Source of the DNA: Streptomyces coryli
GTDB taxonomy: Bacteria > Actinomycetota > Actinomycetes > Streptomycetales > Streptomycetaceae
Assembly (NCBI RefSeq): GCF_011044975.1
Contig: NZ_JAAKZV010000002.1
Coordinates: 79,453 to 143,452, forward strand
DNA length: 64,000 bases
Direction of reading: 5' to 3'
Shown: positions 1 through 64,000 of the stretch, one piece after another
Numbering within the stretch: the stretch's first letter is position 1
Layout: every line of letters begins with the position of its first letter
Notes under the pieces: model-generated
Told to the model about the DNA's origin: nothing
Seen by the model: the letters and a program-made list of their open reading frames with translations, nothing else
Databases searched by the model: none
Program-made: the position numbers and the translations under genes

Positions 1-1353
1 GCCCATCGCGTAATACGCCGGCAGCATGTCGGTCCCGGTGGCGCTGATCAGTGCGGTGACGATGAGCGGTGTCGTACCGCCGAAGAGCGAGGCGGAGAGG
101 TTGTAGCCGACCGCCAGGCCGCCGTAGCGCACCTGCGTGGGGAAGATCGCGGGCAGCGCGGAGGACATCGTGCCGAGCAGGCACACCAGCGAAAGGCCGA
201 GCATCAGCATGCCGCCCAGGACGGCGGCCACGCTGCCTTGCTTCACCAGCAGGAACGCCGGGGCGGACAGCGCCAGGAAGCCGAGCATGCCCGCGGTGAG
301 CAGCGGCTTGCGGCCGAAGCGGTCGGAGAGCCGGCCGACCTGGCTGATCACCAGCATCAGCACCACCATGGTGGCGATCAGCAGCAGCAGGCCGTGGCTT
401 TCCGAATAGTGCATCTCGTCGGAGAGGTAGGTCGGCATGTACGACAGCAGCATGTAGTTGGCGACGTTGTACGCGCCGACGAGGCAGATGCACACGATCA
501 GCCGGGAGAGGTGCTTCGAGAAGATCCGCTTCAGATCGCCCTTCGCGCTGCTCTCCACAGCGGAGGCGCCTTCAGAGGCCTTGTAGGTCGTGGAGTCCGC
601 GAGCTTCTGGAAAGCCGGGCTCTCGTCCAGGCGCAGTCGCAGGTACAGGCCGACGAGGCCGAGGGGCCCGGCGACCAGGAACGGTACCCGCCAGCCCCAG
701 TCCTGCATGGTGTCGCTGCCCAGCGTCGCCGTCAGTGCGGTGACCAGGCCCGCTGCGCCGACATACCCGGCCAGGGTGCCGAACTCGAGAAAGCTGCCGA
801 AGAAGCCGCGGCGCTTGTCGGGGGCGTACTCGGCGATGAAGGTGGACGCGCCACCGTACTCGCCGCCGGTGGAGAAGCCCTGGATGAGGCGGAACAGGAT
901 CAGCAGGACGGGCGCCCAGAAGCCGATGGTGGCGTACGAGGGGACCAGGCCGATGGCGAAGGTGCCGATCGCCATCATGATCATGGTGACGGCCAGCACC
1001 TTCTTGCGGCCGACCTTGTCGCCCATGGGCCCGAAGACCATGCCGCCGAGCGGGCGCACCAGGAAGGCCACGGCGAAGGTCGCGAACGACGACAGCAGCT
1101 GCGCCGTGTCACTCCCGGACGGGAAGAAGACGTGACCGATCGTGACGGCGAGATAGCTGTAAATTCCGAAGTCGAACCATTCCATGGCATTACCGAGAGA
1201 GGCGGCCTTGACCGCCCGCTTCACCGCCGCCTCGTCGGTGATCGTGATGTCAGCAGGCCGCAGCGGAGGATTCTTACGCCGCTCGGCCGCACGCACCAGC
1301 GTCGGGTGCCGCGTATGGGCCTGCGACTCGGTCTCGGCGTCTACGGGGGCCAT
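1..1353 (-). CDS. proP: ProP-like MHS-family osmolyte/H+ symporter (partial, 3' end off window)
   Basis: The reading frame stays open for 451 codons from an ATG at 1353 to the left edge. The translation matches the metabolite:H+ symporter branch of the major facilitator superfamily. Near the N-terminus it has GNAMEWFDFGIYSYL, then the loop 2-3 motif GDKVGRKKVL, then GGEYGGAST and the loop 8-9 motif GRLSDRFGRKPLL. These blocks match what I recall of the proline/glycine-betaine transporter ProP of E. coli almost word for word, so compatible-solute uptake driven by protons at the membrane is the likely role. The remaining C-terminal helices lie outside the window. The gene is monocistronic as far as can be seen. 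A different MHS substrate, such as a dicarboxylate, is the main alternative. Confidence 0.88.
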   Translation of the reverse strand, partial: MAPVDAETESQAHTRHPTLVRAAERRKNPPLRPADITITDEAAVKRAVKAASLGNAMEWFDFGIYSYLAVTIGHVFFPSGSDTAQLLSSFATFAVAFLVRPLGGMVFGPMGDKVGRKKVLAVTMIMMAIGTFAIGLVPSYATIGFWAPVLLILFRLIQGFSTGGEYGGASTFIAEYAPDKRRGFFGSFLEFGTLAGYVGAAGLVTALTATLGSDTMQDWGWRVPFLVAGPLGLVGLYLRLRLDESPAFQKLADSTTYKASEGASAVESSAKGDLKRIFSKHLSRLIVCICLVGAYNVANYMLLSYMPTYLSDEMHYSESHGLLLLIATMVVLMLVISQVGRLSDRFGRKPLLTAGMLGFLALSAPAFLLVKQGSVAAVLGGMLMLGLSLVCLLGTMSSALPAIFPTQVRYGGLAVGYNLSASLFGGTTPLIVTALISATGTDMLPAYYAMG

Positions 1354-1637
1354 GGAATTACTCCACTCTCTCAATGCTGCGGGTCCGTCCACTGCATCCA
1401 CTGCCTGGTGAGTAACCCCAACGCCTTCACGCCATTACCCGCACCTGTGTGGCTTTCGTAACATTTGTGAGGCCTGCGAGCCGCACCACGTCGATGCCCG
1501 CAAGTGTTTCGGGCTGGAGAACGTCTGCGACGAATTCGCCAAACCCTGACAGGAATGCCGACTCCTCGCAGGTGTCGAGGAACGGCCGGGAGAGAGATGG
1601 CCGGACTTGCAGCAGCGAAACGGGGCAGCAGCACCGC

Positions 1638-2027
1638 ATGAAGCCGCAACCGCGTTTCACGCTGGCCGCGACCACTCTTGATGCACCGGACGCCCACGAG
1701 TTGGCGCAGTTCTATCAGGGCTTGCTCGGATGGCCGATACGGAAGGAGGAGCCCGGCTGGGTGGAGATCGCTCCACCCGATGGCAGTCCCGGGCTGTCGT
1801 TCCAGACAGAGCCACTCTTCACCCGCCCGCGGTGGCCTTCCACACAGTCCGAGCAGCAGATGATGATGCATCTGGACATCGAGGTGAACGATCTGTCATC
1901 AGCTGTCGAGCAGGCTCTTGCCCTGGGCGCGACGGCGACAGACTTCCAGCCCCAGGCTGGTGTACGCGTCCTGTACGACCCGGCGGGCCACCCGTTCTGC
2001 CTCTTCGTACGCACCCAGCCGTTGTAG
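1638..2027 (+). CDS. VOC (glyoxalase/bleomycin-resistance fold) family protein
   Basis: This 129-residue protein begins MKPQPRFTLAATTLDAPDAH and contains the paired beta-alpha-beta-beta-beta units of the vicinal oxygen chelate fold: HELAQFYQGLLGW in the first half, and MMHLDIEVNDLSSAVEQAL with YDPAGHPFCLFV in the second. Single-domain VOC proteins of this type are usually annotated only as glyoxalase-like; their substrates are mostly unknown. The frame is open 63 codons further upstream, but that part is low-complexity and does not look like protein, so the ATG at 1638 is preferred. No clear Shine-Dalgarno precedes it. The gene stands alone between ProP and a damaged secreted-protein gene. 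Confidence 0.7.
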   Translation: MKPQPRFTLAATTLDAPDAHELAQFYQGLLGWPIRKEEPGWVEIAPPDGSPGLSFQTEPLFTRPRWPSTQSEQQMMMHLDIEVNDLSSAVEQALALGATATDFQPQAGVRVLYDPAGHPFCLFVRTQPL

Positions 2028-2087
2028 GGACTCGATGCCTTTGCCGGCTGTCGGCCGCTCAGTCCAGTGGTTCGTCGCTGTGCGGTG

Positions 2088-2871
2088 TCAGCAGGTCAGG
2101 ATGAGGCCGGTGAGGACGGTGCAGATCTTGCGGGAGGTGTTGTTGGCTTCGCTGGTGTCCCAGCGTTCGTAGCGGTACCGCTCGGCGGTGAGGACGACAT
2201 TGCCGACGCTGGTGAGGGCGTACTGGACGGTGAACGTCGCGGTACCAGCGCCACTGGTCAGGTCCGTGCGGCAGGCCACCCAGCGGGCGCGCTTGCCGAG
2301 CGGAGTGCTCGTCTGTTCGTGGAAGGTGCAGCCCTTGCCGGAGACGAACGCGACGTTGGCCGGCAGCGCCACGGAGTGCTCCGCCCACGGGGTGGCGGCG
2401 CCGCCGTTGTGCCGCCCGGTCACGGTGTAGGTGATCCGGCCGCCCACGGCGATGCCCCGGGGCGCGCTCAGCGTGACGGCAATGTCCGCCTCCGGCGTAT
2501 CCAGCGGCCGCCGGGAGCTCTCCCAGGGCCAGACACACTCGCCCTCGAACGGCGCTCCCCGCGGGTCTTCCTCGTAGATCAGCGGCGGGTTGGCGGCGGC
2601 GCATTGCTTCTCCTGGGGCGGACGCGCAGGCGCAGTAGTGGTGCCGAGTCGGCAGTGGATGAACAGGCCGCCGTAGGGGACCTCAAAGGTGGCATTGCCG
2701 CCCGGAATCCGGGCGCACATCTCGTGCGGGGGCTCGGTCACATCCGCCGCCGGCCGGGCCGCGGGTGCCCTGGCGGCCGGTTCCGCTGCCGCGGCCCCCG
2801 GCGCAAGTAGTACCCGCCATCAGCATCCCGACCGCCGCCACCACCATCGTTATCCGCCGAGTTGACCGCAT
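2088..2871 (-). pseudogene. Secreted protein with DUF11-like adhesion repeat, frameshifted after the signal peptide
   Basis: An ATG at 2871 preceded by GAGG starts a signal peptide (MRSTRRITMVVAAVGMLMAG). About 20 codons later the frame must shift by one base, near 2812, to continue as LAPGAAAAEPAARAPAAR and then into the 217-residue mature part ending at 2088. The mature part contains ITYTVTGRHNGGAATPW and VQYALTSVGNVVLTAERY, the pattern of DUF11/conserved-repeat beta-sandwich domains in exported actinobacterial proteins, plus several cysteines. The run GGTACTACTTGC at the break suggests a one-base insertion. It could also be a sequencing error, in which case the gene is intact and encodes an exported protein of about 260 residues. 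Confidence 0.6.
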
Positions 2872-3334
2872 CAGCCTCTGCCCCCCCTCTGCTCGGCCCG
2901 TAGCTCGCGTGCTGCAAAGCTCCGGATCGCTCGGGCCCTTAAGCCAAGTGGTCTGTGCCGCAGGTCGACAAGCGATTGCTCGTGTCCATGCACGCCATCC
3001 GGCCAAGCCCACCACCGCGCCGTCACATCCCGCATCCCGCAGAGTCCAGGTCACCGCCGATCCACCACGGTCCGAGACCGGAGCGAGATGACCGGACCCG
3101 TGTCCCTCACACAGGTGAACGCCCCGATTCAAACCCGCCAGGGCGCTGGCGCTTACAACGCTCACTTGCGCCAACTGGCGTGCTCAGTCACAGCCGCTCT
3201 TGTCCTGGCCCCGGCCGGCCCATGGCGCGTTGCTGGCCTCGCGAGCAGGCTCCGGCCTGTAGCGGCTGCATCCGCGGCCGGAGCATGCGATCACCTGAGC
3301 CTCAGGGGCGCGCTGTTCATCTCTTGCCGGAGAC

Positions 3335-3597
3335 GGGGGCCTCGTCCTCGAATTCGAGCCGAACCACATCCTCAGGTTTGAGGCGAAGGTGGCTTCCGGG
3401 GGCAACTGCACCTTCCGCCACGCCGACTCCAACCGGTATCTGAGCCTTGACGGGGCTGCGGAGGCGTTCGCACGGTGACCGTGGATTCCAGCAAGCTGCT
3501 GACGATGGGATACGACCCAAAGCTGAGCCCGCCCAAGCTCGTCCTCTCGCCCGGTTTCGATGAGGCCGACGGCTGGACCTTCGAAGACGCCAAGTAG
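3335..3597 (+). pseudogene. Remnant of an unidentified protein, one frameshift, ends at in-frame TAG
   Basis: One frame reads GDGGLVLEFEPNHILRFEAK and continues to LSLDGAAEAF. It then runs into a stop, while the adjacent frame carries on as VTVDSSKLLTMGYDPKLSPP up to FEDAK and a TAG at 3595-3597. Restoring one missing base near 3473 joins the two. The same frame then runs on after the TAG into the alpha/beta-hydrolase-like pseudogene that follows. This piece may therefore be the 5' part of the same decayed gene, or the tail of a separate one. I do not recognise the family. Confidence 0.35.
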
Positions 3598-3619
3598 CCG
3601 CGCCACAGGAGGCTGGCCC

Positions 3620-4258
3620 GCCGCCACCAAGGGTATTTGAGCACCGGAAAGGCACGGGTACTGCTCGCGAGCGACGGCCGCATCAGGCGGCCGGTCATTC
3701 TGGCCAGCCCGGGAGGATTCGGTCCGACGGACTGGGCCGCGTTTGAAGCCGGCCTCGATCACACCGATTACTCGCTGCTCGCTGCTCGCTGCGCTGCGGG
3801 AGCGGGGTAATGATGTGATCCTGCTCGGCTACCGGCATGGCGATGCCCCCCTCACCGAGCTGGCGCAAACGGTTCGGGAGTGCATCCGGCGGGCCCTGGT
3901 GGAGCAGCTCGACGCCGGCGATGTGTTGGCTGCAGGCGGTGTGGGCAGGGGCGCCCTGGCAACCCGTTACGCCCTCGCCAAGATGGAGCGCGAGTCAACG
4001 GAACACCGAAGTGCGTATCTCTTCTCGTACAACGAAACGGCGCCCACCCCGGAGGAAACCAACGCGCTGAGCGAGGTCGGCGATTGGCCGGTGTTACCGA
4101 GGAAGCTGGGAATGGTCAGCGGCGAATTCAAGAGCGAACTGAGTCTCGACGCGGAAAAGGGCCCGTTCGACTCCGCCAAGGCCGGCGCCCCGAATCCGGG
4201 CGGCCCACTGATCACCAACGAGCTCGGCTCCTGGCTGGTGGGCTACCTGACCCGCTAG
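3620..4258 (+). pseudogene. Alpha/beta-hydrolase-like gene broken by a 7-bp tandem repeat; nucleophile serine lost
   Basis: Upstream of the break the frame reads RPVILASPGGFGPTDWAAFE and GLDHTDYSLLA. Downstream it reads ALRERGNDVILLGYRHGDAP and continues for about 160 residues to the stop at 4258. The break lies in three tandem copies of CTCGCTG at 3768-3788. With two copies the frame is continuous, so slippage of one 7-bp unit explains the lesion. The layout resembles an actinobacterial alpha/beta hydrolase family that, as I recall, has a GFSMGG nucleophile elbow followed by TRYALAKME. Here the elbow reads GGVGRGALATRYALAKME, with no serine, so even a repaired product would lack the usual nucleophile. 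The exact 5' end is unclear. Confidence 0.5.
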
Positions 4259-4448
4259 GGCCCGACGGCCGTCTCGCTCCCGCGACGATGAGGGGGCACC
4301 GAGCGATCCAGCCGATTTCGCGCACCTCGGCGGCGCCCGCGTGCATAACGCCCCCTTGTGATCCAGAGGGCAGCGACGGTATCGAGCAGATGCGGCAGTC
4401 CGCGACCCCCTGTAGCCGTGGCGTGGTGATGCGATCAGGTGGGAACGG

Positions 4449-4706
4449 CTATGCGCGGCGTTCCTTCTCGCCCGCGCTGGCCTTCTCGAACGCTTCGAGC
4501 TTCTTGAACGGCAGCTGCTTGATCGCGGCGTCGTTGTTCAGGTAATCGTCCCGGCGATCGGTGCAAATGCGGGTGCGCATCGTGTCGGTCATTCCTGCCG
4601 GTTGGGTGCCCAACAGGTCCTCGCTGCCATTGCCGGCGTCCTGCGCAATCCTGGCCAAGGCCTCGTCGTGCGGGCTGCTGTCGTCCTTGAAGTTCCAGGC
4701 GCTCAT
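4449..4706 (-). CDS. Small hypothetical protein (85 aa)
   Basis: From an ATG at 4706 the frame encodes MSAWNFKDDSSPHDEALARI and ends YLNNDAAIKQLPFKKLEAFE plus a charged tail. The composition is acidic to mixed and unlike the arginine/proline-rich shadow frames around it, which argues for a real protein. There is no signal peptide or membrane segment. It lies just downstream of the first exporter pair on the same strand, but a 140-bp gap with no obvious coupling separates them. I do not recognise the family. Confidence 0.4.
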   Translation of the reverse strand: MSAWNFKDDSSPHDEALARIAQDAGNGSEDLLGTQPAGMTDTMRTRICTDRRDDYLNNDAAIKQLPFKKLEAFEKASAGEKERRA

Positions 4707-4849
4707 CCGCGATCGCGGGCATCGATCTCGCCGGTGGCGCGGGAGGCGGTTCGGGAATGCCGACGGGGCGGCGTACTCCGACGCGGTGTCGGGGTTCGCC
4801 GCCCTGGGGCGGGATGAGTTGCGGGAGGTGGCCCGCGGGCTCATCTCGG

Positions 4850-5634
4850 TTACTTCGGGTCGCGGTTGAACAGCGACTTCGACCAGCGGTAGCCGAGTGC
4901 GGACAGCGCGATCACCCAGGCGAGCGTGATCCAGCCGTTGTTCCCGATCTCGGTGCCCAGCAGCAGACCGCGGAGGGTCTCGATCGCCGGGCTGAAGGGC
5001 TGGTACTCGGCGATCGGCTGGAACCAGCCCGGCATCGCGTCGACCGGCACGAAGGCGCTGGAGATCATCGGCAGCAGCACCAGCGGCATCGCGCTGTTAC
5101 CGGCCGCCTCGGCGTTCGGGCTGCTCAGCCCCATCCCGACCGCGATCCAGGTGAGGGCGGTGGTGAAGAGGACGAGGAGCCCGAAGGCGGCCAGCCACTC
5201 GGCGGGACTGGCGTCGGTGGAGCGGAAGCCGATGGCCACGCCGATGGCGCCGACGAGGGCGATGCTCATGATGGACTGCAGGACGCTGCCGACGACGTGG
5301 CCGATGAGCACCGAGCCGCGGTGGATGGACATGGTGCGGAAGCGGGCGATGATGCCCTCGGTCATGTCGTTGCAGATGGAGACCGCGGTGCCGACGACGG
5401 TGGAGCCGATGGTCATGAGCAGGATGCCGGGGACGACGTAGGCGATGTAGTCGGAGCGGTCGGCTCCACCGCCGAGGCCGGTGCTGAACGCCTCGCCGAA
5501 GACGTAGACGAACAGCAGGAGCAGCATGATCGGGGTGAACAGCAGGTTCAGCGTCAGCGACGGGTAGCGGCGGGCGTGGAGCAGGTTGCGCCGCAGCATG
5601 GTGTGGGAGTCGCGGACGGCGAGAGAGATCGAGC

Positions 5635-5638
<4 letters not shown>
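4850..5638 (-). CDS. ABC-2 type exporter permease, DrrB-like (copy 1)
   Basis: The 262-residue protein starts MSSISLAVRDSHTMLRRNLL and contains about six hydrophobic segments (for example FTPIMLLLLFVYVFG and VVPGILLMTIGSTVVGTAVS). It also has the ABC-2 signature region GNSAMPLVLLPMISSAFVPV followed by MPGWFQPIAEYQPFSPAIET, typical of DrrB permeases. It would form the membrane part of a drug or metabolite exporter with the ATPase encoded directly upstream. The ATGA overlap at 5635-5638 couples their translation. A second DrrB-like protein encoded at 7646-8437 is very similar throughout, pointing to a tandem duplication. Confidence 0.88.
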
Positions 5639-6612
<974 letters not shown>

Positions 6613-6747
6613 GCCGCAGAGCTTGCAGGCGGCCCCATACAACGCGCTTTCAGCGCGGTTTCAGCACCGCGGAGAACTGATCACGAAAGCAGGAACGGGA
6701 ATGGGCTACCGCTTCGAGTAGTAGCCGCTAGGTGGCAGGCTGTTGCC

Positions 6748-6783
6748 ATGCATCGTGTACTGGTGGTCGACGATGATCCGACA
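6748..6783 (+). pseudogene. Orphan 5' end of a response-regulator gene
   Basis: The first twelve codons read MHRVLVVDDDPT, the canonical start of an OmpR/NarL receiver domain including two acidic-pocket aspartates. After that the homology stops and the frame runs into a terminator hairpin. The fragment begins 135 bp from the divergent DrrA-like start. It probably marks a deletion or recombination junction that removed a two-component regulator. A 12-residue match can be accidental, so confidence is limited. Confidence 0.35.
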
Positions 6784-6828
6784 GGTGACTCGACGTCACG
6801 CCCCGCCTTTCCTGTCGGTGCGCATCAA

Positions 6829-6859
6829 AAGGACGGCGACCGCGGAGGTCGCCGTCCTT
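6829..6859 (-). terminator. Rho-independent type hairpin
   Basis: A perfect 13-bp inverted repeat (AAGGACGGCGACC and its complement) encloses a 5-base loop. It lies 68 bp past the stop of the reductase gene on the minus strand and would terminate that transcript before the DrrAB operon's promoter region. Confidence 0.75.
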
Positions 6860-6926
6860 GGTTACTCAAGAAGCCGACGGTTCGTTGGGAGGTCCGCAAT
6901 CAAGCGAGCGAAGGCCCAGTGGTTGC

Positions 6927-7538
6927 TCAGCCGGCGTCGCGCTTGCGGTAGCGGATATGGGTGGTCAGCGGTGAGTGGAGCACCTCGACGGGCTCGAAAT
7001 CGAAGGTCTCGACGCCGTCGAAGATGCGCTCGCCGCTGCCGAGCAGGACGGGTGCGATATCGAGGGTGAGTTCATCGATCACGCCGGCGTTGAGTGCCTG
7101 TCGAACCGTCGAAGCGCCACCGGCGATGTCCACACCCTTGCCGTCGGCGGCTTCGAGCGCCTGCGCGTAAGCGGCGTCGAAGCCTTCGGTGACGAAGTGG
7201 AAGGTGGTCCCTCCCTCCATCTTGATCGGTTCGTGGGCGTAGCGAGTGAGCACGAAGACCGGGGCGTGGTACGGGGGCTCGGGGCCCCACCATCCGTCCC
7301 ACGGCTCGTCCCACTCGCCTCGGATCGGCCCGAACATGTTCCGGCCCATGACGTAGGCGCCACGCGGTCGCATCAGCCAGCTGTTGGCCGTCTTGTTGGC
7401 TTCGGTCGCGCGCGGATCGCCGATATGCCAGCCGTGCAGTTCTTTGCCGCGCTTACCCAGCGGATCGTCTCTGCTCTGCTCGGGTCCGGCGACGAAGCCG
7501 TCCAGCGAGATCGACATGTGGCAGGTGGTGTCGGACAT
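6927..7538 (-). CDS. RibD C-terminal domain / dihydrofolate-reductase-like protein
   Basis: The 203-residue protein begins MSDTTCHMSISLDGFVAGPE. That is the usual start of the stand-alone RibD_C (DHFR-fold) reductases common in actinobacteria. It continues with YVMGRNMFGPIRGEW (dinucleotide-binding region), VFVLTRYAHEPIKMEGGTTF, VDIAGGASTVRQALNAGVID and LDIAPVLLGSGERIF. Family members bind NAD(P)H, but most have no known substrate. A GGAGAG Shine-Dalgarno precedes the ATG at 7538, whereas the longer open frame upstream is unconvincing. The gene is wedged between two paralogous DrrAB exporter pairs and ends before a strong terminator. Confidence 0.82.
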   Translation of the reverse strand: MSDTTCHMSISLDGFVAGPEQSRDDPLGKRGKELHGWHIGDPRATEANKTANSWLMRPRGAYVMGRNMFGPIRGEWDEPWDGWWGPEPPYHAPVFVLTRYAHEPIKMEGGTTFHFVTEGFDAAYAQALEAADGKGVDIAGGASTVRQALNAGVIDELTLDIAPVLLGSGERIFDGVETFDFEPVEVLHSPLTTHIRYRKRDAG

Positions 7539-7645
7539 CAGCTTCTCTCCGAAAGTAGAGGTTGCGGGTTGTCGTGAGGTCATCGGACCGTTCGGCACAC
7601 GTACAGACTGATCGGGGTGACCGAACTCATCGCGACATCGCGAAG

Positions 7646-8437
7646 CTACTTCGGGTCGCGGTTGAACAGCGCCATCGACCAGCGGTAGCCGAGCACGGAC
7701 AGGCCGACGCACCAGGCGAGGGCGATCCAGCCGTGGTTGCCGATCTCGGTGCCCAGGAGGAGTCCGCGCAGGGTCTCAATAGCCGGGGTGAAGGGCTGGT
7801 ACTCGGCGATCGGCTGGAACCAGCCCGGCATCGTCTCAGCCGGGATGAAGGCGCTGGAGATGAGCGGCAGCAGGATCAGCGGCATGGCCATGTTGCCGGC
7901 CGCCTCGGGGTTCGGACTGGCCGCACCCATGCCGACCGCGATCCAGGTGAGCGCCAGGGCGAACAGCGCGATCAACCCGAACGCCGCGAGCCACTCCAGC
8001 GCCGTGGCGTCTGTCGACCGGAAGCCCATCGCCACGCCGACGGCGCCGACGAGGACCACGCTCATCACGCATTGCAGCACGCCGCCGACGACGTGGCCGA
8101 CGAGCAGCGAGCCCCGGTAGATCGCCATGGTGCGAAAGCGCGCCATGACGCCTTCGGTCATATCGGTGCAGACCGACACGGCGGCGCCGATCACCGTGCT
8201 GCCGACGGTCATCAGCAGCAGGCCCGGGACGATGTAAGCGATGTATTCCGAGCGGTCCGCGCCGCTGCCACCGATGCCGGCGCTCATCACGTCGCCGAAG
8301 ATGTAGACGAAGAGCAGCAGCATCATGATCGGCGTGAGCAGCAGGTTCAGCGTCCCGGACGGGTAGCGCCACGCGTGCAGGAGATTGCGCCGCAGCATCG
8401 TGTTGGAGTCGCGCACGGCGAGAGAGAGGGAGCTCAT
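7646..8437 (-). CDS. ABC-2 type exporter permease, DrrB-like (copy 2)
   Basis: This 263-residue integral membrane protein starts MSSLSLAVRDSNTMLRRNLL. It parallels the first copy along its full length, including VPGLLLMTVGSTVIGAAVS and MPGWFQPIAEYQPFTPAIET and an identical FNRDPK C-terminus. Its start overlaps the stop of the ATPase gene by four bases (ATGA), so the two are translationally coupled. It is the last gene of the PadR-DUF1048-DUF1048-DrrA-DrrB run. The predicted role is the transmembrane channel of an exporter. Confidence 0.88.
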   Translation of the reverse strand: MSSLSLAVRDSNTMLRRNLLHAWRYPSGTLNLLLTPIMMLLLFVYIFGDVMSAGIGGSGADRSEYIAYIVPGLLLMTVGSTVIGAAVSVCTDMTEGVMARFRTMAIYRGSLLVGHVVGGVLQCVMSVVLVGAVGVAMGFRSTDATALEWLAAFGLIALFALALTWIAVGMGAASPNPEAAGNMAMPLILLPLISSAFIPAETMPGWFQPIAEYQPFTPAIETLRGLLLGTEIGNHGWIALAWCVGLSVLGYRWSMALFNRDPK

Positions 8438-9444
8438 CGGACCGTCTCCTTGGGCTGGTTGGGGACGTCGGCCGGGCCGGTGAGGGCGAAGAACACGTCG
8501 TCGAGATCGGGGGTGTGGACGGTCAGTTCATCCGCTTCGATGCCGGCGGAGTCGAGCCGGTCGAGGATGGAGCGGAGCTCGCGCTGGCTGCCGTCGCTGG
8601 GGAGTTGGAGAGTCAGCGCCTCGTCGTCGCGGGTGACCTCGCGCAGGGTGTCGGCGGCCGACTGGTACGAGGCTGGGTCCGTGAAGCGGAGGCGGATATG
8701 ACCGCCGGGGATGAGCCGCTTGAGCTCCTCGGCGGTGCCTTCGGCGGCAATCCTGCCGTCGTTGAGGACGGCGATACGGTCGGCGAGCTCGTCGGCCTCC
8801 TCCAGGTACTGCGTGGTGAGGAAGACGGTCACGCCGTCGGAGACGAGGCCGCGGATGATGCCCCACATGTTGTGGCGGGACCGCGGGTCGAGACCGGTGG
8901 TCGGCTCGTCGAGGAAGATGATGCGCGGGTCGCCGACCAGCGTCATCGCGATGTCGAGGCGGCGCTTCATGCCGCCGGAGTAGGTGGCGGCGGGCTTCTT
9001 CGCTGCGTGGGTGAGATCGAAGCGCTCCAGGAGCTCGGCGGCGACCCGCCTTCCCTCGCTCTTGGACAGGTGGTGCAGGTCCGCCATGAGCAGCATGTTC
9101 TCCTCGCCGGTGATCAGGCCGTCGACGGCGGAGAACTGCCCGGTGACGCCGATCGCGGCCCGTACCCCGTCGGGGGCGGTGGCGACATCGTGACCCGCGA
9201 CCTGTGCCTGCCCGCCGTCGGCGGTGATGAGGGTGGAAAGGATCTTCACGGCGGTGGTCTTGCCGGCACCGTTCGGGCCGAGCAGCGCGAACACAGACCC
9301 CGCCGGGATGTGCAGATCGATGCCGTCGAGGACGAGCTTTTCGCCGTACGACTTGCGCAGCCCTACGGCGGATACGGCGGATACGGCGGTCGGCGACGGG
9401 CGATGGTCGCCCTGCCTGGACGTGCGCATGACAGAAGAAGGCAT
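8434..9444 (-). CDS. DrrA-like ABC exporter ATP-binding protein (copy 2)
   Basis: The 336-residue protein starts at an ATG at 9444 behind AAAGGAAG. It has Walker A GPNGAGKT, signature YSGGMKRRLDIA, Walker B IIFLDEPTTGLD and the DrrA tail ending VHTPDLDDVFFALTGPADVP. It is a close paralogue of the ATPase at 5635-6612; an N-terminal extension of about 15 residues is the main difference. A 150-bp gap without a gene separates it from the DUF1048 genes upstream, so it may be the end of the PadR operon or have its own promoter. Confidence 0.9.
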   Translation of the reverse strand: MPSSVMRTSRQGDHRPSPTAVSAVSAVGLRKSYGEKLVLDGIDLHIPAGSVFALLGPNGAGKTTAVKILSTLITADGGQAQVAGHDVATAPDGVRAAIGVTGQFSAVDGLITGEENMLLMADLHHLSKSEGRRVAAELLERFDLTHAAKKPAATYSGGMKRRLDIAMTLVGDPRIIFLDEPTTGLDPRSRHNMWGIIRGLVSDGVTVFLTTQYLEEADELADRIAVLNDGRIAAEGTAEELKRLIPGGHIRLRFTDPASYQSAADTLREVTRDDEALTLQLPSDGSQRELRSILDRLDSAGIEADELTVHTPDLDDVFFALTGPADVPNQPKETVR

Positions 9445-9594
9445 GGCGGCTTCCTTTCGGAGGCTGAAGAAGCAGAGGGGTGGAGGCTGTTCGGACCTCG
9501 GAGTGAGGGACGGTCCGTGATGACGCGTCAGTCGCGTGGTCCAGGGAATGGGTGTCAAGCGGCCCGCCGCGGAGCCTGTGAGGCGACCGGGGTG

Positions 9595-9921
9595 TTACTT
9601 CTCGGCCGTGCCGGACTCCTTGCCGATGGACTCCTGATAGGCGTCCGCGTAGGTGCGCGAGTCCTTGATCAGGTCGTCGCAGAATGCGGCGACGTCCGTG
9701 CCGGTGACCTCCAAGACCCCCTTGCCCGCGGCGACGCCCTCCTCGAAGAAGTCGACGATCCCGGGGAGCAGGGGCCCGTCGGGCAGGTCGACCGGCCCGA
9801 CCTTGAACAGATACTTCTGCATTTCCTTGTAAACGATCTGGTAGTCCGGCGGGAGCGCCTTGACTCGAGCCATGTGCGCCCGCCACTGCTTCTTGCCCTC
9901 GATGATGTCTTGGATGCTCAC
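9595..9921 (-). CDS. DUF1048 family protein (second of a pair)
   Basis: The 108-residue protein starts at a GTG at 9921 behind GGAGG and reads MSIQDIIEGKKQWRAHMARV, then KEMQKYLFKVGPVD, and later FCDDLIKDSRTYADAYQESI. These are the marks of the helical DUF1048 family, which is regularly encoded next to PadR regulators and ABC exporters and has no established biochemical role. It begins one base after the stop of its paralogue upstream, so it belongs to the same operon. Confidence 0.75.
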   Translation of the reverse strand: MSIQDIIEGKKQWRAHMARVKALPPDYQIVYKEMQKYLFKVGPVDLPDGPLLPGIVDFFEEGVAAGKGVLEVTGTDVAAFCDDLIKDSRTYADAYQESIGKESGTAEK

Positions 9922-9922
9922 G

Positions 9923-10279
9923 TCAGCCCTCCAGCCGGCTCAGTTTCTTTGCGACATTCCTGTTCAACTGTTCGCGCCACCGGTCGCGATAGGTTCGAGC
10001 CCCTTCTCCGCCGGCCAGCGCCGCGCAAAAGCCCGGGATGTCGTCGCCGAGCACATCCTGGGCGCTCTGCCCTTCCGCCGCTGTTTCCTCGAGCAGCCCC
10101 AGGGCGCCGTCAAGGATCGGCATCAGGTTGCGGCCGGTGAAGTCCCCATGGGGCAGGAGGAGAACCTTGATCTGTTCCCACGCCGCCCGGTGGTCGTCCG
10201 GCAGGGCTGCCGCCCGATCCTCGAACGCCTTGTATTCCCTGGTGAGATCGCTGCCTGTGACCTTCTCCCAGAAATTCAT
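9923..10279 (-). CDS. DUF1048 family protein (first of a pair)
   Basis: The start chosen is the ATG at 10279, which overlaps the PadR stop as ATGA; a longer frame from 10327 would lie inside PadR. The 118-residue product begins MNFWEKVTGSDLTREYKAFE and includes WEQIKVLLLPHGDFTGRNLM and CAALAGGEGARTYRDRWREQ, paralogous to the next gene. Tight coupling with PadR suggests the protein acts with, or is controlled by, that regulator. Confidence 0.75.
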   Translation of the reverse strand: MNFWEKVTGSDLTREYKAFEDRAAALPDDHRAAWEQIKVLLLPHGDFTGRNLMPILDGALGLLEETAAEGQSAQDVLGDDIPGFCAALAGGEGARTYRDRWREQLNRNVAKKLSRLEG

Positions 10280-10602
10280 CTCCCGCCCTCCTTGAGCTTG
10301 TCGATACGTGATGAGACGTACTGCCATTTCGTCCAGAACTTCGCGAGCTCCTCGCGCCCGGCGTCGTTGAGCGCGTAGAACTTGCGCGGCGGACCGACCC
10401 CGGATGGCCGCTTCGTCATCCGGACGAGCCCGTTGCGCTCCAGCCGCAGCAAGATGGTGTACACCGTCCCCTCATTGACCTCGGTGAAGCCGAGCTCGTT
10501 CAGCTGACGGGTGATGGCGTACCCGTAGGTCTCCTCGCGGCCGATGACCTCGAGCACACACCCCTCGAGCGTGCCTTTCAGCATCTCCGTAAGGCCGTCC
10601 AT
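10276..10602 (-). CDS. PadR family transcriptional regulator
   Basis: The 108-residue winged-helix protein starts MDGLTEMLKGTLEGCVLEVI. It continues with the recognition region YGYAITRQLNELGFTEVNEG, TVYTILLRLERNGLVRM and a basic wing PPRKFYALNDAGREELAKFW, all diagnostic of PadR. GGGAGGA lies just upstream of the ATG at 10602. It heads the DUF1048-DrrAB run and most likely represses it. The dyad over the promoter at 10628-10657 is the obvious operator, with release by an exporter substrate as the usual logic for such systems. Confidence 0.88.
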   Translation of the reverse strand: MDGLTEMLKGTLEGCVLEVIGREETYGYAITRQLNELGFTEVNEGTVYTILLRLERNGLVRMTKRPSGVGPPRKFYALNDAGREELAKFWTKWQYVSSRIDKLKEGGR

Positions 10603-10627
10603 CGCGAGTCCTCCCTCTCAGTACTGC

Positions 10628-10657
10628 GTGATACCGAGTACCACTATACGGTGTCAC
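10628..10657 (-). promoter_or_regulatory. Putative PadR operator overlapping the -10 box
   Basis: GTGATACC and GGTGTCAC form an inverted repeat (7 of 8 positions) around 14 bases. The centre, read on the minus strand, contains TATAGT, a good -10 hexamer, about 45 bases upstream of the PadR start. Binding here would block RNA polymerase, consistent with autoregulation of the PadR operon. Confidence 0.6.
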
Positions 10658-10719
10658 CGAGTAGCGGCGCTACCTTACGGCGGCGATCTGAGCTGCGGGT
10701 GGCCCGTCAGATCGAGAGG

Positions 10720-10735
10720 TACGGCACGTGCCGTG
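10720..10735. promoter_or_regulatory. TetR operator candidate 1
   Basis: The 14-bp perfect palindrome ACGGCACGTGCCGT occurs here within a near-perfect 16-mer. It repeats 62 bp downstream, and both lie between the divergent PadR and TetR genes. Confidence 0.6.
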
Positions 10736-10781
10736 CCGTTCTGCGGGTCAGGACGATGCCCGAATCGAGCGGGCATGTCAA

Positions 10782-10797
10782 TACGGCACGTGCCGTA
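10782..10797. promoter_or_regulatory. TetR operator candidate 2
   Basis: TACGGCACGTGCCGTA is a perfect 16-bp palindrome ending 17 bp before the TetR start codon. A protein bound here would occlude the start of the tetR transcript, so autoregulation is likely. The divergent PadR operon could also be affected. Confidence 0.65.
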
Positions 10798-10814
10798 CCG
10801 ATAGGCTGGGGTGC

Positions 10815-11408
10815 ATGACGAGCACGCCGCGCCGCAGAGGCGCCGATCGCACCGAGGCCATCATGCGGACCACGGTGGAGTTGGGTCAGGAGATCGGCTA
10901 CGCCAAGCTGAGCATTGAGGCGATCGCGAACCGTGCCGGCGTCGGCAAGCACACCATCTATCGCCGCTGGTCGTCCAAGGGGGCTCTCCTCCTGGACTCC
11001 CTGCTGTCACTGGACGATCCCGATCTGGACTTCTCGTACACCGACGACGTTCTCGCCGATCTGCGCGAGCAGGCGTATGCGGCCGTCGAGCTGCTGGCGA
11101 GGCCTCCCGTGGGCCCGTTGGTCCAGGCGCTGATCGCCGAGGCCCAGCATGACCCCCGGGTCGCCGCCGAGTTCAAGGAGCGGTTCATCACCCCGATGGC
11201 CGGCAAGCTCGTCAAGCGACTGAAAGCGGCCCAGGAAGAGGGCCATCTGTCACCTGACTTCGATCTCGACCTGGCGATGGCGATCTGCTCCGGCCCGCTG
11301 TACTTCCAGTTCCTGATCACCCAGGAGCCGATCACCCGCGAGTACGTCAACGACGTCTTCGGCGCCCTCTTCGCCGGGATGAGCCCACGACCGGCCGCAA
11401 CCCGCTGA
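10815..11408 (+). CDS. TetR family transcriptional regulator
   Basis: The 197-residue protein starts MTSTPRRRGADRTEAIMRTT. Its helix-turn-helix reads YAKLSIEAIANRAGVGKHTI followed by YRRWSSKGALLLDSLLSL, and a C-terminal ligand domain ends AICSGPLYFQFLITQEPIT, of the TetR_C type. Two palindromes lie immediately upstream, so it probably represses itself. Its other target may be the divergent PadR/exporter operon. The 3' end overlaps the convergent kinase frame by 159 bp. Confidence 0.85.
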   Translation: MTSTPRRRGADRTEAIMRTTVELGQEIGYAKLSIEAIANRAGVGKHTIYRRWSSKGALLLDSLLSLDDPDLDFSYTDDVLADLREQAYAAVELLARPPVGPLVQALIAEAQHDPRVAAEFKERFITPMAGKLVKRLKAAQEEGHLSPDFDLDLAMAICSGPLYFQFLITQEPITREYVNDVFGALFAGMSPRPAATR

Positions 11409-12089
11409 GGCTGTATCCGAGCCCCGGCTGCGTGAGCAATCGTCAAATCCTGTGTATCGACGAGTGTGGTCGGTTGGGCGGGCTGTGGCGAAGTAGAGCC
11501 GCTGGGAGGGGATATAGCGGTTGCGCCAGGACCGTTCGATTTCGGCGGTGTCGGTGGTGGATCCGGCCAGCGTGGTGGCTCGGTTCTGGGCGCGATCTAC
11601 CGTCTGCTCGAAGGGGACGGAAACGAAGATGCGCAGGTCCCACCGGTCGATCAGTTCTGGACGCAGGAGGAAGACGCCGTCGAAGAGCAGCACGGCGTCT
11701 GCGGCGGCCGTCATGGCAGGCGGGGACGATGGGGTGTCGGTGTCACTGTCGTAGACCGCGGTTTGGAACCTTCGGTCTCCGCCTGGGCCCAGCGGATCGA
11801 GCAGAACCCCGCACAGCGCGGCGCGGTCATGGGCATCGAAATAACAGCCTTCGGCCGAGTACCGGCCGCGTCGGTAGCGCTGTGCACGAGGAAAGAGGAA
11901 GTCGTCGATGGTCGCGCGGATTACCCCGCGGCCCTGCGCGCGCAGGACGACCGCGAGCTCGTCGGCCAGCGTGGTCTTGCCGGAGGCGGGCGGCCCGTCG
12001 ATGGCGACCCGCAGCGGGTGCGCGATCGTGACGGAGCTGATCGTCTCGGCCAGCCGACTGATGAGCTCGCCGCGGGTGCCTTGTTCCAT
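11250..12089 (-). CDS. Uridine kinase-like P-loop kinase with aberrant C-terminal extension
   Basis: From the ATG at 12089 (preceded by GAGAGG) the protein has Walker A GPPASGKTT at about 32-40, IRATIDDFLFPRAQRYRRGR, YSAEGCYFDAHDRAALCGVL, a Walker B-like AVLLFDGVFLLRPEL, and an R-rich lid RYIPSQRLYFATARPTDH. This is the layout of the udk/phosphoribulokinase-type kinases of about 210 residues. Family similarity ends near residue 210. The remaining 70 residues are arginine- and serine-rich and are read antisense through tetR, so a frameshift near 11455 has probably removed the native stop. The core should still fold as a nucleoside-type kinase. Confidence 0.7.
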   Translation of the reverse strand: MEQGTRGELISRLAETISSVTIAHPLRVAIDGPPASGKTTLADELAVVLRAQGRGVIRATIDDFLFPRAQRYRRGRYSAEGCYFDAHDRAALCGVLLDPLGPGGDRRFQTAVYDSDTDTPSSPPAMTAAADAVLLFDGVFLLRPELIDRWDLRIFVSVPFEQTVDRAQNRATTLAGSTTDTAEIERSWRNRYIPSQRLYFATARPTDHTRRYTGFDDCSRSRGSDTASAGCGRSWAHPGEEGAEDVVDVLAGDRLLGDQELEVQRAGADRHRQVEIEVR

Positions 12090-12211
12090 TGCTGCCTCTC
12101 TGGCGGTGTCTTGGTTCAGCACCGCCTGACCATCCAGTCGCAGGTTCGAGTCCTGGGCAGGGCAGGGCCTGCTGACGGACTGAGCAGGCTGGACCCGGGC
12201 CGATTGTCCGG

Positions 12212-12683
12212 TCACTTCGGCGCCAGGAACACCACGATGTCGGTCTCGTTGCCGGGCAGGGACTCAGGCTCCTCCCAGGCCATGCGGCGGTAGAACGCGA
12301 GGGTGTCCTGTGCCTCGCCCCAGGCCAGCAACCAGGCTCGCCCGTCCGGTGCCGCGTCGGCGAGAGCGGACAGCAGACGCCGTCCCAGGCCGGCCCCACG
12401 GGCGTGCCGCCGTACCCCCAACTCGTCGATCTCGAAGGCGCCGACCAGCAACTCGCTCACCCGGTCGGCGCCGAGACGGCGAGTCACCTTGGCGTAAGCG
12501 CGGTCGGTGCGGAACGGCGCAAGGGTGGTCCACCCGGTGGCGAACCCGTCGATCGCGCCATGGTCCGACAAGGCGAGGACGGCACGGAATCCGCTGCTGC
12601 CAGGGAGGGGCGGTGAAGATCTCTGCGTACGCCTCCGCCAGTTCGTCGGCCACGGCGATGATGTCCTGGTTGAAGTACCGCAC
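12212..12683 (-). pseudogene. GNAT acetyltransferase with internal deletion and frame change
   Basis: The N-terminal piece from a GTG at 12683 reads VRYFNQDIIAVADELAEAYA then EIFTAPPWQQR. The next base run must be read in another frame as FRAVLALSDHGAIDGFATGW to continue. The C-terminal piece carries the GNAT acetyl-CoA signature VRRHARGAGLGRRLLSALAD and ends FLAPK. Compared with intact family members, perhaps 20 or more residues between PPW and FRAVLA are missing, so the gene is probably dead. An ATG at 12571 could start a 119-residue C-terminal half. Its stop overlaps nothing functional. Confidence 0.55.
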
Positions 12684-13040
12684 GGATGGTGAATCTATCT
12701 GTGGACGCGGGGCGACGAGAGGCATTTGGGCGTTGGGTCTGAGACTCAGTGGACGTATTGATCGCTGCGCGAGCCGCCAGGTGAGCATGTCCATGCGTAG
12801 GGGTGCGGGACATGGGGCGAGCGTCCCAGTCCGTCAGGTGGCCGGGCCAGGTGGGGCTGAGCGGTTTCGACCGGCGGCTGCCGACGGCGTATGTGATGGC
12901 GGCACACCACGCGCATGCCGACGTCGAGCATGGTGGGGGGCAACCGGAACGGCTCGCCCCGCGTCCGTGGGGAGCACAGCGCCCAAAGCAGCCTTCTGCA
13001 GGTCGACGAAGCTCGGCGGTATCCCGCGAGCGCGCCGGTG
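12684..13040. other. Gene-poor spacer
   Basis: I see no supportable gene here. All open frames are arginine- or proline-rich shadows. Confidence 0.4.
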
Positions 13041-15275
13041 TCAGCCGTAGACGCGTAGTGAGAAGACGTGTGCGCGTGGGCTGCCGTGGGTCGAGTCGAT
13101 GATGAGGCGCAGGCGGTCGGTTCGTACGTCGGGCGGGAGGTTCACGATCCGGCGTCGGCGGCGGTTGTTCGTGCGCCATGCCAGTGCCTGCCAGTCGCCC
13201 TGGTCGTCTGCTGCTTCTATCCGGAAGTCGCGGACGAGTGCGGGTGGATGGTCGTACGGCGTGCGGTGGTGGTGGAGGTTGATCAGGTCTTCCTGGACGT
13301 CGTCGTCGAAGATCAGCTCCACTCGCGTGGGTGTCACCGGCTTCGGCCAGTGCAGCTGTAGCCACTGTGGCTCGTCGCCGAGTTCCGCCGAGGCCCATAG
13401 TTGGGGGCCGCCGTATGGGCGGGCGTAGCCGCCGACTGCCCGTTCCGGTGCGTAGGCCCGGGTGTTCGGTGCCAGTCGGAAGCACCATCCCTGGCGGTTC
13501 TGGTCCGGGCGCCATTCCACCACTGGCTGGTCGTATTCGCGCTCCGTCGGCTGTGGTGTGCGGCGGAAGGCCAGTACCCCGGGTTCCGGCGGCGTCGCGG
13601 CGGCGTGCAGGGATACTCCGGCGGCCCGGCGCAGGATCACGAAGGCGTTCTGCGGCTCCGGTGGGCGCCAGGGCAGCTGCAGGCGGATCCATTGCTTTGT
13701 GCCTGGGGCAAGTTGTACGCGGGTGGTCGCGACCAGTTCCGCCGGGAGGTAGTTCTGCGGCTTTCCGGTGGCGTAGCACTGCGCGGTCAGCTCGGTGGCC
13801 GTGTCGGCGTCCAGCAGCACGTCGAGGGTCGTCAGCTCCGGGTCCACGGGGACGAGCAGCGCCCGGTCCTCATCCAGGGGCAGCCGGTCCGTGCCCGATG
13901 CATCGGCCGCGAGCTCGGTCAGTGTCCCCGAGGCGGTGATGTCCGCCTGCCGGGCCAAGTCGGCCGGGTCGTCGTTGCGGACGCCGAGAAGGGCGGCGTC
14001 CTGGCGCAGCATGGTCTGCTGCAGCTCGGTGACGTGGTCGCGGGCCAGCTCGCGCGGGGACACTCCGTGCCGCAGCGCCAGTGCCGCGGCGCTGCCCGCC
14101 GCCTCGCCGGTGACTGCGCAGGTGGCCATCACGCGGGTGGAGCCGAAGGCGACGTGGCTGGCGCTGATGTCGCGGCCGGCCAGCCACAGGTTGCCGACGT
14201 TCGTCGAGTACAGGCAGCGCAGGGGGATGTGGTAGTTGCCGTCCGGGTGCCAGTGCTTGGAGCCGGACTCCGTCGCGTAGACGCCGCCCGGTGGGTGCAG
14301 GTCGATGGACCAGCCGCCGAAGGCGACGCGGTCGGGGAAGGGGGTCTGGTCGAGGATGTCGGACTGGGTGAGGGTGTAGTCGCCGGTGAAGCGCCGGTAT
14401 TCGCGTTTGCCGGGTACGGCGCCGACCCACTCCAGCGTCATCGTCTGAGCGTCGAAGGCGCCGGAGTTCTTGATGTAGTCCCAGATGCCGTAGATGACGG
14501 CCCACAGTTCGTCGCGGATGCGCTCGTTGTCGTGCACGGTGTCGAGTTCGCCGCCGAACTCGATCCACCAGTACGCGCAGCCGTTGTCCCCGGATTTGAT
14601 GATGCGCCGCTCGGGGATGGAGGTCGCCTCGATGTCCTTGGCGAAGGACGGTGGGACGAAGCGTTCCGGGCGGCCGGTGTCCCGGGTGTAGAAGAGCAGC
14701 GTGGAGCCGAGGGTGATGGCGTCGGCGGTCTCCGGCGCCCAGGGCTCGCCGTATTCGGCGCGGGCCTCGCGGCCGATGCGGTAGGCCGCGCCGGCGAGGA
14801 AGCCGATCAGGCCGTCGCCGGTGCAGTCGGCGAAGGCCGTGGAGGTGAAGCGGATGCGTCGCTCGGAGCCCATCATCCAGCCGGTGACGGCTTCGATGCG
14901 GCGGTCCTCCTCGGGTCCTGAGGCGTCGACCTCGCGTACGTCGGTGTTGAGGAAGAGCTGGATTCCGGGTTCGGCCAGGACGGCGTCCAGGACCACCAGG
15001 TCCCAGTAGTACGGGTTGCCCTCCGGGTTGCGGTATTGGTTCTCCACGAACAGCTCGCCCATGATGCCCGTCTCCCGGGCGTAGCGCTGGGTGCCGTGGC
15101 CGGTGGCGCCGCACACCCAGACCCGGACCTCGCTGGAGGAATTGCCGCCGAGGACGGGGCGGTTGGTGACCAGGGCGACGCTGCGGCCCAGCCGGGCCGC
15201 GGCGATGGCGGCGCATACTCCGGCGAGGCCGCCGCCGACGACGGTGAGGTCGGTCCGTACGGTCTCTTCGCGCAT
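13041..15275 (-). CDS. FAD-dependent oxidoreductase (FAD_oxidored type), 744 aa
   Basis: The N-terminus reads MREETVRTDLTVVGGGLAGV, a Rossmann GxGxxG-type FAD site. RPVLGGNSSSEVRVWVCGAT follows, typical of the large PF12831-type enzymes found in carbohydrate-utilisation clusters. Further conserved blocks are FADCTGDGLIGFLAGAAYR, WWIEFGGELDTVHDNERIR, LWLAGRDISASHVAFGSTR and MATCAVTGEAAGSAAALAL. The last 250 residues look like a beta-sandwich extension (LQLHWPKPVTPTRVELIFDD), perhaps substrate or carbohydrate binding. No signal peptide is present, so it is cytosolic. Together with neighbouring dioxygenases and a sugar-type ABC importer it suggests oxidation of an imported sugar-like compound. 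A motif shared with other cluster promoters lies 58 bp upstream. Confidence 0.82.
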   Translation of the reverse strand: MREETVRTDLTVVGGGLAGVCAAIAAARLGRSVALVTNRPVLGGNSSSEVRVWVCGATGHGTQRYARETGIMGELFVENQYRNPEGNPYYWDLVVLDAVLAEPGIQLFLNTDVREVDASGPEEDRRIEAVTGWMMGSERRIRFTSTAFADCTGDGLIGFLAGAAYRIGREARAEYGEPWAPETADAITLGSTLLFYTRDTGRPERFVPPSFAKDIEATSIPERRIIKSGDNGCAYWWIEFGGELDTVHDNERIRDELWAVIYGIWDYIKNSGAFDAQTMTLEWVGAVPGKREYRRFTGDYTLTQSDILDQTPFPDRVAFGGWSIDLHPPGGVYATESGSKHWHPDGNYHIPLRCLYSTNVGNLWLAGRDISASHVAFGSTRVMATCAVTGEAAGSAAALALRHGVSPRELARDHVTELQQTMLRQDAALLGVRNDDPADLARQADITASGTLTELAADASGTDRLPLDEDRALLVPVDPELTTLDVLLDADTATELTAQCYATGKPQNYLPAELVATTRVQLAPGTKQWIRLQLPWRPPEPQNAFVILRRAAGVSLHAAATPPEPGVLAFRRTPQPTEREYDQPVVEWRPDQNRQGWCFRLAPNTRAYAPERAVGGYARPYGGPQLWASAELGDEPQWLQLHWPKPVTPTRVELIFDDDVQEDLINLHHHRTPYDHPPALVRDFRIEAADDQGDWQALAWRTNNRRRRRIVNLPPDVRTDRLRLIIDSTHGSPRAHVFSLRVYG

Positions 15276-15332
15276 GCATCCACGCTCGCAGCCGCCGCCT
15301 TTGCGCGGCCATGGTCGTCAGCGGCGACTTCA

Positions 15333-15345
15333 TGCACTCAACCGT
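15333..15345 (-). promoter_or_regulatory. Shared AraC-type motif, site A
   Basis: On the minus strand the site reads ACGGTTGAGTGCA. The identical 13-mer occurs upstream of the solute-binding protein gene (20461-20473), in the same orientation relative to its gene. The site is 58 bp from the FAD oxidoreductase start. Confidence 0.5.
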
Positions 15346-15350
15346 GGCGC

Positions 15351-16244
15351 TCAGCCGTCCTGCCTGCCGTCCTGCCTGGTGTGCCGGTACGCCCCCGGGC
15401 TGCGGCCGCACACCCGGCGGAAGGCGGCGTAGCAGCTGCTGAGCGAGCCGAATCCGGCGTCTGCCGCGATGGCCGCGATGGTGCGGTCCGTGGTCAGCAG
15501 CAGCCGCTGTGCTTCGGCCACCCGGCATTGGGTGAGGTATTCCAGGACGGTGGTGCCGGTGGCCGCGCGGAACACCGCCATCGCGTGGTGGGGGTGCAGG
15601 TGGACCGAGGCGGCGGCGTCCGCCACCCGGACCGGCTCATGGCAGTGGGTGGCGAGGTAGGCCGCCATGCGGGCGGCGGCAGGGCCGGCACGGGCACCGT
15701 CGGCGTCAGCATCGGAAGCGCCGGCGTCGGAAGCCCCGGTGCCAGCGGCTGCGTCGGCGGTGTCGGTGGCGGCCGGCAGGCCTTCGTATGCCAGCCGGCG
15801 CACGCAGGCCTCGATCTCCAGCAGCGCGATCGCCCGCGGCTCGGGGTGGCCCGCGGCCAGGTCGTCCTCCCACCGCGCGAGTTGCCCGCCCGGGATCGAG
15901 GGCGCCGGCGCGATCAGCGGACGGCCGCCGAGCAGCCGGGCGCGGGCGGCGGCGGGCAGCCGCCAGCGCAGGCAGGTGCCGAGCGGCAGCGTCAGCCAGT
16001 GCAGGGAGGTCCCCGGCGAGGCCGCCGTCAGCTGGTGCGGCGTGATCCCCCAGAAGGCCGCCATGCCGCCGTCGGGCACGGTGACGTGGGTGCCGCCGAA
16101 GAGGTACGTGAGGAAGCCGCCGGCGGCGAAGTTGAGCTCGATGTCGTCGTGCCGGTGCGCGCGGGCCATCAGCTTCGGGGCGCCGTGCCAGCAGCGCAGC
16201 CCGTGCCGGCCGGCGGCGAGCACGCCGCGCTCAACGGGCGGCAT
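15351..16244 (-). CDS. AraC family transcriptional regulator (1 of 3)
   Basis: The 297-residue protein has an N-terminal cupin-like sensor (HRHDDIELNFAAGGFLTYLF, VPDGGMAAFWGITPHQLT) and a C-terminal double HTH (VRVADAAASVHLHPHHAMAV, TTVLEYLTQCRVAEAQRLLL, GFGSLSSCYAAFRRVCGRSP). An alanine/aspartate-rich linker at about residues 180-200 separates the two domains. The ATG at 16244 is preferred because the longer frame would run into the divergent dioxygenase gene. Its likely targets are the adjacent oxidoreductase, dioxygenase and transporter genes. Confidence 0.85.
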   Translation of the reverse strand: MPPVERGVLAAGRHGLRCWHGAPKLMARAHRHDDIELNFAAGGFLTYLFGGTHVTVPDGGMAAFWGITPHQLTAASPGTSLHWLTLPLGTCLRWRLPAAARARLLGGRPLIAPAPSIPGGQLARWEDDLAAGHPEPRAIALLEIEACVRRLAYEGLPAATDTADAAAGTGASDAGASDADADGARAGPAAARMAAYLATHCHEPVRVADAAASVHLHPHHAMAVFRAATGTTVLEYLTQCRVAEAQRLLLTTDRTIAAIAADAGFGSLSSCYAAFRRVCGRSPGAYRHTRQDGRQDG

Positions 16245-16326
16245 GCGCACCGGCACCCGAGGATCCGCGAAGCAGTGGCGACGATGACGGATGCCGCACC
16301 CGGGCCCGGCTTCGTAGCGTCGAAGC

Positions 16327-17220
16327 ATGACCCCCGTGCAGCCAGGACACCTCACCGATGAGCAGATCGCGGCCTTCGACCGCGACGGCTACCTCGTCCT
16401 CCGCGACCGCATCCCGCCCTCCCTGCTCGCCCGCCTGCAGGCCGCCGCCGACGGCTGGATCGCCGCCGGCCGCGGCCGGGACGGCGAGCCCGACTACGAG
16501 TTCGCCGACCGGCCCGCAGGGCGGGCGCTCTTCCGCGTCGACTACCTCCATGCCAAGGGCGACCCGGCCTCCCTCGAACTGCTCGGTTCCCCGGCGCTGC
16601 TGGGCATTGCCGAGAGCCTGGCCGGACCCGACTTCGTGCCGACGTACGAGTCGCTGGTCTTCAAGGACCGCGGCGACGGCGCCCCGATCGCCTGGCACCA
16701 GGACGCCGTGCACCCGCGCGCGCACCGCATCTTCAACTGCGGCGTCTACCTCGACCCCTCCCGCGCCGGCGCCGGCGCCCTGCGCGTGCTGCCCGGCTCC
16801 CAGCGCGGGCCCGCTGACATCTGCGCGCTCACCGACGCGCACGGCTGGGAGCCGTCCGGCGTCGTCGAGGTGGAGCTGGCGCCCGGGGATGTGCTGCTGC
16901 ACGATGTGATGCTCGTCCACGGCTCCCCTCCGGTGCGCGGCAACGCGCTGCGCCGCACGCTCTACTTCGAGTTCCGGCCGGCTGAGCAGATCCTCGCCGA
17001 AGGCCCGTGGGATCTGGACTGGGTCCGCCGCCGGATGCGGCTGCTGCCACCCGCGCTGGCCCGGCACCACCGGGCGCACCCGGACGTGACCCCGTTCGCC
17101 TGGCGGGCGGGCGACCAACTACGGCCGGCCGGCGAGGCCGTGGCCGAGGCCGAGCATCTGCGGGTGGCCCACGAGGTGCACACCCCGGGCACGCACTGCA
17201 GCGCCGGCGGCGTCACTTGA
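16327..17220 (+). CDS. Phytanoyl-CoA dioxygenase (PhyH) family protein 1
   Basis: The 297-residue protein is of the Fe(II)/2-oxoglutarate oxygenase fold. The metal-binding HxD is in AWHQDAVH (H124, D126), and the distal histidine is probably H198 in DVMLVHGSPPVRGN. The 2-oxoglutarate-binding arginine is probably in NALRRTLYFEF. The start MTPVQPGHLTDEQIAAFDRD is typical of the family. PhyH members hydroxylate diverse small molecules, so the substrate is open. It is transcribed divergently from an AraC gene. Its last eight bases overlap the convergent permease gene. Confidence 0.82.
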   Translation: MTPVQPGHLTDEQIAAFDRDGYLVLRDRIPPSLLARLQAAADGWIAAGRGRDGEPDYEFADRPAGRALFRVDYLHAKGDPASLELLGSPALLGIAESLAGPDFVPTYESLVFKDRGDGAPIAWHQDAVHPRAHRIFNCGVYLDPSRAGAGALRVLPGSQRGPADICALTDAHGWEPSGVVEVELAPGDVLLHDVMLVHGSPPVRGNALRRTLYFEFRPAEQILAEGPWDLDWVRRRMRLLPPALARHHRAHPDVTPFAWRAGDQLRPAGEAVAEAEHLRVAHEVHTPGTHCSAGGVT

Positions 17221-18052
17221 GGCCGGCCCTGGTGAGCGCCTGGATGAAGCGCTTCTGCAGCAGCAGGAAGAGCAGGATGACCGGGACCAGGGACGACACC
17301 GAACCGGCCATCGCCAGGCCGGCGGAGAGCCCGCCGCTCTCGTCCGCGAAGTTCGTCAGGCCGATGGGGATGGTGTAGTTGGAGTCGGTGGTCAGCAGCA
17401 CCAGCGGGCTCTCGTAGTCGTTCCAGGACCACACGAAGGCCAGGATGCCCAGCGCCGCCAGCACCGGCCGGGCGAGCGGCAGATAGACGTTCCAGTAGAT
17501 CCGCCACTCGCTCGCCCCGTCGATCCGGGCCGCCTCGCGGAGCTCCGGGGGCAGGCCGGTGAAGTACTGGCGCATCAGGAAGGTCCCGATGACCGTGAAC
17601 ATCCCCGGCAGGATCAGCGCCAGCAGGGTGTCGTAGATGCCCAGCTGCTGGAAGTACATGAACCGCGGCACCAGCAGCAGCTGGAACGGGATCAGCGCGG
17701 TCGCCAGATAGAGCAGGAAGACTTTGTCGCGGCCGCGGAAGCTCAGCCGCGCGAACGCATAGCCGGCCATGGACGCGGTGAGCAGCTCGCCGAACACCCG
17801 GGCGGCCGCGACGACCACGGAGTTGAGGAAGTAGCGGGCGATGGAGTGCTCGCCGGTCCACACCTCGGCGTAGTTCGACCACTGGAAGGTGTCCGGGATC
17901 CACTGGATCGGCAGGTCGAAGACGTCGATGTTCCGTTTGAGCGAGGTGGAGATCATCCACGCGAACGGCGCCAGGAACAGCAGCGCCAGGGACCAGAGCA
18001 GCACCGCCCAGCCGAACCGGCGCAGCGCGGAGGTCGTCGTCAGCGAGGTCAT
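17213..18052 (-). CDS. Sugar ABC transporter permease (MalG-like)
   Basis: The 279-residue membrane protein starts MTSLTTTSALRRFGWAVLLW. It carries the EAA loop LREAARIDGASEWRIYWNVY followed by LPLARPVLAALGILAFVWSW, the signature of CUT1-family MalG permeases, with about six hydrophobic segments. GAAAGAGGGCC lies upstream of the ATG at 18052. It is the last gene of a solute-binding protein/permease/permease operon. No ATPase is encoded with it, so a shared MsiK-type ATPase elsewhere is probably used, as known for Streptomyces sugar importers. Confidence 0.88.
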   Translation of the reverse strand: MTSLTTTSALRRFGWAVLLWSLALLFLAPFAWMISTSLKRNIDVFDLPIQWIPDTFQWSNYAEVWTGEHSIARYFLNSVVVAAARVFGELLTASMAGYAFARLSFRGRDKVFLLYLATALIPFQLLLVPRFMYFQQLGIYDTLLALILPGMFTVIGTFLMRQYFTGLPPELREAARIDGASEWRIYWNVYLPLARPVLAALGILAFVWSWNDYESPLVLLTTDSNYTIPIGLTNFADESGGLSAGLAMAGSVSSLVPVILLFLLLQKRFIQALTRAGLK

Positions 18053-18072
18053 GGGATACGGCCCTCTTTCCT

Positions 18073-19047
18073 TCAGTCGTCGTAGAGAGCGCGGCCCTTT
18101 TGAAAGCGCCAGAACGAGAGGGTGAGCACGAGCACGCACACAAAGGTCAGCAGCCCGGCGGCCGAGGCGTAGCCGAACCGGTAGTACTCGAAGCCGCTCT
18201 GGTAGATGAACGCCGGCAGCACCCTCGTCGAGTCGCCGGGGCCGCCCTGCGTGATCAGCACGACCAGGCCGAAGCTCTGCGAGACGCTGATGACCAGGGT
18301 GACGAAGACGAAGGTGGTTGTCGGCACCAGCGCCGGCCAGGTGATGGTGGTGAACCGCCGCCACGGCCCGGCCCCGTCGATGGCCGCCGCCTCGTACAGG
18401 TCGGTGGGCAGGTCCTGCAGCGCGGCCAGGTAGATCACCGCGGCGTAGCCCACCCCGCCCCACACCGCCATGATCATGAAGGCGGGCAGGGCCCAGTCCG
18501 AGGAGGCGAACCAGGCCGGCGGGTCGTCGATCCCCACCGACCGCAGCACCTCGTTGACCATGCCGGAGGAGGGGTTGAGCAGGAGCAGCCAGGTCATGCC
18601 GATGGCGACCTGGTTGACGATGTAGGGGAGGAAGAAGATGGTGCGCAGCGCCGCCCGGCCGGGCACCGGCCGGTTGAGGGCGATGGCGAGGCCGAGGCCG
18701 AACAGCACGCTGAGCGGGACGCTGACGCCGGTGTAGATGCCGGTGAGCTTGAAGCTGTGCCAGAAGCGGTCGTCGCTCAGCAGCTCGGTGAAGTTGGCCA
18801 GGCCGGTGAACCGCACGCCGCCGAGCCCGGAGACCACGTCCCAGTCGGTGAAGGCGATCAGTACCGCCGCCACCACCGGGATCAGCGTGAAGAGCAGCAT
18901 TCCGACCAGGTTCGGGGCGATGAACCACCAGCCGGCCGTGCCGTCGGTGTGGCGGGCGCGCCGGGGACGGCCCGGTCGGCCGGCGCGGGGCGCGGGTGCA
19001 TCCCGCCGCCGCGCCGCGGCCGTGGCGGGCGCCGGTGCCGCAGCCAT
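18073..19047 (-). CDS. Sugar ABC transporter permease (MalF-like)
   Basis: The 324-residue protein has an N-terminal arginine/proline-rich cytosolic tail, then WWFIAPNLVGMLLFTLIPVV and five further hydrophobic segments. The EAA loop is LYEAAAIDGAGPWRRFTTIT. Its ATG overlaps the stop of the binding-protein gene by one base (TGATG), so it is translationally coupled. It pairs with the MalG-like permease 20 bp downstream to form the importer channel. Confidence 0.88.
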   Translation of the reverse strand: MAAAPAPATAAARRRDAPAPRAGRPGRPRRARHTDGTAGWWFIAPNLVGMLLFTLIPVVAAVLIAFTDWDVVSGLGGVRFTGLANFTELLSDDRFWHSFKLTGIYTGVSVPLSVLFGLGLAIALNRPVPGRAALRTIFFLPYIVNQVAIGMTWLLLLNPSSGMVNEVLRSVGIDDPPAWFASSDWALPAFMIMAVWGGVGYAAVIYLAALQDLPTDLYEAAAIDGAGPWRRFTTITWPALVPTTTFVFVTLVISVSQSFGLVVLITQGGPGDSTRVLPAFIYQSGFEYYRFGYASAAGLLTFVCVLVLTLSFWRFQKGRALYDD

Positions 19048-20357
19048 CAGCTGTCCTTCGCGATGGCCTGGTCGGCGCGCTTCTTCAGGGTGGTCACCCA
19101 GTCGTCCACCGACGTCTCGCCGAGCAGCATCTTGGCGCGGCTCTCCATGAACGCCTTGTACACGCCCGCGTAGCCGGTCGCGACGGTGTCGACGGGTATC
19201 CGGGTGTCCTTGTCCAGCAGCACCCGGCGCACCGACTCGACGTCGTAGACCTTCTCCCGGTCCTTGCCGAGCAGTTCCTTCATGATCGTCTCGTCGTCGA
19301 TGCCGTCGAGCAGGTACGGCACCCGGCCGCCCTTGATCATCGGAACGGAGCCGTCCGGGATCATCCAGAAGCGCGCCAGGTCCCAGGCGGCTTCCTTGTG
19401 ACGGGTCTTGGGGTTGATGCAGATGTCGTTGCCGATGAATCCCGGATTCCAGTACTTCTCGCCAGGCACCCGCGGCATCGGCAGGGCGGAGACCTTGAAG
19501 TCGCGGGGGAACTCCTTGGTGTCGCTGATGTAGCGGGTGTTGAAGGTGCTGGCGATCCACAGGCCGACCTTGCCCTGCAGAAATGGGGTGTGCTGGTAGA
19601 CGTCCAGCTTCTGCGCCACCACCTCCTCGTACGGGAAGGCGATCTTCTTGTCCAGCGCGTCCCGCCAGGCCCGGCCGTACTCCCGGTAGGCCGGGTCGGC
19701 GAAGCGGGACTTCCGGCCGCCTCTGGCGTAGTAGTTGTCGGCGCCCAGGGTGATCCGCGGGGTGTCCGGGTAGAAGAGCATCCCGTAGCGGTTCTTGCCG
19801 GCGATCGCCTCCGCCGCCTTGGTGAAGTCGTCGATGGTCCACTTCTCCGGGATGGTGACCCCGGCCTCGGCCAGCAGATCCTGGTTGACGAAGACGAGGT
19901 GCGGGTCGCGCGCGCACACCAGGCTGTGCAGCTTCCCGTCGAACCACACCGCCTCCGAGCGCTCCGGGTCGGCCAGCGAGGTGAAGGCCTGGTCCTTCTG
20001 CACCCGGTCGGTGAGGTCCGCGGCGAGGCCCGACTTCACCCGCTGGGCGAGGTATTGCAGCCCGTACGAGAAGTACACGTCGATCGGGGCGCCGCCCTGC
20101 AGCGCGGTGTCCAGCTTGACGTTGCCCTGCGGGTCGTTGACGTAGCGGTGGTACTTCACCTTCAGCTTCGGGTGCTTCTTCTCGAAGGCCGCGATGACGT
20201 CGTTGGGGCCGTTCTCCGGCGGTACGCCGCCCCACATGTTCAGGGTCGTGCCGCCGCCCGGGGTCTTGGGTCCGCAGGCGGACAGCGCGGTGCCCGCGGC
20301 GGTGGCGGCTAGGCCGGTCAGCACGCCGCGTCGGCTCGGCCAGGTGTGGGAGTGCAT
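19047..20357 (-). CDS. Sugar ABC transporter substrate-binding lipoprotein
   Basis: The 436-residue protein has a signal MHSHTWPSRRGVLTGLAATA with a twin arginine, and a lipobox ALSAC with cysteine 28. The mature part has the CUT1 family-1 binding-protein pattern: LNMWGGVPPENGPNDVIAAF, VYFSYGLQYLAQRVKSG, HLVFVNQDLLAEAGVTIPEK and NPGFIGNDICINPKTRHKEA. It would be membrane-anchored and deliver an oligosaccharide or similar ligand to the two permeases. The cluster's oxidoreductase and dioxygenases suggest the ligand is later oxidised. A shared motif sits 104 bp upstream. Confidence 0.88.
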   Translation of the reverse strand: MHSHTWPSRRGVLTGLAATAAGTALSACGPKTPGGGTTLNMWGGVPPENGPNDVIAAFEKKHPKLKVKYHRYVNDPQGNVKLDTALQGGAPIDVYFSYGLQYLAQRVKSGLAADLTDRVQKDQAFTSLADPERSEAVWFDGKLHSLVCARDPHLVFVNQDLLAEAGVTIPEKWTIDDFTKAAEAIAGKNRYGMLFYPDTPRITLGADNYYARGGRKSRFADPAYREYGRAWRDALDKKIAFPYEEVVAQKLDVYQHTPFLQGKVGLWIASTFNTRYISDTKEFPRDFKVSALPMPRVPGEKYWNPGFIGNDICINPKTRHKEAAWDLARFWMIPDGSVPMIKGGRVPYLLDGIDDETIMKELLGKDREKVYDVESVRRVLLDKDTRIPVDTVATGYAGVYKAFMESRAKMLLGETSVDDWVTTLKKRADQAIAKDS

Positions 20358-20460
20358 AAGATCAACCCTTCTGTGGCGATCCGTCCCCCGCCGTCCCGCG
20401 GGCTTGGGTCACAATCGCACCGTGACCGGGAGCGGAACATGCCCGAGGTCGGGTTTTCTT

Positions 20461-20473
20461 TGCACTCAACCGT
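20461..20473 (-). promoter_or_regulatory. Shared AraC-type motif, site B
   Basis: The site is identical over 13 bases to site A (ACGGTTGAGTGCA on the minus strand). It has the same orientation relative to the downstream ABC operon, 104 bp from its first start codon. Confidence 0.5.
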
Positions 20474-20503
20474 CCATCAGCGGCGGGAAGCGGCCCGATG
20501 GGT

Positions 20504-21325
20504 TTACTGGCGGGCCCGGTAGCGGCGCGGCGACATCCCCATCACGGCCTTGAACTGCCGGCTGAAGAGGAAGACGTCCGGATACCCGAACTCCGCCGCC
20601 ACCTCCGCGATCGAGTCCGGCACCTCGTCCAGCCGCAGCGCCGCCTGATGGATCCGGCGGCGCACCAGCCACACCTTGGGAGGCACCCCGAAGGTCTGCC
20701 GGAAGCGCCGGGTGAAGTACTCCGGCGAAAGACCCACCACCCGGGCCAGCTCCTCGGGCCGCACCCGCCGGGTGATCCGCCGGTCCGCGTACTGCTCCAG
20801 CAGCCGGCGCTGCGCGATGTCCATCCGCCGGCCGCTGCCGCGCTGTTCGCCCGCCAGCCGGAAGATTCCCGTGAAGAGGACCAGCAGCAGGGCGGGCAGC
20901 CGCTGGTCGCGGTACGGGGCGCTGGCGGCGAGCTCGGCGATCAGCATGTCGAAGGTGGCCCGCAGCTCCCAGGCGTCCGGCAGTACGAGCACGGCATCCG
21001 GATCGCCCGGGCCGGTCGCGGCCTCATCCTGCAGCCGGTTGAGCCGGAACCGGTACACGGTGATCGGCTGCCGCGGGTCCGCGGCCCGCAGGTCGAAGGG
21101 CACCCCGGGGCGCAGCCACATCAGGGAGCCGGGATCGAGCCGGATCCGCTCCTCGCCCGCCGTGCCCTCGCAGGATCCGGTGACCACGAGATAGACCAAG
21201 TGCTCCGGCAGTCCGCGGGGAAAGACCACCGACCACGGACGCACCACGGGCTCGTATGCGAACAAGCCGAAGTCGGCTCCCTGCGCCAGCCGTTCGAGCC
21301 AGGCCGCCTGCTGCTGCCGATCCAT
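20504..21325 (-). CDS. AraC family transcriptional regulator (2 of 3)
   Basis: From the ATG at 21325 the protein is 273 residues: MDRQQQAAWLERLAQGADFG, a cupin-like N-terminus (LVYLVVTGSCEGTAGEERIR, DPGSLMWLRPGVPF), then two HTH motifs (RPEELARVVGLSPEYFTRRF and IAEVAAEFGYPDVFLFSRQF) ending KAVMGMSPRRYRARQ. It lies between the ABC operon and the second PhyH gene and probably controls both. Its C-terminal half closely resembles that of the regulator at 22205-23131. Confidence 0.85.
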   Translation of the reverse strand: MDRQQQAAWLERLAQGADFGLFAYEPVVRPWSVVFPRGLPEHLVYLVVTGSCEGTAGEERIRLDPGSLMWLRPGVPFDLRAADPRQPITVYRFRLNRLQDEAATGPGDPDAVLVLPDAWELRATFDMLIAELAASAPYRDQRLPALLLVLFTGIFRLAGEQRGSGRRMDIAQRRLLEQYADRRITRRVRPEELARVVGLSPEYFTRRFRQTFGVPPKVWLVRRRIHQAALRLDEVPDSIAEVAAEFGYPDVFLFSRQFKAVMGMSPRRYRARQ

Positions 21326-21342
21326 GCCACCCCTGCCGCAGC

Positions 21343-21360
21343 ACCGATTGGGTGCAAAGG
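21343..21360 (+). promoter_or_regulatory. Shared AraC-type motif, site C (looser)
   Basis: ACCGATTGGGTGCAAAGG keeps the TTGnGTGCA core of sites A and B in the same orientation relative to its gene. The core ends 59 bp before the PhyH 2 start. Confidence 0.4.
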
Positions 21361-21414
21361 TTAGCCGGGCGTGGCCATGGCTCACAACGGTGCCGACTGG
21401 GACGGTTGCTGTCC

Positions 21415-22185
21415 ATGGAGACCAACGCCCCGGAGACCGGCGCCCCGGCGCTCACCCGCGATGAAGTGGGCCGCTTCCACCGGTCCGGCTACCTCGGTCC
21501 GTACGCCGCCTGCACGCCCGCCGAGATGGCGGAGCTGCGCGAGCGCATCGATCTGGAGGTGCTGCCCGCCCCTGGCCCCAACCCCGGCAATCCGCTGCAG
21601 GCGCGCCATCTCGACCGCCACCTGGTCCACGACCTGGCGACCCGCCCCGCAGTGCTCGGCAGGCTGCGCGGCCTCCTCGGAGACGACATCGTGCTGTGGA
21701 CCACGTACTTCTTCAACAAGGAGCCGGGCGCGCTGGAGCTGCCCTGGCACCAGGACGTCAACTTCTGGCCCATCGAGCCGCCGCTGAACGTGTCCATCTG
21801 GATGGCCGTCGACCACGTCACCACCGAGAACTCCTGCGTCCAGCTCATCCCCGGCTCGCACCGCACGGTCATCCCGCACCTGCCGTCCCGCCCCGGCATG
21901 TCCTTCGCCGAGGAGGCGGACCCGGCGCTGGTGGAGGCGGACAAGGCCGTGGACATGGAGCTGGCGCCCGGCGAGTTCTTCATCTTCAACGAGCGCATGC
22001 TGCACCGCTCGGCGCCGAACCACTCCACCCGCCGCCGCCTGGGCTTCTCGGCCCGCTACACGCTGCCCCAGGTCAGCATCCTGGACCAGGACTCCGCGCC
22101 GCTGTTCCCCGGGCACGCCTGTGTGCTGGTCAGCGGCAGCGACGCGATGGGCCTGAACCGCATGACCGAGCCCCCGGCCCGCTGA
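21415..22185 (+). CDS. Phytanoyl-CoA dioxygenase (PhyH) family protein 2
   Basis: This 256-residue Fe(II)/2-oxoglutarate-dependent oxygenase has HxD in LPWHQDVNFWPI (H112, D114) and distal histidine H197 in FNERMLHRSAPNHST, with a following arginine run RRRLGFSARYTLPQ. The blocks VSIWMAVDHVTTENSCVQLI and PGSHRTVIPH are family hallmarks. The ATG at 21415 is chosen because the upstream extension overlaps the divergent AraC gene and motif C. It differs clearly from PhyH 1, so two separate hydroxylation steps are likely. Confidence 0.84.
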   Translation: METNAPETGAPALTRDEVGRFHRSGYLGPYAACTPAEMAELRERIDLEVLPAPGPNPGNPLQARHLDRHLVHDLATRPAVLGRLRGLLGDDIVLWTTYFFNKEPGALELPWHQDVNFWPIEPPLNVSIWMAVDHVTTENSCVQLIPGSHRTVIPHLPSRPGMSFAEEADPALVEADKAVDMELAPGEFFIFNERMLHRSAPNHSTRRRLGFSARYTLPQVSILDQDSAPLFPGHACVLVSGSDAMGLNRMTEPPAR

Positions 22186-22204
22186 GCCGTTGGCGTCGCC
22201 GACG

Positions 22205-23131
22205 ATGGCTGACCCTTTCGCTGCGGAACAGCGTTGGCTGGAGGGCCTGTTACGGGCCGTCCACGACCCGCTCGGCGGGGCGGGCGGCCCGTGCACGTAC
22301 GGCCGCCTCGCCCCGGCCGGGCCGCTGTGGCGCCCGGCCGGGGAGTCGGCGCACCTGCTGTGCCTGGTCGTGGCGGGTTCCCTGACCGGGGAGGTGGCCG
22401 GCCTGCCGGTGCTGCTCAGCCCCGGCCGGGCGCTGTGGGTGCCGCCGGGCACCGACTGCACGCTGCGCGCCGCGACGTCGGCGGGGGCCACGGCGCCCGC
22501 GGCCTACCGGATCGGCTTCTGTGCTGCAACTGTTGAAGCCTTGGCCGCCGCGGACTGCCCGCGCCAGGCGCACCCGTTCCTGCTCGCCGAGAACGCCTGG
22601 GAGCTGCGCCCGCTGCTCGACGCGCTGGTCCGCGACCTGGACACCCGGGCGCCGCTGGCGCTGCTGCGTTCCCGGTCGCTGCTGGTCGCCGCGCTGGCGA
22701 CGCTGCTGCGCGGCGCGGACCGGGAGCCCGCGGCGGCCGGGACCGTACCCGGCCGGCCGGCGCCGCTGACGGCCCGGCAGCGCGCGGCACTCGAGGCGTA
22801 CGCCGACGCCCACCCGGCCGCACGGCCGTCGGTGCGCGAGCTCGCGGTGGCGGCCGGACTGTCCGAGGCCGAGTTCCGGCGGCGGTTCAGGGCGGCGTAC
22901 CGGCTCTCGGCGCGCAGCTGGCTGCTGCGCCGCCGGATCCACGCGGCGGCGCGGATGCTGGACGAGGCGGACCGGACCAGCGTCGGCGCGGTCGCGGGGC
23001 GGTTCGGGTACACGGACGTCTTCCTCTTCAGCCGCCAGTTCAAGGCGGTGCTGGGCATGTCGCCGCGGGCGTGGCGGGAGCGGGCGCGGCGCGCCCCCGC
23101 CCCCGCCCCCGCCGGCCGTCAGGCCGAGTGA
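22205..23131 (+). CDS. AraC family transcriptional regulator (3 of 3)
   Basis: The 308-residue protein starts MADPFAAEQRWLEGLLRAVH. It has a sensor half (LLCLVVAGSLTGEVAGLPVL, SPGRALWVPPGTDCTLR) and a double HTH (VRELAVAAGLSEAEFRRRFR; VGAVAGRFGYTDVFLFSRQF) ending MSPRAWRERARR. It starts 19 bp after the PhyH 2 stop, so the two are probably co-transcribed. Its last 13 bp overlap the convergent phosphatase gene. A TTG at 22190 is a possible earlier start. Confidence 0.84.
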   Translation: MADPFAAEQRWLEGLLRAVHDPLGGAGGPCTYGRLAPAGPLWRPAGESAHLLCLVVAGSLTGEVAGLPVLLSPGRALWVPPGTDCTLRAATSAGATAPAAYRIGFCAATVEALAAADCPRQAHPFLLAENAWELRPLLDALVRDLDTRAPLALLRSRSLLVAALATLLRGADREPAAAGTVPGRPAPLTARQRAALEAYADAHPAARPSVRELAVAAGLSEAEFRRRFRAAYRLSARSWLLRRRIHAAARMLDEADRTSVGAVAGRFGYTDVFLFSRQFKAVLGMSPRAWRERARRAPAPAPAGRQAE

Positions 23132-24768
23132 ATGTGCGGGTCACCGTTCTCGACGGCGAACTTCTTCAGCGTGTAGACCGGGTCGTCGGGACTGGTCACC
23201 TTGTCCACGCCCTTGTAGTAGACCTTCATACGGTCGGCGGTCAGGTCGGTGATCACGTAACCGCAGTGCAGATCGGCCCACTTCATCTGCGGGTTGACCC
23301 GTCTGCGGACCTGCCGGGCCTCGTTCGCCGCCGGGTTGAAGTCCTGGGCGCTGGTGATGGACAGGCTGGTGAATTCGACGCCGAGCGGGGCGGACTCCGG
23401 CACGTCCAGGTCCGACGGCAGCTCGGAGACGTAGCCGCAGTGCACATCGCCGGTGAGGACGACGAAGTTCTTCAGGTCCCCGCCGGTGCGGGCGGCCCGT
23501 ACGGCGTCGAAGAGGCGCTGCTGGGAGGCCCGGTAGCCGTCCCAGTTGTGCGCGGAATAGGTGGGCGCCGCGGTCGTGGAGCTGGCGGTGTTGGTGAGGG
23601 CCATCAGGACGCCCTGCGGGACGATGTTCCAGCGGGCCGGGGTGGCGGTGAGCCCGTCGCGGAGCCACCGCTCCTGCGCGTCCCCGAGGATGCTGCGGGC
23701 CGGGTCGCGGCGGGCGGGGGAGTCCGGGATGGTGTTCGGGGTGAGTGCGGCCGACCGGTACTGCCGGGCGTCGGCCATGTCGAACTGCGCGAGGCCGCCC
23801 CAGCGCAGCCGCCGGTACAGCCGGGCGTCGGGTCCGCTGGGCCGCTGCGGCAGCCGCAGCGGCATGTGCTCCCAGAAGGCCCGGTACGCGGCGGCCTGGC
23901 GCAGCAACTGCGCCTCGGTAGTGGCCTGGTAGTCGTCCCACACCTCGTGGTCGTCCCACATCACCGCCCAGGGCACGTGCCGGTGCGCGGCGATCACCTC
24001 GGGCTGGCTGTTGTAGAGCGCGTAGCGCAGCCGGTACTGGTCGAGGGTGGTGGTCTCGACGGCCAGCTCCGCCGGAAGCCCTGCGGGTATCTGCCGTCCC
24101 GGGTTGATCTGTTGGACCGGGTACTCGTAGAGGTAGTCGCCGAGGAAGAAGACCATGTCCAGTTCGTGCGCACCGATATCGGCCATCGTCTGGAAGTAGC
24201 CGGCCCGGTAGTTCATGCAGGAGGCGAAGGCGTAACGCATCGCCGGCATCGTCCCGGCGGCCGGCGCCGTGCGGGTACGGGCCGGTTCGCTGAGGTGCCC
24301 GCCGGCGGAGAACCGGTACCAGTAGGCGGTACCCGGCCGCAGCCCCCGGACGTCGGCGTGCACGGAGTACGCGTACTCCGCCACCGCCTCCTCGCTCCCG
24401 GACGCGACCACGCGCCGGAAGCCCTCGTCGGTCGCCACCTGCCACTTCACCTCGACCGCGAGCCCGGGGACCATCCCGGCCAGCGGGGCGAGCGGCTCCG
24501 GCGCGAGGCGGGTCCACAGCACCACGGAGTCGGTGGTGGGATCCCCGGAGGCGACCCCCATCCGGAAGGGATAGTCGAAGGCGGCGCGGCCACGGTCAGC
24601 GGCAAAGGCCGCAGTGGCCGGCAGCTGCAGCGCGAACGCCAGCCCGGCGGCGCCACCGCCCATCGCGAGCAGGAAGCGTCTTCGGTCGTGGGCGGCGAGG
24701 GAGGACAGCGACCGCCGGAATCGGGCGTCGCGTGCGGCATGACCCGGCTCTGTACGCGAGATCGGCAT
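23119..24768 (-). CDS. phoD: PhoD-like alkaline phosphatase/phosphodiesterase, Tat-exported
   Basis: The 549-residue protein has a Tat signal (AAHDRRRFLLAMGGGAAGLA) ending near TAAFAAD. It is followed by the PhoD N-terminal domain (FRMGVASGDPTTDSVVLWTR) and the metallophosphatase core: FASCMNYRAGYF, MVFFLGDYLYEY, VMWDDHEVWDDY and FVVLTGDVHCGYVSEL. These supply the metal ligands of PhoD phosphodiesterases. It would be secreted folded and release phosphate from diesters. The ATG at 24768 is preferred although MYPRPLPLYVGAM from 24804 is in frame. I saw no clear pho box. A GTGCAAAGG motif lies about 60 bp upstream, similar to site C. Confidence 0.87.
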   Translation of the reverse strand: MPISRTEPGHAARDARFRRSLSSLAAHDRRRFLLAMGGGAAGLAFALQLPATAAFAADRGRAAFDYPFRMGVASGDPTTDSVVLWTRLAPEPLAPLAGMVPGLAVEVKWQVATDEGFRRVVASGSEEAVAEYAYSVHADVRGLRPGTAYWYRFSAGGHLSEPARTRTAPAAGTMPAMRYAFASCMNYRAGYFQTMADIGAHELDMVFFLGDYLYEYPVQQINPGRQIPAGLPAELAVETTTLDQYRLRYALYNSQPEVIAAHRHVPWAVMWDDHEVWDDYQATTEAQLLRQAAAYRAFWEHMPLRLPQRPSGPDARLYRRLRWGGLAQFDMADARQYRSAALTPNTIPDSPARRDPARSILGDAQERWLRDGLTATPARWNIVPQGVLMALTNTASSTTAAPTYSAHNWDGYRASQQRLFDAVRAARTGGDLKNFVVLTGDVHCGYVSELPSDLDVPESAPLGVEFTSLSITSAQDFNPAANEARQVRRRVNPQMKWADLHCGYVITDLTADRMKVYYKGVDKVTSPDDPVYTLKKFAVENGDPHIHSA

Positions 24769-24826
24769 CGCGCCAACGTAGAGCGGCAGCGGCCGGGGGT
24801 ACATGGACCGAATCCACGAGACATGA

Positions 24827-24835
24827 CCTTTGCAC
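24827..24835 (-). promoter_or_regulatory. Shared AraC-type motif, site D (weak)
   Basis: GTGCAAAGG on the minus strand matches the 3' part of site C exactly, in the same orientation and at a similar distance (about 60 bp) from the phosphatase start. Nine bases alone are weak evidence. Confidence 0.25.
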
Positions 24836-24906
24836 GACGCAAGCGCGACTGCGATGACGAGCAGAAGCCGACTCCTCCGCCCCAGTGAGCGATTCGGCGG
24901 GCCGCC

Positions 24907-25060
24907 CTAGCGCTTGCGGGCCACGCCTCCGTACACCGAGACCTGCGCGTCCGTCACCGTCTGAGCCGTGCCGACCGCGACCGGGTCCGGCCGCGGGCGC
25001 GGGAGGGACGAGACGCCCGGGGCGATGAGGTCGAGGCCAGGGGTCCACGAGCGGCGTGCT
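24907..25060 (-). pseudogene. C-terminal remnant of an unidentified protein
   Basis: The frame ending at 24907 reads LDLIAPGVSSLPRPRP then DPVAVGTAQTVTDAQVSVYG and a basic end. The composition is protein-like, but no start or domain is visible. It lies just outside the first tRNA-Pro fragment, so it may be the truncated end of a chromosomal gene. Confidence 0.25.
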
Positions 25061-25135
25061 CGACCTCGGAGCGATCGACCGGAGAACGACAGAAGGGCCC
25101 TCACAGGTGTTGACCTGCGAAGACCCTTCGGAATG

Positions 25136-25254
25136 TCGGGACGGCGGGATTTGAACCCACGACCCCTTGACCTCCAGCTCAGGTGCCCCTGAGCGGCGTG
25201 CTCCGGTCCTTCCTCGAGGTCGGCAACCAGCGTACTCAGCCGAGTAAAGGAGTC
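25136..25254 (-). repeat. tRNA-Pro 3' fragment (att-like site 1) with 28-bp arm
   Basis: On the minus strand this carries the 3' half of tRNA-Pro: the T arm GGTTCAAATCC and acceptor strand CGTCCCG, through to the anticodon region, with one or two mismatches to the intact gene at 63835-63908. There is no 5' half, so it cannot be a tRNA. Bases 25227-25254 are identical to 47347-47374 beside site 3. A hairpin follows on the minus-strand downstream side (about 25090-25134). The most economical reading is a residual attachment site. Confidence 0.75.
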
Positions 25255-25279
25255 GAGTGAACCCGGAGGGACCCCGGGT

Positions 25280-25440
25280 TCACACCTCGCCGAAGGTGAA
25301 GATCCCGTCCAGCCGGTCCGCTACCAGTGCGGTGGCGACCGGTGCCTCCCGGCCGCCCCGGGTGTCGATCCGCACCAGCCGCCGCGCGAGGTCCGTCGCA
25401 CCGCGCCAGGCGTCCGCGCGTTCATCGGGGTGCTCCCGGG
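25280..25440 (-). pseudogene. Short protein-like C-terminal fragment
   Basis: A minus-strand frame ends with WRGATDLARRLVRIDTRGGR then EAPVATALVADRLDGIFTF before a stop at 25280. It follows the LacI gene in another frame and has no convincing start. It may be the remains of a gene cut by the island junction. I do not recognise the family. Confidence 0.2.
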
Positions 25441-25457
25441 GGTGTGGTGAGTCGTCG

Positions 25458-26495
25458 TCATATGCGGTGCTGGGGCGCTGGTGCGGCCCGGGTGCTGTCG
25501 CGCACCACCAGGGTCGGCACGAGTGCGATATGCGCGTGCGGACCGCGCTCGGCATCCTTGGCCAGGCTCGCCGCGGCCAGCAGCCGCACCGCCTCCGCGG
25601 CGATCCGGTCGCGGGGCTGATGGACTGTGGTCAGGGCCGGTTCGGCCAGCCGGGAGAACTCGATGTCGTCGTATCCGGTCACCTGCACCTGCCGGGGCAC
25701 CGAGAAACCGTGGGCCCGGCAGGCGCGGGTGGCCCCGAGCGCGATGAGGTCATCGGCGCATACGAGCGCGTCCGGAAGGCCGCCCTCCGCGATCAGCCGG
25801 GCCACGGCCTCCTCGCCCCACTCGACGCTGTAGTCCCCGAGTAGCACCTCGTGCGGTTTCACCTCGATGTTCAGCTCCTCGGCACGCCGCCGGAACCCGG
25901 CGAACCGCTGCTCAGTGGAGGAGTGGGTCATCAGCGAGCCGATGTAGGCCGCGGACCGCGCCCCGCCGTCGTGGAGGTGGTCCATGACCTGCCGCATCGC
26001 CGCGACGTCGTCGACGCCGACCCAGTCGGTGGTGGTGCCGTCGACGAATCGGTCGAGCTGGACGAGCGGCAGCTGCTCCGCGGTCTGCTGTACGGCGGGC
26101 CGGCTGTCGACGCCATGGCTCGGGCTGACGATGATGCCGTCGACGTTGCGCGCGGCGAGCGAGGCCAGCCGGCGCGCCTCGATCCGCGGGTCGGAGCGCG
26201 CGTCGCACAGGAACAGCTCCTTGCCCTCCTTCCCCAGGGCGTGTTCCACGCTCTCTACCAGGGAGGTGAAGAACGGGTTGGTGATGCTGGGCACGACCAT
26301 CCCCACGGTGTCGGTGCGGCTGTTGCGCAGCGACCTGGCGATGACATTGACCTGATAGCCCAGGTCGTCGGCGGCGCGGCGGACCTTGCGTTCGACCGCG
26401 GCCGAGAACTGGCCCCGCCCGGAGAGCACCCGCGACACGGTGGCGGTGGAGACACCGGCCCGCTCGGCGACCTGAGCGATCGTGACCCGCTGCAA
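25458..26495 (-). CDS. LacI family transcriptional regulator
   Basis: Starting at the TTG at 26495, behind AGGAAGG with good spacing, the 345-residue protein begins with RVTIAQVAERAGVSTATVSR (HTH) and the hinge YQVNVIARSLRNSRT. The periplasmic-binding-like core follows (VGMVVPSITNPFFTSLVESV, IIVSPSHGVDSRP, ALVCADDLIALGATRA, VTGYDDIEFSRLAEP). The usual longer GTG start would place operator DNA inside the gene. With the TTG start the palindrome GCAATCGATTGC overlaps the start itself. It divergently faces the BtpA-kinase-ABC operon and most likely represses both, with release by a sugar-like effector. Confidence 0.85.
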   Translation of the reverse strand: MQRVTIAQVAERAGVSTATVSRVLSGRGQFSAAVERKVRRAADDLGYQVNVIARSLRNSRTDTVGMVVPSITNPFFTSLVESVEHALGKEGKELFLCDARSDPRIEARRLASLAARNVDGIIVSPSHGVDSRPAVQQTAEQLPLVQLDRFVDGTTTDWVGVDDVAAMRQVMDHLHDGGARSAAYIGSLMTHSSTEQRFAGFRRRAEELNIEVKPHEVLLGDYSVEWGEEAVARLIAEGGLPDALVCADDLIALGATRACRAHGFSVPRQVQVTGYDDIEFSRLAEPALTTVHQPRDRIAAEAVRLLAAASLAKDAERGPHAHIALVPTLVVRDSTRAAPAPQHRI

Positions 26496-26503
26496 TCGAT
26501 TGC
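26492..26503. promoter_or_regulatory. LacI operator candidate 1
   Basis: GCAATCGATTGC is a perfect 12-bp palindrome overlapping the start codon of lacI itself. It contains the CG centre typical of LacI operators. Confidence 0.6.
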
Positions 26504-26624
26504 CTTCCTGCCCGGAAACATGGCGGTCACCTGGCTCAAATACCGATGTGACCTGACGTGTTTCATCAGCATAGAGCCTTGACACGGCTGCTGACCCTTG
26601 CCTACGGTCCTCCGCAGTTCAACT

Positions 26625-26636
26625 GTAATCGATTGC
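26625..26636. promoter_or_regulatory. LacI operator candidate 2
   Basis: GTAATCGATTGC matches operator 1 at 11 of 12 positions. It lies 15 bp before the BtpA-like gene, next to its Shine-Dalgarno, well placed to repress the operon. Confidence 0.6.
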
Positions 26637-26650
26637 GTAAAGGTGGCCCG

Positions 26651-27535
26651 ATGACGACGTCCGGGAGTACAAGCGGCCTTGGGGTCTTCCCGCCCCGACC
26701 GAACGCGATCAAGGAGCTGTTCGGAACTCCGCAGGTCGTCATCGGTGTGGTGCACCTGCCGCCGCTGCCCGGCAGCCCGCACTACAAGGGCGTCCCGCTG
26801 GACGAGATCTGCGCCTTCGCGGTCGAGGAGGCGCGGGCCTATCTGGAGGGCGGCTGCCACGGGCTGATCGTGGAGAACCACTGGGACATCCCGTTCCTCA
26901 AACCGGGCGAACACGGTTATGAGACCTCGGCGGCGATGGCCGTGGTGACCGACCGGGTGCGGCACGCCGTGCTGGCGGGAGCCGGCGGCGGGCTCGGGGT
27001 CAGCGTGCTGTCCAACGCCGCCGAGTGCTCCACGGCCTCCGCCTGGTGCGGCGGCGCCGGATTCGTACGGGTCAACCAGTGGGCCAATGCCTATGTCGCC
27101 AACGAGGGCATCATCGAGGGCCAGTCGGCACACGCCACCCGCTACCGCAGCCGGATCGGTGCCGGCCCGGTCAAGGTCTTCGCCGATGTGCACGTCAAGC
27201 ACGGTTCGCACGCCATCGTCGCCGACCGCACGCTGGCCGAACAGACCGAGGACGCCGAGTTCTTCGGTGCCGATGTGCTGATCGCTACCGGCTCGCGGAC
27301 CGGTGACGCCGCATCGCTGGAGGAGGTCGAGGGCATATCCGCCCACACCACTCTGCCGGTGGTGATCGGCTCCGGTATCACCGCGGACAACATCGGCGGT
27401 CTGCTGCCGGCTTGCGACGGGGTGATCGTCGCGTCCTCGGTGAAGGACAACGGCCGCTGGTGGGGCCGGGTCGACCGGGCCAAGGTCCGCGAGCTGACCA
27501 CCGCGGCGGCCAAGGCCGGAGTGGTGCTCCCGTGA
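26651..27535 (+). CDS. BtpA/SgcQ family TIM-barrel protein
   Basis: The 294-residue protein reads KELFGTPQVVIGVVHLPPLP, GSPHYKGVPLDEICAFAVEE, GGCHGLIVENHWDIPFLKPG, VKVFADVHVKHGSHAIVADR and LPVVIGSGITADNIGGLLPA, the pattern of the BtpA family (PF03437). Cyanobacterial BtpA is linked to photosystem I; bacterial SgcQ relatives sit in sugar-metabolism operons, which fits here. It is the first gene of the LacI-controlled operon, with AAAGGTGG upstream. An aldolase-like or isomerase-like role on the imported compound is inference only. Confidence 0.82.
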   Translation: MTTSGSTSGLGVFPPRPNAIKELFGTPQVVIGVVHLPPLPGSPHYKGVPLDEICAFAVEEARAYLEGGCHGLIVENHWDIPFLKPGEHGYETSAAMAVVTDRVRHAVLAGAGGGLGVSVLSNAAECSTASAWCGGAGFVRVNQWANAYVANEGIIEGQSAHATRYRSRIGAGPVKVFADVHVKHGSHAIVADRTLAEQTEDAEFFGADVLIATGSRTGDAASLEEVEGISAHTTLPVVIGSGITADNIGGLLPACDGVIVASSVKDNGRWWGRVDRAKVRELTTAAAKAGVVLP

Positions 27536-28470
27536 TCGTCTTCTGCGGGTACGCCAACATCGACCTGACCGTCGGTGTGCCGGCGCTTCCCGCTCCCGGT
27601 GGCCGCGTGCAGGCGACCGCCGTCCGCCGGGGCCACGGTGGGATGGCCGCCAACGCCTCGGTGGCCGCAGCCCGCGCGGGGGCCGACGCGTGGTTCGCCG
27701 GTGTGGTCGGACCGGAGCCGCAGAGCACGGCGTTCCTCGCCGCGCTCGCCGCCGACGGGGTCCGTACCGACTGGACCGCTCGCACCGGCACCCTCACCAC
27801 CGCCGTCGTGCTGCTCACCCCGGACGGCGAACGGGCCGTCATCAGCCAGGACGACGAGCTGGACGCCGGGCACATCAGCCGTACGGTACGGGCCGCGCGC
27901 GCGGCCGGGGCCAACTGGCTCTACCTCGACGGCTACCGCTTTCCCGAGGCCGCCGACGTACTGGCCGAGGCAGCCGCCGACGCCCCGCCCGGGAGGCCGG
28001 GACCGGGCCTGGTGGTGGACCTCGACGGCTGCGACCGGGCGGAGGCGATGCGCACCGCGCTCTCCGCGGCCGATCACGCCGTCGTCGGCCGGCCACTGGC
28101 CGTCGCGCTGCTGGGCGGAGATCCGGACCTGGTCCGGGTCGCCGCCGACCTGGACGTCCATCTGATCGTGACCGACGGTTCGCGCGGCTGGACCCTGCTG
28201 ACCCCGGCCGGTGAACGCCACCACGGTCCGGCGATCGAGGTGGACACGGTCGACGCCACGGGGGCCGGAGACTGCTTCACCGGCGCATACTGCGCCGAAC
28301 TCGACCGGGGCCGGACCCCGTTGGAGGCGGCGCGCTTCGCCGCCGTCGCCGCCGGACTGTCCTGTACCCGGCGTGGTGCCCGTGACGGGCTGCCCGGTCG
28401 CCGGGACATCGACTCCTGGCTCTCGGACCACCCCACTCCCGAAACCCCGGAGCCGACCCGCACCAGGTAA
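27532..28470 (+). CDS. PfkB/ribokinase family carbohydrate kinase
   Basis: The GTG start at 27532 overlaps the previous stop (GTGA). The 312-residue protein has the PfkB signature 1 region (RVQATAVRRGHGGMAANASV) and signature 2 with the catalytic base in VDTVDATGAGDCFTGAYCAE, plus VISQDDELDAGHI and NWLYLDGYRF. It should phosphorylate the sugar or sugar-like ligand brought in by the ABC system encoded just downstream. Confidence 0.86.
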   Translation: MIVFCGYANIDLTVGVPALPAPGGRVQATAVRRGHGGMAANASVAAARAGADAWFAGVVGPEPQSTAFLAALAADGVRTDWTARTGTLTTAVVLLTPDGERAVISQDDELDAGHISRTVRAARAAGANWLYLDGYRFPEAADVLAEAAADAPPGRPGPGLVVDLDGCDRAEAMRTALSAADHAVVGRPLAVALLGGDPDLVRVAADLDVHLIVTDGSRGWTLLTPAGERHHGPAIEVDTVDATGAGDCFTGAYCAELDRGRTPLEAARFAAVAAGLSCTRRGARDGLPGRRDIDSWLSDHPTPETPEPTRTR

Positions 28471-28484
28471 GACAAGGAGAGCAG

Positions 28485-29495
28485 ATGCGCCAGAAAGTGA
28501 CGGCCGTGGTCGCGCTGAGCCTGCTGCTGACGACCGTCGGCTGCGACACCCAGGCCCGCCGCGAGATGGCGGCCGAGAAGAAGAGCGCCGAGCAGGGCCC
28601 GCCGCCGCCTGCGGAGGTCGCCCGCTCCTGTACCGTCCGCGGCCACGCTCCGAAGATCGGTATCGTGCCCATCAACCTCCAGGCGCTGTTCTTCAACCAG
28701 ATCAACACCGGCGCCCGGACCGTGGCCCGCAAGGCCGGGGTGAAGACCCAGATCGTCAACGGCAACGACGACTCCGCCACGCAGGCCAACGCCATCGACG
28801 ACCTGGTGGCCAACCACTACGACGCCATCATCGTGGACGCGGTCGACACCGAGGGCATCAGGCCCGCCATCCGCCGGGCCAAGGCGGCGGGCGTGCCGGT
28901 CGTCGCCGTGGACGCCACCGTCGACGACCCCGCGGTTTCGGTGCAGGTCGGCGTCGGCAACGCGGAGGGCGGCCGGCGGATCGGCGAGGCCCTGCTGAAG
29001 ACGGCCGGCAACCGCGGTGGGATCGGCATCGTCGGCGCGCTCAGCAGCACCATCCAGAACGAGCGGCAGAAAGGTTTCACCGACGCCGTCACCGCCAAGG
29101 GCATGAAGATCCAGAACGTGGTCGACGGCCGCAACATCCAGGAGAACGCCCAGACCGCCGCCGAGAACCTGCTCACCCGCGACCCCGACCTGAAGTACGC
29201 CTACGCCACCGGTGAACCCGCCCTGATCGGCCTGTCCGCCGCCGTGGTCGGCCAGAACCGCACCAAGAACGTCAAGGTCGTCGGATGGGACCTGTCCAGC
29301 CAGGCCGTCGACGGACTGCGGGCCGGCTGGATCACCGGCGTGCTGCAGCAGAACACCTTCCGGTTCGGCTACGAGGCCATGAACTCCGCGATCGACCTGG
29401 CCTGCGGCCGCACCGCCCGCAAGAACGTGCCCGTTCCCACCCAGCTGGTGACCCCGGACAACGTCAAGAACTACCTCTACTACCTGGAGAAGTGA
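28485..29495 (+). CDS. Ribose-type ABC substrate-binding lipoprotein
   Basis: The 336-residue protein has signal MRQKVTAVVALSLLLTTVGC with the lipobox cysteine at position 20. The RbsB-type fold follows: IGIVPINLQALFFNQINTGA, DDLVANHYDAIIVDAVDTEG, GVPVVAVDATVDDPAVSVQV, NERQKGFTDAVTAKG and NVKVVGWDLSSQAVDGLRAG. GGAGAG precedes the ATG. It would capture a monosaccharide or related compound for the ATPase and permease encoded next. Confidence 0.87.
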   Translation: MRQKVTAVVALSLLLTTVGCDTQARREMAAEKKSAEQGPPPPAEVARSCTVRGHAPKIGIVPINLQALFFNQINTGARTVARKAGVKTQIVNGNDDSATQANAIDDLVANHYDAIIVDAVDTEGIRPAIRRAKAAGVPVVAVDATVDDPAVSVQVGVGNAEGGRRIGEALLKTAGNRGGIGIVGALSSTIQNERQKGFTDAVTAKGMKIQNVVDGRNIQENAQTAAENLLTRDPDLKYAYATGEPALIGLSAAVVGQNRTKNVKVVGWDLSSQAVDGLRAGWITGVLQQNTFRFGYEAMNSAIDLACGRTARKNVPVPTQLVTPDNVKNYLYYLEK

Positions 29496-30262
29496 TGGGC
29501 GAGAGCGCGCTGGTCTCCCTGCGAGGAATCACCAAATCATTCGGCGCCGTCCGCTCGCTGCGCGGCGTCGACCTGACCCTGGCCCCAGGCGAGGTGCTCG
29601 GCCTGGTCGGCGACAACGGCGCCGGGAAGTCGACCCTGATGAAGGTCCTGGCCGGAGCGGTCCAGCACGACAGCGGGCAGATCTCCATCGACGGCCGTGA
29701 CGTCCGCTTCACCAGCCCCGCCGACGCCCGGCGCGAGCGGGTCGGCATCGTCTACCAGGACCTCGCCCTGTGCGACACCCTCGATGTGGCCAGCAACCTG
29801 TTCCTCGGCCGTGAACCACGCAAAGGCCCCTTCATCGACCGCGCGACGATGCATGCCCAAGCGGCCGAAACCCTCTCTGAACTGCACGTCCGGGTGAAAT
29901 CCACCTACCAGGAGATCGGCGAGCTGTCCGGAGGACAGCGGCAGGCCGTGGCGATCGCCCGTGCGGTGTCGTTCCGCCCGCGCGTACTGATCCTGGACGA
30001 ACCCACCGCCGCCCTCGCCGTCGCCGAGGTCCGGCAGGTGCTCAAGATGATCCGCGACGTCGCCGCCCAGGGCGTCGGCGTCATCCTGATCACCCACCGG
30101 CTGCAGGACCTGTTCGAGGTCTGCGACCGGATCACCGTGATGTACGAGGGCCGCAGCGTCGAGGACGCCTCGATCTCCGATCTCGACATCGAACGGCTCG
30201 TCGCCATGATCACCCGATCCGGCGCCACGAACGGCGGGCCCGGCACCCAGGAGGTGGCCTGA
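29495..30262 (+). CDS. Ribose-type ABC transporter ATP-binding protein (single NBD)
   Basis: The ATG at 29495 overlaps the TGA of the binding protein. The 255-residue protein has Walker A GDNGAGKST, signature LSGGQRQAVAIARA, Walker B VLILDEPTAAL and the H-loop LITHRL. It has only one nucleotide-binding domain, unlike RbsA with two, so it belongs to the FrcA/XylG-like half-size group and presumably works as a dimer. The context makes it the motor of the adjacent permease. Confidence 0.88.
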   Translation: MGESALVSLRGITKSFGAVRSLRGVDLTLAPGEVLGLVGDNGAGKSTLMKVLAGAVQHDSGQISIDGRDVRFTSPADARRERVGIVYQDLALCDTLDVASNLFLGREPRKGPFIDRATMHAQAAETLSELHVRVKSTYQEIGELSGGQRQAVAIARAVSFRPRVLILDEPTAALAVAEVRQVLKMIRDVAAQGVGVILITHRLQDLFEVCDRITVMYEGRSVEDASISDLDIERLVAMITRSGATNGGPGTQEVA

Positions 30263-30263
30263 G

Positions 30264-31283
30264 ATGAGCGCCGACACCGCGATACGCACCACCGCCGTAC
30301 TGGGCCGGCCGCCGGGCCGCTGGCAGCGCGCCAACAAGGCCACCCTGGCCATGCTCGGCGTGGCGGTCGCGCTCTTCCTCGGCTTCGGCATCGCCGCCCC
30401 CAACTTCCTGACCTTCACCAATCTGGCCAACCTGGCCACCCAGGTGGCGATCACCCTGATCGTGGCGGTTGCCATGACCTTCGTGATCAGTACCGGGCAG
30501 ATCGATCTGTCCGTGGGCTCGATCCTCGCGTTCACCGCCACCTGCACCGCCGAGATGCTGCAATCCGGCTGGGACTCCTCCGTGGTGATCGTCGTGGCGC
30601 TGCTCGCCGGGCTCTTCTGGGGCGCCGTCAACGGATGGCTGTCGGCGTATCAGAAGATCCCCCCGTTCATCGTCACCCTCGCCACCATGTCGGTCGTCCG
30701 CGGTCTGGCACAGCTGTGGACCAAGGGGTTCTCCGTCCCCGTCGACGCCCGGCTCTTCGTCGCCAAGCTCGGCGACGCCTCCTTCCTCGGGCTGTCCGCA
30801 CTGGCCTGGATCGCCCTGGCCACGGTCGCCGTCGGAGCGGTCCTGCTGTCGAAACTGCCGTTCGGCACCCACGTCAACGGCATCGGCTCCCAGGAGGAGT
30901 CGGTACGACGGGCGGGGGTGAACACCGCCCGGATCAAGATGATCACCTTGATGCTGACCGGCGTGGCCGCCGGTCTCGCCGGGCTGCTCACCGCGGCCAG
31001 GCTCGGCTCCGGCTCCGCCAACTCCGGACAGGGCTTCGAACTCACCGTGATCGCCGCGGTCGTGCTCGGTGGCACCAATCTGTTCGGCGGCCGGGGCACC
31101 GTGCTCGGCACCGTCATCGGCGCCCTCATCACCGGAGTCATCGCCAACGGCCTCAACCTGCTGGGTGTGAGCCCGTTCCTCACCCCCATCGTCACCGGAC
31201 TCGTGCTGCTCGCCGCGATCTGGTTCAACCTGCGCGGCCGGGCGATGGCCGACCTGTTCGCCCATTGGACGGGCCGCTCATGA
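30264..31283 (+). CDS. Ribose-type ABC transporter permease (RbsC-like)
   Basis: The 339-residue membrane protein has 8-10 hydrophobic segments and the BPD_transp_2 blocks MTFVISTGQIDLSVGSILAF, NGWLSAYQKIPPFIVTLATM, GSQEESVRRAGVNTARIKMI and AAVVLGGTNLFGGRGTVLGT. It completes the importer of the LacI-controlled operon. Its stop overlaps the start of the hydrolase gene (ATGA). Confidence 0.88.
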   Translation: MSADTAIRTTAVLGRPPGRWQRANKATLAMLGVAVALFLGFGIAAPNFLTFTNLANLATQVAITLIVAVAMTFVISTGQIDLSVGSILAFTATCTAEMLQSGWDSSVVIVVALLAGLFWGAVNGWLSAYQKIPPFIVTLATMSVVRGLAQLWTKGFSVPVDARLFVAKLGDASFLGLSALAWIALATVAVGAVLLSKLPFGTHVNGIGSQEESVRRAGVNTARIKMITLMLTGVAAGLAGLLTAARLGSGSANSGQGFELTVIAAVVLGGTNLFGGRGTVLGTVIGALITGVIANGLNLLGVSPFLTPIVTGLVLLAAIWFNLRGRAMADLFAHWTGRS

Positions 31284-32335
31284 GCGGCCCTTCCCCCCGC
31301 ACCGTGACCACGGTGACCGGGCCCGTTCCCACCACCGGGCTCGGCCTCACCCTCACCCATGAGCATCTGGGCAACGACGTCCGCAAAGCCGTCACCACTC
31401 CGCCCGACCCCCGGCTCGGTCATCTGCGCGACGCCCGCACCACACCCGAACTGGCCTGGCTGCTGCGCGACTGGCCCTATGCCTGCCTCGACCACTGTGT
31501 GCTCGACGACGCCGAAGCGATGCTGGCCGATCTGCGCGCGTTCGCCGCCGCCGGGGGCGGCACGATCGTCGACGTCACCCCGGCCGGACCGGGCCGCGAC
31601 CCGGCGGCGCTGCGCGCGTTCTCCGAGGACACCGGCGTACGGGTGGTTATGGGCAGCGGCTGGTACCTGGAGCCGTATCATCCCCGGCCGCTGTCACCGG
31701 CGGACGAGCGCCCGCTTGCCGTCGCACTGCTGGCCGAGTTCGCCGAGGGAGCCGAGTCCACCGGGATCCGGCCGGGCGTCATCGGCGAGATCGGCGTCTC
31801 CCCGCGGTTCACCGAGGGCGAGCACACCGCGCTGCGCGCCGCCGCGCGCGCCCAGCGCGACACCGGTGTCCCTCTGTACGTCCATCTGCCCGGCTGGCAG
31901 CGCCGCGCCCATGAGGTCCTCGACCTGGTACTGGGCGAGTACGGGGTGGCGCCGGCCGCCGTGGTGCTGTGCCATATGGACCCCTCGCACGCCGACCCGG
32001 ACTATCAGCGGTCGGTGGCCGACCGCGGCGTCTGGCTCGAATTCGACATGGTCGGCATGCCGTTCCGCTACCCCGGCGAGGGGCAGTCCCCGGCACCCCA
32101 CGAAACCGCGCGCGCCATCGCCGGGCTCATCGCCCGCGGACACGGCGACCGGCTGCTGCTCAGCCACGATGTGTTCCTCAAGAGCATGCTCACCGCCTAC
32201 GGCGGCAACGGCTTCCGCTACGTACCCGAGCTGTTTCTCCCACGCCTCGTCGAAGAGGGCGTGGCCCGGCAGCCCGCCATGGAGCTGCTGCACACCAATC
32301 CGGCCCGGCTGTTCGAGCACGCCGCCGCGCCCTGA
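31280..32335 (+). CDS. Phosphotriesterase-family metal-dependent hydrolase
   Basis: The 351-residue protein has the PTE metal motif THEHLG (H27, H29). The bridging position is GVIGEIGVSPRFTEGE, with Glu where PTE has carboxylated Lys, as I recall for PHP-type homologues. Further ligand histidines lie in LYVHLPGWQRRAHEV and VVLCHMDPSHADPDYQ, and the catalytic Asp in LLLSHDVFLK. Most members are lactonases or act on phospho-sugar-like esters, not true phosphotriesterases. In this operon a lactone or ester derived from the imported sugar is plausible. Translation is coupled to the permease gene. Confidence 0.85.
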   Translation: MSGPSPRTVTTVTGPVPTTGLGLTLTHEHLGNDVRKAVTTPPDPRLGHLRDARTTPELAWLLRDWPYACLDHCVLDDAEAMLADLRAFAAAGGGTIVDVTPAGPGRDPAALRAFSEDTGVRVVMGSGWYLEPYHPRPLSPADERPLAVALLAEFAEGAESTGIRPGVIGEIGVSPRFTEGEHTALRAAARAQRDTGVPLYVHLPGWQRRAHEVLDLVLGEYGVAPAAVVLCHMDPSHADPDYQRSVADRGVWLEFDMVGMPFRYPGEGQSPAPHETARAIAGLIARGHGDRLLLSHDVFLKSMLTAYGGNGFRYVPELFLPRLVEEGVARQPAMELLHTNPARLFEHAAAP

Positions 32336-32381
32336 CCACGCCCCACCTTTCCACTTACTTCCCGTTACGAAGGAGCACCCT

Positions 32382-33128
32382 GTGAGCCGCGTCCTGATCG
32401 CCGGTGAGAGCTGGATCTCCCAGTCCACACACATCAAGGGGGTCGACTCGTTCACCACCAGCGCCTATGTGACCGGAGTCGAGCCGTTGCGCCGCGCGCT
32501 GGAGGGCCGCGGGCACGAGGTCACGCACCTGCCCGCGCATCTGGTACCCGGGCAGTTCCCGGGCGACGCCGAGGCGCTCGCCCGCTACGACGTCGTCGTC
32601 CTCTCCGACATCGGGGCGAACTCCCTCCAGCTCTCTCCCGAGGTGTTCGAGCGGGGCACACCGGGGGCCGACCGGATCGAGGCACTGCGCGGATGGGTCG
32701 GCGACGGCGGCGGGCTGCTGATGGTCGGCGGCTATCTCTCCTTCACCGGTTTCGAGGGCAAGGCCGCCTACCGCAACACTGCGCTGCACGAGGTGCTGCC
32801 GGTCGAGCTGCTGCCCGAGGACGACCGCGTCGAACTCCCGGCGGGCGGCCGCCCGTCGGCTGTCGACGCAGGCCATCCCGCCCTCGGCGGGGTGACCGGC
32901 GAATGGCCACCGCTGCTCGGCTACAACCGCGTCCGGCCACGTCCGGGCACCGAGGTCCTGGCCACCTTGGCCGGCGACCCCCTGGTGGCGGTGGCCGTGT
33001 ACGGCGCGGGGCGGTCGGCGGTGTTCACCTCCGACTGCTCCCCGCACTGGGCGCCCCCAGCGTTCTGTGAGCGGTGGGACGGCTACGCCCGGGTCTTCGG
33101 CGGCCTCGTCGAATGGCTCTCCCGGTGA
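32382..33128 (+). CDS. Class I glutamine amidotransferase-like (ThuA/GATase1-like) protein
   Basis: GAAGGAG precedes the GTG at 32382. The 248-residue protein begins VSRVLIAGESWISQSTHIKG and includes YDVVVLSDIGANSLQLSPEV, LRGWVGDGGGLLMVGGYLSF and a tail FTSDCSPHWAPPAFCERWDG. This resembles the cytoplasmic GATase1-like proteins found in sugar operons. The GGYLSF position lacks the usual nucleophilic cysteine of true amidotransferases, so it may be non-catalytic or use other chemistry. It is co-operonic with the hydrolase and TenA genes. Confidence 0.72.
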   Translation: MSRVLIAGESWISQSTHIKGVDSFTTSAYVTGVEPLRRALEGRGHEVTHLPAHLVPGQFPGDAEALARYDVVVLSDIGANSLQLSPEVFERGTPGADRIEALRGWVGDGGGLLMVGGYLSFTGFEGKAAYRNTALHEVLPVELLPEDDRVELPAGGRPSAVDAGHPALGGVTGEWPPLLGYNRVRPRPGTEVLATLAGDPLVAVAVYGAGRSAVFTSDCSPHWAPPAFCERWDGYARVFGGLVEWLSR

Positions 33129-33751
33129 GCCGGTCCGAGCGGCTCCTTGGAGCCACCGCCCCGGTCATGGAACAAGCACTGCGCATGCGCTTCGTCACCG
33201 AGGTCACGGCCGGCACGATCAGCGACGCCGACTACGCCGACTACCTGGAGATCGAGGCTGCGTTCGTGGAGACGGCCACCCGGCTGCACGGACTGGCCGT
33301 GTGGGGAGCCCCGGACCGGACGGCGCTGGAGCGCAACGCCCGTGCCGTCCACGCGCTGACCACCACCCAGGCGGACTACTTCCGCGCCGCCCGCGCCGCC
33401 TGGCCCGTCCCCGCCCGGCCGGGCGCCGCCCGACGGGCCGAGGTGCTGTCGCGGTACGCGCTCGACGCGGCGCGGGAGGGCGGCTACCCGGCGGTGATGA
33501 CCATGCTGTTCGCGGCGGAGAGCCTCTACCTCACCTGGTGCACCCGGGCACACGAACGCGGCACCGTCCCCGACGGCGCAATGAGTGCCTGGGTGGCGCT
33601 CCACGCCGACCAGGCATTCCGGGACGGGGTACGGGCGCTTGCGGCGGAGGTCGACGCCCTCCCGGACGACATCCCCCAGGAGCGGCTGACCCGCTGGTTC
33701 ACCGGCATGCTGGAAGCGGAAATCGCCTTCCACGACGCGGTGTTCGGTTGA
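33125..33751 (+). CDS. TenA/thiaminase II family protein
   Basis: The GTG start at 33125 overlaps the previous stop (GTGA). The 208-residue helical protein shows the TenA pattern: RMRFVTEVTAGTISDADYAD, YLEIEAAFVETATRLHGLAV, FAAESLYLTWCTRAHERG and LTRWFTGMLEAEIAFHDAVF. Family members hydrolyse aminopyrimidines or thiamin, but operon-specific TenA paralogues with other substrates are known. Its place at the end of a sugar operon suggests a specialised amine or C-N hydrolase. Confidence 0.78.
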   Translation: MSRSERLLGATAPVMEQALRMRFVTEVTAGTISDADYADYLEIEAAFVETATRLHGLAVWGAPDRTALERNARAVHALTTTQADYFRAARAAWPVPARPGAARRAEVLSRYALDAAREGGYPAVMTMLFAAESLYLTWCTRAHERGTVPDGAMSAWVALHADQAFRDGVRALAAEVDALPDDIPQERLTRWFTGMLEAEIAFHDAVFG

Positions 33752-33802
33752 CCGGACCGCGGCGGGGCGAGATTAGCAAGGTGCAGCGGCCGTGGGCCCG
33801 GT

Positions 33803-34328
33803 ATGGGAGCGGGAGAACCGCTGCATGCCGGCAGGATTCACCGGGACGAGGAGCCTGCCGAAACGCGATACGCGCAGTCCGGCCTCGTCGAGGTGCAGTT
33901 CGCCGGGGCACTGATGAGCCTCGGCGCTCACCAACGTAGAACTCGGCAAGGGCGACGCCGATCGGGCGGCTGCAACAGCGCTGGAGATAGTCGACCCTGC
34001 CCAGGGCATGGCGTCCCAGTGGTTCGTGACCGCTTCCGGTCCGTACGGCAGACCCTCGCCAAGCATCGCGGAGGCGACCGAGGTCGTCTCGCCCGCGATG
34101 ACGACCGTGCGGCGGCCCTTGTCGCAGACGGGCGCGACCGCAACGGTGAGGAGCCCCCGGCATGCATATCCAGCTCTCGGCGGAGCTCGTCGTCCGCGAC
34201 TCGACCGGCCCCTGCCCGCCGTCACATCTGCTGGCCGCCTGAGCCCGCCGCCGCTCGCAGACCCGGTCACCGCGTTCGAGCGCGCCCTCAAAGAATCCGA
34301 CCGTGCGGCGGGTGCGCACGCTGCGTGA
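33803..34328 (+). pseudogene. Scattered regulator-like remnants
   Basis: Three protein-like pieces lie in different frames. DEEPAETRYAQSGLVEVQFA and VELGKGDADRAAATALEIVD look like a helical repeat tail of an XRE-type regulator. MHIQLSAELVVRDSTGPCPP is a short start-like piece at 34161. VTAFERALKESDRAAGAHAA ends at 34328. None makes a full gene. The stretch looks like decayed DNA at the edge of island 1. Confidence 0.3.
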
Positions 34329-34393
34329 TTGATGGCGGAAGTGCCGCCGTCACGGCGCCATCACGTGTACTCCACAACGAGACCCCCGCCTTA

Positions 34394-34462
34394 TGGGCAA
34401 AGCCGCTGGTCACCGTGTCGGGACGGCGGGATTTGAACCGACGACCCTCAACCCCCAGCCGG
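34394..34462 (-). repeat. tRNA-Pro 3' fragment (att-like site 2)
   Basis: Bases 34394-34439 are identical over 46 bp to 63811-63856, which covers the 3' end of the intact tRNA-Pro plus its downstream terminator arm. Similarity continues with several mismatches to about 34462. The 5' half of the tRNA is absent. It directly abuts a response-regulator frame that lacks its N-terminus, so recombination here probably cut that gene. Confidence 0.75.
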
Positions 34463-34893
34463 GTCGACCAGGGACCAGGGTGATCGTCCTCACCGGCACC
34501 GATGACCTCGAACTCGGTCAACAGGCCCTGATGGCTGGCGCTCACGGCTTCCTCACCAAGTCATCCGACCCGGCCGTTCTCGTCGCGCCTCTGCTCACCA
34601 TCGCCAGCGGTCTCTGCGTGCTCGAACGCGACATGGTCGACGCCTTGTTGGCCACGGCACGCAAGTCTCCCGGGCGAGCTCCTGGACAAGCTCTCCGCCC
34701 AGGAGCTGCAGCTTTGGGCCCTCCTTGCGCGGGGCGTGGATACAGCGACTTCGCCCAGCGCATGCTGGCCTCGGATCGCACCGCCAAGCGGATGATCTCA
34801 GCGCTACTCCGCAAGATCCACGCCACCAACAGAACCGAGGCCGCGGGCCTTACGGGCCGCTACGGCATCCTCGACGCCACGGTGGCGGACTGA
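34463..34893 (+). pseudogene. Truncated NarL/LuxR-type response regulator
   Basis: The frame enters within the receiver domain at VIVLTGTDDLELGQQALMAG and AHGFLTKSSDPAVLVAPLL. It should continue as a LuxR HTH, and indeed GELLDKLSAQELQLWALLAR is present but in another frame (about 34675-34750). The first frame resumes at FAQRMLASDRTAKRMISALL. Two compensating indels therefore scramble about 25 residues. The phospho-acceptor half is missing, replaced by the tRNA fragment. Confidence 0.6.
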
Positions 34894-34899
34894 TCGCGC

Positions 34900-36318
34900 T
34901 CACAGCGGGTGGAAGTCGGGCAGCGCCCAGGACTTGTCGAAGAACGGCTGGCTGGGCGCGTAGAGGCGGAAGTAGACGAACCAGCCGTCCTCGGCGACGG
35001 TCTGCATCCAGTTGGTACGGGCGCCGTCGGGGGCGGTCGGCCCGATGTAGAGGTCGATGCTGCCGTCCTCGTTGAACTGCAGTTGCTCGTCGCGGCTGTC
35101 GAGGCTGACGCTGCGGATGTCGGTTCCGCCGTTGTCGTAGGGGCGGCGGGTGTTCTCGCTGTAGAGACTGAGCGACCAGAACTGCGCGACGGGCACGGGC
35201 GCGGATACGTGGAGGCGGTAGCTGCGGTCGGCGCGCAGCAGGCGGCCGGCGCTGTCGCGTTTGGCGGTCAGGTAGGCCTGGCCGGCACCGGGGGTGGGGT
35301 GGGCCATGCCCTTGGTGGTGGTGACGGCCTCGTAGAACAAGGTGGCCCGCTGGTCGAGCTGCAGGATGGTGTCGGTCTCCTGCTCGAGCTCGAAGTCGAT
35401 CAGCTTGTACCAGTGCGTGGCCGGCCAGTACGGGGTGGTGTAGCGGGGGTTGACCTGGAGATTGCGGACGTACAGCTCTCCGAGCGCGGCGGCTTCGGCC
35501 AGGATGCGGCGCTGCCGCTCGTCGGGCTCGAAAGTCCGGCCCTTGGCGATGCCGAGAGGTTCGAGCATCGCCATGAATCCTTTGTCGACCTCGCGGACCG
35601 GCTCCTCATCCAGCACGGCCGCCAGCACCTCCCAGAACCGCAGGCCGCGGTCGGGGGTGGCACTCCACTCGCGGTCGACGCCCTCGATGAACTGCACCGG
35701 CACGGGATCGGAGCCGGCGCGCGAGACCTTCAGGCCCGCCTTGGCCGCGGCCATCAGCGACGGGTCCTGGGTCAGGACGCGGAAGGCGATAAAGACATTC
35801 GCCGTCTGCGCATGCGCCACGAACCTGCCGGAGTCCGCGAAGGGGGCGGCGTCGTGGCCGGGGCCGAGTACGACGTAGCCGCCGCCCTCGCCCTGGTCCG
35901 GGCCGGTCAGGCCGAGGTCCACGACCGGGCGCTGCCAGAAGTCCAGCACCCCGCCCGCTGTCGGGCCTGCCGGGTAGTCGATCAGGACCGGGCCGTCGCT
36001 GAGGTTGGTGAAGTTGATGATGTACGGGGTGGTGAGATTCGCGGTCACAATGCCGCGCTTCTCGCGCAGCGAGTCGTACACCACGAAGTCGCCGACATCC
36101 TTCGCCCCGAACGTCTCCATTGCACGATCGCGCCAGGTGGCGAACCCGACGAGGGGCAGCGCCCATAAGTACGCCTGGGCGGCGCGCTGCAAGTCGAATT
36201 GATCGAATAGCACTGCGGATGACTCGTCGTTCGGGAAGGTGTGCTCCAGCTCGAGTGAGCCGAAGGGGGTCTCGATCGTCTCGTCGCCGGCCATTCGCGC
36301 ATTACGCAGATCACTCAT
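34900..36318 (-). CDS. DUF1254/DUF1214 domain protein
   Basis: The 472-residue protein begins MSDLRNARMAGDETIETPFG. It carries the DUF1254 block (AAQAYLWALPLVGFATWRDR, IVTANLTTPYIINFTNLSDG) and the C-terminal DUF1214 block (DRSYRLHVSAPVPVAQFWSL, SLYSENTRRPYDNGG, DLYIGPTAPDGARTNWMQTV, GWFVYFRLYAPSQPFFDKSW). The function of these two-domain proteins is unestablished; many are exported, but no signal peptide is visible here. It appears intact and alone among pseudogenes. Confidence 0.85.
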   Translation of the reverse strand: MSDLRNARMAGDETIETPFGSLELEHTFPNDESSAVLFDQFDLQRAAQAYLWALPLVGFATWRDRAMETFGAKDVGDFVVYDSLREKRGIVTANLTTPYIINFTNLSDGPVLIDYPAGPTAGGVLDFWQRPVVDLGLTGPDQGEGGGYVVLGPGHDAAPFADSGRFVAHAQTANVFIAFRVLTQDPSLMAAAKAGLKVSRAGSDPVPVQFIEGVDREWSATPDRGLRFWEVLAAVLDEEPVREVDKGFMAMLEPLGIAKGRTFEPDERQRRILAEAAALGELYVRNLQVNPRYTTPYWPATHWYKLIDFELEQETDTILQLDQRATLFYEAVTTTKGMAHPTPGAGQAYLTAKRDSAGRLLRADRSYRLHVSAPVPVAQFWSLSLYSENTRRPYDNGGTDIRSVSLDSRDEQLQFNEDGSIDLYIGPTAPDGARTNWMQTVAEDGWFVYFRLYAPSQPFFDKSWALPDFHPL

Positions 36319-36421
36319 GGCACACCATTTCCCTCCCTCGAGGCGAGGGAGCCGGCGACCTGGCCGTGACCCCCTCCTGCTCCTGCGACCCGGACTCTAA
36401 ACAGGTCAGAGGGCCGACCCA

Positions 36422-36745
36422 TCACCCACGATGGGTGATGGGGCTCAGCCTTGCCGGGGGGCGGACGACGATCTCGCCGATCTCGACGCCCCGCGGCTGC
36501 TCAATGGCGACCGCGATGGTCCGGGCCACGGCGTCCGGATCGATGCCGAGGTCGGTCATGTTGCGCTGGACCTGCTCGCGTACCTCCGGCGGCATGTCCA
36601 TGGAGTCGACGAGTTCGGTGCGTACGTAACCGGGCGAGACGGAGGTGGTGGTGGCGGCCTAGACGGCCTGGGTCGGCACGAGCTTCAGGCCCGACGTCGA
36701 GACGGCCGTCACGAGGTGCCTCTCGGCCCCGCGCGTCCCCGGTGC
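36422..36745 (-). pseudogene. Short-chain dehydrogenase C-terminal remnant
   Basis: The minus frame reads TTSVSPGYVRTELVDSMDMP then EVREQVQRNMTDLGIDPDAV, ARTIAVAIEQPRGVEIGEIV and a stop at 36422. PGYVRTEL is the SDR substrate-loop motif. Upstream there is a TAG in the same frame and an obvious deletion, and the Rossmann N-terminus and YxxxK site are missing. Confidence 0.6.
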
Positions 36746-36747
36746 GG

Positions 36748-37155
36748 CTAAGGCTGAGCGATCTCACTGAATCTTCGAGCCGGCGTTGCTCTCGCGTGGC
36801 CGGGCGCGGAGATCCAGGTGTTGGCGTAACCGCCGTCCGGCACGGTCCTCCCGAGCGCTGCGGCCAGGACATGAGCAGCCGGCAGCGGTGGCATGGTGCT
36901 GCCGATCTGCTGCGCGATGTCGCGGCCAGACCATGGATAGTCGACGGGGAAGTACTGCAGGCGACCTGCCTCCGCAGTTGACAGGCGACCGATCACGTCG
37001 CCTGTCTCGTCCTCGAGCCGGAGTCGGGAGACCTTGCCGGTGACGGTGCATGTCGGCTCGCTGCTCAAGCGACGGCCACGCGCCTTCGGATCACCGCCTG
37101 TCCCGTAGTTCGACACAGCGACGAACGGCGCAGGACGATCCAGTGCCTCGCGCAT
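36748..37155 (-). pseudogene. C-terminal fragment of a DNA C5-cytosine methyltransferase
   Basis: The fragment reads MREALDRPAPFVAVSNYGTG, then RLSTAEAGRLQYFPVDYPWS and AQQIGSTMPPLPAAHVLAAA. These correspond to motif IX (RPAPT-like) and motif X (QIGNAVPP-like) of Dcm-type enzymes. The SAM-binding and catalytic PC motifs are absent, so it is inactive. Confidence 0.55.
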
Positions 37156-37159
37156 AGAC

Positions 37160-37570
37160 ACCCACGGGCGGGCGCGGCAGCAGGGCCTGACGGCGGATCT
37201 CGGGGAGGCCGACGGACAGGCGCTCCCGTTCGACGACGCCTGCTTCGACACCGACGTCTGCACCCTGGGGCTGAACGCCATCCCCGACGACCGGGCTGCG
37301 GTGGGGGAGACGCACCGAGTCCTTCGGCCTGGGGGCAGGCTGCTGCTTCTGGGCCACGTCGCCAGCCATCACCTGCCCGTCCGGCTTTTGCAGCGATTGC
37401 TGGAGAAGGCGGCGGTGCGGATGGCTGCCGATCACCAGACGCGCCGGCCGTGCCCGGTCCTCGTCTCCGCGGGGTTCACGATCGAAGAACAGGTGCGCTC
37501 AAGGGCTGGTGTGATCCAGCGCATTTCTGCTGTCAAGGGGCGTCGATCGCGCTCGCGTGCCCGCTCATGA
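37160..37570 (+). pseudogene. Class I SAM-dependent methyltransferase, 5'-truncated
   Basis: The plus frame reads LTADLGEADGQALPFDDACF, GETHRVLRPGGRLLLLGHVA and VLVSAGFTIEEQVRSRAGVI, typical of the second half of UbiE/MenG-type methyltransferases (acidic loop and LRPGGRLLL strand). The glycine-rich SAM site is missing. Its 5' edge coincides with the edge of the Dcm fragment on the other strand, so 37155-37165 is a recombination junction. Confidence 0.55.
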
Positions 37571-37864
37571 CGTGCGGCATGCACGGCGACGGCACGCACA
37601 GGTGCAGTAGGAGCGGTATCTCCTTGGGCGTGGGCTCAAAGCCCTGCACGTGGGTCTACAGGACCGGCACCGACGAGGCAGGCGAGGGCATAGACATCCG
37701 GATCCGCCCCGTACCCAATGCCTGGCTCTGGGAACGGGACTCGGCTCCGCCGAGGAGCGGGTTCTGGCCCCACTTCGCGGGTTCTGGGCGCTTGATCGGG
37801 AACGAGAGTTGGCCCCACCTGGGGCGGCCGTAACTCCCGGATGAGATGCTGAGATCATGCCGGG
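37571..37864. other. Spacer without an intact gene
   Basis: On the minus strand a short DPDVYALACLVGAG segment recalls the C-lobe of serine/threonine kinases but is too brief to call. GGTTCTGG/GGCCCCA-type repeats near 37760-37830 recall insertion-sequence edges. Confidence 0.25.
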
Positions 37865-38353
37865 ATGGAGTTCGTTCTTGAGCCGCCCACCGGCATCGGC
37901 CCGCTGATCATCGGCATGCCTCGTGACGATGCGGATGCCGCCATTCTGGGACTGCGTGACGTGGCGTCGATCTCTGCATCGGATCAACCGGGACAGCACA
38001 TCTTCCGGCCGAGCGGACTCATGATCAGCATCCACTGTATGCAGGGCCGGCTGAAGGCCGTCGAGCTCGGCCGCCCGTCAGCGGCAACGGACCACGTGCA
38101 CTTCCGCGGCGTCGACGTGTTCGGGTTGCCGGCGGCGGAGGTCGTGCGCCGGATGTCGAACGTCGCCACGATCGAGCCGGATCCCGACGATCCTGCTTCG
38201 TTCATCGCGCCGGATCTGCTGCTGAGTTTCTGGCGGCCGTTCGCTGCCGATGATGAGCCGGAGGAAGAGCAGGGCTACTACTTCAACTCGGTGCTGCTGG
38301 CCCGACCGGGCTATTACGACACCCCCGCAGAAGCGGCCGCGCGAGTGCAGTGA
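37865..38353 (+). CDS. Hypothetical protein (162 aa)
   Basis: The protein begins MEFVLEPPTGIGPLIIGMPR and contains DAAILGLRDVASISASDQPG, VEVVRRMSN-like helix VVRRMSNVATIEPDPDD and an acidic segment before YYFNSVLLARPGYYDTPAEA. It is cytosolic, acidic and intact. The opening GPLIIGMPRDDADAAILGL is reminiscent of small immunity-like proteins of actinobacterial polymorphic toxin loci, but that is only an impression. It ends just before the IS21-like remnant. Confidence 0.6.
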   Translation: MEFVLEPPTGIGPLIIGMPRDDADAAILGLRDVASISASDQPGQHIFRPSGLMISIHCMQGRLKAVELGRPSAATDHVHFRGVDVFGLPAAEVVRRMSNVATIEPDPDDPASFIAPDLLLSFWRPFAADDEPEEEQGYYFNSVLLARPGYYDTPAEAAARVQ

Positions 38354-38371
38354 CCGGCCAGATCTGCCGGG

Positions 38372-38515
38372 TCAGCCACTGTCAGCGGTCTGCTGGCTGC
38401 GGGTCTGGGCGAGTCGGTAGGAATCGCTCCCGGTCTCGATGATGTTGCTGCCGAAGGTGAGGCGGTCGACGATGGCGGCGCAGAGCCGGGGATCGGTGAA
38501 GGTCTTGGTCCAGCC
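38372..38515 (-). pseudogene. istB, C-terminal part
   Basis: The minus frame reads WTKTFTDPRLCAAIVDRLTF then GSNIIETGSDSYRLAQTRSQ and stops. This is the IstB tail that normally follows NESFSG. The preceding part of the gene is found at 42128-42742. Confidence 0.75.
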
Positions 38516-38526
38516 ATCTGGGGCTG

Positions 38527-38537
38527 GCACTTGTTCC
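38527..38537 (+). repeat. Left terminal inverted repeat
   Basis: GCACTTGTTCC lies 11 bp inside the left edge of the inserted element and pairs with the right copy at 42112-42122 with one mismatch. Confidence 0.55.
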
Positions 38538-38659
38538 CTCACAAGAGTTGCCGCTGCCACCTGGCCGTATCCCTCTCAAACGGTCCTCGTTGGTTCTCGT
38601 GGTGATGCCGCAATTTTGAAGGTGCCACCTTGACCGTTCAGGTGCGAGGAAGGTGTGCC

Positions 38660-39724
38660 GTGGCCGAGGCGAGACTGCAGGTCATCGCGGGCGGAGCCGT
38701 CCCGCAGGAGCCGTTGGTCACGGACCCGTGGCAGTTCCAGGCTGCGTGCGTCGACGCGTTCGTCGCCTCCTGGCGAGTTCGCGGCTTTAGTCCGGTGACC
38801 ATCGACAACGACATCGGGCTGCTGGAGCGGACGCTGAAGGCTCTGGGCCGGCCGGCGTGGGAGGTCACTCCGGAGGATGTCGACCGGGTGGTGGGTGACC
38901 TCGCGGTGCAGGGCCGCAAGACCTCGACCCGACGCGAGTATGTGCAGATCTTCAAAGGGTTCCATCGGTTTCTGCAGGCCCGCAAGGCTGCCGAGATCGA
39001 GGCTGCCTTCGGTGTCCGGCTCGTCTGCCCGATCGATGATTTCAATGCCTCCCGACACGTCGGCGACGACTCCCCGGCCCTGCTGCCGCCTCCGACGCCG
39101 GAGCGGGTGGAGGAGTTCTTCGCCTTTATGAAGCAGCGGATCGCGACCGCGAGGAAGTACGGACCCGCAGCGAGGGACTATGCGATGTTCCGGACGCTGT
39201 ATCACGCCGGGCTCCGCTCGGAGGAAGCCTCGCTGCTGGAGAAGCCCGACCTGCACTTTGTCCGCGGCCCGTTCGGCAAGCTCCACGTGCGTTTCGGCAA
39301 GGGCGCCCATACTTCCGGGCCCCGGCCGCGGTGGGTGCCCATGCTCGACGGGCTCGATCTGGTGCTGCGGTGGTTCCTGGACGATGTGCGGCCCAAGTTC
39401 CCTGACTCTCCCGTGTTGTTCGCCGACGAGTCCGGCGGCCCTCTGCATCGCGGGACTATCCGCAATCGGCTCCGCTATTTGATGGAACTCGAAGGCCAGC
39501 CAACGAACGAGCGGTTCAGCCCGCATGCCCTGCGGCGAGCGTGCGCGACCCACAACTATGAACGCGGCGTCGATCTCGTGGCGATCCAGCAGATGCTCGG
39601 TCACTGGACGGTCAGTTAGACCATGCGTTATGTCCGGCCCTCGGCGACCTTCATCGAAGACGCCTATCAGCGGGCGGTCGCCGGGACCCTGGCCGAGCTG
39701 AGCGGGAAGGACACCACGGCATGA
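38660..39724 (+). pseudogene. Tyrosine recombinase 1, amber stop just before the catalytic tyrosine
   Basis: GAGGAAGG precedes the GTG at 38660. The protein has a SAM-like N-domain (FVASWRVRGFSPVTIDNDIG) and a catalytic domain with RTLYHAGLRSEEASLL (first Arg) and HALRRACATHNYERGVDLVA (HxxR). Next comes MLGHWTVS, TAG at 39617-39619, then TMRYVRPSATFIEDAYQRAV in the same frame to 39724. The Y of TMRYV is the expected nucleophile, so the nonsense codon removes exactly the active tyrosine. The real stop overlaps the XRE start (ATGA). Confidence 0.72.
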
Positions 39725-40035
39725 AGATCCAATGGCGGCTGCGGATGGCCGCCGCCCAGCGAGAGGTGTGGACCGGCACGGAATTGCGCCGACTCCTGGC
39801 GGAGAAGGCTGGCCTGGAGTTGTCCTCAGCATCGGTGTCCGCGCTGTTCACCAAGGAACCCGCCCAGGTGAAGATGACCACCCTGGCGGCGTTGTGCACC
39901 GCACTGGACTGCACCCCCAATGACTTGATCGAGGTCGACACCACCCCCGTTGAGCGGCCGATCGCACCCCCTCGCCCGGTGGCCGACCTCCCGCGGGCCG
40001 CCTCCGGCCGGGGCCGGTCGATGCCGCCGCTGTGA
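39721..40035 (+). CDS. XRE-family helix-turn-helix protein
   Basis: The 104-residue protein begins MKIQWRLRMAAAQREVWTGT. It has the Cro/CI-type HTH (ELRRLLAEKAGLELSSASVS, ALFTKEPAQVKMTTLAALCT) and ends ALDCTPNDLIEVDTTPVERP plus a proline/arginine tail. It is translationally coupled to recombinase 1 and followed 13 bp later by recombinase 2. It probably controls or assists transposition of the element. Confidence 0.75.
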   Translation: MKIQWRLRMAAAQREVWTGTELRRLLAEKAGLELSSASVSALFTKEPAQVKMTTLAALCTALDCTPNDLIEVDTTPVERPIAPPRPVADLPRAASGRGRSMPPL

Positions 40036-40048
40036 CACGGAGGCGGCG

Positions 40049-41684
40049 GTGGGTAAGAAGCAACGTGACTGCGTCACCTGCGGAGCCCCGGTCGGATATC
40101 TCGACCGCGAACTGTGCTGCTTGTGCTGGCGCCGTCGTGAGGAACAGCAGGCCAAGAACACCTGCCCGGCCTGCGGCCGCGAGCGGGTCCTGCAGGAGGC
40201 CACCGGCCGGTGCGTGATCTGCTCGCGCGCCTGCGAGAAGTGCGGACATCCGGTGCGATCACCACAGAGTCAGCTCTGCCGTGACTGCCGCCGCAAAGGC
40301 GACCGACGCGCGATCCAGCGGCCGTGTCCGCGCTGCGGTAAGCCGGGCTATCTGCGTGAGACGACCGGCTGGTGCGGTCACTGTTCCCGGCCCCGACCGC
40401 AGAAGAAGCCGCCACGGATCTGCCGCGAGTGCGGGCAGATGCGCAGGCATTCCGGACTGGGGCTGTGCTCGGCCTGCTGGCAAAAGCACCCCGGCCGTCC
40501 CTTCGTCTGCGGGGAACACCTGCAGGAACGACTTGTCGACCCACCCGTCTGGCTCGACGACTTCGTCGCGCAGGTCGCCGCCCACCACTGCGTCGCCCGA
40601 GCCTGCGGCTTCGTCACCGACCTGGGACGGCTCCTGGAGGACGACCACTCCAATTCGCCCCAGGCCCTGCTGGAGCGAGCCCGCCGACCGGGACGATCGA
40701 TGGGCTCTTTCGCCCGTGCGCTGGAGGACTTTTTCACCATCCGCGGTCTGGCACTGCCCACCGACCAGGCCGAACGACTCGCCGCAGGCCGGCGCCGGCG
40801 CCGCGTCGAGGCGGTCCCCGAGCCCCTGCGGCAGGCAGTCGCGGCCTTTGACATCTCCCGGATGCGAGCTCAGGAGCGGGCCCGGCGGGCCGGCACCCGG
40901 CCCCGCAGCAATCACACCCTAGAAACCGCCCTGGCGACCATGCGGGACCTGGCCCTCTTCCTGCTCAACGAGCGGAGCAAGAACGACTGGCTCCTCGTCG
41001 ACGTGCACGACATCGAAGCCTTCCTGACGATCTTGCCCAAGGCTCGCAAGCGGCGGCTGACCGTGCTGCGGCAGTTCTTCCGTTTCGCCCGGGCCCAGAG
41101 GCTCGTGCTCGTCGACCCGACACGCGGCCTGGTCGCCAAGGGGACGAACGCCTTCCGTGGCCAGACCCTCGACCTTGCCCAGCAGCGTGCGATGTTCCGC
41201 CGCTGGACCACCGACGAGCAGGTGCATCCCCACGAGGCCCTAGTGGGAATGCTCGCCCTGTTGCACGGCGCCTCCAGTGCCAGAGGTCCGGTTGTTGCAA
41301 CTCGACGACGTGGACCGGCTCGCCCAAACCGTTCGGCTCGGCAAGCGACCTCACCCCGTTCCCCTGGACCCCGCATCCTGGACGGTGTTGCAGCGGTCTC
41401 TGGCCCATCGCGAGGCATGGCCGACCGACAACCCGCACGTCATGGTCACCAAAGGAACAAAGGCCGGGCGAAGCCCGGCCTCGATCGCTTATCTCTCACA
41501 CGTACTGGACGACTGCGGCTATCCACCCCGGATGATCCGCAGCACTCGCCTCGTCGACCTGGTGAACACCATGGACCCCAAACTCGTCGCCGCGGCCTTC
41601 GGCATGGACCCCCAGGCAGCCCTGATCTATCTTGCCGACAACATCGATCCCAGCCGCCTGCATGACCAGCAAGAACGGAGTTGA
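40049..41684 (+). pseudogene. Tyrosine recombinase-like protein 2 with zinc-ribbon array, frameshifted
   Basis: From the GTG at 40049 the first 150 residues carry about ten CxxC knuckles (CVTCGAP, CCLCW, CPACGRE, CVICSR, CEKCGH, CRDCRR, CPRCGK, CGHCSR, CRECGQ, CSACW). A recombinase-like helical domain follows (DLALFLLNERSKNDWLLVDV) up to LVGMLALLHGASS. There the frame must shift by one near 41277 to continue VPEVRLLQLDDVDRLAQTVR and end at 41684. It is presumably the DNA-binding partner of recombinase 1 in the element. The long zinc array is unusual. Confidence 0.65.
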
Positions 41685-41688
41685 ACAA

Positions 41689-42081
41689 GTGCGTCACCTC
41701 ACGCCGCCCTTCGCTCTCGGAGCACTCCGCCGCGGGATGCAGATCGAGCAGTTCTTGGGGGCGATCGAACAAGGCGGCCAACACGGTCTCCGGTGGATCG
41801 CAATCAGTCCGGGCCGGACCGGTTTCACCGTCTATCTCAGCGATGTCGAAGATGTCGGCAGCGACACCTTCCTGGACATCACCGAGTTTCCACCCCTCGA
41901 CCCAGACGACGAGACATGGGGAAAAGCGATCACCACGGCTGCCGACCCGGAGGAAGCCATCAGCTTGGCGGAACGTGAGCTTGGGGCGCATCCCGAGCGC
42001 TGGGTCAACCAGGGTGTCGTCTGCAGCGAGTACCTCGACTACCGCAACACCTCCAGCGACGCCCGTCCGATGAACCCGTGA
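41689..42081 (+). CDS. Hypothetical protein carried at the transposon end (130 aa)
   Basis: GGAG precedes the GTG at 41689, just after the recombinase 2 stop. The protein contains GALRRGMQIEQFLGAIEQGG, FTVYLSDVEDVGSDTFLDIT and EEAISLAERELGAHPERWVN and is strongly acidic. It ends 46 bp before the element boundary, so it is cargo of the transposon. Its small acidic character recalls immunity or antitoxin proteins, but I do not recognise a family. Confidence 0.6.
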   Translation: MRHLTPPFALGALRRGMQIEQFLGAIEQGGQHGLRWIAISPGRTGFTVYLSDVEDVGSDTFLDITEFPPLDPDDETWGKAITTAADPEEAISLAERELGAHPERWVNQGVVCSEYLDYRNTSSDARPMNP

Positions 42082-42111
42082 AGTTTCGGCAGTACCTCGC
42101 ACGAGTTCGCC

Positions 42112-42122
42112 GGAACATGTGC
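42112..42122 (-). repeat. Right terminal inverted repeat
   Basis: On the minus strand the site reads GCACATGTTCC, five bases inside the right edge of the element, matching the left repeat at 10 of 11 positions. Confidence 0.55.
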
Positions 42123-42127
42123 GCTTT

Positions 42128-42742
42128 GCTGAAGCTCTCGTTTGAGGCGATGGCGACGCTGTTCTTCTCCTCCCTCTCCGTCAGAACCTGGAACAACAGC
42201 TCGGCGCCGCGGCGGTCGAGTTCCATGTAGCCCAGTTCGTCGATGCAGAGCAGGTCGACGCGACCGTAGCGGGCGATGGTCTTGGTCAGCTGGCGGCCGT
42301 CGGCAGCCTCGACCAGCTCGTTGACGAGCTTGGCGGCGAGCACGTAGCGGACCTTGAAGCCGGCGATCGCCGCCTCGGTGCCCAGCGCGATCAGCAGGTG
42401 GGACTTGCCGGTGCCGGAGTCGCCGATCAGGCAGAGCGGCTACCCTTTGCGGATCCACTCGCAGGTGGCCAGAGCATGCACGATAGCCGGGGTGACGTGC
42501 GGGTTGGCCTCGAATCCGGCCGCCTTCAGGCGCCGTTCCGAACGACGCCGGTCGCGGTCTTCGCACTCGGCCATCAGCAACTCGACGAGGAAGCCGCGGT
42601 AGGTCATCTGCTCACGTTCGGCGGCATCGGCGGCCGCGGGAAACTGGGATCGGATGGTCGGCAGCCGCAGCACCCGGCAGGCGGCGTCGACGGCGGCGTC
42701 GGCGGCCTGCTCGGTCAGACCACGGGGTTGGGTGACGGTCAT
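42128..42742 (-). pseudogene. istB, N-terminal and central part, with amber codon
   Basis: The frame starts MTVTQPRGLTEQAADAAVDA and reaches HALATCEWIRKG, then TAG at 42440-42442. In frame beyond it come PLCLIGDSGTGKSHLLIALG (Walker A), VLAAKLVNELVEAADGRQLT and DLLCIDELGYMELDRRGAEL (Walker B), up to SVAIASNESFS at the insertion edge. A CAG-to-TAG change explains the stop. It is the AAA+ helper ATPase of IS21 transposition, inactive here. Confidence 0.78.
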
Positions 42743-43785
42743 GGCAGCTCTCCCTGGGTGGCGGGATGGTGGTGCTTAAGTAAGGCGTCGTAGGCGGCGA
42801 CCGAAGGTGGCGGGCGGGTGTCGACCGGCAGCGCGGTCAGCCGGCGCTGGGTGAGCGAGGTGACCTGTGGTGGGGCCGCCGGCAGGGTGGTGGCCCGGGT
42901 GAGGGCTGGCGCGGTGTCGCCCTGCGCGGCCTTGCGGTCCTCGACCGCGACGGTGTCCGCGGTCAGCGCGCCGGCCTGCAAAGCGGCCGCGATGCCGGCG
43001 ACCACATGATCGTGGGTCATGGTGCGGTGCAGCAGGAGCACGGTGATCAGCTCGCGGGTGCCGGTCGCGTCGCCGTGGGCCCGGCGGACCGCGGACCACC
43101 AGGCGTCGTGAACCGGAGTGAACTTCCCGACGGCGCGGGCTTGTTCCAGTGCGGTGGCGCCCGGTAGGGCACCGGGCTTGCGCACCAGTGCCTCCAGATA
43201 GTGGTCCAGTTCCAAGCGGGACTGGCCGCGGCGGGTGAGCCGCTCATGTCGGGCGACCTCTTTGAGCCCCTCGTAGATCACCAGCTCCGAGGCGTGCAGC
43301 AGCACCCGGACCGGACGGCCGATCAGCCGGACCGGCACTGAATAGTGGGCCTGCCGGACGGTGATCTGCCCGTATCGATCAACGCGGGGATTGAAGACCC
43401 GGCCGGTCTCAAAGGGTTCATCCGGCAGTGGCCGCAGCAGCGAGCGCTCCAGCGCGAAGGACTGCCCGACGGTGTGCGGGCGGCTCCCGATCCGCCGCTC
43501 CTCGTCCTGCTCATCCCATAAGTCGATCATGCTGTTCAGCTCGGACAGCGAGCCCACTTCCGGCACCGGGACGAGATGGTTGCGGCGGAAGCGGCCCACC
43601 TCGCCCTCCACTCCGCCCTTCTCGTGCGCGCCCTCCTTGCCGGGCTGGCAGTAGAAAGCCTCCAGGCCGTAGTGCGAGCGGAAGGCCACCCATCGCTCGG
43701 CCTCGCGGCGATCCCGGAAGCCCAGCACCCTCGAGACCGCCGAGCGCAGATTGTCGTAGCGGACCTTGCCGATCGGCACCCCTCT
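42739..43785 (-). pseudogene. istA transposase, 5'-truncated
   Basis: About 348 codons remain. PIGKVRYDNLRSAVSRVLGF holds the second catalytic Asp, GAHEKGGVEGEVGRFRRNHL the catalytic Glu of the DDE triad, and FNPRVDRYGQITVRQAHYSV the C-terminal beta domain. The helix-turn-helix and first Asp are lost; the break is near 43786, next to the Imm21-like gene. Its end overlaps the istB start. Confidence 0.78.
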
Positions 43786-43868
43786 AATTTGCGGGTCTTG
43801 GTGTCAAGAGATGCTGCTGCTGGGCGGCCTGACCGCTTGCTGTCAGAGGCCCCGAGGATACTGGCGTC

Positions 43869-44462
43869 GTGACGACGTTCTCCTCCACTGCGGCCGCCTC
43901 GGCCGAGCCTTCCCGCACCTGGGTCGAGTCCATGGGCGGCCCGCTGATCGCAGTGCCGGTTTCCGCGCTGAGCCAGTGGCATGGTTGCACCCAGTCGGGG
44001 ATGGTCGTCGGCAGCGATGACGATCTGGACGACTACGACCGCGCGTGCGAGGTGGAGGGTCTGGCCGGCGTGATCGCCGTCGGCGCGGATGGTGCCCAGG
44101 GGCTTGTCCTGGCGGACGAGCCGGCCAGCAGCTTCTATCTGCCGGAGCACCGGGCCTTCGTTCGCTGGCTGGGCGCCAACAGCGAGGACGACCTGCTCGC
44201 CGCGGCCCGGGCGGTGCTCGCCGATTCCACCGCCATGTGGGAGGAGTGCGGCATTTGGCAGACAGATGGCCCAGCGGTTCTCATGGACTCCGTGACCGCA
44301 GGAGCCGAGGTCAGCGTCGGGTACCCGAACGGCGCAGGCATGCCGGAGCAGGCCCCCGTCGCCCTGCCGCCCGGTAGCTGGATGGTCCGCGCCGTCCATG
44401 CCTCACCCATCGAGGACACCTCGGTGGGCGTGATCCAACTTTTGCCTCAGCCATCGAGCTGA
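43869..44462 (+). CDS. Imm21-like immunity protein
   Basis: The GTG at 43869 starts a 197-residue acidic protein: WVESMGGPLIAVPVSALSQW, GCTQSGMVVGSDDDLDDYDR, ACEVEGLAGVIAVGADGAQG, WEECGIWQTDGPAVLMDSVT and ASPIEDTSVGVIQLLP. I recall this pattern as the Imm21 family of polymorphic-toxin immunity proteins. No cognate toxin or secretion gene lies nearby, so it is an orphan. It directly follows the truncated istA. Confidence 0.65.
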   Translation: MTTFSSTAAASAEPSRTWVESMGGPLIAVPVSALSQWHGCTQSGMVVGSDDDLDDYDRACEVEGLAGVIAVGADGAQGLVLADEPASSFYLPEHRAFVRWLGANSEDDLLAAARAVLADSTAMWEECGIWQTDGPAVLMDSVTAGAEVSVGYPNGAGMPEQAPVALPPGSWMVRAVHASPIEDTSVGVIQLLPQPSS

Positions 44463-44489
44463 TCGAGATCAGCCCTCGGCAGGAGGAGG

Positions 44490-44850
44490 TCAGGATGCTT
44501 CGCCGTCGAGTCGGCTGAGGAGTCCGGCGAAGATCTGCTCGCGGGCGACCTGTCCTTTGGCCGCCGCGTCGTCTCGCTGGCGTTCGAGGGTGGGCCGGAA
44601 CTCGATCGTGGTGACGAAGAACGTGCAGGACTCGCAGATCGACTCGAAGTGGCAGTCCGTCTCGACGGGGCGAGCGCAGTAGCCGTTGCCGAGCATCCGG
44701 CGGTGCACTTCCCGGCGAAGCTTGGCCATCTCCGAGCCTTCGGCGTCGGCCGGCAGCTGCCATGGGGTGTCGTATAGGGCCTCGACCTTCTCCGAGACGG
44801 CGAAATACTCGTCCGCAACGGTCCGGTTGACTAGGCCTGCGGGCGCCCTC
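44490..44850 (-). pseudogene. C-terminal fragment of a tyrosine recombinase with zinc-binding tail
   Basis: The minus frame reads VADEYFAVSEKVEALYDTPW, QLPADAEGSEMAKLRREVHR, GNGYCARPVETDCHFESICE, SCTFFVTTIEFRPTLERQRD and ends at 44490. The cysteine cluster and FRPTLQRQRDDAAAKGQ-like end match the tail of a recombinase type common on actinobacterial elements. The catalytic part is gone. Confidence 0.5.
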
Positions 44851-44892
44851 GATCGGGCCGGTGGCTATCGGCCAGCCGTTGGCGAGGGCGGC

Positions 44893-45993
44893 TCAGGGGC
44901 CGACGTATTCGTACACGCCTCCGTGGGGATGGCGCAGTATCGCGCGGAGGCCGTTCGGGGTGGGCTGTGGCGGCATCACCATGGTGGCGCCGGCCGCGAC
45001 CGCTTCCTCGATTACGGCGGTCAGATCCGCGGTCGCCACCGTGGCATTCACTCGGGCGGCTTGTTGCACCGCCTCGTCGGGGCCGCTGATCAGGAGGAAG
45101 GGGCCGACGCCGGCGAGTTGCACTCCCGCGTATGCGAAGCGTGCGGCCTGCTGCCCCGTCAGGCGCTCGTAGAAGGGGATCGCCGCTTCCAGGTCGTCGA
45201 CGCGCTGCCGTGCGATCACGGAGTCAATCTTCATCGTCATGCCGGAGTTCCTCTCGGAGTCGGTGCCGATCAGATGGGCCAGGACGCAACGCATCGCGTC
45301 GCGGATCGCCTCGCGCGAGGTGTCGGTCGGGTCAGCGGTCTCGAAGCCGTGGTGTCCCTGCGGCACGTCTATCACCTCGATTGCGGCTCCGCAGTCCTCC
45401 GCGGCGGCCATGAACTCGGCGACTGTCTCGGCGATTTCGGGTGCTTCGAGTCCCACGCGGAGCACGACGATCGGGAGGCCGCCGGCTTCGCGCACCGCGT
45501 TCACCGGGTGGAAGCGGCTGCCGCCGAGTCCCCAGTCCGGCAACGGGGCGAGGAGCGGGTAGCTCGCAGCCAGGCAGCGGAGCCAGAACGGTGGCCGACG
45601 TAGCCAGTCCGCGATCAGCAGGCCGCCACCGGAGAAGAACCACAGCGCGATGCGGTCCCGGTCGACACGCGGATCGGCCCTGACGAGTTCCACCGCGGCC
45701 AGGATGTCCTGCGCGGCTCGGGGATAGTCGCCGGCATCGTGCAGCCGATGGTTAAGGGTCGCCCCCACCGCTCCGTGCTGGGCGGCGAACCGCGCGTGCC
45801 CGATCAAGGTCGGCCAGTCCCGGGGGGTGGGCCGGGCGTTGGCGGGCACCGGACCGCCATGTACGAATACCACCGCCGGGTGCGGTCCGTGCTTCGCGGG
45901 AACGTAGAGGTCGACGTGTCCGATCCGCTCGCGCGGCAGGTCCGGGGTGTCCAGCAGGAATGGCCGCAGGTGTACGGGACGCTCGTCACTCAT
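44893..45993 (-). CDS. Alpha/beta hydrolase-VOC domain fusion
   Basis: Residues 1-250 form an alpha/beta hydrolase: HPAVVFVHGGPVPANARPTP (oxyanion HGG), ALWFFSGGGLLIADWLRRPP with Ser121 as probable nucleophile, and DVPQGHHGFET with the catalytic histidine. From residue 252 an in-frame ATG opens MTMKIDSVIARQRVDDLEAA, a complete single VOC domain ending HPHGGVYEYVGP. The junction reads like two genes whose stop has been lost, or a true fusion; an internal start at 45240 could still yield the VOC protein alone. A MerR-type promoter lies directly upstream. Confidence 0.75.
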   Translation of the reverse strand: MSDERPVHLRPFLLDTPDLPRERIGHVDLYVPAKHGPHPAVVFVHGGPVPANARPTPRDWPTLIGHARFAAQHGAVGATLNHRLHDAGDYPRAAQDILAAVELVRADPRVDRDRIALWFFSGGGLLIADWLRRPPFWLRCLAASYPLLAPLPDWGLGGSRFHPVNAVREAGGLPIVVLRVGLEAPEIAETVAEFMAAAEDCGAAIEVIDVPQGHHGFETADPTDTSREAIRDAMRCVLAHLIGTDSERNSGMTMKIDSVIARQRVDDLEAAIPFYERLTGQQAARFAYAGVQLAGVGPFLLISGPDEAVQQAARVNATVATADLTAVIEEAVAAGATMVMPPQPTPNGLRAILRHPHGGVYEYVGP

Positions 45994-46068
45994 GGGCCCG
46001 CCAGTGAAGTCGGCACCAGGAGTATTGCTGTCATGGTCCTCTCCCGTTCGTTTGTGGCGTACGCCGAT

Positions 46069-46099
46069 ACGGTAGGAACTCCCCCTGAGGGAGGTTCAA
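46069..46099 (-). promoter_or_regulatory. MerR-type promoter with 19-bp spacer and dyad
   Basis: On the minus strand TTGAAC (-35, 46094-46099) and TACCGT (-10, 46069-46074) are 19 bp apart. A dyad (GAACCTCCC and GGGAGTTC arms) overlaps the -35 and spacer. The long spacer and dyad are the hallmark of promoters activated by DNA-untwisting MerR proteins. It points at the hydrolase-VOC gene; the merR gene starts on the other side. Confidence 0.7.
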
Positions 46100-47053
46100 G
46101 TGGTGCCAGGGCACGACGACGGTTTGTGGGGCATCGGCGAGCTCGCCGGGCGCGTCGGCGTCACCGTCAAGACGGTCCGCTTCTATTCCGAGCGCGGCCT
46201 GTTGCCGGAGGCCTCCCGCAGTTCCGGAGGCCACCGCCGCTACGGCCGGGACGCGCTGGGCCGGCTGCGTCTGATCCGCTCGTTACGCGCACTGGACCTG
46301 CCCCTTCCGCAGGTGCGGCGCATCCTCGATGAGGACGCCGGGGCAGGCCAGGCACTGGAGGACGTCGTCGACCAGCAGCTGCGCGAACTCGGCACCCGGC
46401 TGGTGACCCTGCGCTGGCGCGAAGCGGCCCTACGAATGATCCAGGAATCCTCGCCGCAGGAGCGCGCCGATCGGCTGCTGCTACTCGGCGCAGTGACCAG
46501 CGCCCCCAACACGGACTCGCTGGTGCGGTTCTGGCGCCGCTGGCTGCCGCCGCGGATGCCCGCGCGCGCGATCGCGGCTTTCATGGAACAGACCGTGCCG
46601 GAACCACCGGACAACCCCACTCCCGCGCAGGTGCTGGCATTCGCGCGGCTCCACGCCTACGTGACCCGCCCATGCACCAGCACGGCCCCTCGTGGGCAGC
46701 CAGCGGCCCACCGCGCCTCCCCGGACTTCCGCCCAGCGGTGTTGTACGACGGCCTGGGCGAGGCATACGCCTTGGCGGCGGTACAACTACGCCGCGAGCG
46801 GTCCCCCCATTCAGGAGAGGCACTGGACTGTTTCGTCGCTGCATACGCCGCCGCATCCGGCACCTACGACGGCGTGGACTTTCGCCGCCGGCTCGCCGGC
46901 CAGCTGGCGCAGGATCCGCAGATCGACCGGTATTGGGAGCTTACGGCCGAGGTGATCGGTCCGATAGACGGGCGCCCGCCGCCAACCCCCGGCAGCGCGC
47001 ACGATTGGCTGCTCACAGCACTGACTGGGCAGATACCCGAGCTGATCGCCTGA
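46100..47053 (+). CDS. MerR family transcriptional regulator
   Basis: The 317-residue protein starts at GTG 46100 (a second GTG follows). The MerR HTH is LWGIGELAGRVGVTVKTVRF, YSERGLLPEASRSSGGHRRY, LRLIRSLRALDLPLPQVRRI, then a dimerisation helix and a long C-terminal part (LVRFWRRWLPPRMPARAIAA, FDCFVAAYAAASG-like). The large effector domain suggests an organic ligand. It probably activates the divergent hydrolase-VOC gene through the 19-bp-spacer promoter. Confidence 0.83.
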   Translation: MVPGHDDGLWGIGELAGRVGVTVKTVRFYSERGLLPEASRSSGGHRRYGRDALGRLRLIRSLRALDLPLPQVRRILDEDAGAGQALEDVVDQQLRELGTRLVTLRWREAALRMIQESSPQERADRLLLLGAVTSAPNTDSLVRFWRRWLPPRMPARAIAAFMEQTVPEPPDNPTPAQVLAFARLHAYVTRPCTSTAPRGQPAAHRASPDFRPAVLYDGLGEAYALAAVQLRRERSPHSGEALDCFVAAYAAASGTYDGVDFRRRLAGQLAQDPQIDRYWELTAEVIGPIDGRPPPTPGSAHDWLLTALTGQIPELIA

Positions 47054-47193
47054 CGACGGCTGGCTGCGGACGGCAACCGCCGCCAACATCGACCGGTGTG
47101 GGGGACGGACGAACGGGCGCCGTTGACGCTGTTCCACGCGTGGGAGCGTGGGCGCTCCCACTCCGCTCCCGAGAAGCGTGCCCCGGACACCGA

Positions 47194-47226
47194 AAAGGCC
47201 GTCTCCGCGATGCGGAAACGGCCTTT
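47194..47226. terminator. Bidirectional terminator hairpin
   Basis: A 15-bp stem (one C-A mismatch) with a 3-base loop runs from AAAGGCCGTCTCCGC to GCGGAAACGGCCTTT, flanked by A and T runs. It ends the merR transcript and lies on the downstream side of tRNA fragment 3. Confidence 0.75.
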
Positions 47227-47253
47227 GACCTGCAACTCTGGACATCCGTCCGA

Positions 47254-47374
47254 GTCGGGACGGCGGGATTTGAACCCACGACCCCTTGACCCCCAGCATT
47301 CAAGTGGCTGAGCGGCGTACTACGGCCCATTCCTCAAGGTCGGACACCAGCGTACTCAGCCGAGTAAAGGAGTC
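47254..47374 (-). repeat. tRNA-Pro 3' fragment (att-like site 3) with 28-bp arm
   Basis: Bases 47254-47296 match the intact tRNA-Pro region perfectly over 43 bp, from the anticodon loop to the 3' end. Downstream, 47308-47374 resembles 25190-25254 with about 85 percent identity by eye, including 28 identical bases (47347-47374). It probably marks the far end of the most recently acquired island, whose integrase sits beside the intact tRNA. Confidence 0.8.
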
Positions 47375-47478
47375 CCGCTTACCGGTGATGATCCGGCTGA
47401 TGCGCCGCGTGGCGGCTGTCGCCGATGAAGCGGCATGGGGCGGCTTGAGGAAGGGGCGCACAAGCCAGGACGGAAGAC

Positions 47479-49266
47479 TCAGGGGTGGTGTTCGTTGAGC
47501 CAGAAGGGATCCCAGTATCGCAGCTGCGGCCTGGTGGCCGGGTGCATGCGAAGGCCACGCGGCCCGTCGGCGTCTGTCTCCGGTATGTCGATGAGCCAAT
47601 CGAGAACCTGATTCGGGAGCCGGTCGGGATTCTCCAGATCGGTCAGGAGGGCCGCTGAGCCGCGGTCGTCGTACGGCTTTGGCAGTGCGGCTCCGCCGGC
47701 GGTCGCGTCCTCGATGACGCGCCGGCAGATGCTGCGCCAGCGACCCTGCCCCCACCAGGAGTCGGTGTAGCTGGTGGAGCCGCCGATGGTCATTAGGATC
47801 AGAGTGGTCACCGGACCTAGGACCTCGTATTCGATCTGCTGCCAGCGGGTGAGTTCGTCGGTGACCGTGGAGGCCACTTCGCTCCAGCCGGGTCCGAAGA
47901 GTGAGTGGATCGGGGTGCCGTCGGGGAGGGACCACTGCGGGTCCGTCAACGCCGAGCGGATGGCGTCCCAGTTGATGCCCTCCGCTAGGCAGACGTGCTC
48001 CTGGGTGATGCGGGTGACGGCGATGTTGACGCGTGCCATCAGCACGTCGGTGGCCAGGTGATGCTCCTCCACCGCGGTGTTGTTGCGCCAGCACCAGGCG
48101 GCAACACCGAGCGCAGCAGCGTCCGGCACGATGTCGGGCGCGACGTCCCGGCCCGCGATCCCAACCACCCAGTCCAGATACGCGCTCAGCCACTCGCTAT
48201 CGCTGACTTCCCGTAAAAGCTCGGTCAATGGCAGCTGCCGGAAGTCGGCGGCCGGCTCGAATATCCGGCGGATGCGCCCGAAGGCGAACTCCTGCTTGGC
48301 CTCCTCAGGAGCGGAGTCGGCGACACGGACATGCGTGGCATCCAGGAGTCCCGCTTCACCCGCGGCGCGAGCGACTGCTGTCACCGCTTCCTGACCTGGT
48401 GCCCGCACGGCCAGTTTGATGGCATCGTCCAGGAGAGAGAAGGAGTCGGGCCAGTCCCCTGTGACATCGTCGAACGGCTGCAGCTCCAGCGCGGCCTCAT
48501 GTGGCCAGTACTCGGCCACCAGGCACCCGTTGCCGCGCCAGAGTTCCGAGAAGAGCAAGGCGCCCACTCGGGGATCGAAGTCGCTGTCCCACTCTTCCGG
48601 CAGTTTGAAGCCTGCCCACTCCAGCGGCGCCAGCAGTTCGTGCAGTCGTTCAACGTAGCCGCCCCACTCCCCATCTGTGGGGCTGTTGGGGCGATTCGCC
48701 GGTGCGGCTTCCAACGGCCCGGTCGGCGCCGCCGTGCCGGCCGGAGACGGTAACCGGTCGTGATCTCCGTGATCGATTGCCTGGGAAGACTCACTGAGGA
48801 GCGTCCACGACTGAGCCGCTTGCTGGGCGTCTTGCTCCCGCTCCACGGCACGGCAGCGTGCACACAGGTAGCGGTAGTCCTTGCCGAAGCGCGCCGAATA
48901 GCGGGTGAGTGAACGCTTCTTCCCGCAGTCACGGCATGGGCCGCGGCCGCTCTTGGGCCACCACAGCCACCACCGGCCTTCGTAATCCCACGGCTCGGGC
49001 ACTACTCCCCGGCCGACAAGCACCTCGGCCAGCCGGCACATGCATCCGCCGTCGTGATGGCGTGCCGCACTCGCGTAGAGGAGATCATGGGCGGCCAGCA
49101 CCACGGTGTCCGGGACGTCTTCGCCAGTGTCCATCCAGCGCAGCACCCCCAGTGCCGCGGCCACTTCCGCCGCCCCGTCGGTCTGCGCGGCCGCGGTGCA
49201 GCCATGGCGTGAGGTGATGGCTTCGGCGGCGTCGATGTCCGCCGGGGAGGGCTCGGGAAGGCTCAC
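47479..49266 (-). CDS. Large hypothetical protein with one zinc ribbon (595 aa)
   Basis: From a GTG at 49266 (a TTG at 49350 is an alternative) the protein begins VSLPEPSPADIDAAEAITSR. It has a four-cysteine ribbon at about 111-138 (CRDCGKKRSLTRYSARFGKD to CARC) and then a long acidic, tryptophan-rich region with no recognised domain (for example ELLAPLEWAGFKLPEEWDSD and DWVVGIAGRDVAPDIVPDAA). There are no membrane segments, Walker motifs or signal peptide. It is the first gene inside island 3, so it is accessory cargo. I do not know its function. Confidence 0.65.
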   Translation of the reverse strand: MSLPEPSPADIDAAEAITSRHGCTAAAQTDGAAEVAAALGVLRWMDTGEDVPDTVVLAAHDLLYASAARHHDGGCMCRLAEVLVGRGVVPEPWDYEGRWWLWWPKSGRGPCRDCGKKRSLTRYSARFGKDYRYLCARCRAVEREQDAQQAAQSWTLLSESSQAIDHGDHDRLPSPAGTAAPTGPLEAAPANRPNSPTDGEWGGYVERLHELLAPLEWAGFKLPEEWDSDFDPRVGALLFSELWRGNGCLVAEYWPHEAALELQPFDDVTGDWPDSFSLLDDAIKLAVRAPGQEAVTAVARAAGEAGLLDATHVRVADSAPEEAKQEFAFGRIRRIFEPAADFRQLPLTELLREVSDSEWLSAYLDWVVGIAGRDVAPDIVPDAAALGVAAWCWRNNTAVEEHHLATDVLMARVNIAVTRITQEHVCLAEGINWDAIRSALTDPQWSLPDGTPIHSLFGPGWSEVASTVTDELTRWQQIEYEVLGPVTTLILMTIGGSTSYTDSWWGQGRWRSICRRVIEDATAGGAALPKPYDDRGSAALLTDLENPDRLPNQVLDWLIDIPETDADGPRGLRMHPATRPQLRYWDPFWLNEHHP

Positions 49267-49429
49267 AGCCGCAGCGTAGCCTGGGGCGGCGCCGGCAGCT
49301 ATCCAGGTGCCGAAAACCTCATTCGCGCAGGCCAAGCCGCGTTGCCGCAATCAGCGGCGGGTGAGTCAAGACCATCTCTTATGCTGCTCCATTGCGTCTA
49401 CCTCGCCGTCACTCACAGCGGCTCACGAA

Positions 49430-49600
49430 TCCGCCGCCCGGCACCCGGTGAGCACCCGACGCCCGGCCAGCCGGGATTTCCCAATCCCGGCCTCCCCCTC
49501 GATCACCAGCATCGAGCGGGGATCGCTGGCGTCCACGACCAGCCTTGCCGGCTCCACGTGGCGCCCCCCATGACCGGTGAGACCACCCGGTCAGCAGCAT
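49430..49600 (-). pseudogene. Fragment of an AAA/LuxR-type ATPase around Walker A
   Basis: The minus frame reads LVVDASDPRSMLVIEGEAGI then GKSRLAGRRVLTGCRAADS and a stop. GEAGIGKS is a Walker A motif of the type found in large ATP-binding LuxR regulators. Nothing else of the gene is left. Confidence 0.4.
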
Positions 49601-49706
49601 GCGGCCCGCTCACCGTCGTTATCCGCGCATCCGATCTGCGCCTGCCGAGAATGTCGTCCACGTAGCTCAGGAGCGTCACCCGCGGTGCGGCAGGATGAGC
49701 ACTCGT

Positions 49707-49796
49707 GCATCTTCGTCTCGCGTACCTGACCGTCACCAGCACGTTCGTCGCGCTGCGGTTACTCCCGATAAGCGACACGACGAGGAGGCCATTCCA
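49707..49796 (+). pseudogene. N-terminal fragment of an integrase-core transposase
   Basis: The GTG-started frame reads VHLRLAYLTVTSTFVALRLL then PISDTTRRPFHPQFQ and a stop. It resembles the N-terminus of DDE integrase-core transposases common in Streptomyces as I recall them, which continue with a coiled helix after LPMSDRDK. Only about 25 codons remain. Confidence 0.35.
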
Positions 49797-49805
49797 CCCT
49801 CAGTT

Positions 49806-49990
49806 TCAGTAGGTCAGATGGAGAGTGAGGGCAGTCTGGTCGAGCGCGGCGGTGCGGGGGGCTGCACCGCGGCTTCCGTAGCAGATGCTGGCCCTGGCCT
49901 GCTCACCACGGGTACGGATGCGGGCGTGGGCGGAGTTGGCTGCCCGCTGCTCGGTGGGTACGTGGAGCCGGCAGACGCGGAACGGCACCC
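49806..49990 (-). pseudogene. C-terminal fragment of an IS5-type transposase
   Basis: The minus frame contains QRAANSAHARIRTRGEQA and ends TAALDQTALTLHLTY. This recalls the (R)AHARIRxxGER...LRCCPRRA...AILxLH tail of IS5-family DDE transposases, with a frameshift in the middle. Confidence 0.35.
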
Positions 49991-50038
49991 GGATCGTGCG
50001 GACTGGGCCTGGACCCCGACCCGGGGCCGACCAGCCCC

Positions 50039-50155
50039 ATGAAGGCTCGCAGCAAGATCCTCTACGTCAACTCGAAGATCGCGGCTGCTGCGAAGAGCGA
50101 AGAGGAGCGCAAGGCGGCCACGATGGGGGACTGGTTGGTTGACCACCCAACGTGA
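50039..50155 (+). CDS. Very small hypothetical protein (38 aa)
   Basis: The protein is MKARSKILYVNSKIAAAAKS plus EEERKAATMGDWLVDHPT, helical and highly charged. Its stop overlaps the GTG start of the next gene (GTGA), which supports real translation. No family is recognised. Confidence 0.4.
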   Translation: MKARSKILYVNSKIAAAAKSEEERKAATMGDWLVDHPT

Positions 50156-50499
50156 CCACGACGCGGTACAGCTTCTACCACCCGGATGAGATCGCATACG
50201 TGGTCGGCTGCGCGTATGGAAATATCATCTCCGCCTATGAAATCGACTTCGATGATCCGTATTGGTTCACAGTCGACGCCCGAGGACGCAAGCGCGTGGT
50301 CTTTAACGGTATGCCTGCCGTCGACCTGACGCACTGGATTGGTGCGCCGGCGCCGCACCCGTGGCGGCGCGGAGAAGCCGTTCCTGTCAAGACCGGGTCG
50401 GTTGACGAACTACTCCATGGTGATGCCCCCAATCGATGTCGATACTTCTTGTGGCCCTGCCCGCCGCGCTGTGATTGGGGGTCATTCTTACGGTCCTAG
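50152..50499 (+). CDS. Hypothetical protein (115 aa)
   Basis: The GTG start overlaps the stop of the 38-residue gene. The protein reads TTTRYSFYHPDEIAYVVGCA, YGNIISAYEIDFDDPYWFTV and DLTHWIGAPAPHPWRRGEA. It is rich in aromatic residues, and its codon use looks less GC-biased than its neighbours, a sign of recent acquisition. It may be a small toxin, immunity or element-borne protein; I cannot name a family. Confidence 0.5.
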   Translation: MTTTRYSFYHPDEIAYVVGCAYGNIISAYEIDFDDPYWFTVDARGRKRVVFNGMPAVDLTHWIGAPAPHPWRRGEAVPVKTGSVDELLHGDAPNRCRYFLWPCPPRCDWGSFLRS

Positions 50500-50730
50500 A
50501 CAGCGGTGACGTAGCTGTGGTTGTGCCTGCGGGCGTTGCGGTTACCGTGCGCACGAGCGGCGAACGTGCCGTTTAGTCGACGCTGGATACTGGCGTCGGA
50601 ATCAGTCCAAGTGTTGTAGGAAGTAGAGAGATGTGAGCTACTAGCTGACCGGGGCCGGCAGTGGCCCGAAGCGGAACGAGTCTCCAGCAACTGGCGCTTA
50701 GGTTCTACCGATCTTGAATCTTCACTAGGG

Positions 50731-51582
50731 GTGGGCGTGGCGACGAAGTACTACTATTGGTCGAACGGGCGGGCACAGGAGTTCGCCGACAACAACAGCA
50801 TCGAACCCGAACGGGGGGACGTACGAGTCTCGGGCGGAGTAGATCTCAAGTTGGCGAATATGCAGTTCGACCCGAGGAAGCGGACGTCGCTGAATCGGGC
50901 GGCGCTGGCTGCGCGAATCGAGAAGGAGCTTGGTGACGAGGCTGAGACGTCGTTCGAACGCCCCTCGCCTGTAGGGTGGGCCAAAGGCATGGGACGGGTG
51001 AACTTCGCGCATATCGTGGGTACGCGTACGACGGACAAGATGGTACTGATGCACGCTCAGCCCCTCGACCCCGAAGGACGGCGGGTGGATCTGTGTATGT
51101 TTGGGAGTGCGGAGCATCTTCGCCCGTTCAAGCTCACGGATCCGTATGCTGACGGTCATGTCAGCTCCGATGCGATGGTTATCGAGCATCTACTCAGAGG
51201 TCTCGGGGCGCCGGTTGATGTCACGACGGGTGAGGAAGACCTGGAGTATGTGGGGTGGGCGGCGGTGTGGCTGGCCTTGAACCAGGGCTTTCGTGGCCCG
51301 CACCATGAGTACGTCGACCGGCCTTGGCTACGAGACTTCGCTCTTGGGCACAGTGAGGCGTGCGAGTGGATGACCGAGGTGAACTGGGACATCACGCGCA
51401 CGGCCGGACGTTGGGGCGCTGCCCCTCAGGTGGGGGACTGGCATCGCGTAATTATTGGGTCCCCGCTCTGGGTGCGGACCGCGAACCCCGAATCGCTTGT
51501 GCGGTACAGACGGCTGCGTAGTAGGTCTCGGCGATGGTCGCTGCAGTGTCTGGTCGGACTGGGGAGAGGGCATGGGCGATGA
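50731..51582 (+). CDS. Hypothetical protein (283 aa)
   Basis: The protein begins MGVATKYYYWSNGRAQEFAD (GTG at 50737 is an alternative start). It continues with FERPSPVGWAKGMGRVNFAH, DKMVLMHAQPLDPEGRRVDL, CMFGSAEHLRPFKLTDPYAD and LDYVGWAAVWLALNQ-like segments. The body is protein-like, but the last 30 residues become arginine/serine-rich (RYRRLRSRSRRWSLQCLVGL), so the native end may be lost to a frameshift near 51480. It resembles small cytosolic proteins of defence-rich islands that carry a KYYYWSN-type start; the function is unknown. Confidence 0.6.
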   Translation: MGVATKYYYWSNGRAQEFADNNSIEPERGDVRVSGGVDLKLANMQFDPRKRTSLNRAALAARIEKELGDEAETSFERPSPVGWAKGMGRVNFAHIVGTRTTDKMVLMHAQPLDPEGRRVDLCMFGSAEHLRPFKLTDPYADGHVSSDAMVIEHLLRGLGAPVDVTTGEEDLEYVGWAAVWLALNQGFRGPHHEYVDRPWLRDFALGHSEACEWMTEVNWDITRTAGRWGAAPQVGDWHRVIIGSPLWVRTANPESLVRYRRLRSRSRRWSLQCLVGLGRGHGR

Positions 51583-51720
51583 TCTCCAAGAACGCGTTCA
51601 GCGCTTGGAGATACTCATTGATCTTTAACTCGTGTTGTTCGTCGGTGGAGTGACGCCGGTCGGTCTCGGGGCTATATCCTGGGCATGAGGTATGCAGGGC
51701 GACGGCACGAGCAATGAGAG
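51452..51720 (-). CDS. Possible small protein antisense to the 3' end of the preceding gene
   Basis: The minus frame carries DEQHELKINEYLQALNAFLE and IIAHALSPVRPDTAATIAET, a plausible helical stretch ending at 51452, overlapping the doubtful tail of the plus-strand gene. No good start codon is visible (the open frame extends to 51859). Either this or the plus-strand tail is real. Confidence 0.25.
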
Positions 51721-51797
51721 CGGGCGCTACGCTAGCGGTTGCGCCTAGAAACCGCAGAGCTATTCGCGCAGGACTGCAGCAATCAGGAAGTAGTTCG

Positions 51798-54700
51798 TCA
51801 GTGCTGTTTCGTTTGGCGCCAGATGTTCTGATGAGCTTGGTAGATCTCGTGCAGAACACCGGATGGTCTTTCGGGCCAGGTGGTTCTCATGGCCCGCTCT
51901 CCCCAGCAGAAAATAACGATCGCACGGCCGGCCGCATACCGTCGCAGGAGGTCGGTGCGTAGATACAGCATCTGGCCCTTGTATCCGGAAGGGGTTGCGA
52001 AGGACCGCGCGGCCAGTGCGCCGCAGGGTTCGGATTGGTCAAAGCCTGCCGGAAGGGCACGCAGGTCGAAGGCCTGTGAGAATAGTCGGCTGGGGACGTA
52101 GGCGGTCGCCTGGTTCTGGCTGCTGTGATGGGATTCCCAGGTGAAGTGATGGGCCAGCCGCTCGAAGCGGAGGTCGGGTCTGTCGTAGCGCAGGGTGCTG
52201 CTGTACAGCGCTTCTGCTGTCATTTCCAGTTCCGGCTCGGGTGAAGCGAATCGGGTGTGCCATGGGATCTCACCGGCAAAGAGGTAGTACTCGGCGGGCA
52301 GGTCGATCATGTCTCGCCCCGGGTGGGGCAAGGCGTCGAACGCATCCAGGACTCCGGTCAGGTTCTCCTGGTCGACGAGGACGGTGTTGAACAGGCCGAA
52401 GGTGTCCCGTCCGGTGATCACGTCCTCGGTGTCGATCTCTGCGTGCACGAGCAGCCACGGGCCTTCGTCCCCGTCAAGGGTTCCCGGTGCGAGGAAGCCG
52501 TCCGGCACGTTGACGACTCCGTGGCGCAGCCATTCGAGGTCGTCAGCTGGTGTCCGCGGCGTCCACGGGCCGAGCGGGAGCGCGGCAGGCCGCGGGGGCT
52601 GCGGGAAGGTCGGGTCGATGTCTACTTCGAGGTGCTCGGGTGGCTGGCCGCGGTCGGCCAAAATGCCCGCCACTGTGTGGAAGCCGATCCAGCCGTACTT
52701 CTTGCCATACCGGTCGGTGCGGCCATCTGACGTGCGGCGTTGCCGGGAGGTTGTTGAGGTGATTTGGCCTTCCACCTCGTCGAACAGGTCCGGGCGCCAG
52801 CCCAAGGCGTGGACAACGCCGAGGACGAGGGCGGTAGCCTCTTGGTGCCCGGGGTGGGAGTCGTCGTAGTTCCGTCGGTCCGGGAACAGCCGCCCGAGGG
52901 TGTAATTGCCGAAGTCCATACGCATCGTGTGGCGAACCTCCTCTCGGCGTGGATCGCCGTCGGGCAGCGGACTCGTCATCGGTGCGACGGTGAAGTTCAA
53001 GGGCAGTTCGGCTTCGGAGGGGACGGTAGCGGGATAGTGGTGGCGGACGAGGTCGAAGGTTGAGGAGACGTAATAACGGGTCAGCGCGTGGAAGGTGGGG
53101 TGGGTGGCGTCGGTTCCGGTGAACGCGTTCAGCAGCCCTGCCAGGTAGGTGGGCAGGGCGGCCTCCAGTACCGGGTTGTGCAGCTGATTAGCCGTCGCGA
53201 CGCCGTAGGAGGCAGCGACCATGCGTTCTCCGACGTAGGCGTCGTTGACGGTGATCGCTTCCAAGGTCAGGGTGAACAGTCCACTCATGTCGTACCGGCC
53301 ATACCAGTACAGGGCCGCCGTGGCGGCGTCACGAAGGTCGCGGTCGGTACTCGTCAGCGTCCACATCAACCATCGCGCGCGCAACCGGTCGGCCTCTGTG
53401 CGGTGTGGATGTTCGCGCCAGCGTGTGGCCAATGCGGTCGCGTCGGCGAGGAAGGAGCGGCGGTGCGTGCGCAGCCACTCACTCCATCGCAGATCGCGGT
53501 CGGCGACCGGCCGACTCCGCAAGATCCGGTGGAGGAAGTACGCATTGAGGGGGTGCCCCGAGGCTGCGCGGGTGCTGTAGAGCCGATGGAAGATGTCATC
53601 TCGTCCGCGGAGATCGTCGCTGTGGTTGGCGAGCGCCTCCACCGTGGCGGAGTCGAGGTGGGCTGCCTCGAGGCCGGCGGCGTGCAGAAGAGCGGGTAGG
53701 CGGAGGGGTTCGGCGATGGCCTGCCACAGTTGCCCGGCACCGGCTCGGGGCATGACGCCTGCCAAGGCCTGGAAGATGTCGGTGGCGAGCGGGTGCCGCT
53801 CGTCTGACCTTCCGGTGAAGCGTGCCAAGGTGGCGTCCTCGCTCAGAGGCTGGGCGATGCCCCTGCCATGAGCATGCACGAGGCTGGTGGCGATGACATG
53901 TCCGGCCATCAGATCATAGACGAACGACCAGGTCGCTCCGCCAATGCCGTCGGGGTGGCGAAGGAGAACCTCTTCGTGTTCGAGCGCGGGGAGAAGGCTC
54001 TCCTGCCAGCGGCGGTGGGTGTCCAGGCACAGCTGCTTCGCCTGAGCGTCGGGAAGATCGCGTACCTGATCGTCCCACAGGGCATTTCCGAGAGCATCGA
54101 GTGCCTGATTGACGTCGTTCGGGTGGATGGACGGGATGAGTTCGTAGACGCGGCGGGCGGCGGAGGTGAGGTATTCACTGAAGATGCCGGTCAGGGAGCT
54201 AGGCAGACCTGCGGCGCTGACGGGGTGACTGCGGTCGCGGTTGGCCACGGTGCAGAAGATCTTCAGTGTCAGCGGGTGGCCGAGGAGTTCGCGCGGCAGG
54301 TCGGCGCCGCCCGGTTCGATCTTGTAGTGGGAGAAGTAGCGGGCGATGGCCTCGTCGAGGTCTTCATCGAATCCGTCGAGCTCGAGGATGTCGTTCACAT
54401 CGGCGGGGATCGTGTCGTTGAGAAACGCCTCGCGGACCGTGCATACCACGAGTACGGACGGGTACCGTCTGAGGGTCACCTGCAAACTGCGCAGCAACGG
54501 CGGCCACAGAGTGGGGGTTTCGGCCTCGTTCAGGCCGTCGATGACGATAGGCAGGCGGCATCCGGCGCGCTGTGCGGCCGCGTCGACTGCGGCAAGAAGC
54601 TCCTCGAAGGAGACCAGGGGTTTACCCGCTGCCGTGACTTGGCCAGCGAGATGGTCGAGGGTCTGACGGGCGCTCAGGCGCCTGCCGTAGAGCAGGACAC

Positions 54701-55772
54701 CGGCGGGGCGTGCCGATGTGGGCGCGGTGAGCGTCGCGGACAATTGTGTCTTGCCGAATCCGGCATCACCGGTGACCACCGCGAGCCGGGTCGACAGGTG
54801 ACCGGTGACGTGGAGGGCGAGGGTGACGGCGTCGCGGATGTGCGCGATCAGATTGGTCAGCGGCAAGGCGGCTGCGTGCCGCAGGGCACGCAGCCGCCGG
54901 AGCACGGCTGGCTGCGTGCCAGGAACCTGAGGCACGGTGCGGTCTGTGGCGCCCAGCAGTGGGGAAGGCTGGCTGTTGCTGATCTGCTGGTGCGCCTCTT
55001 GCAGAAGTTCGACGACGTCGCGTCCCGCGGCGACGATCGCCGCGGTCTGCTCAGCCAGTGGGGCCGGTAGCGCCGTGGCCGCGTCGCCGAGTGCTGCTTC
55101 GAAGCGGGCGATGTTGCGGTTGGTGTCGCTCAGGTCATCCCACGCATCGGGTTCGGCGAGCATCCGCCGAAGCCGGTGCTCGGCAGCCGACGCCTGATGC
55201 ACCTCGGGGATCCAACGTTCGCCGGCTTCGGCGGCGGCCCGCGCATGCTGTTCGGCAAGACGCTCCGGGGTCAGGACGAGTGAGCCGAAGTAGGCCTCCC
55301 GCAGCATCGCAGCATCGCCGACTAGTAGATGGCCAAGATCGACCTCCGTGGACAGATGCAGCTTCATCCGGGTGGACAGGCCGTAGAACCATGTCTGGTC
55401 GCCGGCGGTGAGGGGGTGTCGGGTCCACAGCACGAAGTCGGTGATACCCGGAAAGTGCTTCTCGGTTTTCTCTAGGGAGTCCTCAACGTCGTTGCGGCGG
55501 CTGGTACCGATGGCGCGGCCTGACTGGATGTCCCACCATTTGGTCTGCCATCCGAAGCAGCGGCCGGGTTCGCCGAGCGGGCATCCGGGCTGGTGGATGT
55601 CGAGGTGAAACTCGACTCCAGGCTGCTGGGCCTGGGTGATGAAGCGGCCGTAGCGGGCGTATGCGTGGGCGACAACGCCCCGGCACAACAGCTCGAAGTT
55701 GTCCCGGGGGCTGCCGGGCAACGCGGTGAACTTGGCCCAATCCAGCGAAGTCATCGGCTCGTTCACCCTCAC
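51798..55772 (-). CDS. PD-(D/E)xK nuclease-like domain fused to a STAND/NACHT-type NTPase, 1324 aa
   Basis: The start is a GTG at 55772 overlapping the previous stop, or ATG at 55754 (MTSLDW). Residues 10-150 resemble restriction-type nucleases: DNFELLCRGVVAHAYARYGR, VEFHLDIHQPG with Asp58, and CFGWQTKWWDI with QTK at 76-78, then DFVLWTRHPLTAGDQTW. A helical linker follows. The NTPase core has LAVVTGDAGFGKTQLSATL (Walker A about 335-344) and LPIVIDGLNEAETPTLWPPL (Walker B about 409-416), then LVVCTVREAFLNDTI and LDGFDEDLDEAIARYFSHY, a NACHT/STAND arrangement. The remaining about 800 residues are a long sensor-like region without named repeats. The size and layout resemble antiviral STAND (Avs) proteins, in which ligand sensing triggers nuclease activity. 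That role is inferred. Confidence 0.8.
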   Translation of the reverse strand: MRVNEPMTSLDWAKFTALPGSPRDNFELLCRGVVAHAYARYGRFITQAQQPGVEFHLDIHQPGCPLGEPGRCFGWQTKWWDIQSGRAIGTSRRNDVEDSLEKTEKHFPGITDFVLWTRHPLTAGDQTWFYGLSTRMKLHLSTEVDLGHLLVGDAAMLREAYFGSLVLTPERLAEQHARAAAEAGERWIPEVHQASAAEHRLRRMLAEPDAWDDLSDTNRNIARFEAALGDAATALPAPLAEQTAAIVAAGRDVVELLQEAHQQISNSQPSPLLGATDRTVPQVPGTQPAVLRRLRALRHAAALPLTNLIAHIRDAVTLALHVTGHLSTRLAVVTGDAGFGKTQLSATLTAPTSARPAGVLLYGRRLSARQTLDHLAGQVTAAGKPLVSFEELLAAVDAAAQRAGCRLPIVIDGLNEAETPTLWPPLLRSLQVTLRRYPSVLVVCTVREAFLNDTIPADVNDILELDGFDEDLDEAIARYFSHYKIEPGGADLPRELLGHPLTLKIFCTVANRDRSHPVSAAGLPSSLTGIFSEYLTSAARRVYELIPSIHPNDVNQALDALGNALWDDQVRDLPDAQAKQLCLDTHRRWQESLLPALEHEEVLLRHPDGIGGATWSFVYDLMAGHVIATSLVHAHGRGIAQPLSEDATLARFTGRSDERHPLATDIFQALAGVMPRAGAGQLWQAIAEPLRLPALLHAAGLEAAHLDSATVEALANHSDDLRGRDDIFHRLYSTRAASGHPLNAYFLHRILRSRPVADRDLRWSEWLRTHRRSFLADATALATRWREHPHRTEADRLRARWLMWTLTSTDRDLRDAATAALYWYGRYDMSGLFTLTLEAITVNDAYVGERMVAASYGVATANQLHNPVLEAALPTYLAGLLNAFTGTDATHPTFHALTRYYVSSTFDLVRHHYPATVPSEAELPLNFTVAPMTSPLPDGDPRREEVRHTMRMDFGNYTLGRLFPDRRNYDDSHPGHQEATALVLGVVHALGWRPDLFDEVEGQITSTTSRQRRTSDGRTDRYGKKYGWIGFHTVAGILADRGQPPEHLEVDIDPTFPQPPRPAALPLGPWTPRTPADDLEWLRHGVVNVPDGFLAPGTLDGDEGPWLLVHAEIDTEDVITGRDTFGLFNTVLVDQENLTGVLDAFDALPHPGRDMIDLPAEYYLFAGEIPWHTRFASPEPELEMTAEALYSSTLRYDRPDLRFERLAHHFTWESHHSSQNQATAYVPSRLFSQAFDLRALPAGFDQSEPCGALAARSFATPSGYKGQMLYLRTDLLRRYAAGRAIVIFCWGERAMRTTWPERPSGVLHEIYQAHQNIWRQTKQH

Positions 55773-56179
55773 TCGCCCCGGCCGTGCCCAGTGCCGGGGT
55801 AGTTGTGTGCGGAGTACACCTCGATGCGGGCCCCCTTGTGGAGGAGGACTTTCAGCAGCGCCTGGACATCGATCTCATCGGTGGTCACCACGATGGAGTT
55901 GCCGTCGCGGCGCACGGTGAGGTCGTACAGGAACTGCTCGAGTTCGCGTGACCCGACGCTGTAGATGTTGAGGTCAGTGAGCAGTTTCAGGACCTCGTCG
56001 CTGTAGCGGTCCTTCGGCTCGCCGACGGTGAGGCGGCCGGCCTCTTCCTCCGCTTGCAATACCGTCGTGATCTCTTTGATGAGGGCGTGGGCTCGTTCGG
56101 TTGTAGCGGCATCCTTGAACCGGCCGATCATGACGAGGTTCGTGGAGTGCTCGGTGCCGAATCCGTACCAGATCTTCAT
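55769..56179 (-). CDS. Small protein resembling DUF6375 (136 aa)
   Basis: The protein reads MKIWYGFGTEHSTNLVMIGR, FKDAATTERAHALIKEITTV, LKLLTDLNIYSVGSRELEQF and EIDVQALLKVLLHKGARIEV. I recall similar proteins annotated DUF6375. It overlaps the radical SAM gene upstream (ATGA) and the nuclease-NTPase gene downstream (GTGA), so the three are translated together. A small, conserved, coupled protein between an enzyme and an NTPase could be a substrate of the radical SAM enzyme, a sensor or an inhibitor. Confidence 0.75.
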   Translation of the reverse strand: MKIWYGFGTEHSTNLVMIGRFKDAATTERAHALIKEITTVLQAEEEAGRLTVGEPKDRYSDEVLKLLTDLNIYSVGSRELEQFLYDLTVRRDGNSIVVTTDEIDVQALLKVLLHKGARIEVYSAHNYPGTGHGRGE

Positions 56180-57156
56180 GCGACACCTTTCTGTTGCAGG
56201 CGGCTGAGCGCGGCGATGATGCCGCGGTCGTCAACCGGTTCACCCGCCGCGTGGTAGGAGGTCCGCCGGAGCGTCCCCGCGGCGTCGATGTGTGCATACG
56301 CGCGCAGTTCCATCTCGCCCGGCAGCGGCTGGGCAGTCAGCAATGAACCGGTGTCGCCCTCACCGATGGTGAGTGCCACAGGCCCGTGGTAACTGGCGAT
56401 CCACTGGTGCAGAGCGGCGGTGACGTGCGGTCTACTGCTGCCAGGGTGCCCACGCCCGGGTCGCTCGGCAAGCAGCAGCAGTTCCGCTGCGCCAGTGGAG
56501 GCAGCCAGGTCGGCGACCCTATCCAGGTCGGCCAGCGTGGAGTCGTTGACGACACAGTTGATCCCGAACCGGAAGGCCTCCCCGATTTGCGCGAGTCGCT
56601 GCACGAGAACGGCGAAGGATCGGTTGCGCAGCTTCTCGTAGGTGGTGCCGACGCCGTCAACGCTGACGCGGACGAAGTTGACCGTTCCGGCCAGTGCTTC
56701 GATCAACTGGGGTGTGAAACGGTGCGCATGCGTCGTCATGGTCACCGCGAGGTCGGTGCGCTCAGCGACGTGACGACAAACCTGCGGAAGGCGGCGGTAC
56801 AGGGTGGGTTCTCCGCCTCCGAAACCGACACCGAGGCAACCCTCCGCGTCCAGCTCATCGATCCAGGCGCACAGACGAGCGGCGTCCAGCACAGCGGCGG
56901 TTTTGGGCGCGTAGCAGAACGGGCACGCAAGGTCGCAGGCGTTGGTCAGGGCAATCGATACTTGCCGTGGGGCTCGAGCCCACTGCTCCTCGGGGACATC
57001 GGCCTCGTCGAAGAGTACGTTCAGGCCGGTGCGGCGGTCGAAGAGGTGCATCCCATCGGGGCCGACACGACGTTTCACCAGCTGTCTCGCATCACTTGCA
57101 CATTCTCCACCCACGTTTGGGCTCAAAGCATGCCAGGGCATGCCAGGCTCAGTCAC
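56176..57156 (-). CDS. Radical SAM enzyme
   Basis: The 326-residue protein has the cluster motif CDLACPFC (C74, C78, C81), GVGFGGGEPTLYRRLP (SAM-binding GGGEP, about 113-117), TDLAVTMTTHAHRFTPQLIE, NFVRVSVDGVGTTYEKLRN and FGINCVVNDSTLADLDRVAD. There is no SPASM-type cysteine cluster at the C-terminus. The start at 57156 is a GTG; VKRRVGPDGMHLFDRR from a GTG at 57078 looks like a natural N-terminus and may be the true one. It heads the three-gene operon. Members act on nucleotides, peptides or RNA, so both peptide modification and small-molecule synthesis (viperin-like) are possible. Confidence 0.85.
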   Translation of the reverse strand: MTEPGMPWHALSPNVGGECASDARQLVKRRVGPDGMHLFDRRTGLNVLFDEADVPEEQWARAPRQVSIALTNACDLACPFCYAPKTAAVLDAARLCAWIDELDAEGCLGVGFGGGEPTLYRRLPQVCRHVAERTDLAVTMTTHAHRFTPQLIEALAGTVNFVRVSVDGVGTTYEKLRNRSFAVLVQRLAQIGEAFRFGINCVVNDSTLADLDRVADLAASTGAAELLLLAERPGRGHPGSSRPHVTAALHQWIASYHGPVALTIGEGDTGSLLTAQPLPGEMELRAYAHIDAAGTLRRTSYHAAGEPVDDRGIIAALSRLQQKGVA

Positions 57157-57249
57157 CAGATTCTTCAGAAGTGCTCTCCGGACGACACCCCAACAGCGAC
57201 CTCTGTGATCAAGACTCCGGGACGCAACCTGGTTGCTGCGCGAGTAGAC

Positions 57250-57800
57250 GCTACCGCTCGTCGACTATGCGGCGCACGCGCTCCGCTGTCGGCCCAGAGA
57301 TCTCCTGGACCGCGTCGGCCGGCTCGCGGCTGCAGCGGAACCGGACGCGTCGCCACTTCGCGGCCGCCGAGTTGGCGGCCACGGTGATGCTGCGTCCGCC
57401 TTTGGGTTCGCCAGGGCGTCACGCCCTCTCGGGACTGGTGCTTCGATGGCGCCCGGAATCCAATGGAACGCGTCCCGGGCGAGCCATTCCGTGTCGGTGC
57501 CCGGGGCGCTGTGGTGATCGTCGTCCGGCTCGCCGCCCATAGGAGTGTGCGTCGATCCATTCCTCTGCGGCCGGCTCGGCGTCGAGAGTGCGGTAGCACG
57601 GCGAGGACTTCCACCTCAGTGCAGTTGAGCTGTAGTGCGTGTCGAGGGTCAGCCGGCCGCACCATGTGTCGGCGAAGCCGCGGCCGACGTCATCGGGGAT
57701 GTTCAGGGTGTTCCTCGTGTGCGGTGCTTGTAGGCCCGGCGGCAGCGGTTGAAGAAGCGGTGCCCAGCGCAGCCGTTCGCGGCACCTGATGAATAGCAAC
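57250..57800 (-). pseudogene. Frameshifted remnant of an unidentified protein
   Basis: Protein-like pieces occur in three frames: NTLNIPDDVGRGFADTWCGR and TLDAEPAAEEWIDAHSYG; then GTDTEWLARDAFHWIPGAIE; then SITVAANSAAAKWRRVRFRC ending ERVRRIVDER at about 57250. Together they would make a protein of about 180 residues. I do not recognise it. Confidence 0.35.
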
Positions 57801-57858
57801 TCAAGCGGTCCGTGCCCCTCCGGCGCGCGGAAGTCCGCTGAGGTGCACGCGGCTTATG

Positions 57859-58098
57859 TCAGTGCGGCCCTACATACTTGGCGGTGCATTGATCGCAATA
57901 GTTCGACGAGTCGGAGGCCTGCCACAAATGCCCGTCGCCACCCCGGTCGATCAGCGAGCCGTCGCGCTCGTACAACTGCGCGGAACGACGACAGACTGCG
58001 AGTTGCTTGAACGAGAACAAAAAGTCCGGGACTGGCCCATACTCGAAAGGGTCTTCACGCGCGGCCGGCGCGGAGAGACTTTGGGCTGGAACTGCCAT
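57859..58098 (-). CDS. Small hypothetical protein (79 aa)
   Basis: The C-terminal half reads YERDGSLIDRGGDGHLWQAS then DSSNYCDQCTAKYVGPH, including a CxxC knuckle. The N-terminal part is less convincing. It may be a fragment. It sits between island genes with no coupling. Confidence 0.25.
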   Translation of the reverse strand: MAVPAQSLSAPAAREDPFEYGPVPDFLFSFKQLAVCRRSAQLYERDGSLIDRGGDGHLWQASDSSNYCDQCTAKYVGPH

Positions 58099-58194
58099 GG
58101 GGTGAGTGCGCTGCCAGGCCGCCTATTCGGATAGGGTGGTTGGACTAGAAGATCGCGCTTAGTAACCCAGATCCTCAGGGACTTTGGCATTGAG

Positions 58195-58704
58195 CTATGC
58201 CTCTAGCTCGTTGGGCTGATCCTCAGTTGGCTGCTCAAGTTCCCTAGCGTCCTGATGTAGGAGTTGCACGATTTCTGGTTTGTCGGGTAGATCTTCTCCG
58301 CGAAGGTAGGCGCCCATACACCCACTTGCGTCGCTCACTGCGTGCCAGACAGGGTGTCCAGGTCTGTCCCTGAGGAGCCTCCAGTGCCACATGATCAGGG
58401 TCGCAGCATCTAGTCGAGCGCGTAGCTCCGCAGACGTAAGCATGAGCACGTGGGTATCGATCGTGTGGATGTGGCGCACCAGCTCGTCATGGCTGGCGCT
58501 GGCTTCGCTGCTCGATAGTTCGCCTTTCAAGTGATGGATGGAGATCAAAGCTTGTCTGATCTCGCGACTTGCCTCTTCTTGTCGAGCTTCTAGTCGTCCT
58601 TCTTCGAGATCTCGTCGGTGTTGTCGATTGGTCCAAAGCGTTGTCCAGGTACTGCCACCGAGACCCAGAATGACCCCAACTAACCCAAATATTGCCTCTT
58701 GCAA
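58195..58704 (-). CDS. Membrane-anchored coiled-coil protein (169 aa)
   Basis: The protein begins MQEAIFGLVGVILGLGGSTW with one transmembrane helix at about 4-20. A charged coiled coil follows (NRQHRRDLEEGRLEARQEEA, SREIRQALISIHHLKGELSS), then a cytosolic domain (HDELVRHIHTIDTHVLMLTS, HVWHAVSDASGC-like) and an acidic end. Small N-anchored coiled-coil proteins of this plan are common in phage-defence regions, often as effectors or sensors. It lies upstream (in transcription order downstream, with a 340-bp gap) of the membrane STAND gene on the same strand. Confidence 0.6.
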   Translation of the reverse strand: MQEAIFGLVGVILGLGGSTWTTLWTNRQHRRDLEEGRLEARQEEASREIRQALISIHHLKGELSSSEASASHDELVRHIHTIDTHVLMLTSAELRARLDAATLIMWHWRLLRDRPGHPVWHAVSDASGCMGAYLRGEDLPDKPEIVQLLHQDARELEQPTEDQPNELEA

Positions 58705-58804
58705 GGATTCGTCCCTCTAGAATTGGATGAGGTGTTGCAGGTTGCTCATGTTGTCAGATGGGTTACCGCTAGGTCGGTGGAGCGGGTTTGGCCGGTGGCC
58801 TGCC

Positions 58805-58908
58805 TGGCGTGAGTGATCTTGGGGCCATGAGCTGACCGGCGATCGGGCAGGCTTCACCGCTACCCGCAAGTGCCCCGATCGGCCCCATGATCTTCGAGGC
58901 TCACGCCA
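58805..58908. repeat. Long imperfect inverted repeat (hairpin or MITE-like)
   Basis: Arms TGGCGTGAG...GATCTTGGGGCC and its inverse (GGCCCCATGATC...CTCACGCCA), with GATCGGGnCA/TGCCCCGATC pairs inside, make a hairpin of about 100 bp in an otherwise gene-free 340-bp gap (58705-59043). It could end the STAND gene's transcript or be a miniature inverted-repeat element. Confidence 0.45.
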
Positions 58909-59043
58909 AGGGAGGTGGCTAAGGCCGTGGAGCCGACCGGACCCGGCCACGGGGTTCCCTTCGATGTGGCTCCGCCCCTCCTGGCGTGTCGGCAACCGAG
59001 CCGCTTTCACAGACTCCACACCGACAGGCTTGTCCGGCTGTCG

Positions 59044-61215
59044 CTAGGGCTGCTGGCGTGAGCGCAGCAGTGTCAGTTCGGTGCGGGCTTGCCGGGTGGT
59101 GGGGTCGTCAGGGCCGTATCGACGGTCGCGTATGGCAAGGACCTGCGCGAACTCGCCTTGCGCCTCTGCCCGTTGGCCGTTCTCCCACAGGCTCGTGGCG
59201 CGCTGCCACTTGGCGTCGAGGACGACGGGGTGTTCGCGGCCGTTGGTGCGCACGAGATCTGGCAGGCAGGCGTCCAGCGCCTCCAGCGCTGCGGTGTGGT
59301 CGCCAGTGCGGGCCAGAAAATCGGCGATGCAGCAGCGTGTCTCAAGGGTGTTGATGTGGTCCGGTCCCAAGTGGGCTTCCTCCAACTCGAGGACCTCACG
59401 TGCTTGGCGTACGGCTTCGTCTAGATCCCCCATCGCCGCGACGATGCATGCGATGACGCGACGGGTGTCGAGTGTGTTCATCGCAGTAGGACCCAGGTGC
59501 ACCTCCCGATCTGCCAGCAACGCACGGAACTGGTCGAGGGCGTCGGCTAGGTCGCCTCGGCGGCGGGCGCAGGAGGCGAGGTTATGCCGGATGACGTGCA
59601 GTCCCTCGTCCCCAGCGGGAAGTAGCGCCTCGTACTCGGCGAGGAGGGCCCGGAAAGCCGCTTCTGCGTCGCCGGGTTGCCCCATGAGCATGGTGTAGAA
59701 GGCGATGTTGTGACGAAGCGATCGGTTATACTCCAAAGGATCACCACCGGCATCATCCCCCTGACGCTCAAGCTCGCGTGACAAGAGGGCGATGGCTTCC
59801 GCGTAGCGATGCCGGTCGGCCAGAGCGGAAGCGCGGAGGAAGACGCTCTCGAGGAGCCCGGCGTCGAATGCTTGGTGGAACGCCCTGCGCTGATGCCATT
59901 GGGCCTTCCCGGCAATCCGGGGTATTTGATTGGTACTGGCGTGCTGGAAGACGATGTCCCATGTCTCGGCAGGGATAGTGGCTTGGTGGGGCTGGTCGAC
60001 GAGGTAGTCGAAGGCGATGAACCGTGCGCTGTGCGCTCCCGTCCCCGACGGTAGTAGCAGGCTGCTGGCGCCATGTACCGGCTGCAGTGCCCAGTGCCAA
60101 GCTTCCTCCAGCGACTCCGGCCGAAGCGCGTGTCCACCCCGTGCCGCCAGATAGTGATGGTGAAGCTCCTCCAGCAGCTCCCGGGAAGCTGGCTCGTCCA
60201 GGCCTATGCGGCGACAGTCCACGGCCGCGGCCACCAGGGCCGCCGCACGTGGATGGGTACCGGCTTCCCACGCCGCCTGCCAGTCCTCGAGAAGTTCCGG
60301 GCCGGCGGCGAGCATCTCGGCCAGTCCGAAGGCATGGGTGTGGCGTAGCGCCCGGGCGATGCGGGGATCTTCTGCGAATGAGGACGCGGCTTCCAGCTCC
60401 TGAGGCGACCAGATCCTGTCGAGACTGCAGATGTGTGCCCGCTGCAGCACATCGCGACTCGCCCGCCATGCCGTCCGCTCCTGCTCGTCACCAGCAGGTT
60501 CGCGGCGGGCCGTGAAGCGCTGGTATTGGGAGGAGCGGATCGTGGCGACCCGTATCACCTCCGGACGGGCCGTCAGCTCGCTCAGCAGCTGTGGGCTGAG
60601 GCCGTCCAGGCCTAGAAAGCACTCGAGATCATCCAGCCACAGCACTGCCGGCTCCGTGAGACGGGATACGTACTCAACAAGCGGAATTACGGCGCTACGA
60701 TCCACGGGCACCGCCAGACGATGCGAAGGAAGAACAGCCCGCATCGCTTCAAAAGCAGATCGCGACTTGCCTGCCGTGGACTCTCCTACGATCAGCACGA
60801 ACACCTCGTGAGCCACAGCCGTCCGCAACGCATCGTCGATCTCGCGGGGCACGTAAGCGGGAAGGCGGCCGCCATTCGGTGACGCCTGATCCCCTTGGTC
60901 GCTGCGCGCCGGATGCACACCCAGCCGGATAGCGTCGCTCACGTCTGCCACCCGCGGCAGAAGACTACGTGCACCGGATACGGAGACTGCTTTGGCCACC
61001 TGCCCGCGCTGGATTGCCGAGCGCTCGAGCCATGCCTGCGTCCGGCTGCCGACAAACACTGTGCATGCGCTGACCGCACCCCCAACCGGCACAGCCCATA
61101 CCCGGGGCAACCACACGGCCGCGATCAGTGCACTACCCACTCCGAGCGCACCGCACAGCGCCAGCGTCCCCCACGCAGCTGCGTGCCGCCACCAACCCTG
61201 GAACAACGACCCCAC
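59044..61215 (-). CDS. Membrane-anchored STAND NTPase with TPR repeats, 723 aa
   Basis: The protein has two N-terminal transmembrane helices (about 14-35 and 40-56), then a P-loop NTPase core with VFVLIVGESTAGKSRSAFEA (Walker A about 144-151), EPAVLWLDDLECFLGLDGLS (Walker B about 191-198) and VIRVATIRSSQYQRFTARRE. From about residue 460 TPR units follow (YNRSLRHNIAFYTMLMGQPG, GLHVIRHNLASCARRRGDLA, TLDTRRVIACIVAAMGDLDE, TLETRCCIADFLARTGDHTA). NTPase-TPR proteins are signal-sensing switches used in regulation and defence. The start is a GTG at 61215. Confidence 0.78.
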   Translation of the reverse strand: MGSLFQGWWRHAAAWGTLALCGALGVGSALIAAVWLPRVWAVPVGGAVSACTVFVGSRTQAWLERSAIQRGQVAKAVSVSGARSLLPRVADVSDAIRLGVHPARSDQGDQASPNGGRLPAYVPREIDDALRTAVAHEVFVLIVGESTAGKSRSAFEAMRAVLPSHRLAVPVDRSAVIPLVEYVSRLTEPAVLWLDDLECFLGLDGLSPQLLSELTARPEVIRVATIRSSQYQRFTARREPAGDEQERTAWRASRDVLQRAHICSLDRIWSPQELEAASSFAEDPRIARALRHTHAFGLAEMLAAGPELLEDWQAAWEAGTHPRAAALVAAAVDCRRIGLDEPASRELLEELHHHYLAARGGHALRPESLEEAWHWALQPVHGASSLLLPSGTGAHSARFIAFDYLVDQPHQATIPAETWDIVFQHASTNQIPRIAGKAQWHQRRAFHQAFDAGLLESVFLRASALADRHRYAEAIALLSRELERQGDDAGGDPLEYNRSLRHNIAFYTMLMGQPGDAEAAFRALLAEYEALLPAGDEGLHVIRHNLASCARRRGDLADALDQFRALLADREVHLGPTAMNTLDTRRVIACIVAAMGDLDEAVRQAREVLELEEAHLGPDHINTLETRCCIADFLARTGDHTAALEALDACLPDLVRTNGREHPVVLDAKWQRATSLWENGQRAEAQGEFAQVLAIRDRRYGPDDPTTRQARTELTLLRSRQQP

Positions 61216-61345
61216 CTTCCAGGCATACGCTGTGCCTCGCTTCTACCGCAGCAGCATGGGACCGGGAACCCCTGCGGGTGTCGAGTGGCCTTAACGGTTC
61301 GATCTGGCCCCAGTTCCGGCCTCGAGTGGCCCCAGGGAGGCTTGC

Positions 61346-62132
61346 TCAGCTTGCGGACGCTGCGCCTGAGGTCATGTCGTATTCGTCGACATCCAGGACC
61401 GTGCCGGTGTCGGCAAGGAAGTTCAGCATCTCGCGGTCCAGGCGCCAGCCGAAGAGGTTCGGCCTGGCGGCGGCGTTCCTGTCTGAGCTTGCCGGCCGGC
61501 GGAAGTAGCGGACGATCTGCAGCACCGCGACGTTGCCGGCCTCGGGCTCTCGGTTCAGTTGGCGCACGAGTTCGGCGATGCGGGAGGCGTAAGGTTGAAG
61601 GCTCAGGGACGACAGGATCGGGGGAGTGCTAGCTCCCAGTCTCTCCACTGCCGCCGGATTGCCACAGGTCGCTCTCTTCGTACTGTCCTGGAACAAGGGA
61701 ATCACCGGGTTGGGAATGCGGAACCCCTTGGCCCAGAAAGGGTCGGTGTCGTGGCCGTAGACGGTGGTGAGCAGAACGGCTCCCTGCCCGTCACCTGTCC
61801 GGTCAACTGCAGATCCCTGGACAGGTGCCGATCGGCTGGGTGAAGCCGCGGAGTTTGCGAGTCTCGTCATAGCCGGCGAGCTCGTACACCGTCTCCCGGG
61901 CCACAAACCCACCGTTCGCTGCAGCTGCAACGATCGCTTTAACTAGGGAGGGGTTGCGCACCATCAGCACGTCCATGAACGCTGCCAGCGACTCCGCTGT
62001 CCAAGTGCCTTCCTTGGGTTGGTCGTCGGTCGATGTCTCGCCCAATTGCTCCAGGTCGCGGACCGAATCCTCGTCCGCGTTCAGTTCGAGCAGTTCCTTG
62101 GCCCAGCAGAGCAGTTCACCTGGAGTGAGCAT
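61346..62132 (-). pseudogene. Hypothetical protein split by frameshifts
   Basis: From an ATG at 62132 behind GGGGGAG the frame reads MLTPGELLCWAKELLELNAD to VARETVYELAGYDETRKLRG and FTQPI, then stops at about 61803. Another frame carries VLLTTVYGHDTDPFWAKGFR, IPNPVIPLFQDSTKRATCGN and NLFGWRLDREMLNFLADTGT to 61346. Two indels around 61800-61840 separate them. Repaired, the protein would have about 260 residues with a winged-helix-like middle. It is unrecognised. Confidence 0.5.
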
Positions 62133-62508
62133 GTATAGCTCCCCCCGGCTCGTTCCCGCAGCTCCAGGATGAGTTCGGCACGGGAGCGGGGCGGGATGTC
62201 GTACCCGCGGCTGGTCCACCGGTCCTGGGACTGCCGCAGGCTTGGGTGACACCACCGTGTCTGGCCAGGTTCCGACTCGTCCGGTTCGCAGCTCGCGCGC
62301 ATTACCAAGCGCTCCTGACCGCGCCGACATGATCCGATGCCACTTGAATGCCTATGTGGGTGTCGGTGCAGGTCGACTAGTTTCCCGAGTGTGATGTGGT
62401 CGCGGTGTGGTCGCATCCCCTACGCCATGATCCGCCAGCTGTTGCGCCGGGGCGCCGCCCTGCCACGGTGGACGCATCCAGATGCACCACCGAGTGGAGG
62501 TGACTGTT

Positions 62509-63735
62509 GTGATCGCTCTTCCTGAGCGTGGCCGCGTCTACCGGCGCTGCGGCTGCCGCACCACGGGCGGCAGGCAGCTCGGTGCCCGCTGCCCGAAACT
62601 CAACGAACCCGGTCGGCACGGAAGCTGGGCCTACGCCGTGGATCTGCCGTCTGCGGACGGCCGCCGCCGTACCCGGCGGCGAAGCGGCTTTCCCAGCCGG
62701 ACTCGAGCCGTGGAGATGCTCGCCCGGCTGCTGGAGGCCGAACGCACCGGTATCGACGATGACCCTCGCCTGCGCGTCGACGCCTACTTGCTGGAGTGGC
62801 TGCATCTGAAGGAGCAGCAGCTCAAGCCCACCACCTACCGCCACTACCGGCAGTATGTGCACCGTGACCTGATCCCCGCCTTCGGCCGGCTCCGCCTGAC
62901 ACAGCTGCGCCCGCGGCACATCTCCGCCTTCACCGACGCCCAGTTGGCGGCCGGTCGGGGCCGCACCACCGTCTACCGGTGCACCGCCGCCCTTTCCAGC
63001 GCCCTCGGCCACGCAGTACGTATCCGGCTCCTCGCCCACAACCCCGCCGCGCACTCGCTCATGCCCCGGCCGGTGCCGCCGGAGCGGCTGTGCTGGAGCC
63101 CCGAGCAGTCCGCGGCGTTCCTGGTCCACAATCACGCTCACTATGGCGACCGGTTCACCGATCTGTTCGAGGTGCTGCTGGGCACCGGGCTGCGGCGCGG
63201 CGAGGCGCTCGGCCTGCACTGGGCGGACGTGTACCTGGCCGAGCGGGTGCTGTTCGTGCGCTGGACTCTCACCGCCATCGACAACAACGCCCTGCACCTC
63301 GGTCCGCCCAAGACCAAGGCCAGCCGGAACTGGGTGGCCTTGGCTCCGCGGGTGGCGCGCGCCCTGCACCGACAGGCCGCTCTGCAGATGTCGGCGCTCC
63401 CGCCCGGAGCCCCGCTCGAGGGACTGGTGTTCGCTGCCTCCGACGGTGCTCCGCTGCGGCCGCAGTATGTGCTGGAGCAGCTGCGGCGCCGTGCCGAAGA
63501 GGCCGGCGTGCCTCGGATCGGGGTGCACGACCTGCGGCACACCGCCGCCACCATCATGCTCAGCTCCGGAGTGCCGCTCGCGGTGGTGTCCAAGACGCTG
63601 CGGCACTCCACCCTGGCCACCACGGTGAATATCTACGGGCACCTGCTCAAGCACGCCGCCCGGGACGCCGTCACCACACTCGGTCACGCCCTGGACCAAG
63701 CCGGACCGAACCCCGGAGGCCTGCGCGCCGCCTGA
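62509..63735 (+). CDS. int: Tyrosine-type site-specific integrase
   Basis: GGAGGTGA precedes the GTG at 62509, so that start is preferred over the ATG at 62482. The 408-residue protein has an arm-type N-terminal region (RRCGCRTTGGRQLGARCP), a core-binding domain (DAYLLEWLHLKEQQLKPTTY, RLRLTQLRPRHISAFTDAQL) and a catalytic domain. The catalytic residues are the Arg in LLGTGLRRGEALGLHWAD, Lys in LGPPKTKASRNWVALAP, HxxR in IGVHDLRHTAATIMLSSGVP and Tyr in TVNIYGHLLKHAARD. All catalytic residues are present. It ends 100 bp from the tRNA-Pro, which is surely its attB. No xis gene is visible. Confidence 0.9.
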   Translation: MIALPERGRVYRRCGCRTTGGRQLGARCPKLNEPGRHGSWAYAVDLPSADGRRRTRRRSGFPSRTRAVEMLARLLEAERTGIDDDPRLRVDAYLLEWLHLKEQQLKPTTYRHYRQYVHRDLIPAFGRLRLTQLRPRHISAFTDAQLAAGRGRTTVYRCTAALSSALGHAVRIRLLAHNPAAHSLMPRPVPPERLCWSPEQSAAFLVHNHAHYGDRFTDLFEVLLGTGLRRGEALGLHWADVYLAERVLFVRWTLTAIDNNALHLGPPKTKASRNWVALAPRVARALHRQAALQMSALPPGAPLEGLVFAASDGAPLRPQYVLEQLRRRAEEAGVPRIGVHDLRHTAATIMLSSGVPLAVVSKTLRHSTLATTVNIYGHLLKHAARDAVTTLGHALDQAGPNPGGLRAA

Positions 63736-63794
63736 TGCCCCAGAGGCGCAGCGAATGCGACCACCTGGCGACCACTCGACCCCAAAACGAGATC

Positions 63795-63824
63795 AGCGGC
63801 TCTGCCCCTGTGGGCAAAGCCGCT
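63795..63824. terminator. Terminator hairpin between int and tRNA-Pro
   Basis: A 13-bp stem (one mismatch) runs AGCGGCTCTGCCC / GGGCAAAGCCGCT with a 4-base loop. On the minus strand GATCTCGTTTT follows, so it mainly terminates the tRNA transcript and also faces the end of int. Its right arm is duplicated at tRNA fragment 2. Confidence 0.7.
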
Positions 63825-63834
63825 GGTCACCGTG

Positions 63835-63908
<74 letters not shown>

Positions 63909-64000
63909 GTGCCCGTCCGACCTGGGGTTTCCCCCGGCCGTTCGTGCACGAGAACCATACCGCACTCGGGGGGGTGGCAGGCAAAACGGTTTGGGGTGGG

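Follow-up and report, generated by a model that had tools for sequence, protein, structure and literature searches.

The overlap of a gene for a radical SAM enzyme with a small gene of the DUF6375 family and a gene for a nuclease-STAND NTPase raises the question if the three products work together and what radical chemistry would contribute to such a system. A first-pass annotation of the window, i.e. the whole stretch of 64,000 nucleotides analyzed here, had read the trio as a possible composite defence system in which the radical SAM enzyme modifies the small protein or makes a ligand that licenses the NTPase. In the open reading frames of the window the order is radical SAM enzyme, DUF6375 protein, NTPase:

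56176..57156, minus strand: radical SAM enzyme, 326 aa as called, with CxxxCxxC at residues 74-81, GGGEP at 113-117, an N-terminal beta meander at 28-49 and no conserved auxiliary-cluster cysteine in the C-terminus.
55769..56179, minus strand: DUF6375 protein, 136 aa, with a near-invariant N-terminal tail (M1, K/R2, W4, G8, E10, H11, S12), a domain at 14-124 read as ferredoxin-like, and S123/H125.
51798..55772, minus strand: Avs2-like nuclease-STAND NTPase, 1324 aa, with a nuclease-like motif (E54, Q76-x-K78), Walker A at 338-342, Walker B at 412-416 and a C-terminal sensor region containing RYGKKYxW at 1021-1028.

The stop codon of the radical SAM gene shares an ATGA with the start codon of the DUF6375 gene, and a GTGA joins the stop of DUF6375 to the NTPase start in the same way, which confirmed the annotated layout of three overlapping genes on one strand.

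The co-occurrence of the three genes was analyzed with DUF6375 sequences and their neighbourhoods in 79 rows, consisting of 73 genome loci, 5 plasmid loci and the window (L038 repeats L003, i.e. one sequence is counted twice). The radical SAM gene adjoins DUF6375 in 78/79 rows and the NTPase gene does so in 75/79. Within Streptomyces, DUF6375 is present in 12 of 392 genomes; the radical SAM protein (E<=1e-15) was detected in the same 12, and the C-terminal 500 aa of the NTPase in the same 12 and in one additional genome with 117-residue fragments. Wherever a Streptomyces genome has the NTPase C-terminus as more than fragments (12/12), the two other genes are also present, side by side; G548 has a split NTPase. 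A search of 72,556 plasmids gave identical sets of 16 records for the radical SAM protein (E<=1e-12) and DUF6375 (E<=1e-3), and in 15 of these 16 the NTPase is matched over 78-99% of its length, with a transposase interrupting two of the 15. Among the matches listed, the other 40 plasmid records matching the NTPase cover at most 61% of it. The family distances of the three proteins are intercorrelated (r 0.76-0.86, permutation maximum 0.19). The trio is patchily spread across 18 phylum labels, and the family is rare, since only 1/396 genomes in a phylum-wide sample, the source genome itself, was over the cut-off. These counts demonstrate that the trio is a real, conserved three-gene unit with an arrangement far beyond chance. 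Rare co-occurrence elsewhere, named in the annotation as an argument against its own proposal, was checked with the same counts and did not refute it.

The 136-residue small protein, described before as conserved-looking, belongs to DUF6375 (PF19902, E 6.5e-44; 150.2 bits vs a Pfam gathering score of 27.5). Its first 13 residues are the most conserved part, with a mean entropy of 0.75 bits vs 2.00 for residues 14-124 in 86 sequences. The tail follows the consensus M-K/R-x-W-x-x-x-G-x-E-H-S at a constant distance from the start codon. In a single-chain model residues 1-10 are predicted to be disordered (mean pLDDT 43), and the block means for residues 11-130 are 88-98. The genome scan for DUF6375 used tail patterns, which could inflate the apparent conservation, and this bias was checked separately. 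W4 and G8 are present in 43/43 rows picked via the pattern of residues 10-19 alone, E10, H11 and S12 in 8/8 rows picked via the pattern of residues 1-9 alone, and all five residues are kept in 15/15 rows found without tail patterns. The conservation of the tail thus survives correction for the search patterns. Because synonymous codons vary at the invariant residues, the constraint acts on the protein. The tail may be modified by the radical SAM enzyme or may dock into a partner; conserved and predicted to be disordered, it is new circumstantial evidence that the radical SAM enzyme modifies DUF6375 or licenses the NTPase. A role of DUF6375 as a decoy for a phage protein was also considered. 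A Foldseek search with the predicted model gave no match to viral structures at E<=1e-3, and none in the PDB at this threshold, where weak ferredoxin-like designs came out best. Searches of 50,697 phage records (E<=1e-3) gave no DUF6375, and neither did a single-protein scan of viral contigs, whose reach is limited to close relatives and in which five pattern matches could not be confirmed.

The annotated CxxxCxxC motif proved to be that of a radical SAM enzyme (Pfam Radical_SAM PF04055, E 2.8e-15). C74, C78, C81 and GGGEP are invariant in 75/75 aligned proteins. C127, which was considered as a hydrogen donor, is conserved in 72/75, and in the sequence after it the most common cysteine column reaches 41/75. 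For the predicted model, SkfB and SuiB occupy the first six places among the PDB matches (6efn, E 2.9e-15; 5v1s, E 3.1e-15). Viperin-like structures follow closely, so that the fold match is not specific to maturases; they are also matched by profile with E about 1e-10. The trio resembles SkfB and SuiB systems further in that a small protein containing a conserved flexible segment is encoded next to the enzyme. It differs from them in the absence of SPASM/twitch cysteines and of a PqqD-like peptide-recognition domain (no Pfam match up to E 0.1; a divergent one is possible), and in the presumed substrate, which is a folded protein of 136 aa here and a short precursor peptide there. Identity as a SPASM maturase was rejected, as the auxiliary-cluster cysteines are absent. 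Without these conserved cysteines and a Pfam-recognised peptide-binding domain, SuiB-like cross-link chemistry is not implied, and a Lys-Trp cross-link of this type is not claimed, residue 2 of DUF6375 being K in 71/77 and R in 6/77 sequences.

The other relative to be weighed is viperin, which had served as a parallel in the annotation. Viperin (pVip) and the enzyme share the radical SAM core, a compact size and the absence of auxiliary-cluster cysteines. On these grounds the enzyme might produce a nucleotide like those of viperin or MoaA as a small-molecule signal, which DUF6375 would bind through the conserved polar residues near both of its termini (E10/H11/S12 and S123/H125) to gate the NTPase. 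The curated cut-offs are far from reached, with 46.6 of 180 bits for the NCBI viperin model and 44.9 of 284 bits for MoaA. The PADLOC pVip match has E 4.4e-17, and 2/123 proteins of control regions match the same viperin models about equally well (best 7.4e-17). Viperin identity was rejected and the parallel was not supported; unlike pVip, the enzyme is linked to an NTPase and DUF6375. Moreover, ligand binding alone does not account for a tail that is invariant, apparently disordered and always equally far from the start codon. We regard a small-molecule signal as unlikely.

The docking alternative was weighed with partial distance correlations. The value for the radical SAM enzyme and DUF6375 is only 0.14 once the NTPase is accounted for, whereas the pairs including the NTPase reach 0.64 and 0.55, the latter for DUF6375. 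This greater correlation with the NTPase would fit a DUF6375 protein that is an unmodified structural partner or inhibitor with its tail docked in the NTPase, while the radical SAM enzyme acts on the NTPase or serves as a scaffold or redox sensor, and a conserved disordered segment has the look of a docking peptide without its partner. Two observations argue against it. The invariant cluster cysteines and GGGEP indicate that radical SAM catalysis matters, and radical SAM and DUF6375 genes occur together without the NTPase at two loci (L064 and L075) with intact tails; at a third (L004) the pair is kept beside an insertion sequence. An unmodified partner therefore appears to be quite an improbable role for DUF6375.

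STAND/Avs receptors have mostly been described as sensors in which binding of a phage protein switches on an effector, and AVAST type 2 (Avs2) is a STAND NTPase that senses the large terminase subunit of phages. The NTPase of the trio matches the PADLOC Avs2 model with E 8e-97 over residues 8-948 and the solved Avs2 structure 9o4e with E 2.2e-19 over residues 331-860. Judged from these alignments it is homologous to Avs2 over the NTPase and the following region. It does not reach the NCBI Avs2 equivalog cut-off (199.9 bits vs 1000), and NACHT is matched weakly (E 0.0015, under the Pfam cut-off). Walker A (G338-x-G-K-T342) and Walker B (D412...E416) are intact, with G338, G340, K341, T342, D412 and E416 in 68/68 rows, one of them a duplicate. 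The restriction-nuclease-like N-terminus claimed for this protein contains E54...Q76-x-K78, which we take to be a nuclease motif, with E54 in 68/68 and Q76 in 67/68 rows; position 78 is occupied by the catalytic-looking K in 53 rows and by R in the other 15. The NTPase and Avs2 have a GKKYxWI sensor motif in common, and the surrounding stretch is not significant alone (E 2.7). Avs2 is a single-gene system, whereas the trio NTPase comes with a radical SAM gene and DUF6375. Neither of these two is annotated next to three Avs2-like plasmid genes that are more distant and from which the trio NTPase is separate in the tree.

An enzyme that depends on SAM and an iron-sulfur cluster and adjoins an NLR-like switch would also fit a guard, in which the tail is modified in healthy cells and infection, by draining SAM or damaging the cluster, leaves unmodified DUF6375 that triggers the NTPase. 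The PADLOC match extends into the C-terminal half, with which Avs2 senses phage proteins (PMC12724215), and thus suggests direct sensing of a phage protein instead. We consider such a guard highly improbable.

The annotation had also named the island context of the trio as a point to check. The following features surround it:

47250..47296, plus strand: left att-like direct repeat (47 nt; 98% identity with the tRNA-Pro copy), the likely left edge of the element.
62482..63735, plus strand: integrase beside tRNA-Pro, the likely mobility gene of the element (context, outside the trio).
63830..63876, plus strand: right copy of the att-like direct repeat; it overlaps tRNA-Pro at the 3' end of that gene.
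63834-63908, minus strand: tRNA-Pro.

The trio therefore likely sits on a mobile element between repeats at tRNA-Pro. No plasmid record holds most of the window from 40000 to 64000. Five close relatives have the trio; the seven other window genes do not recur there, except for part of one in a single relative. A larger operon including the STAND-TPR gene (59044-61215) was rejected, as this gene was not found in the examined flanks of the five relatives. For the defence-neighbour test, 15 cassette loci were compared with 15 control regions of the same genomes, a small matched sample. The scan included 123 control ORFs and 132 of the 134 listed neighbour ORFs, two being left out for their overlap with the cassette. 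PADLOC defence models were matched by the neighbours (72 models) as well as by the controls (40), and an enrichment of defence genes around the cassette was not demonstrable in these 15 vs 15 regions. This result, together with the lack of a convincing PADLOC model for DUF6375 (best E 0.036), would fit a regulatory or biosynthetic operon outside defence. Such an operon is very unlikely, given the homology to Avs2, the patchy spread, the presence on plasmids, the position beside an integrase and the flanking genes that scarcely recur.

The reading that we favour, as somewhat probable, is an anti-phage AVAST/NLR-like system with an added maturation module, in which an Avs2-like phage sensor has a small partner matured by radical chemistry. 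It draws directly on the fixed cassette, the Avs2 homology, the conserved catalytic motifs, the conserved tail with its predicted disorder and the likely mobile element. The radical SAM enzyme would recognise DUF6375 and modify its N-terminal tail by 5'-deoxyadenosyl-radical chemistry, and the matured protein, bound to the NTPase as its regulatory subunit, would set or license activation. Contact of the C-terminal sensor with a conserved phage protein (if Avs2 is a guide, one resembling terminase) would lead to ATP binding and oligomerisation of the STAND domain, and the putative N-terminal nuclease would cut DNA, so that infection is stopped or the cell is killed. Several observations count against this reading: the missing SPASM/twitch cysteines and Pfam-recognised peptide-binding domain, the low partial correlation of enzyme and DUF6375, the arginine in the nuclease motif, the defence-gene enrichment that could not be demonstrated and the non-significant sensor stretch. 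It is equally conceivable that the invariant tail is unmodified and serves for docking, and the single-chain model cannot discriminate between the two. In a bolder form, held tentatively and at somewhat less than even confidence, the trio would represent a new NLR-like immune class with the radical-SAM-modified invariant tail as licence (or safety pin) of an Avs2-like receptor nuclease; boldest of all, the modification state would report infection, e.g. via loss of SAM or of the iron-sulfur cluster.

A precedent is offered by FxSxx-COOH systems, in which a radical SAM enzyme goes together with a presumed substrate of small size and with NTP-dependent conflict proteins; the matches listed for the trio, which are 25 of 54 in the case of the radical SAM protein, include no FxSxx model. 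PMC7159879 describes conflict systems in which a radical SAM enzyme adjoins a presumed peptide effector. Among them, the FtsH ternary vWA-MoxR systems likewise combine a radical SAM enzyme, a small presumed substrate and NTP-dependent conflict proteins, but no member of the trio is vWA, MoxR or FtsH by Pfam. In the open-licence PMC literature (preprints excluded) we found neither a description of the trio, as the annotation had anticipated, nor a paper on DUF6375. As a whole, the annotated interpretation was sustained for the conserved cassette, the Avs2 homology, the likely mobile element and the missing description, and not for the viperin parallel.

That a radical SAM enzyme and a small protein are kept beside a STAND receptor over so many phylum labels implies a radical-chemistry control layer in an NLR-like system; our literature search turned up no account of such chemistry in bacterial immunity of this type. 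DUF6375 gains a testable role with named residues to look at. Finally, the radical SAM gene may start at the GTG at 57078 (V27), because residues 1-26 are unconserved and the ORFs of many relatives have only about 300 residues.

The first-pass annotation had placed three same-strand open reading frames in the window; an ORF check bore out their positions and puts them on the minus strand:

57156-56176 (-), radical SAM gene
56179-55769 (-), DUF6375 gene (136 residues)
55772-51798 (-), nuclease-STAND NTPase gene (1324 residues)

The overlaps reported between them were likewise found, ATGA between the radical SAM and DUF6375 genes and GTGA between the DUF6375 and NTPase genes. The first of these measures exactly 4 nt in 58 of 76 compared relatives. 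The start codon of the radical SAM gene, as called from the sequence, is uncertain because residues 1-26 show no conservation (mean entropy 2.45 bits) and the ORF has only about 300 residues in many relatives; the GTG at 57078 would fit as an alternative start.

A joint search for the three genes had been proposed earlier, and they recur together. A single genome scan based on the DUF6375 alignment returned 79 pattern matches, of which 73 proved to be relatives. These relatives, five plasmid loci and the window make up 79 cassette rows, with one plasmid present twice (L003 and L038). The radical SAM gene adjoins the DUF6375 gene in 78 of the 79 rows (exception: L051), and the NTPase gene follows downstream on the same strand in 75 (exceptions: L004, L051, L064 and L075); several NTPases among these rows are broken or cut by contig ends. 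Since the scan began from DUF6375, reverse searches were performed from the radical SAM protein and the NTPase. DUF6375 is present in 12 of 392 Streptomyces genomes and the radical SAM protein (E<=1e-15, five candidates scored per genome) in the same 12, the weakest E value being 2.1e-85. The NTPase C-terminus (three candidates scored per genome) was found in these 12 and in genome G760. The trio lies side by side in 12/12, with DUF6375 spread over two frames in genome G774 and the NTPase split in G548. Fisher's test on 12/0/0/380, uncorrected for kinship, gave 4e-23. Among 72,556 plasmid records the same 16 match both the radical SAM protein and DUF6375; in 15 of these the NTPase match covers 78-99% of the protein, two with transposase interruptions, and the sixteenth has an insertion sequence at the NTPase place. 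The remaining 40 of 55 NTPase-matching plasmid records cover at most 61% of the NTPase among the matches listed (all but 15 rows). Three of these 40 are more distant Avs2-like genes, and none of the three has a radical SAM or DUF6375 gene annotated next to it.

By Pfam, the small protein is a member of the DUF6375 family (E 6.5e-44) and the enzyme a radical SAM protein (E 2.8e-15), which reached no curated NCBIfam cut-off among the matches listed (25 of 54 families). The NTPase matches the PADLOC profile of Avs2, an AVAST STAND NTPase, over residues 8-948 (E 8e-97) as well as the solved Avs2 9o4e (E 2.2e-19), and lies below the cut-off of the NCBI Avs2 equivalog (199.9 of 1000 bits). Its N-terminus shows a weak likeness to that of Avs4 (E 0.84) and contains the motif F26-E27, G52-x-E54, Q76-x-K78, which we take to be Mrr-like. 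With region borders set by us, conservation is highest in the nuclease and STAND regions (entropy 1.62 and 1.61 bits) and lower in the sensor parts (2.07 and 2.17 bits); the last 214 residues are among the least conserved (2.61 bits). The GKKYxW motif of the sensor also occurs in Avs2, the matching stretch alone being without significance. In a FastTree phylogeny with long-branch warnings, a starred branch separates the 67 cassette NTPases from three Avs2-like rows. The 18 phylum labels on this tree need 28 changes, the minimum possible being 17 (nine rows unlabelled).

DUF6375 was modelled with AlphaFold2 on 73 aligned sequences (mean pLDDT 89.8). The predicted order strand-helix-(two helices)-strand-strand-helix-strand of residues 14-124 can be read as a ferredoxin-like fold. 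Block means of pLDDT are 88-98 for residues 11-130 and the value for residues 1-10 is 43; this predicted disordered stretch is the most conserved part of the protein, with a mean entropy of 0.75 bits at residues 1-13 (the tail) versus 2.00 at 14-124. W4, G8, E10, H11 and S12 are present in 86/86 sequences (effective number 53; set without the frameshifted L092, L051 and the duplicate L038), and the conservation of M1 is due in part to start choice. As the scan patterns fell in residues 1-9 or 10-19, i.e. in the tail itself, the 71 scan rows were split into 43 matching the second pattern only, 8 the first only and 20 both. W4 and G8 are present in 43/43 rows with the second pattern (residues 10-19) only, E10, H11 and S12 in 8/8 rows with the first (residues 1-9) only, and all five residues in 15/15 rows found without tail patterns (the window, plasmids by tblastn and Streptomyces by the Pfam model). 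The 43 rows have an entropy of 0.88 bits at residues 1-9 versus 1.90 at 14-124. The conservation of the tail stands this test for scan bias. Synonymous codons vary at the invariant residues, e.g. G8 uses all four glycine codons and S12 four of the serine codons, and the constraint therefore acts on the protein and not on the DNA. Conservation, predicted flexibility and a fixed spacing from the N-terminus are features to be expected of either a docking peptide or a modification site.

The radical SAM structure model (pLDDT 90.5, 66 sequences) is nearest to the peptide maturases SkfB and SuiB, followed by viperins and others; SkfB is also the best solved relative by profile (E 1.4e-16). Query-normalised TM-scores are similar across the structural matches (0.49-0.70 among the 50 matches listed). 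No second-cluster cysteines are conserved in the alignment, and the chemistry (cross-link, epimerisation, radical transfer, others) can therefore not be read from the sequence.

According to PMC12931631 and PMC12724215, Avs1-3 recognise the large terminase subunit and Avs4 the portal, and ATP-dependent oligomerisation turns on the effector. Passages of PMC12799240 describe accessory genes, e.g. nuclease-protease pairs, that can join AVAST systems and gate activity, and a passage of PMC7159879 proposes modification of a peptide effector by a radical SAM enzyme in another conflict system. From these papers we infer that the radical SAM enzyme may mature the DUF6375 tail and that matured DUF6375 would then govern the NTPase. 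A simple picture of this kind is not favoured by the partial correlations of distances, which are only 0.14 between the radical SAM protein and DUF6375 but 0.64 (radical SAM) and 0.55 (DUF6375) with the NTPase. Given the far greater length and lower noise of the NTPase alignment, these values are weak evidence either way. The first-pass annotation knew of no described system with this gene set, and we found none by title and abstract start among the matches listed from an open-licence PMC library, in which the word DUF6375 occurs in no paper; the radical SAM passages of PMC7159879 and PMC10853773 contain no description of this cassette. We regard it as a new variant among AVAST-like systems.

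Five close relatives (L006-L009, L117) carry the trio at about 79-85% identity. Their flanks, which extend to about 10 kb at most and less in L006 and L008, were searched for seven further genes of the window, and part of one gene turned up in one relative. The trio of the window sits between two direct repeats of 47 nt that share 98% identity and lie 16,580 nt apart; the right-hand repeat overlaps a tRNA-Pro gene which adjoins an integrase. The surroundings contain:

25134-25177, repeat copy of the tRNA-Pro 3' end
34394-34447, repeat copy of the tRNA-Pro 3' end
38630-39619, second integrase
43869-44462 (+), Imm21 immunity protein (Pfam E 8.8e-57)
47250-47296, repeat copy of the tRNA-Pro 3' end
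59044-61215 (-), TPR protein; by eye it has a hydrophobic segment at the N-terminus and a motif resembling a P-loop
63830-63876, repeat copy of the tRNA-Pro 3' end

The four repeat copies suggest three integrative elements stacked at one tRNA gene. The TPR protein scored 90 of 300 bits against NCBIfam FxSxx_TPR and had no PADLOC match; its gene was not found beside the trio in the five close relatives. The Imm21 gene adjoins IS21-like fragments (42440-43779).

Some loci deviate from the common arrangement. In a Phycisphaerae MAG (L051:8340-10561) a PglZ-like BREX ORF (by eye) replaces the radical SAM gene and precedes DUF6375 with a 4-nt overlap; a new context, a relic and an assembly artefact are all possible readings. 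L064:9078-16454 and L075:9066-10396 contain the radical SAM and DUF6375 genes without the NTPase and with intact tails. In L064 (Ensifer), genes resembling a bacterial ubiquitin-like/E1/JAB operon (by eye) lie about 3 kb further on. Two 117-residue NTPase fragments of equal score (L109, L110) are the sole NTPase C-terminus matches in G760, and a 149-residue piece (H36) lies close to the end of a plasmid from Streptomyces dangxiongensis. These fragments are NTPase relics, perhaps in terminal repeats. A second Streptomyces cassette clade (L081-L088, L092), missed by the pattern scan, has tails beginning M-R-I-W or M-K-I-W, and most of its members carry a Ser/Asp-rich C-terminal extension of DUF6375.
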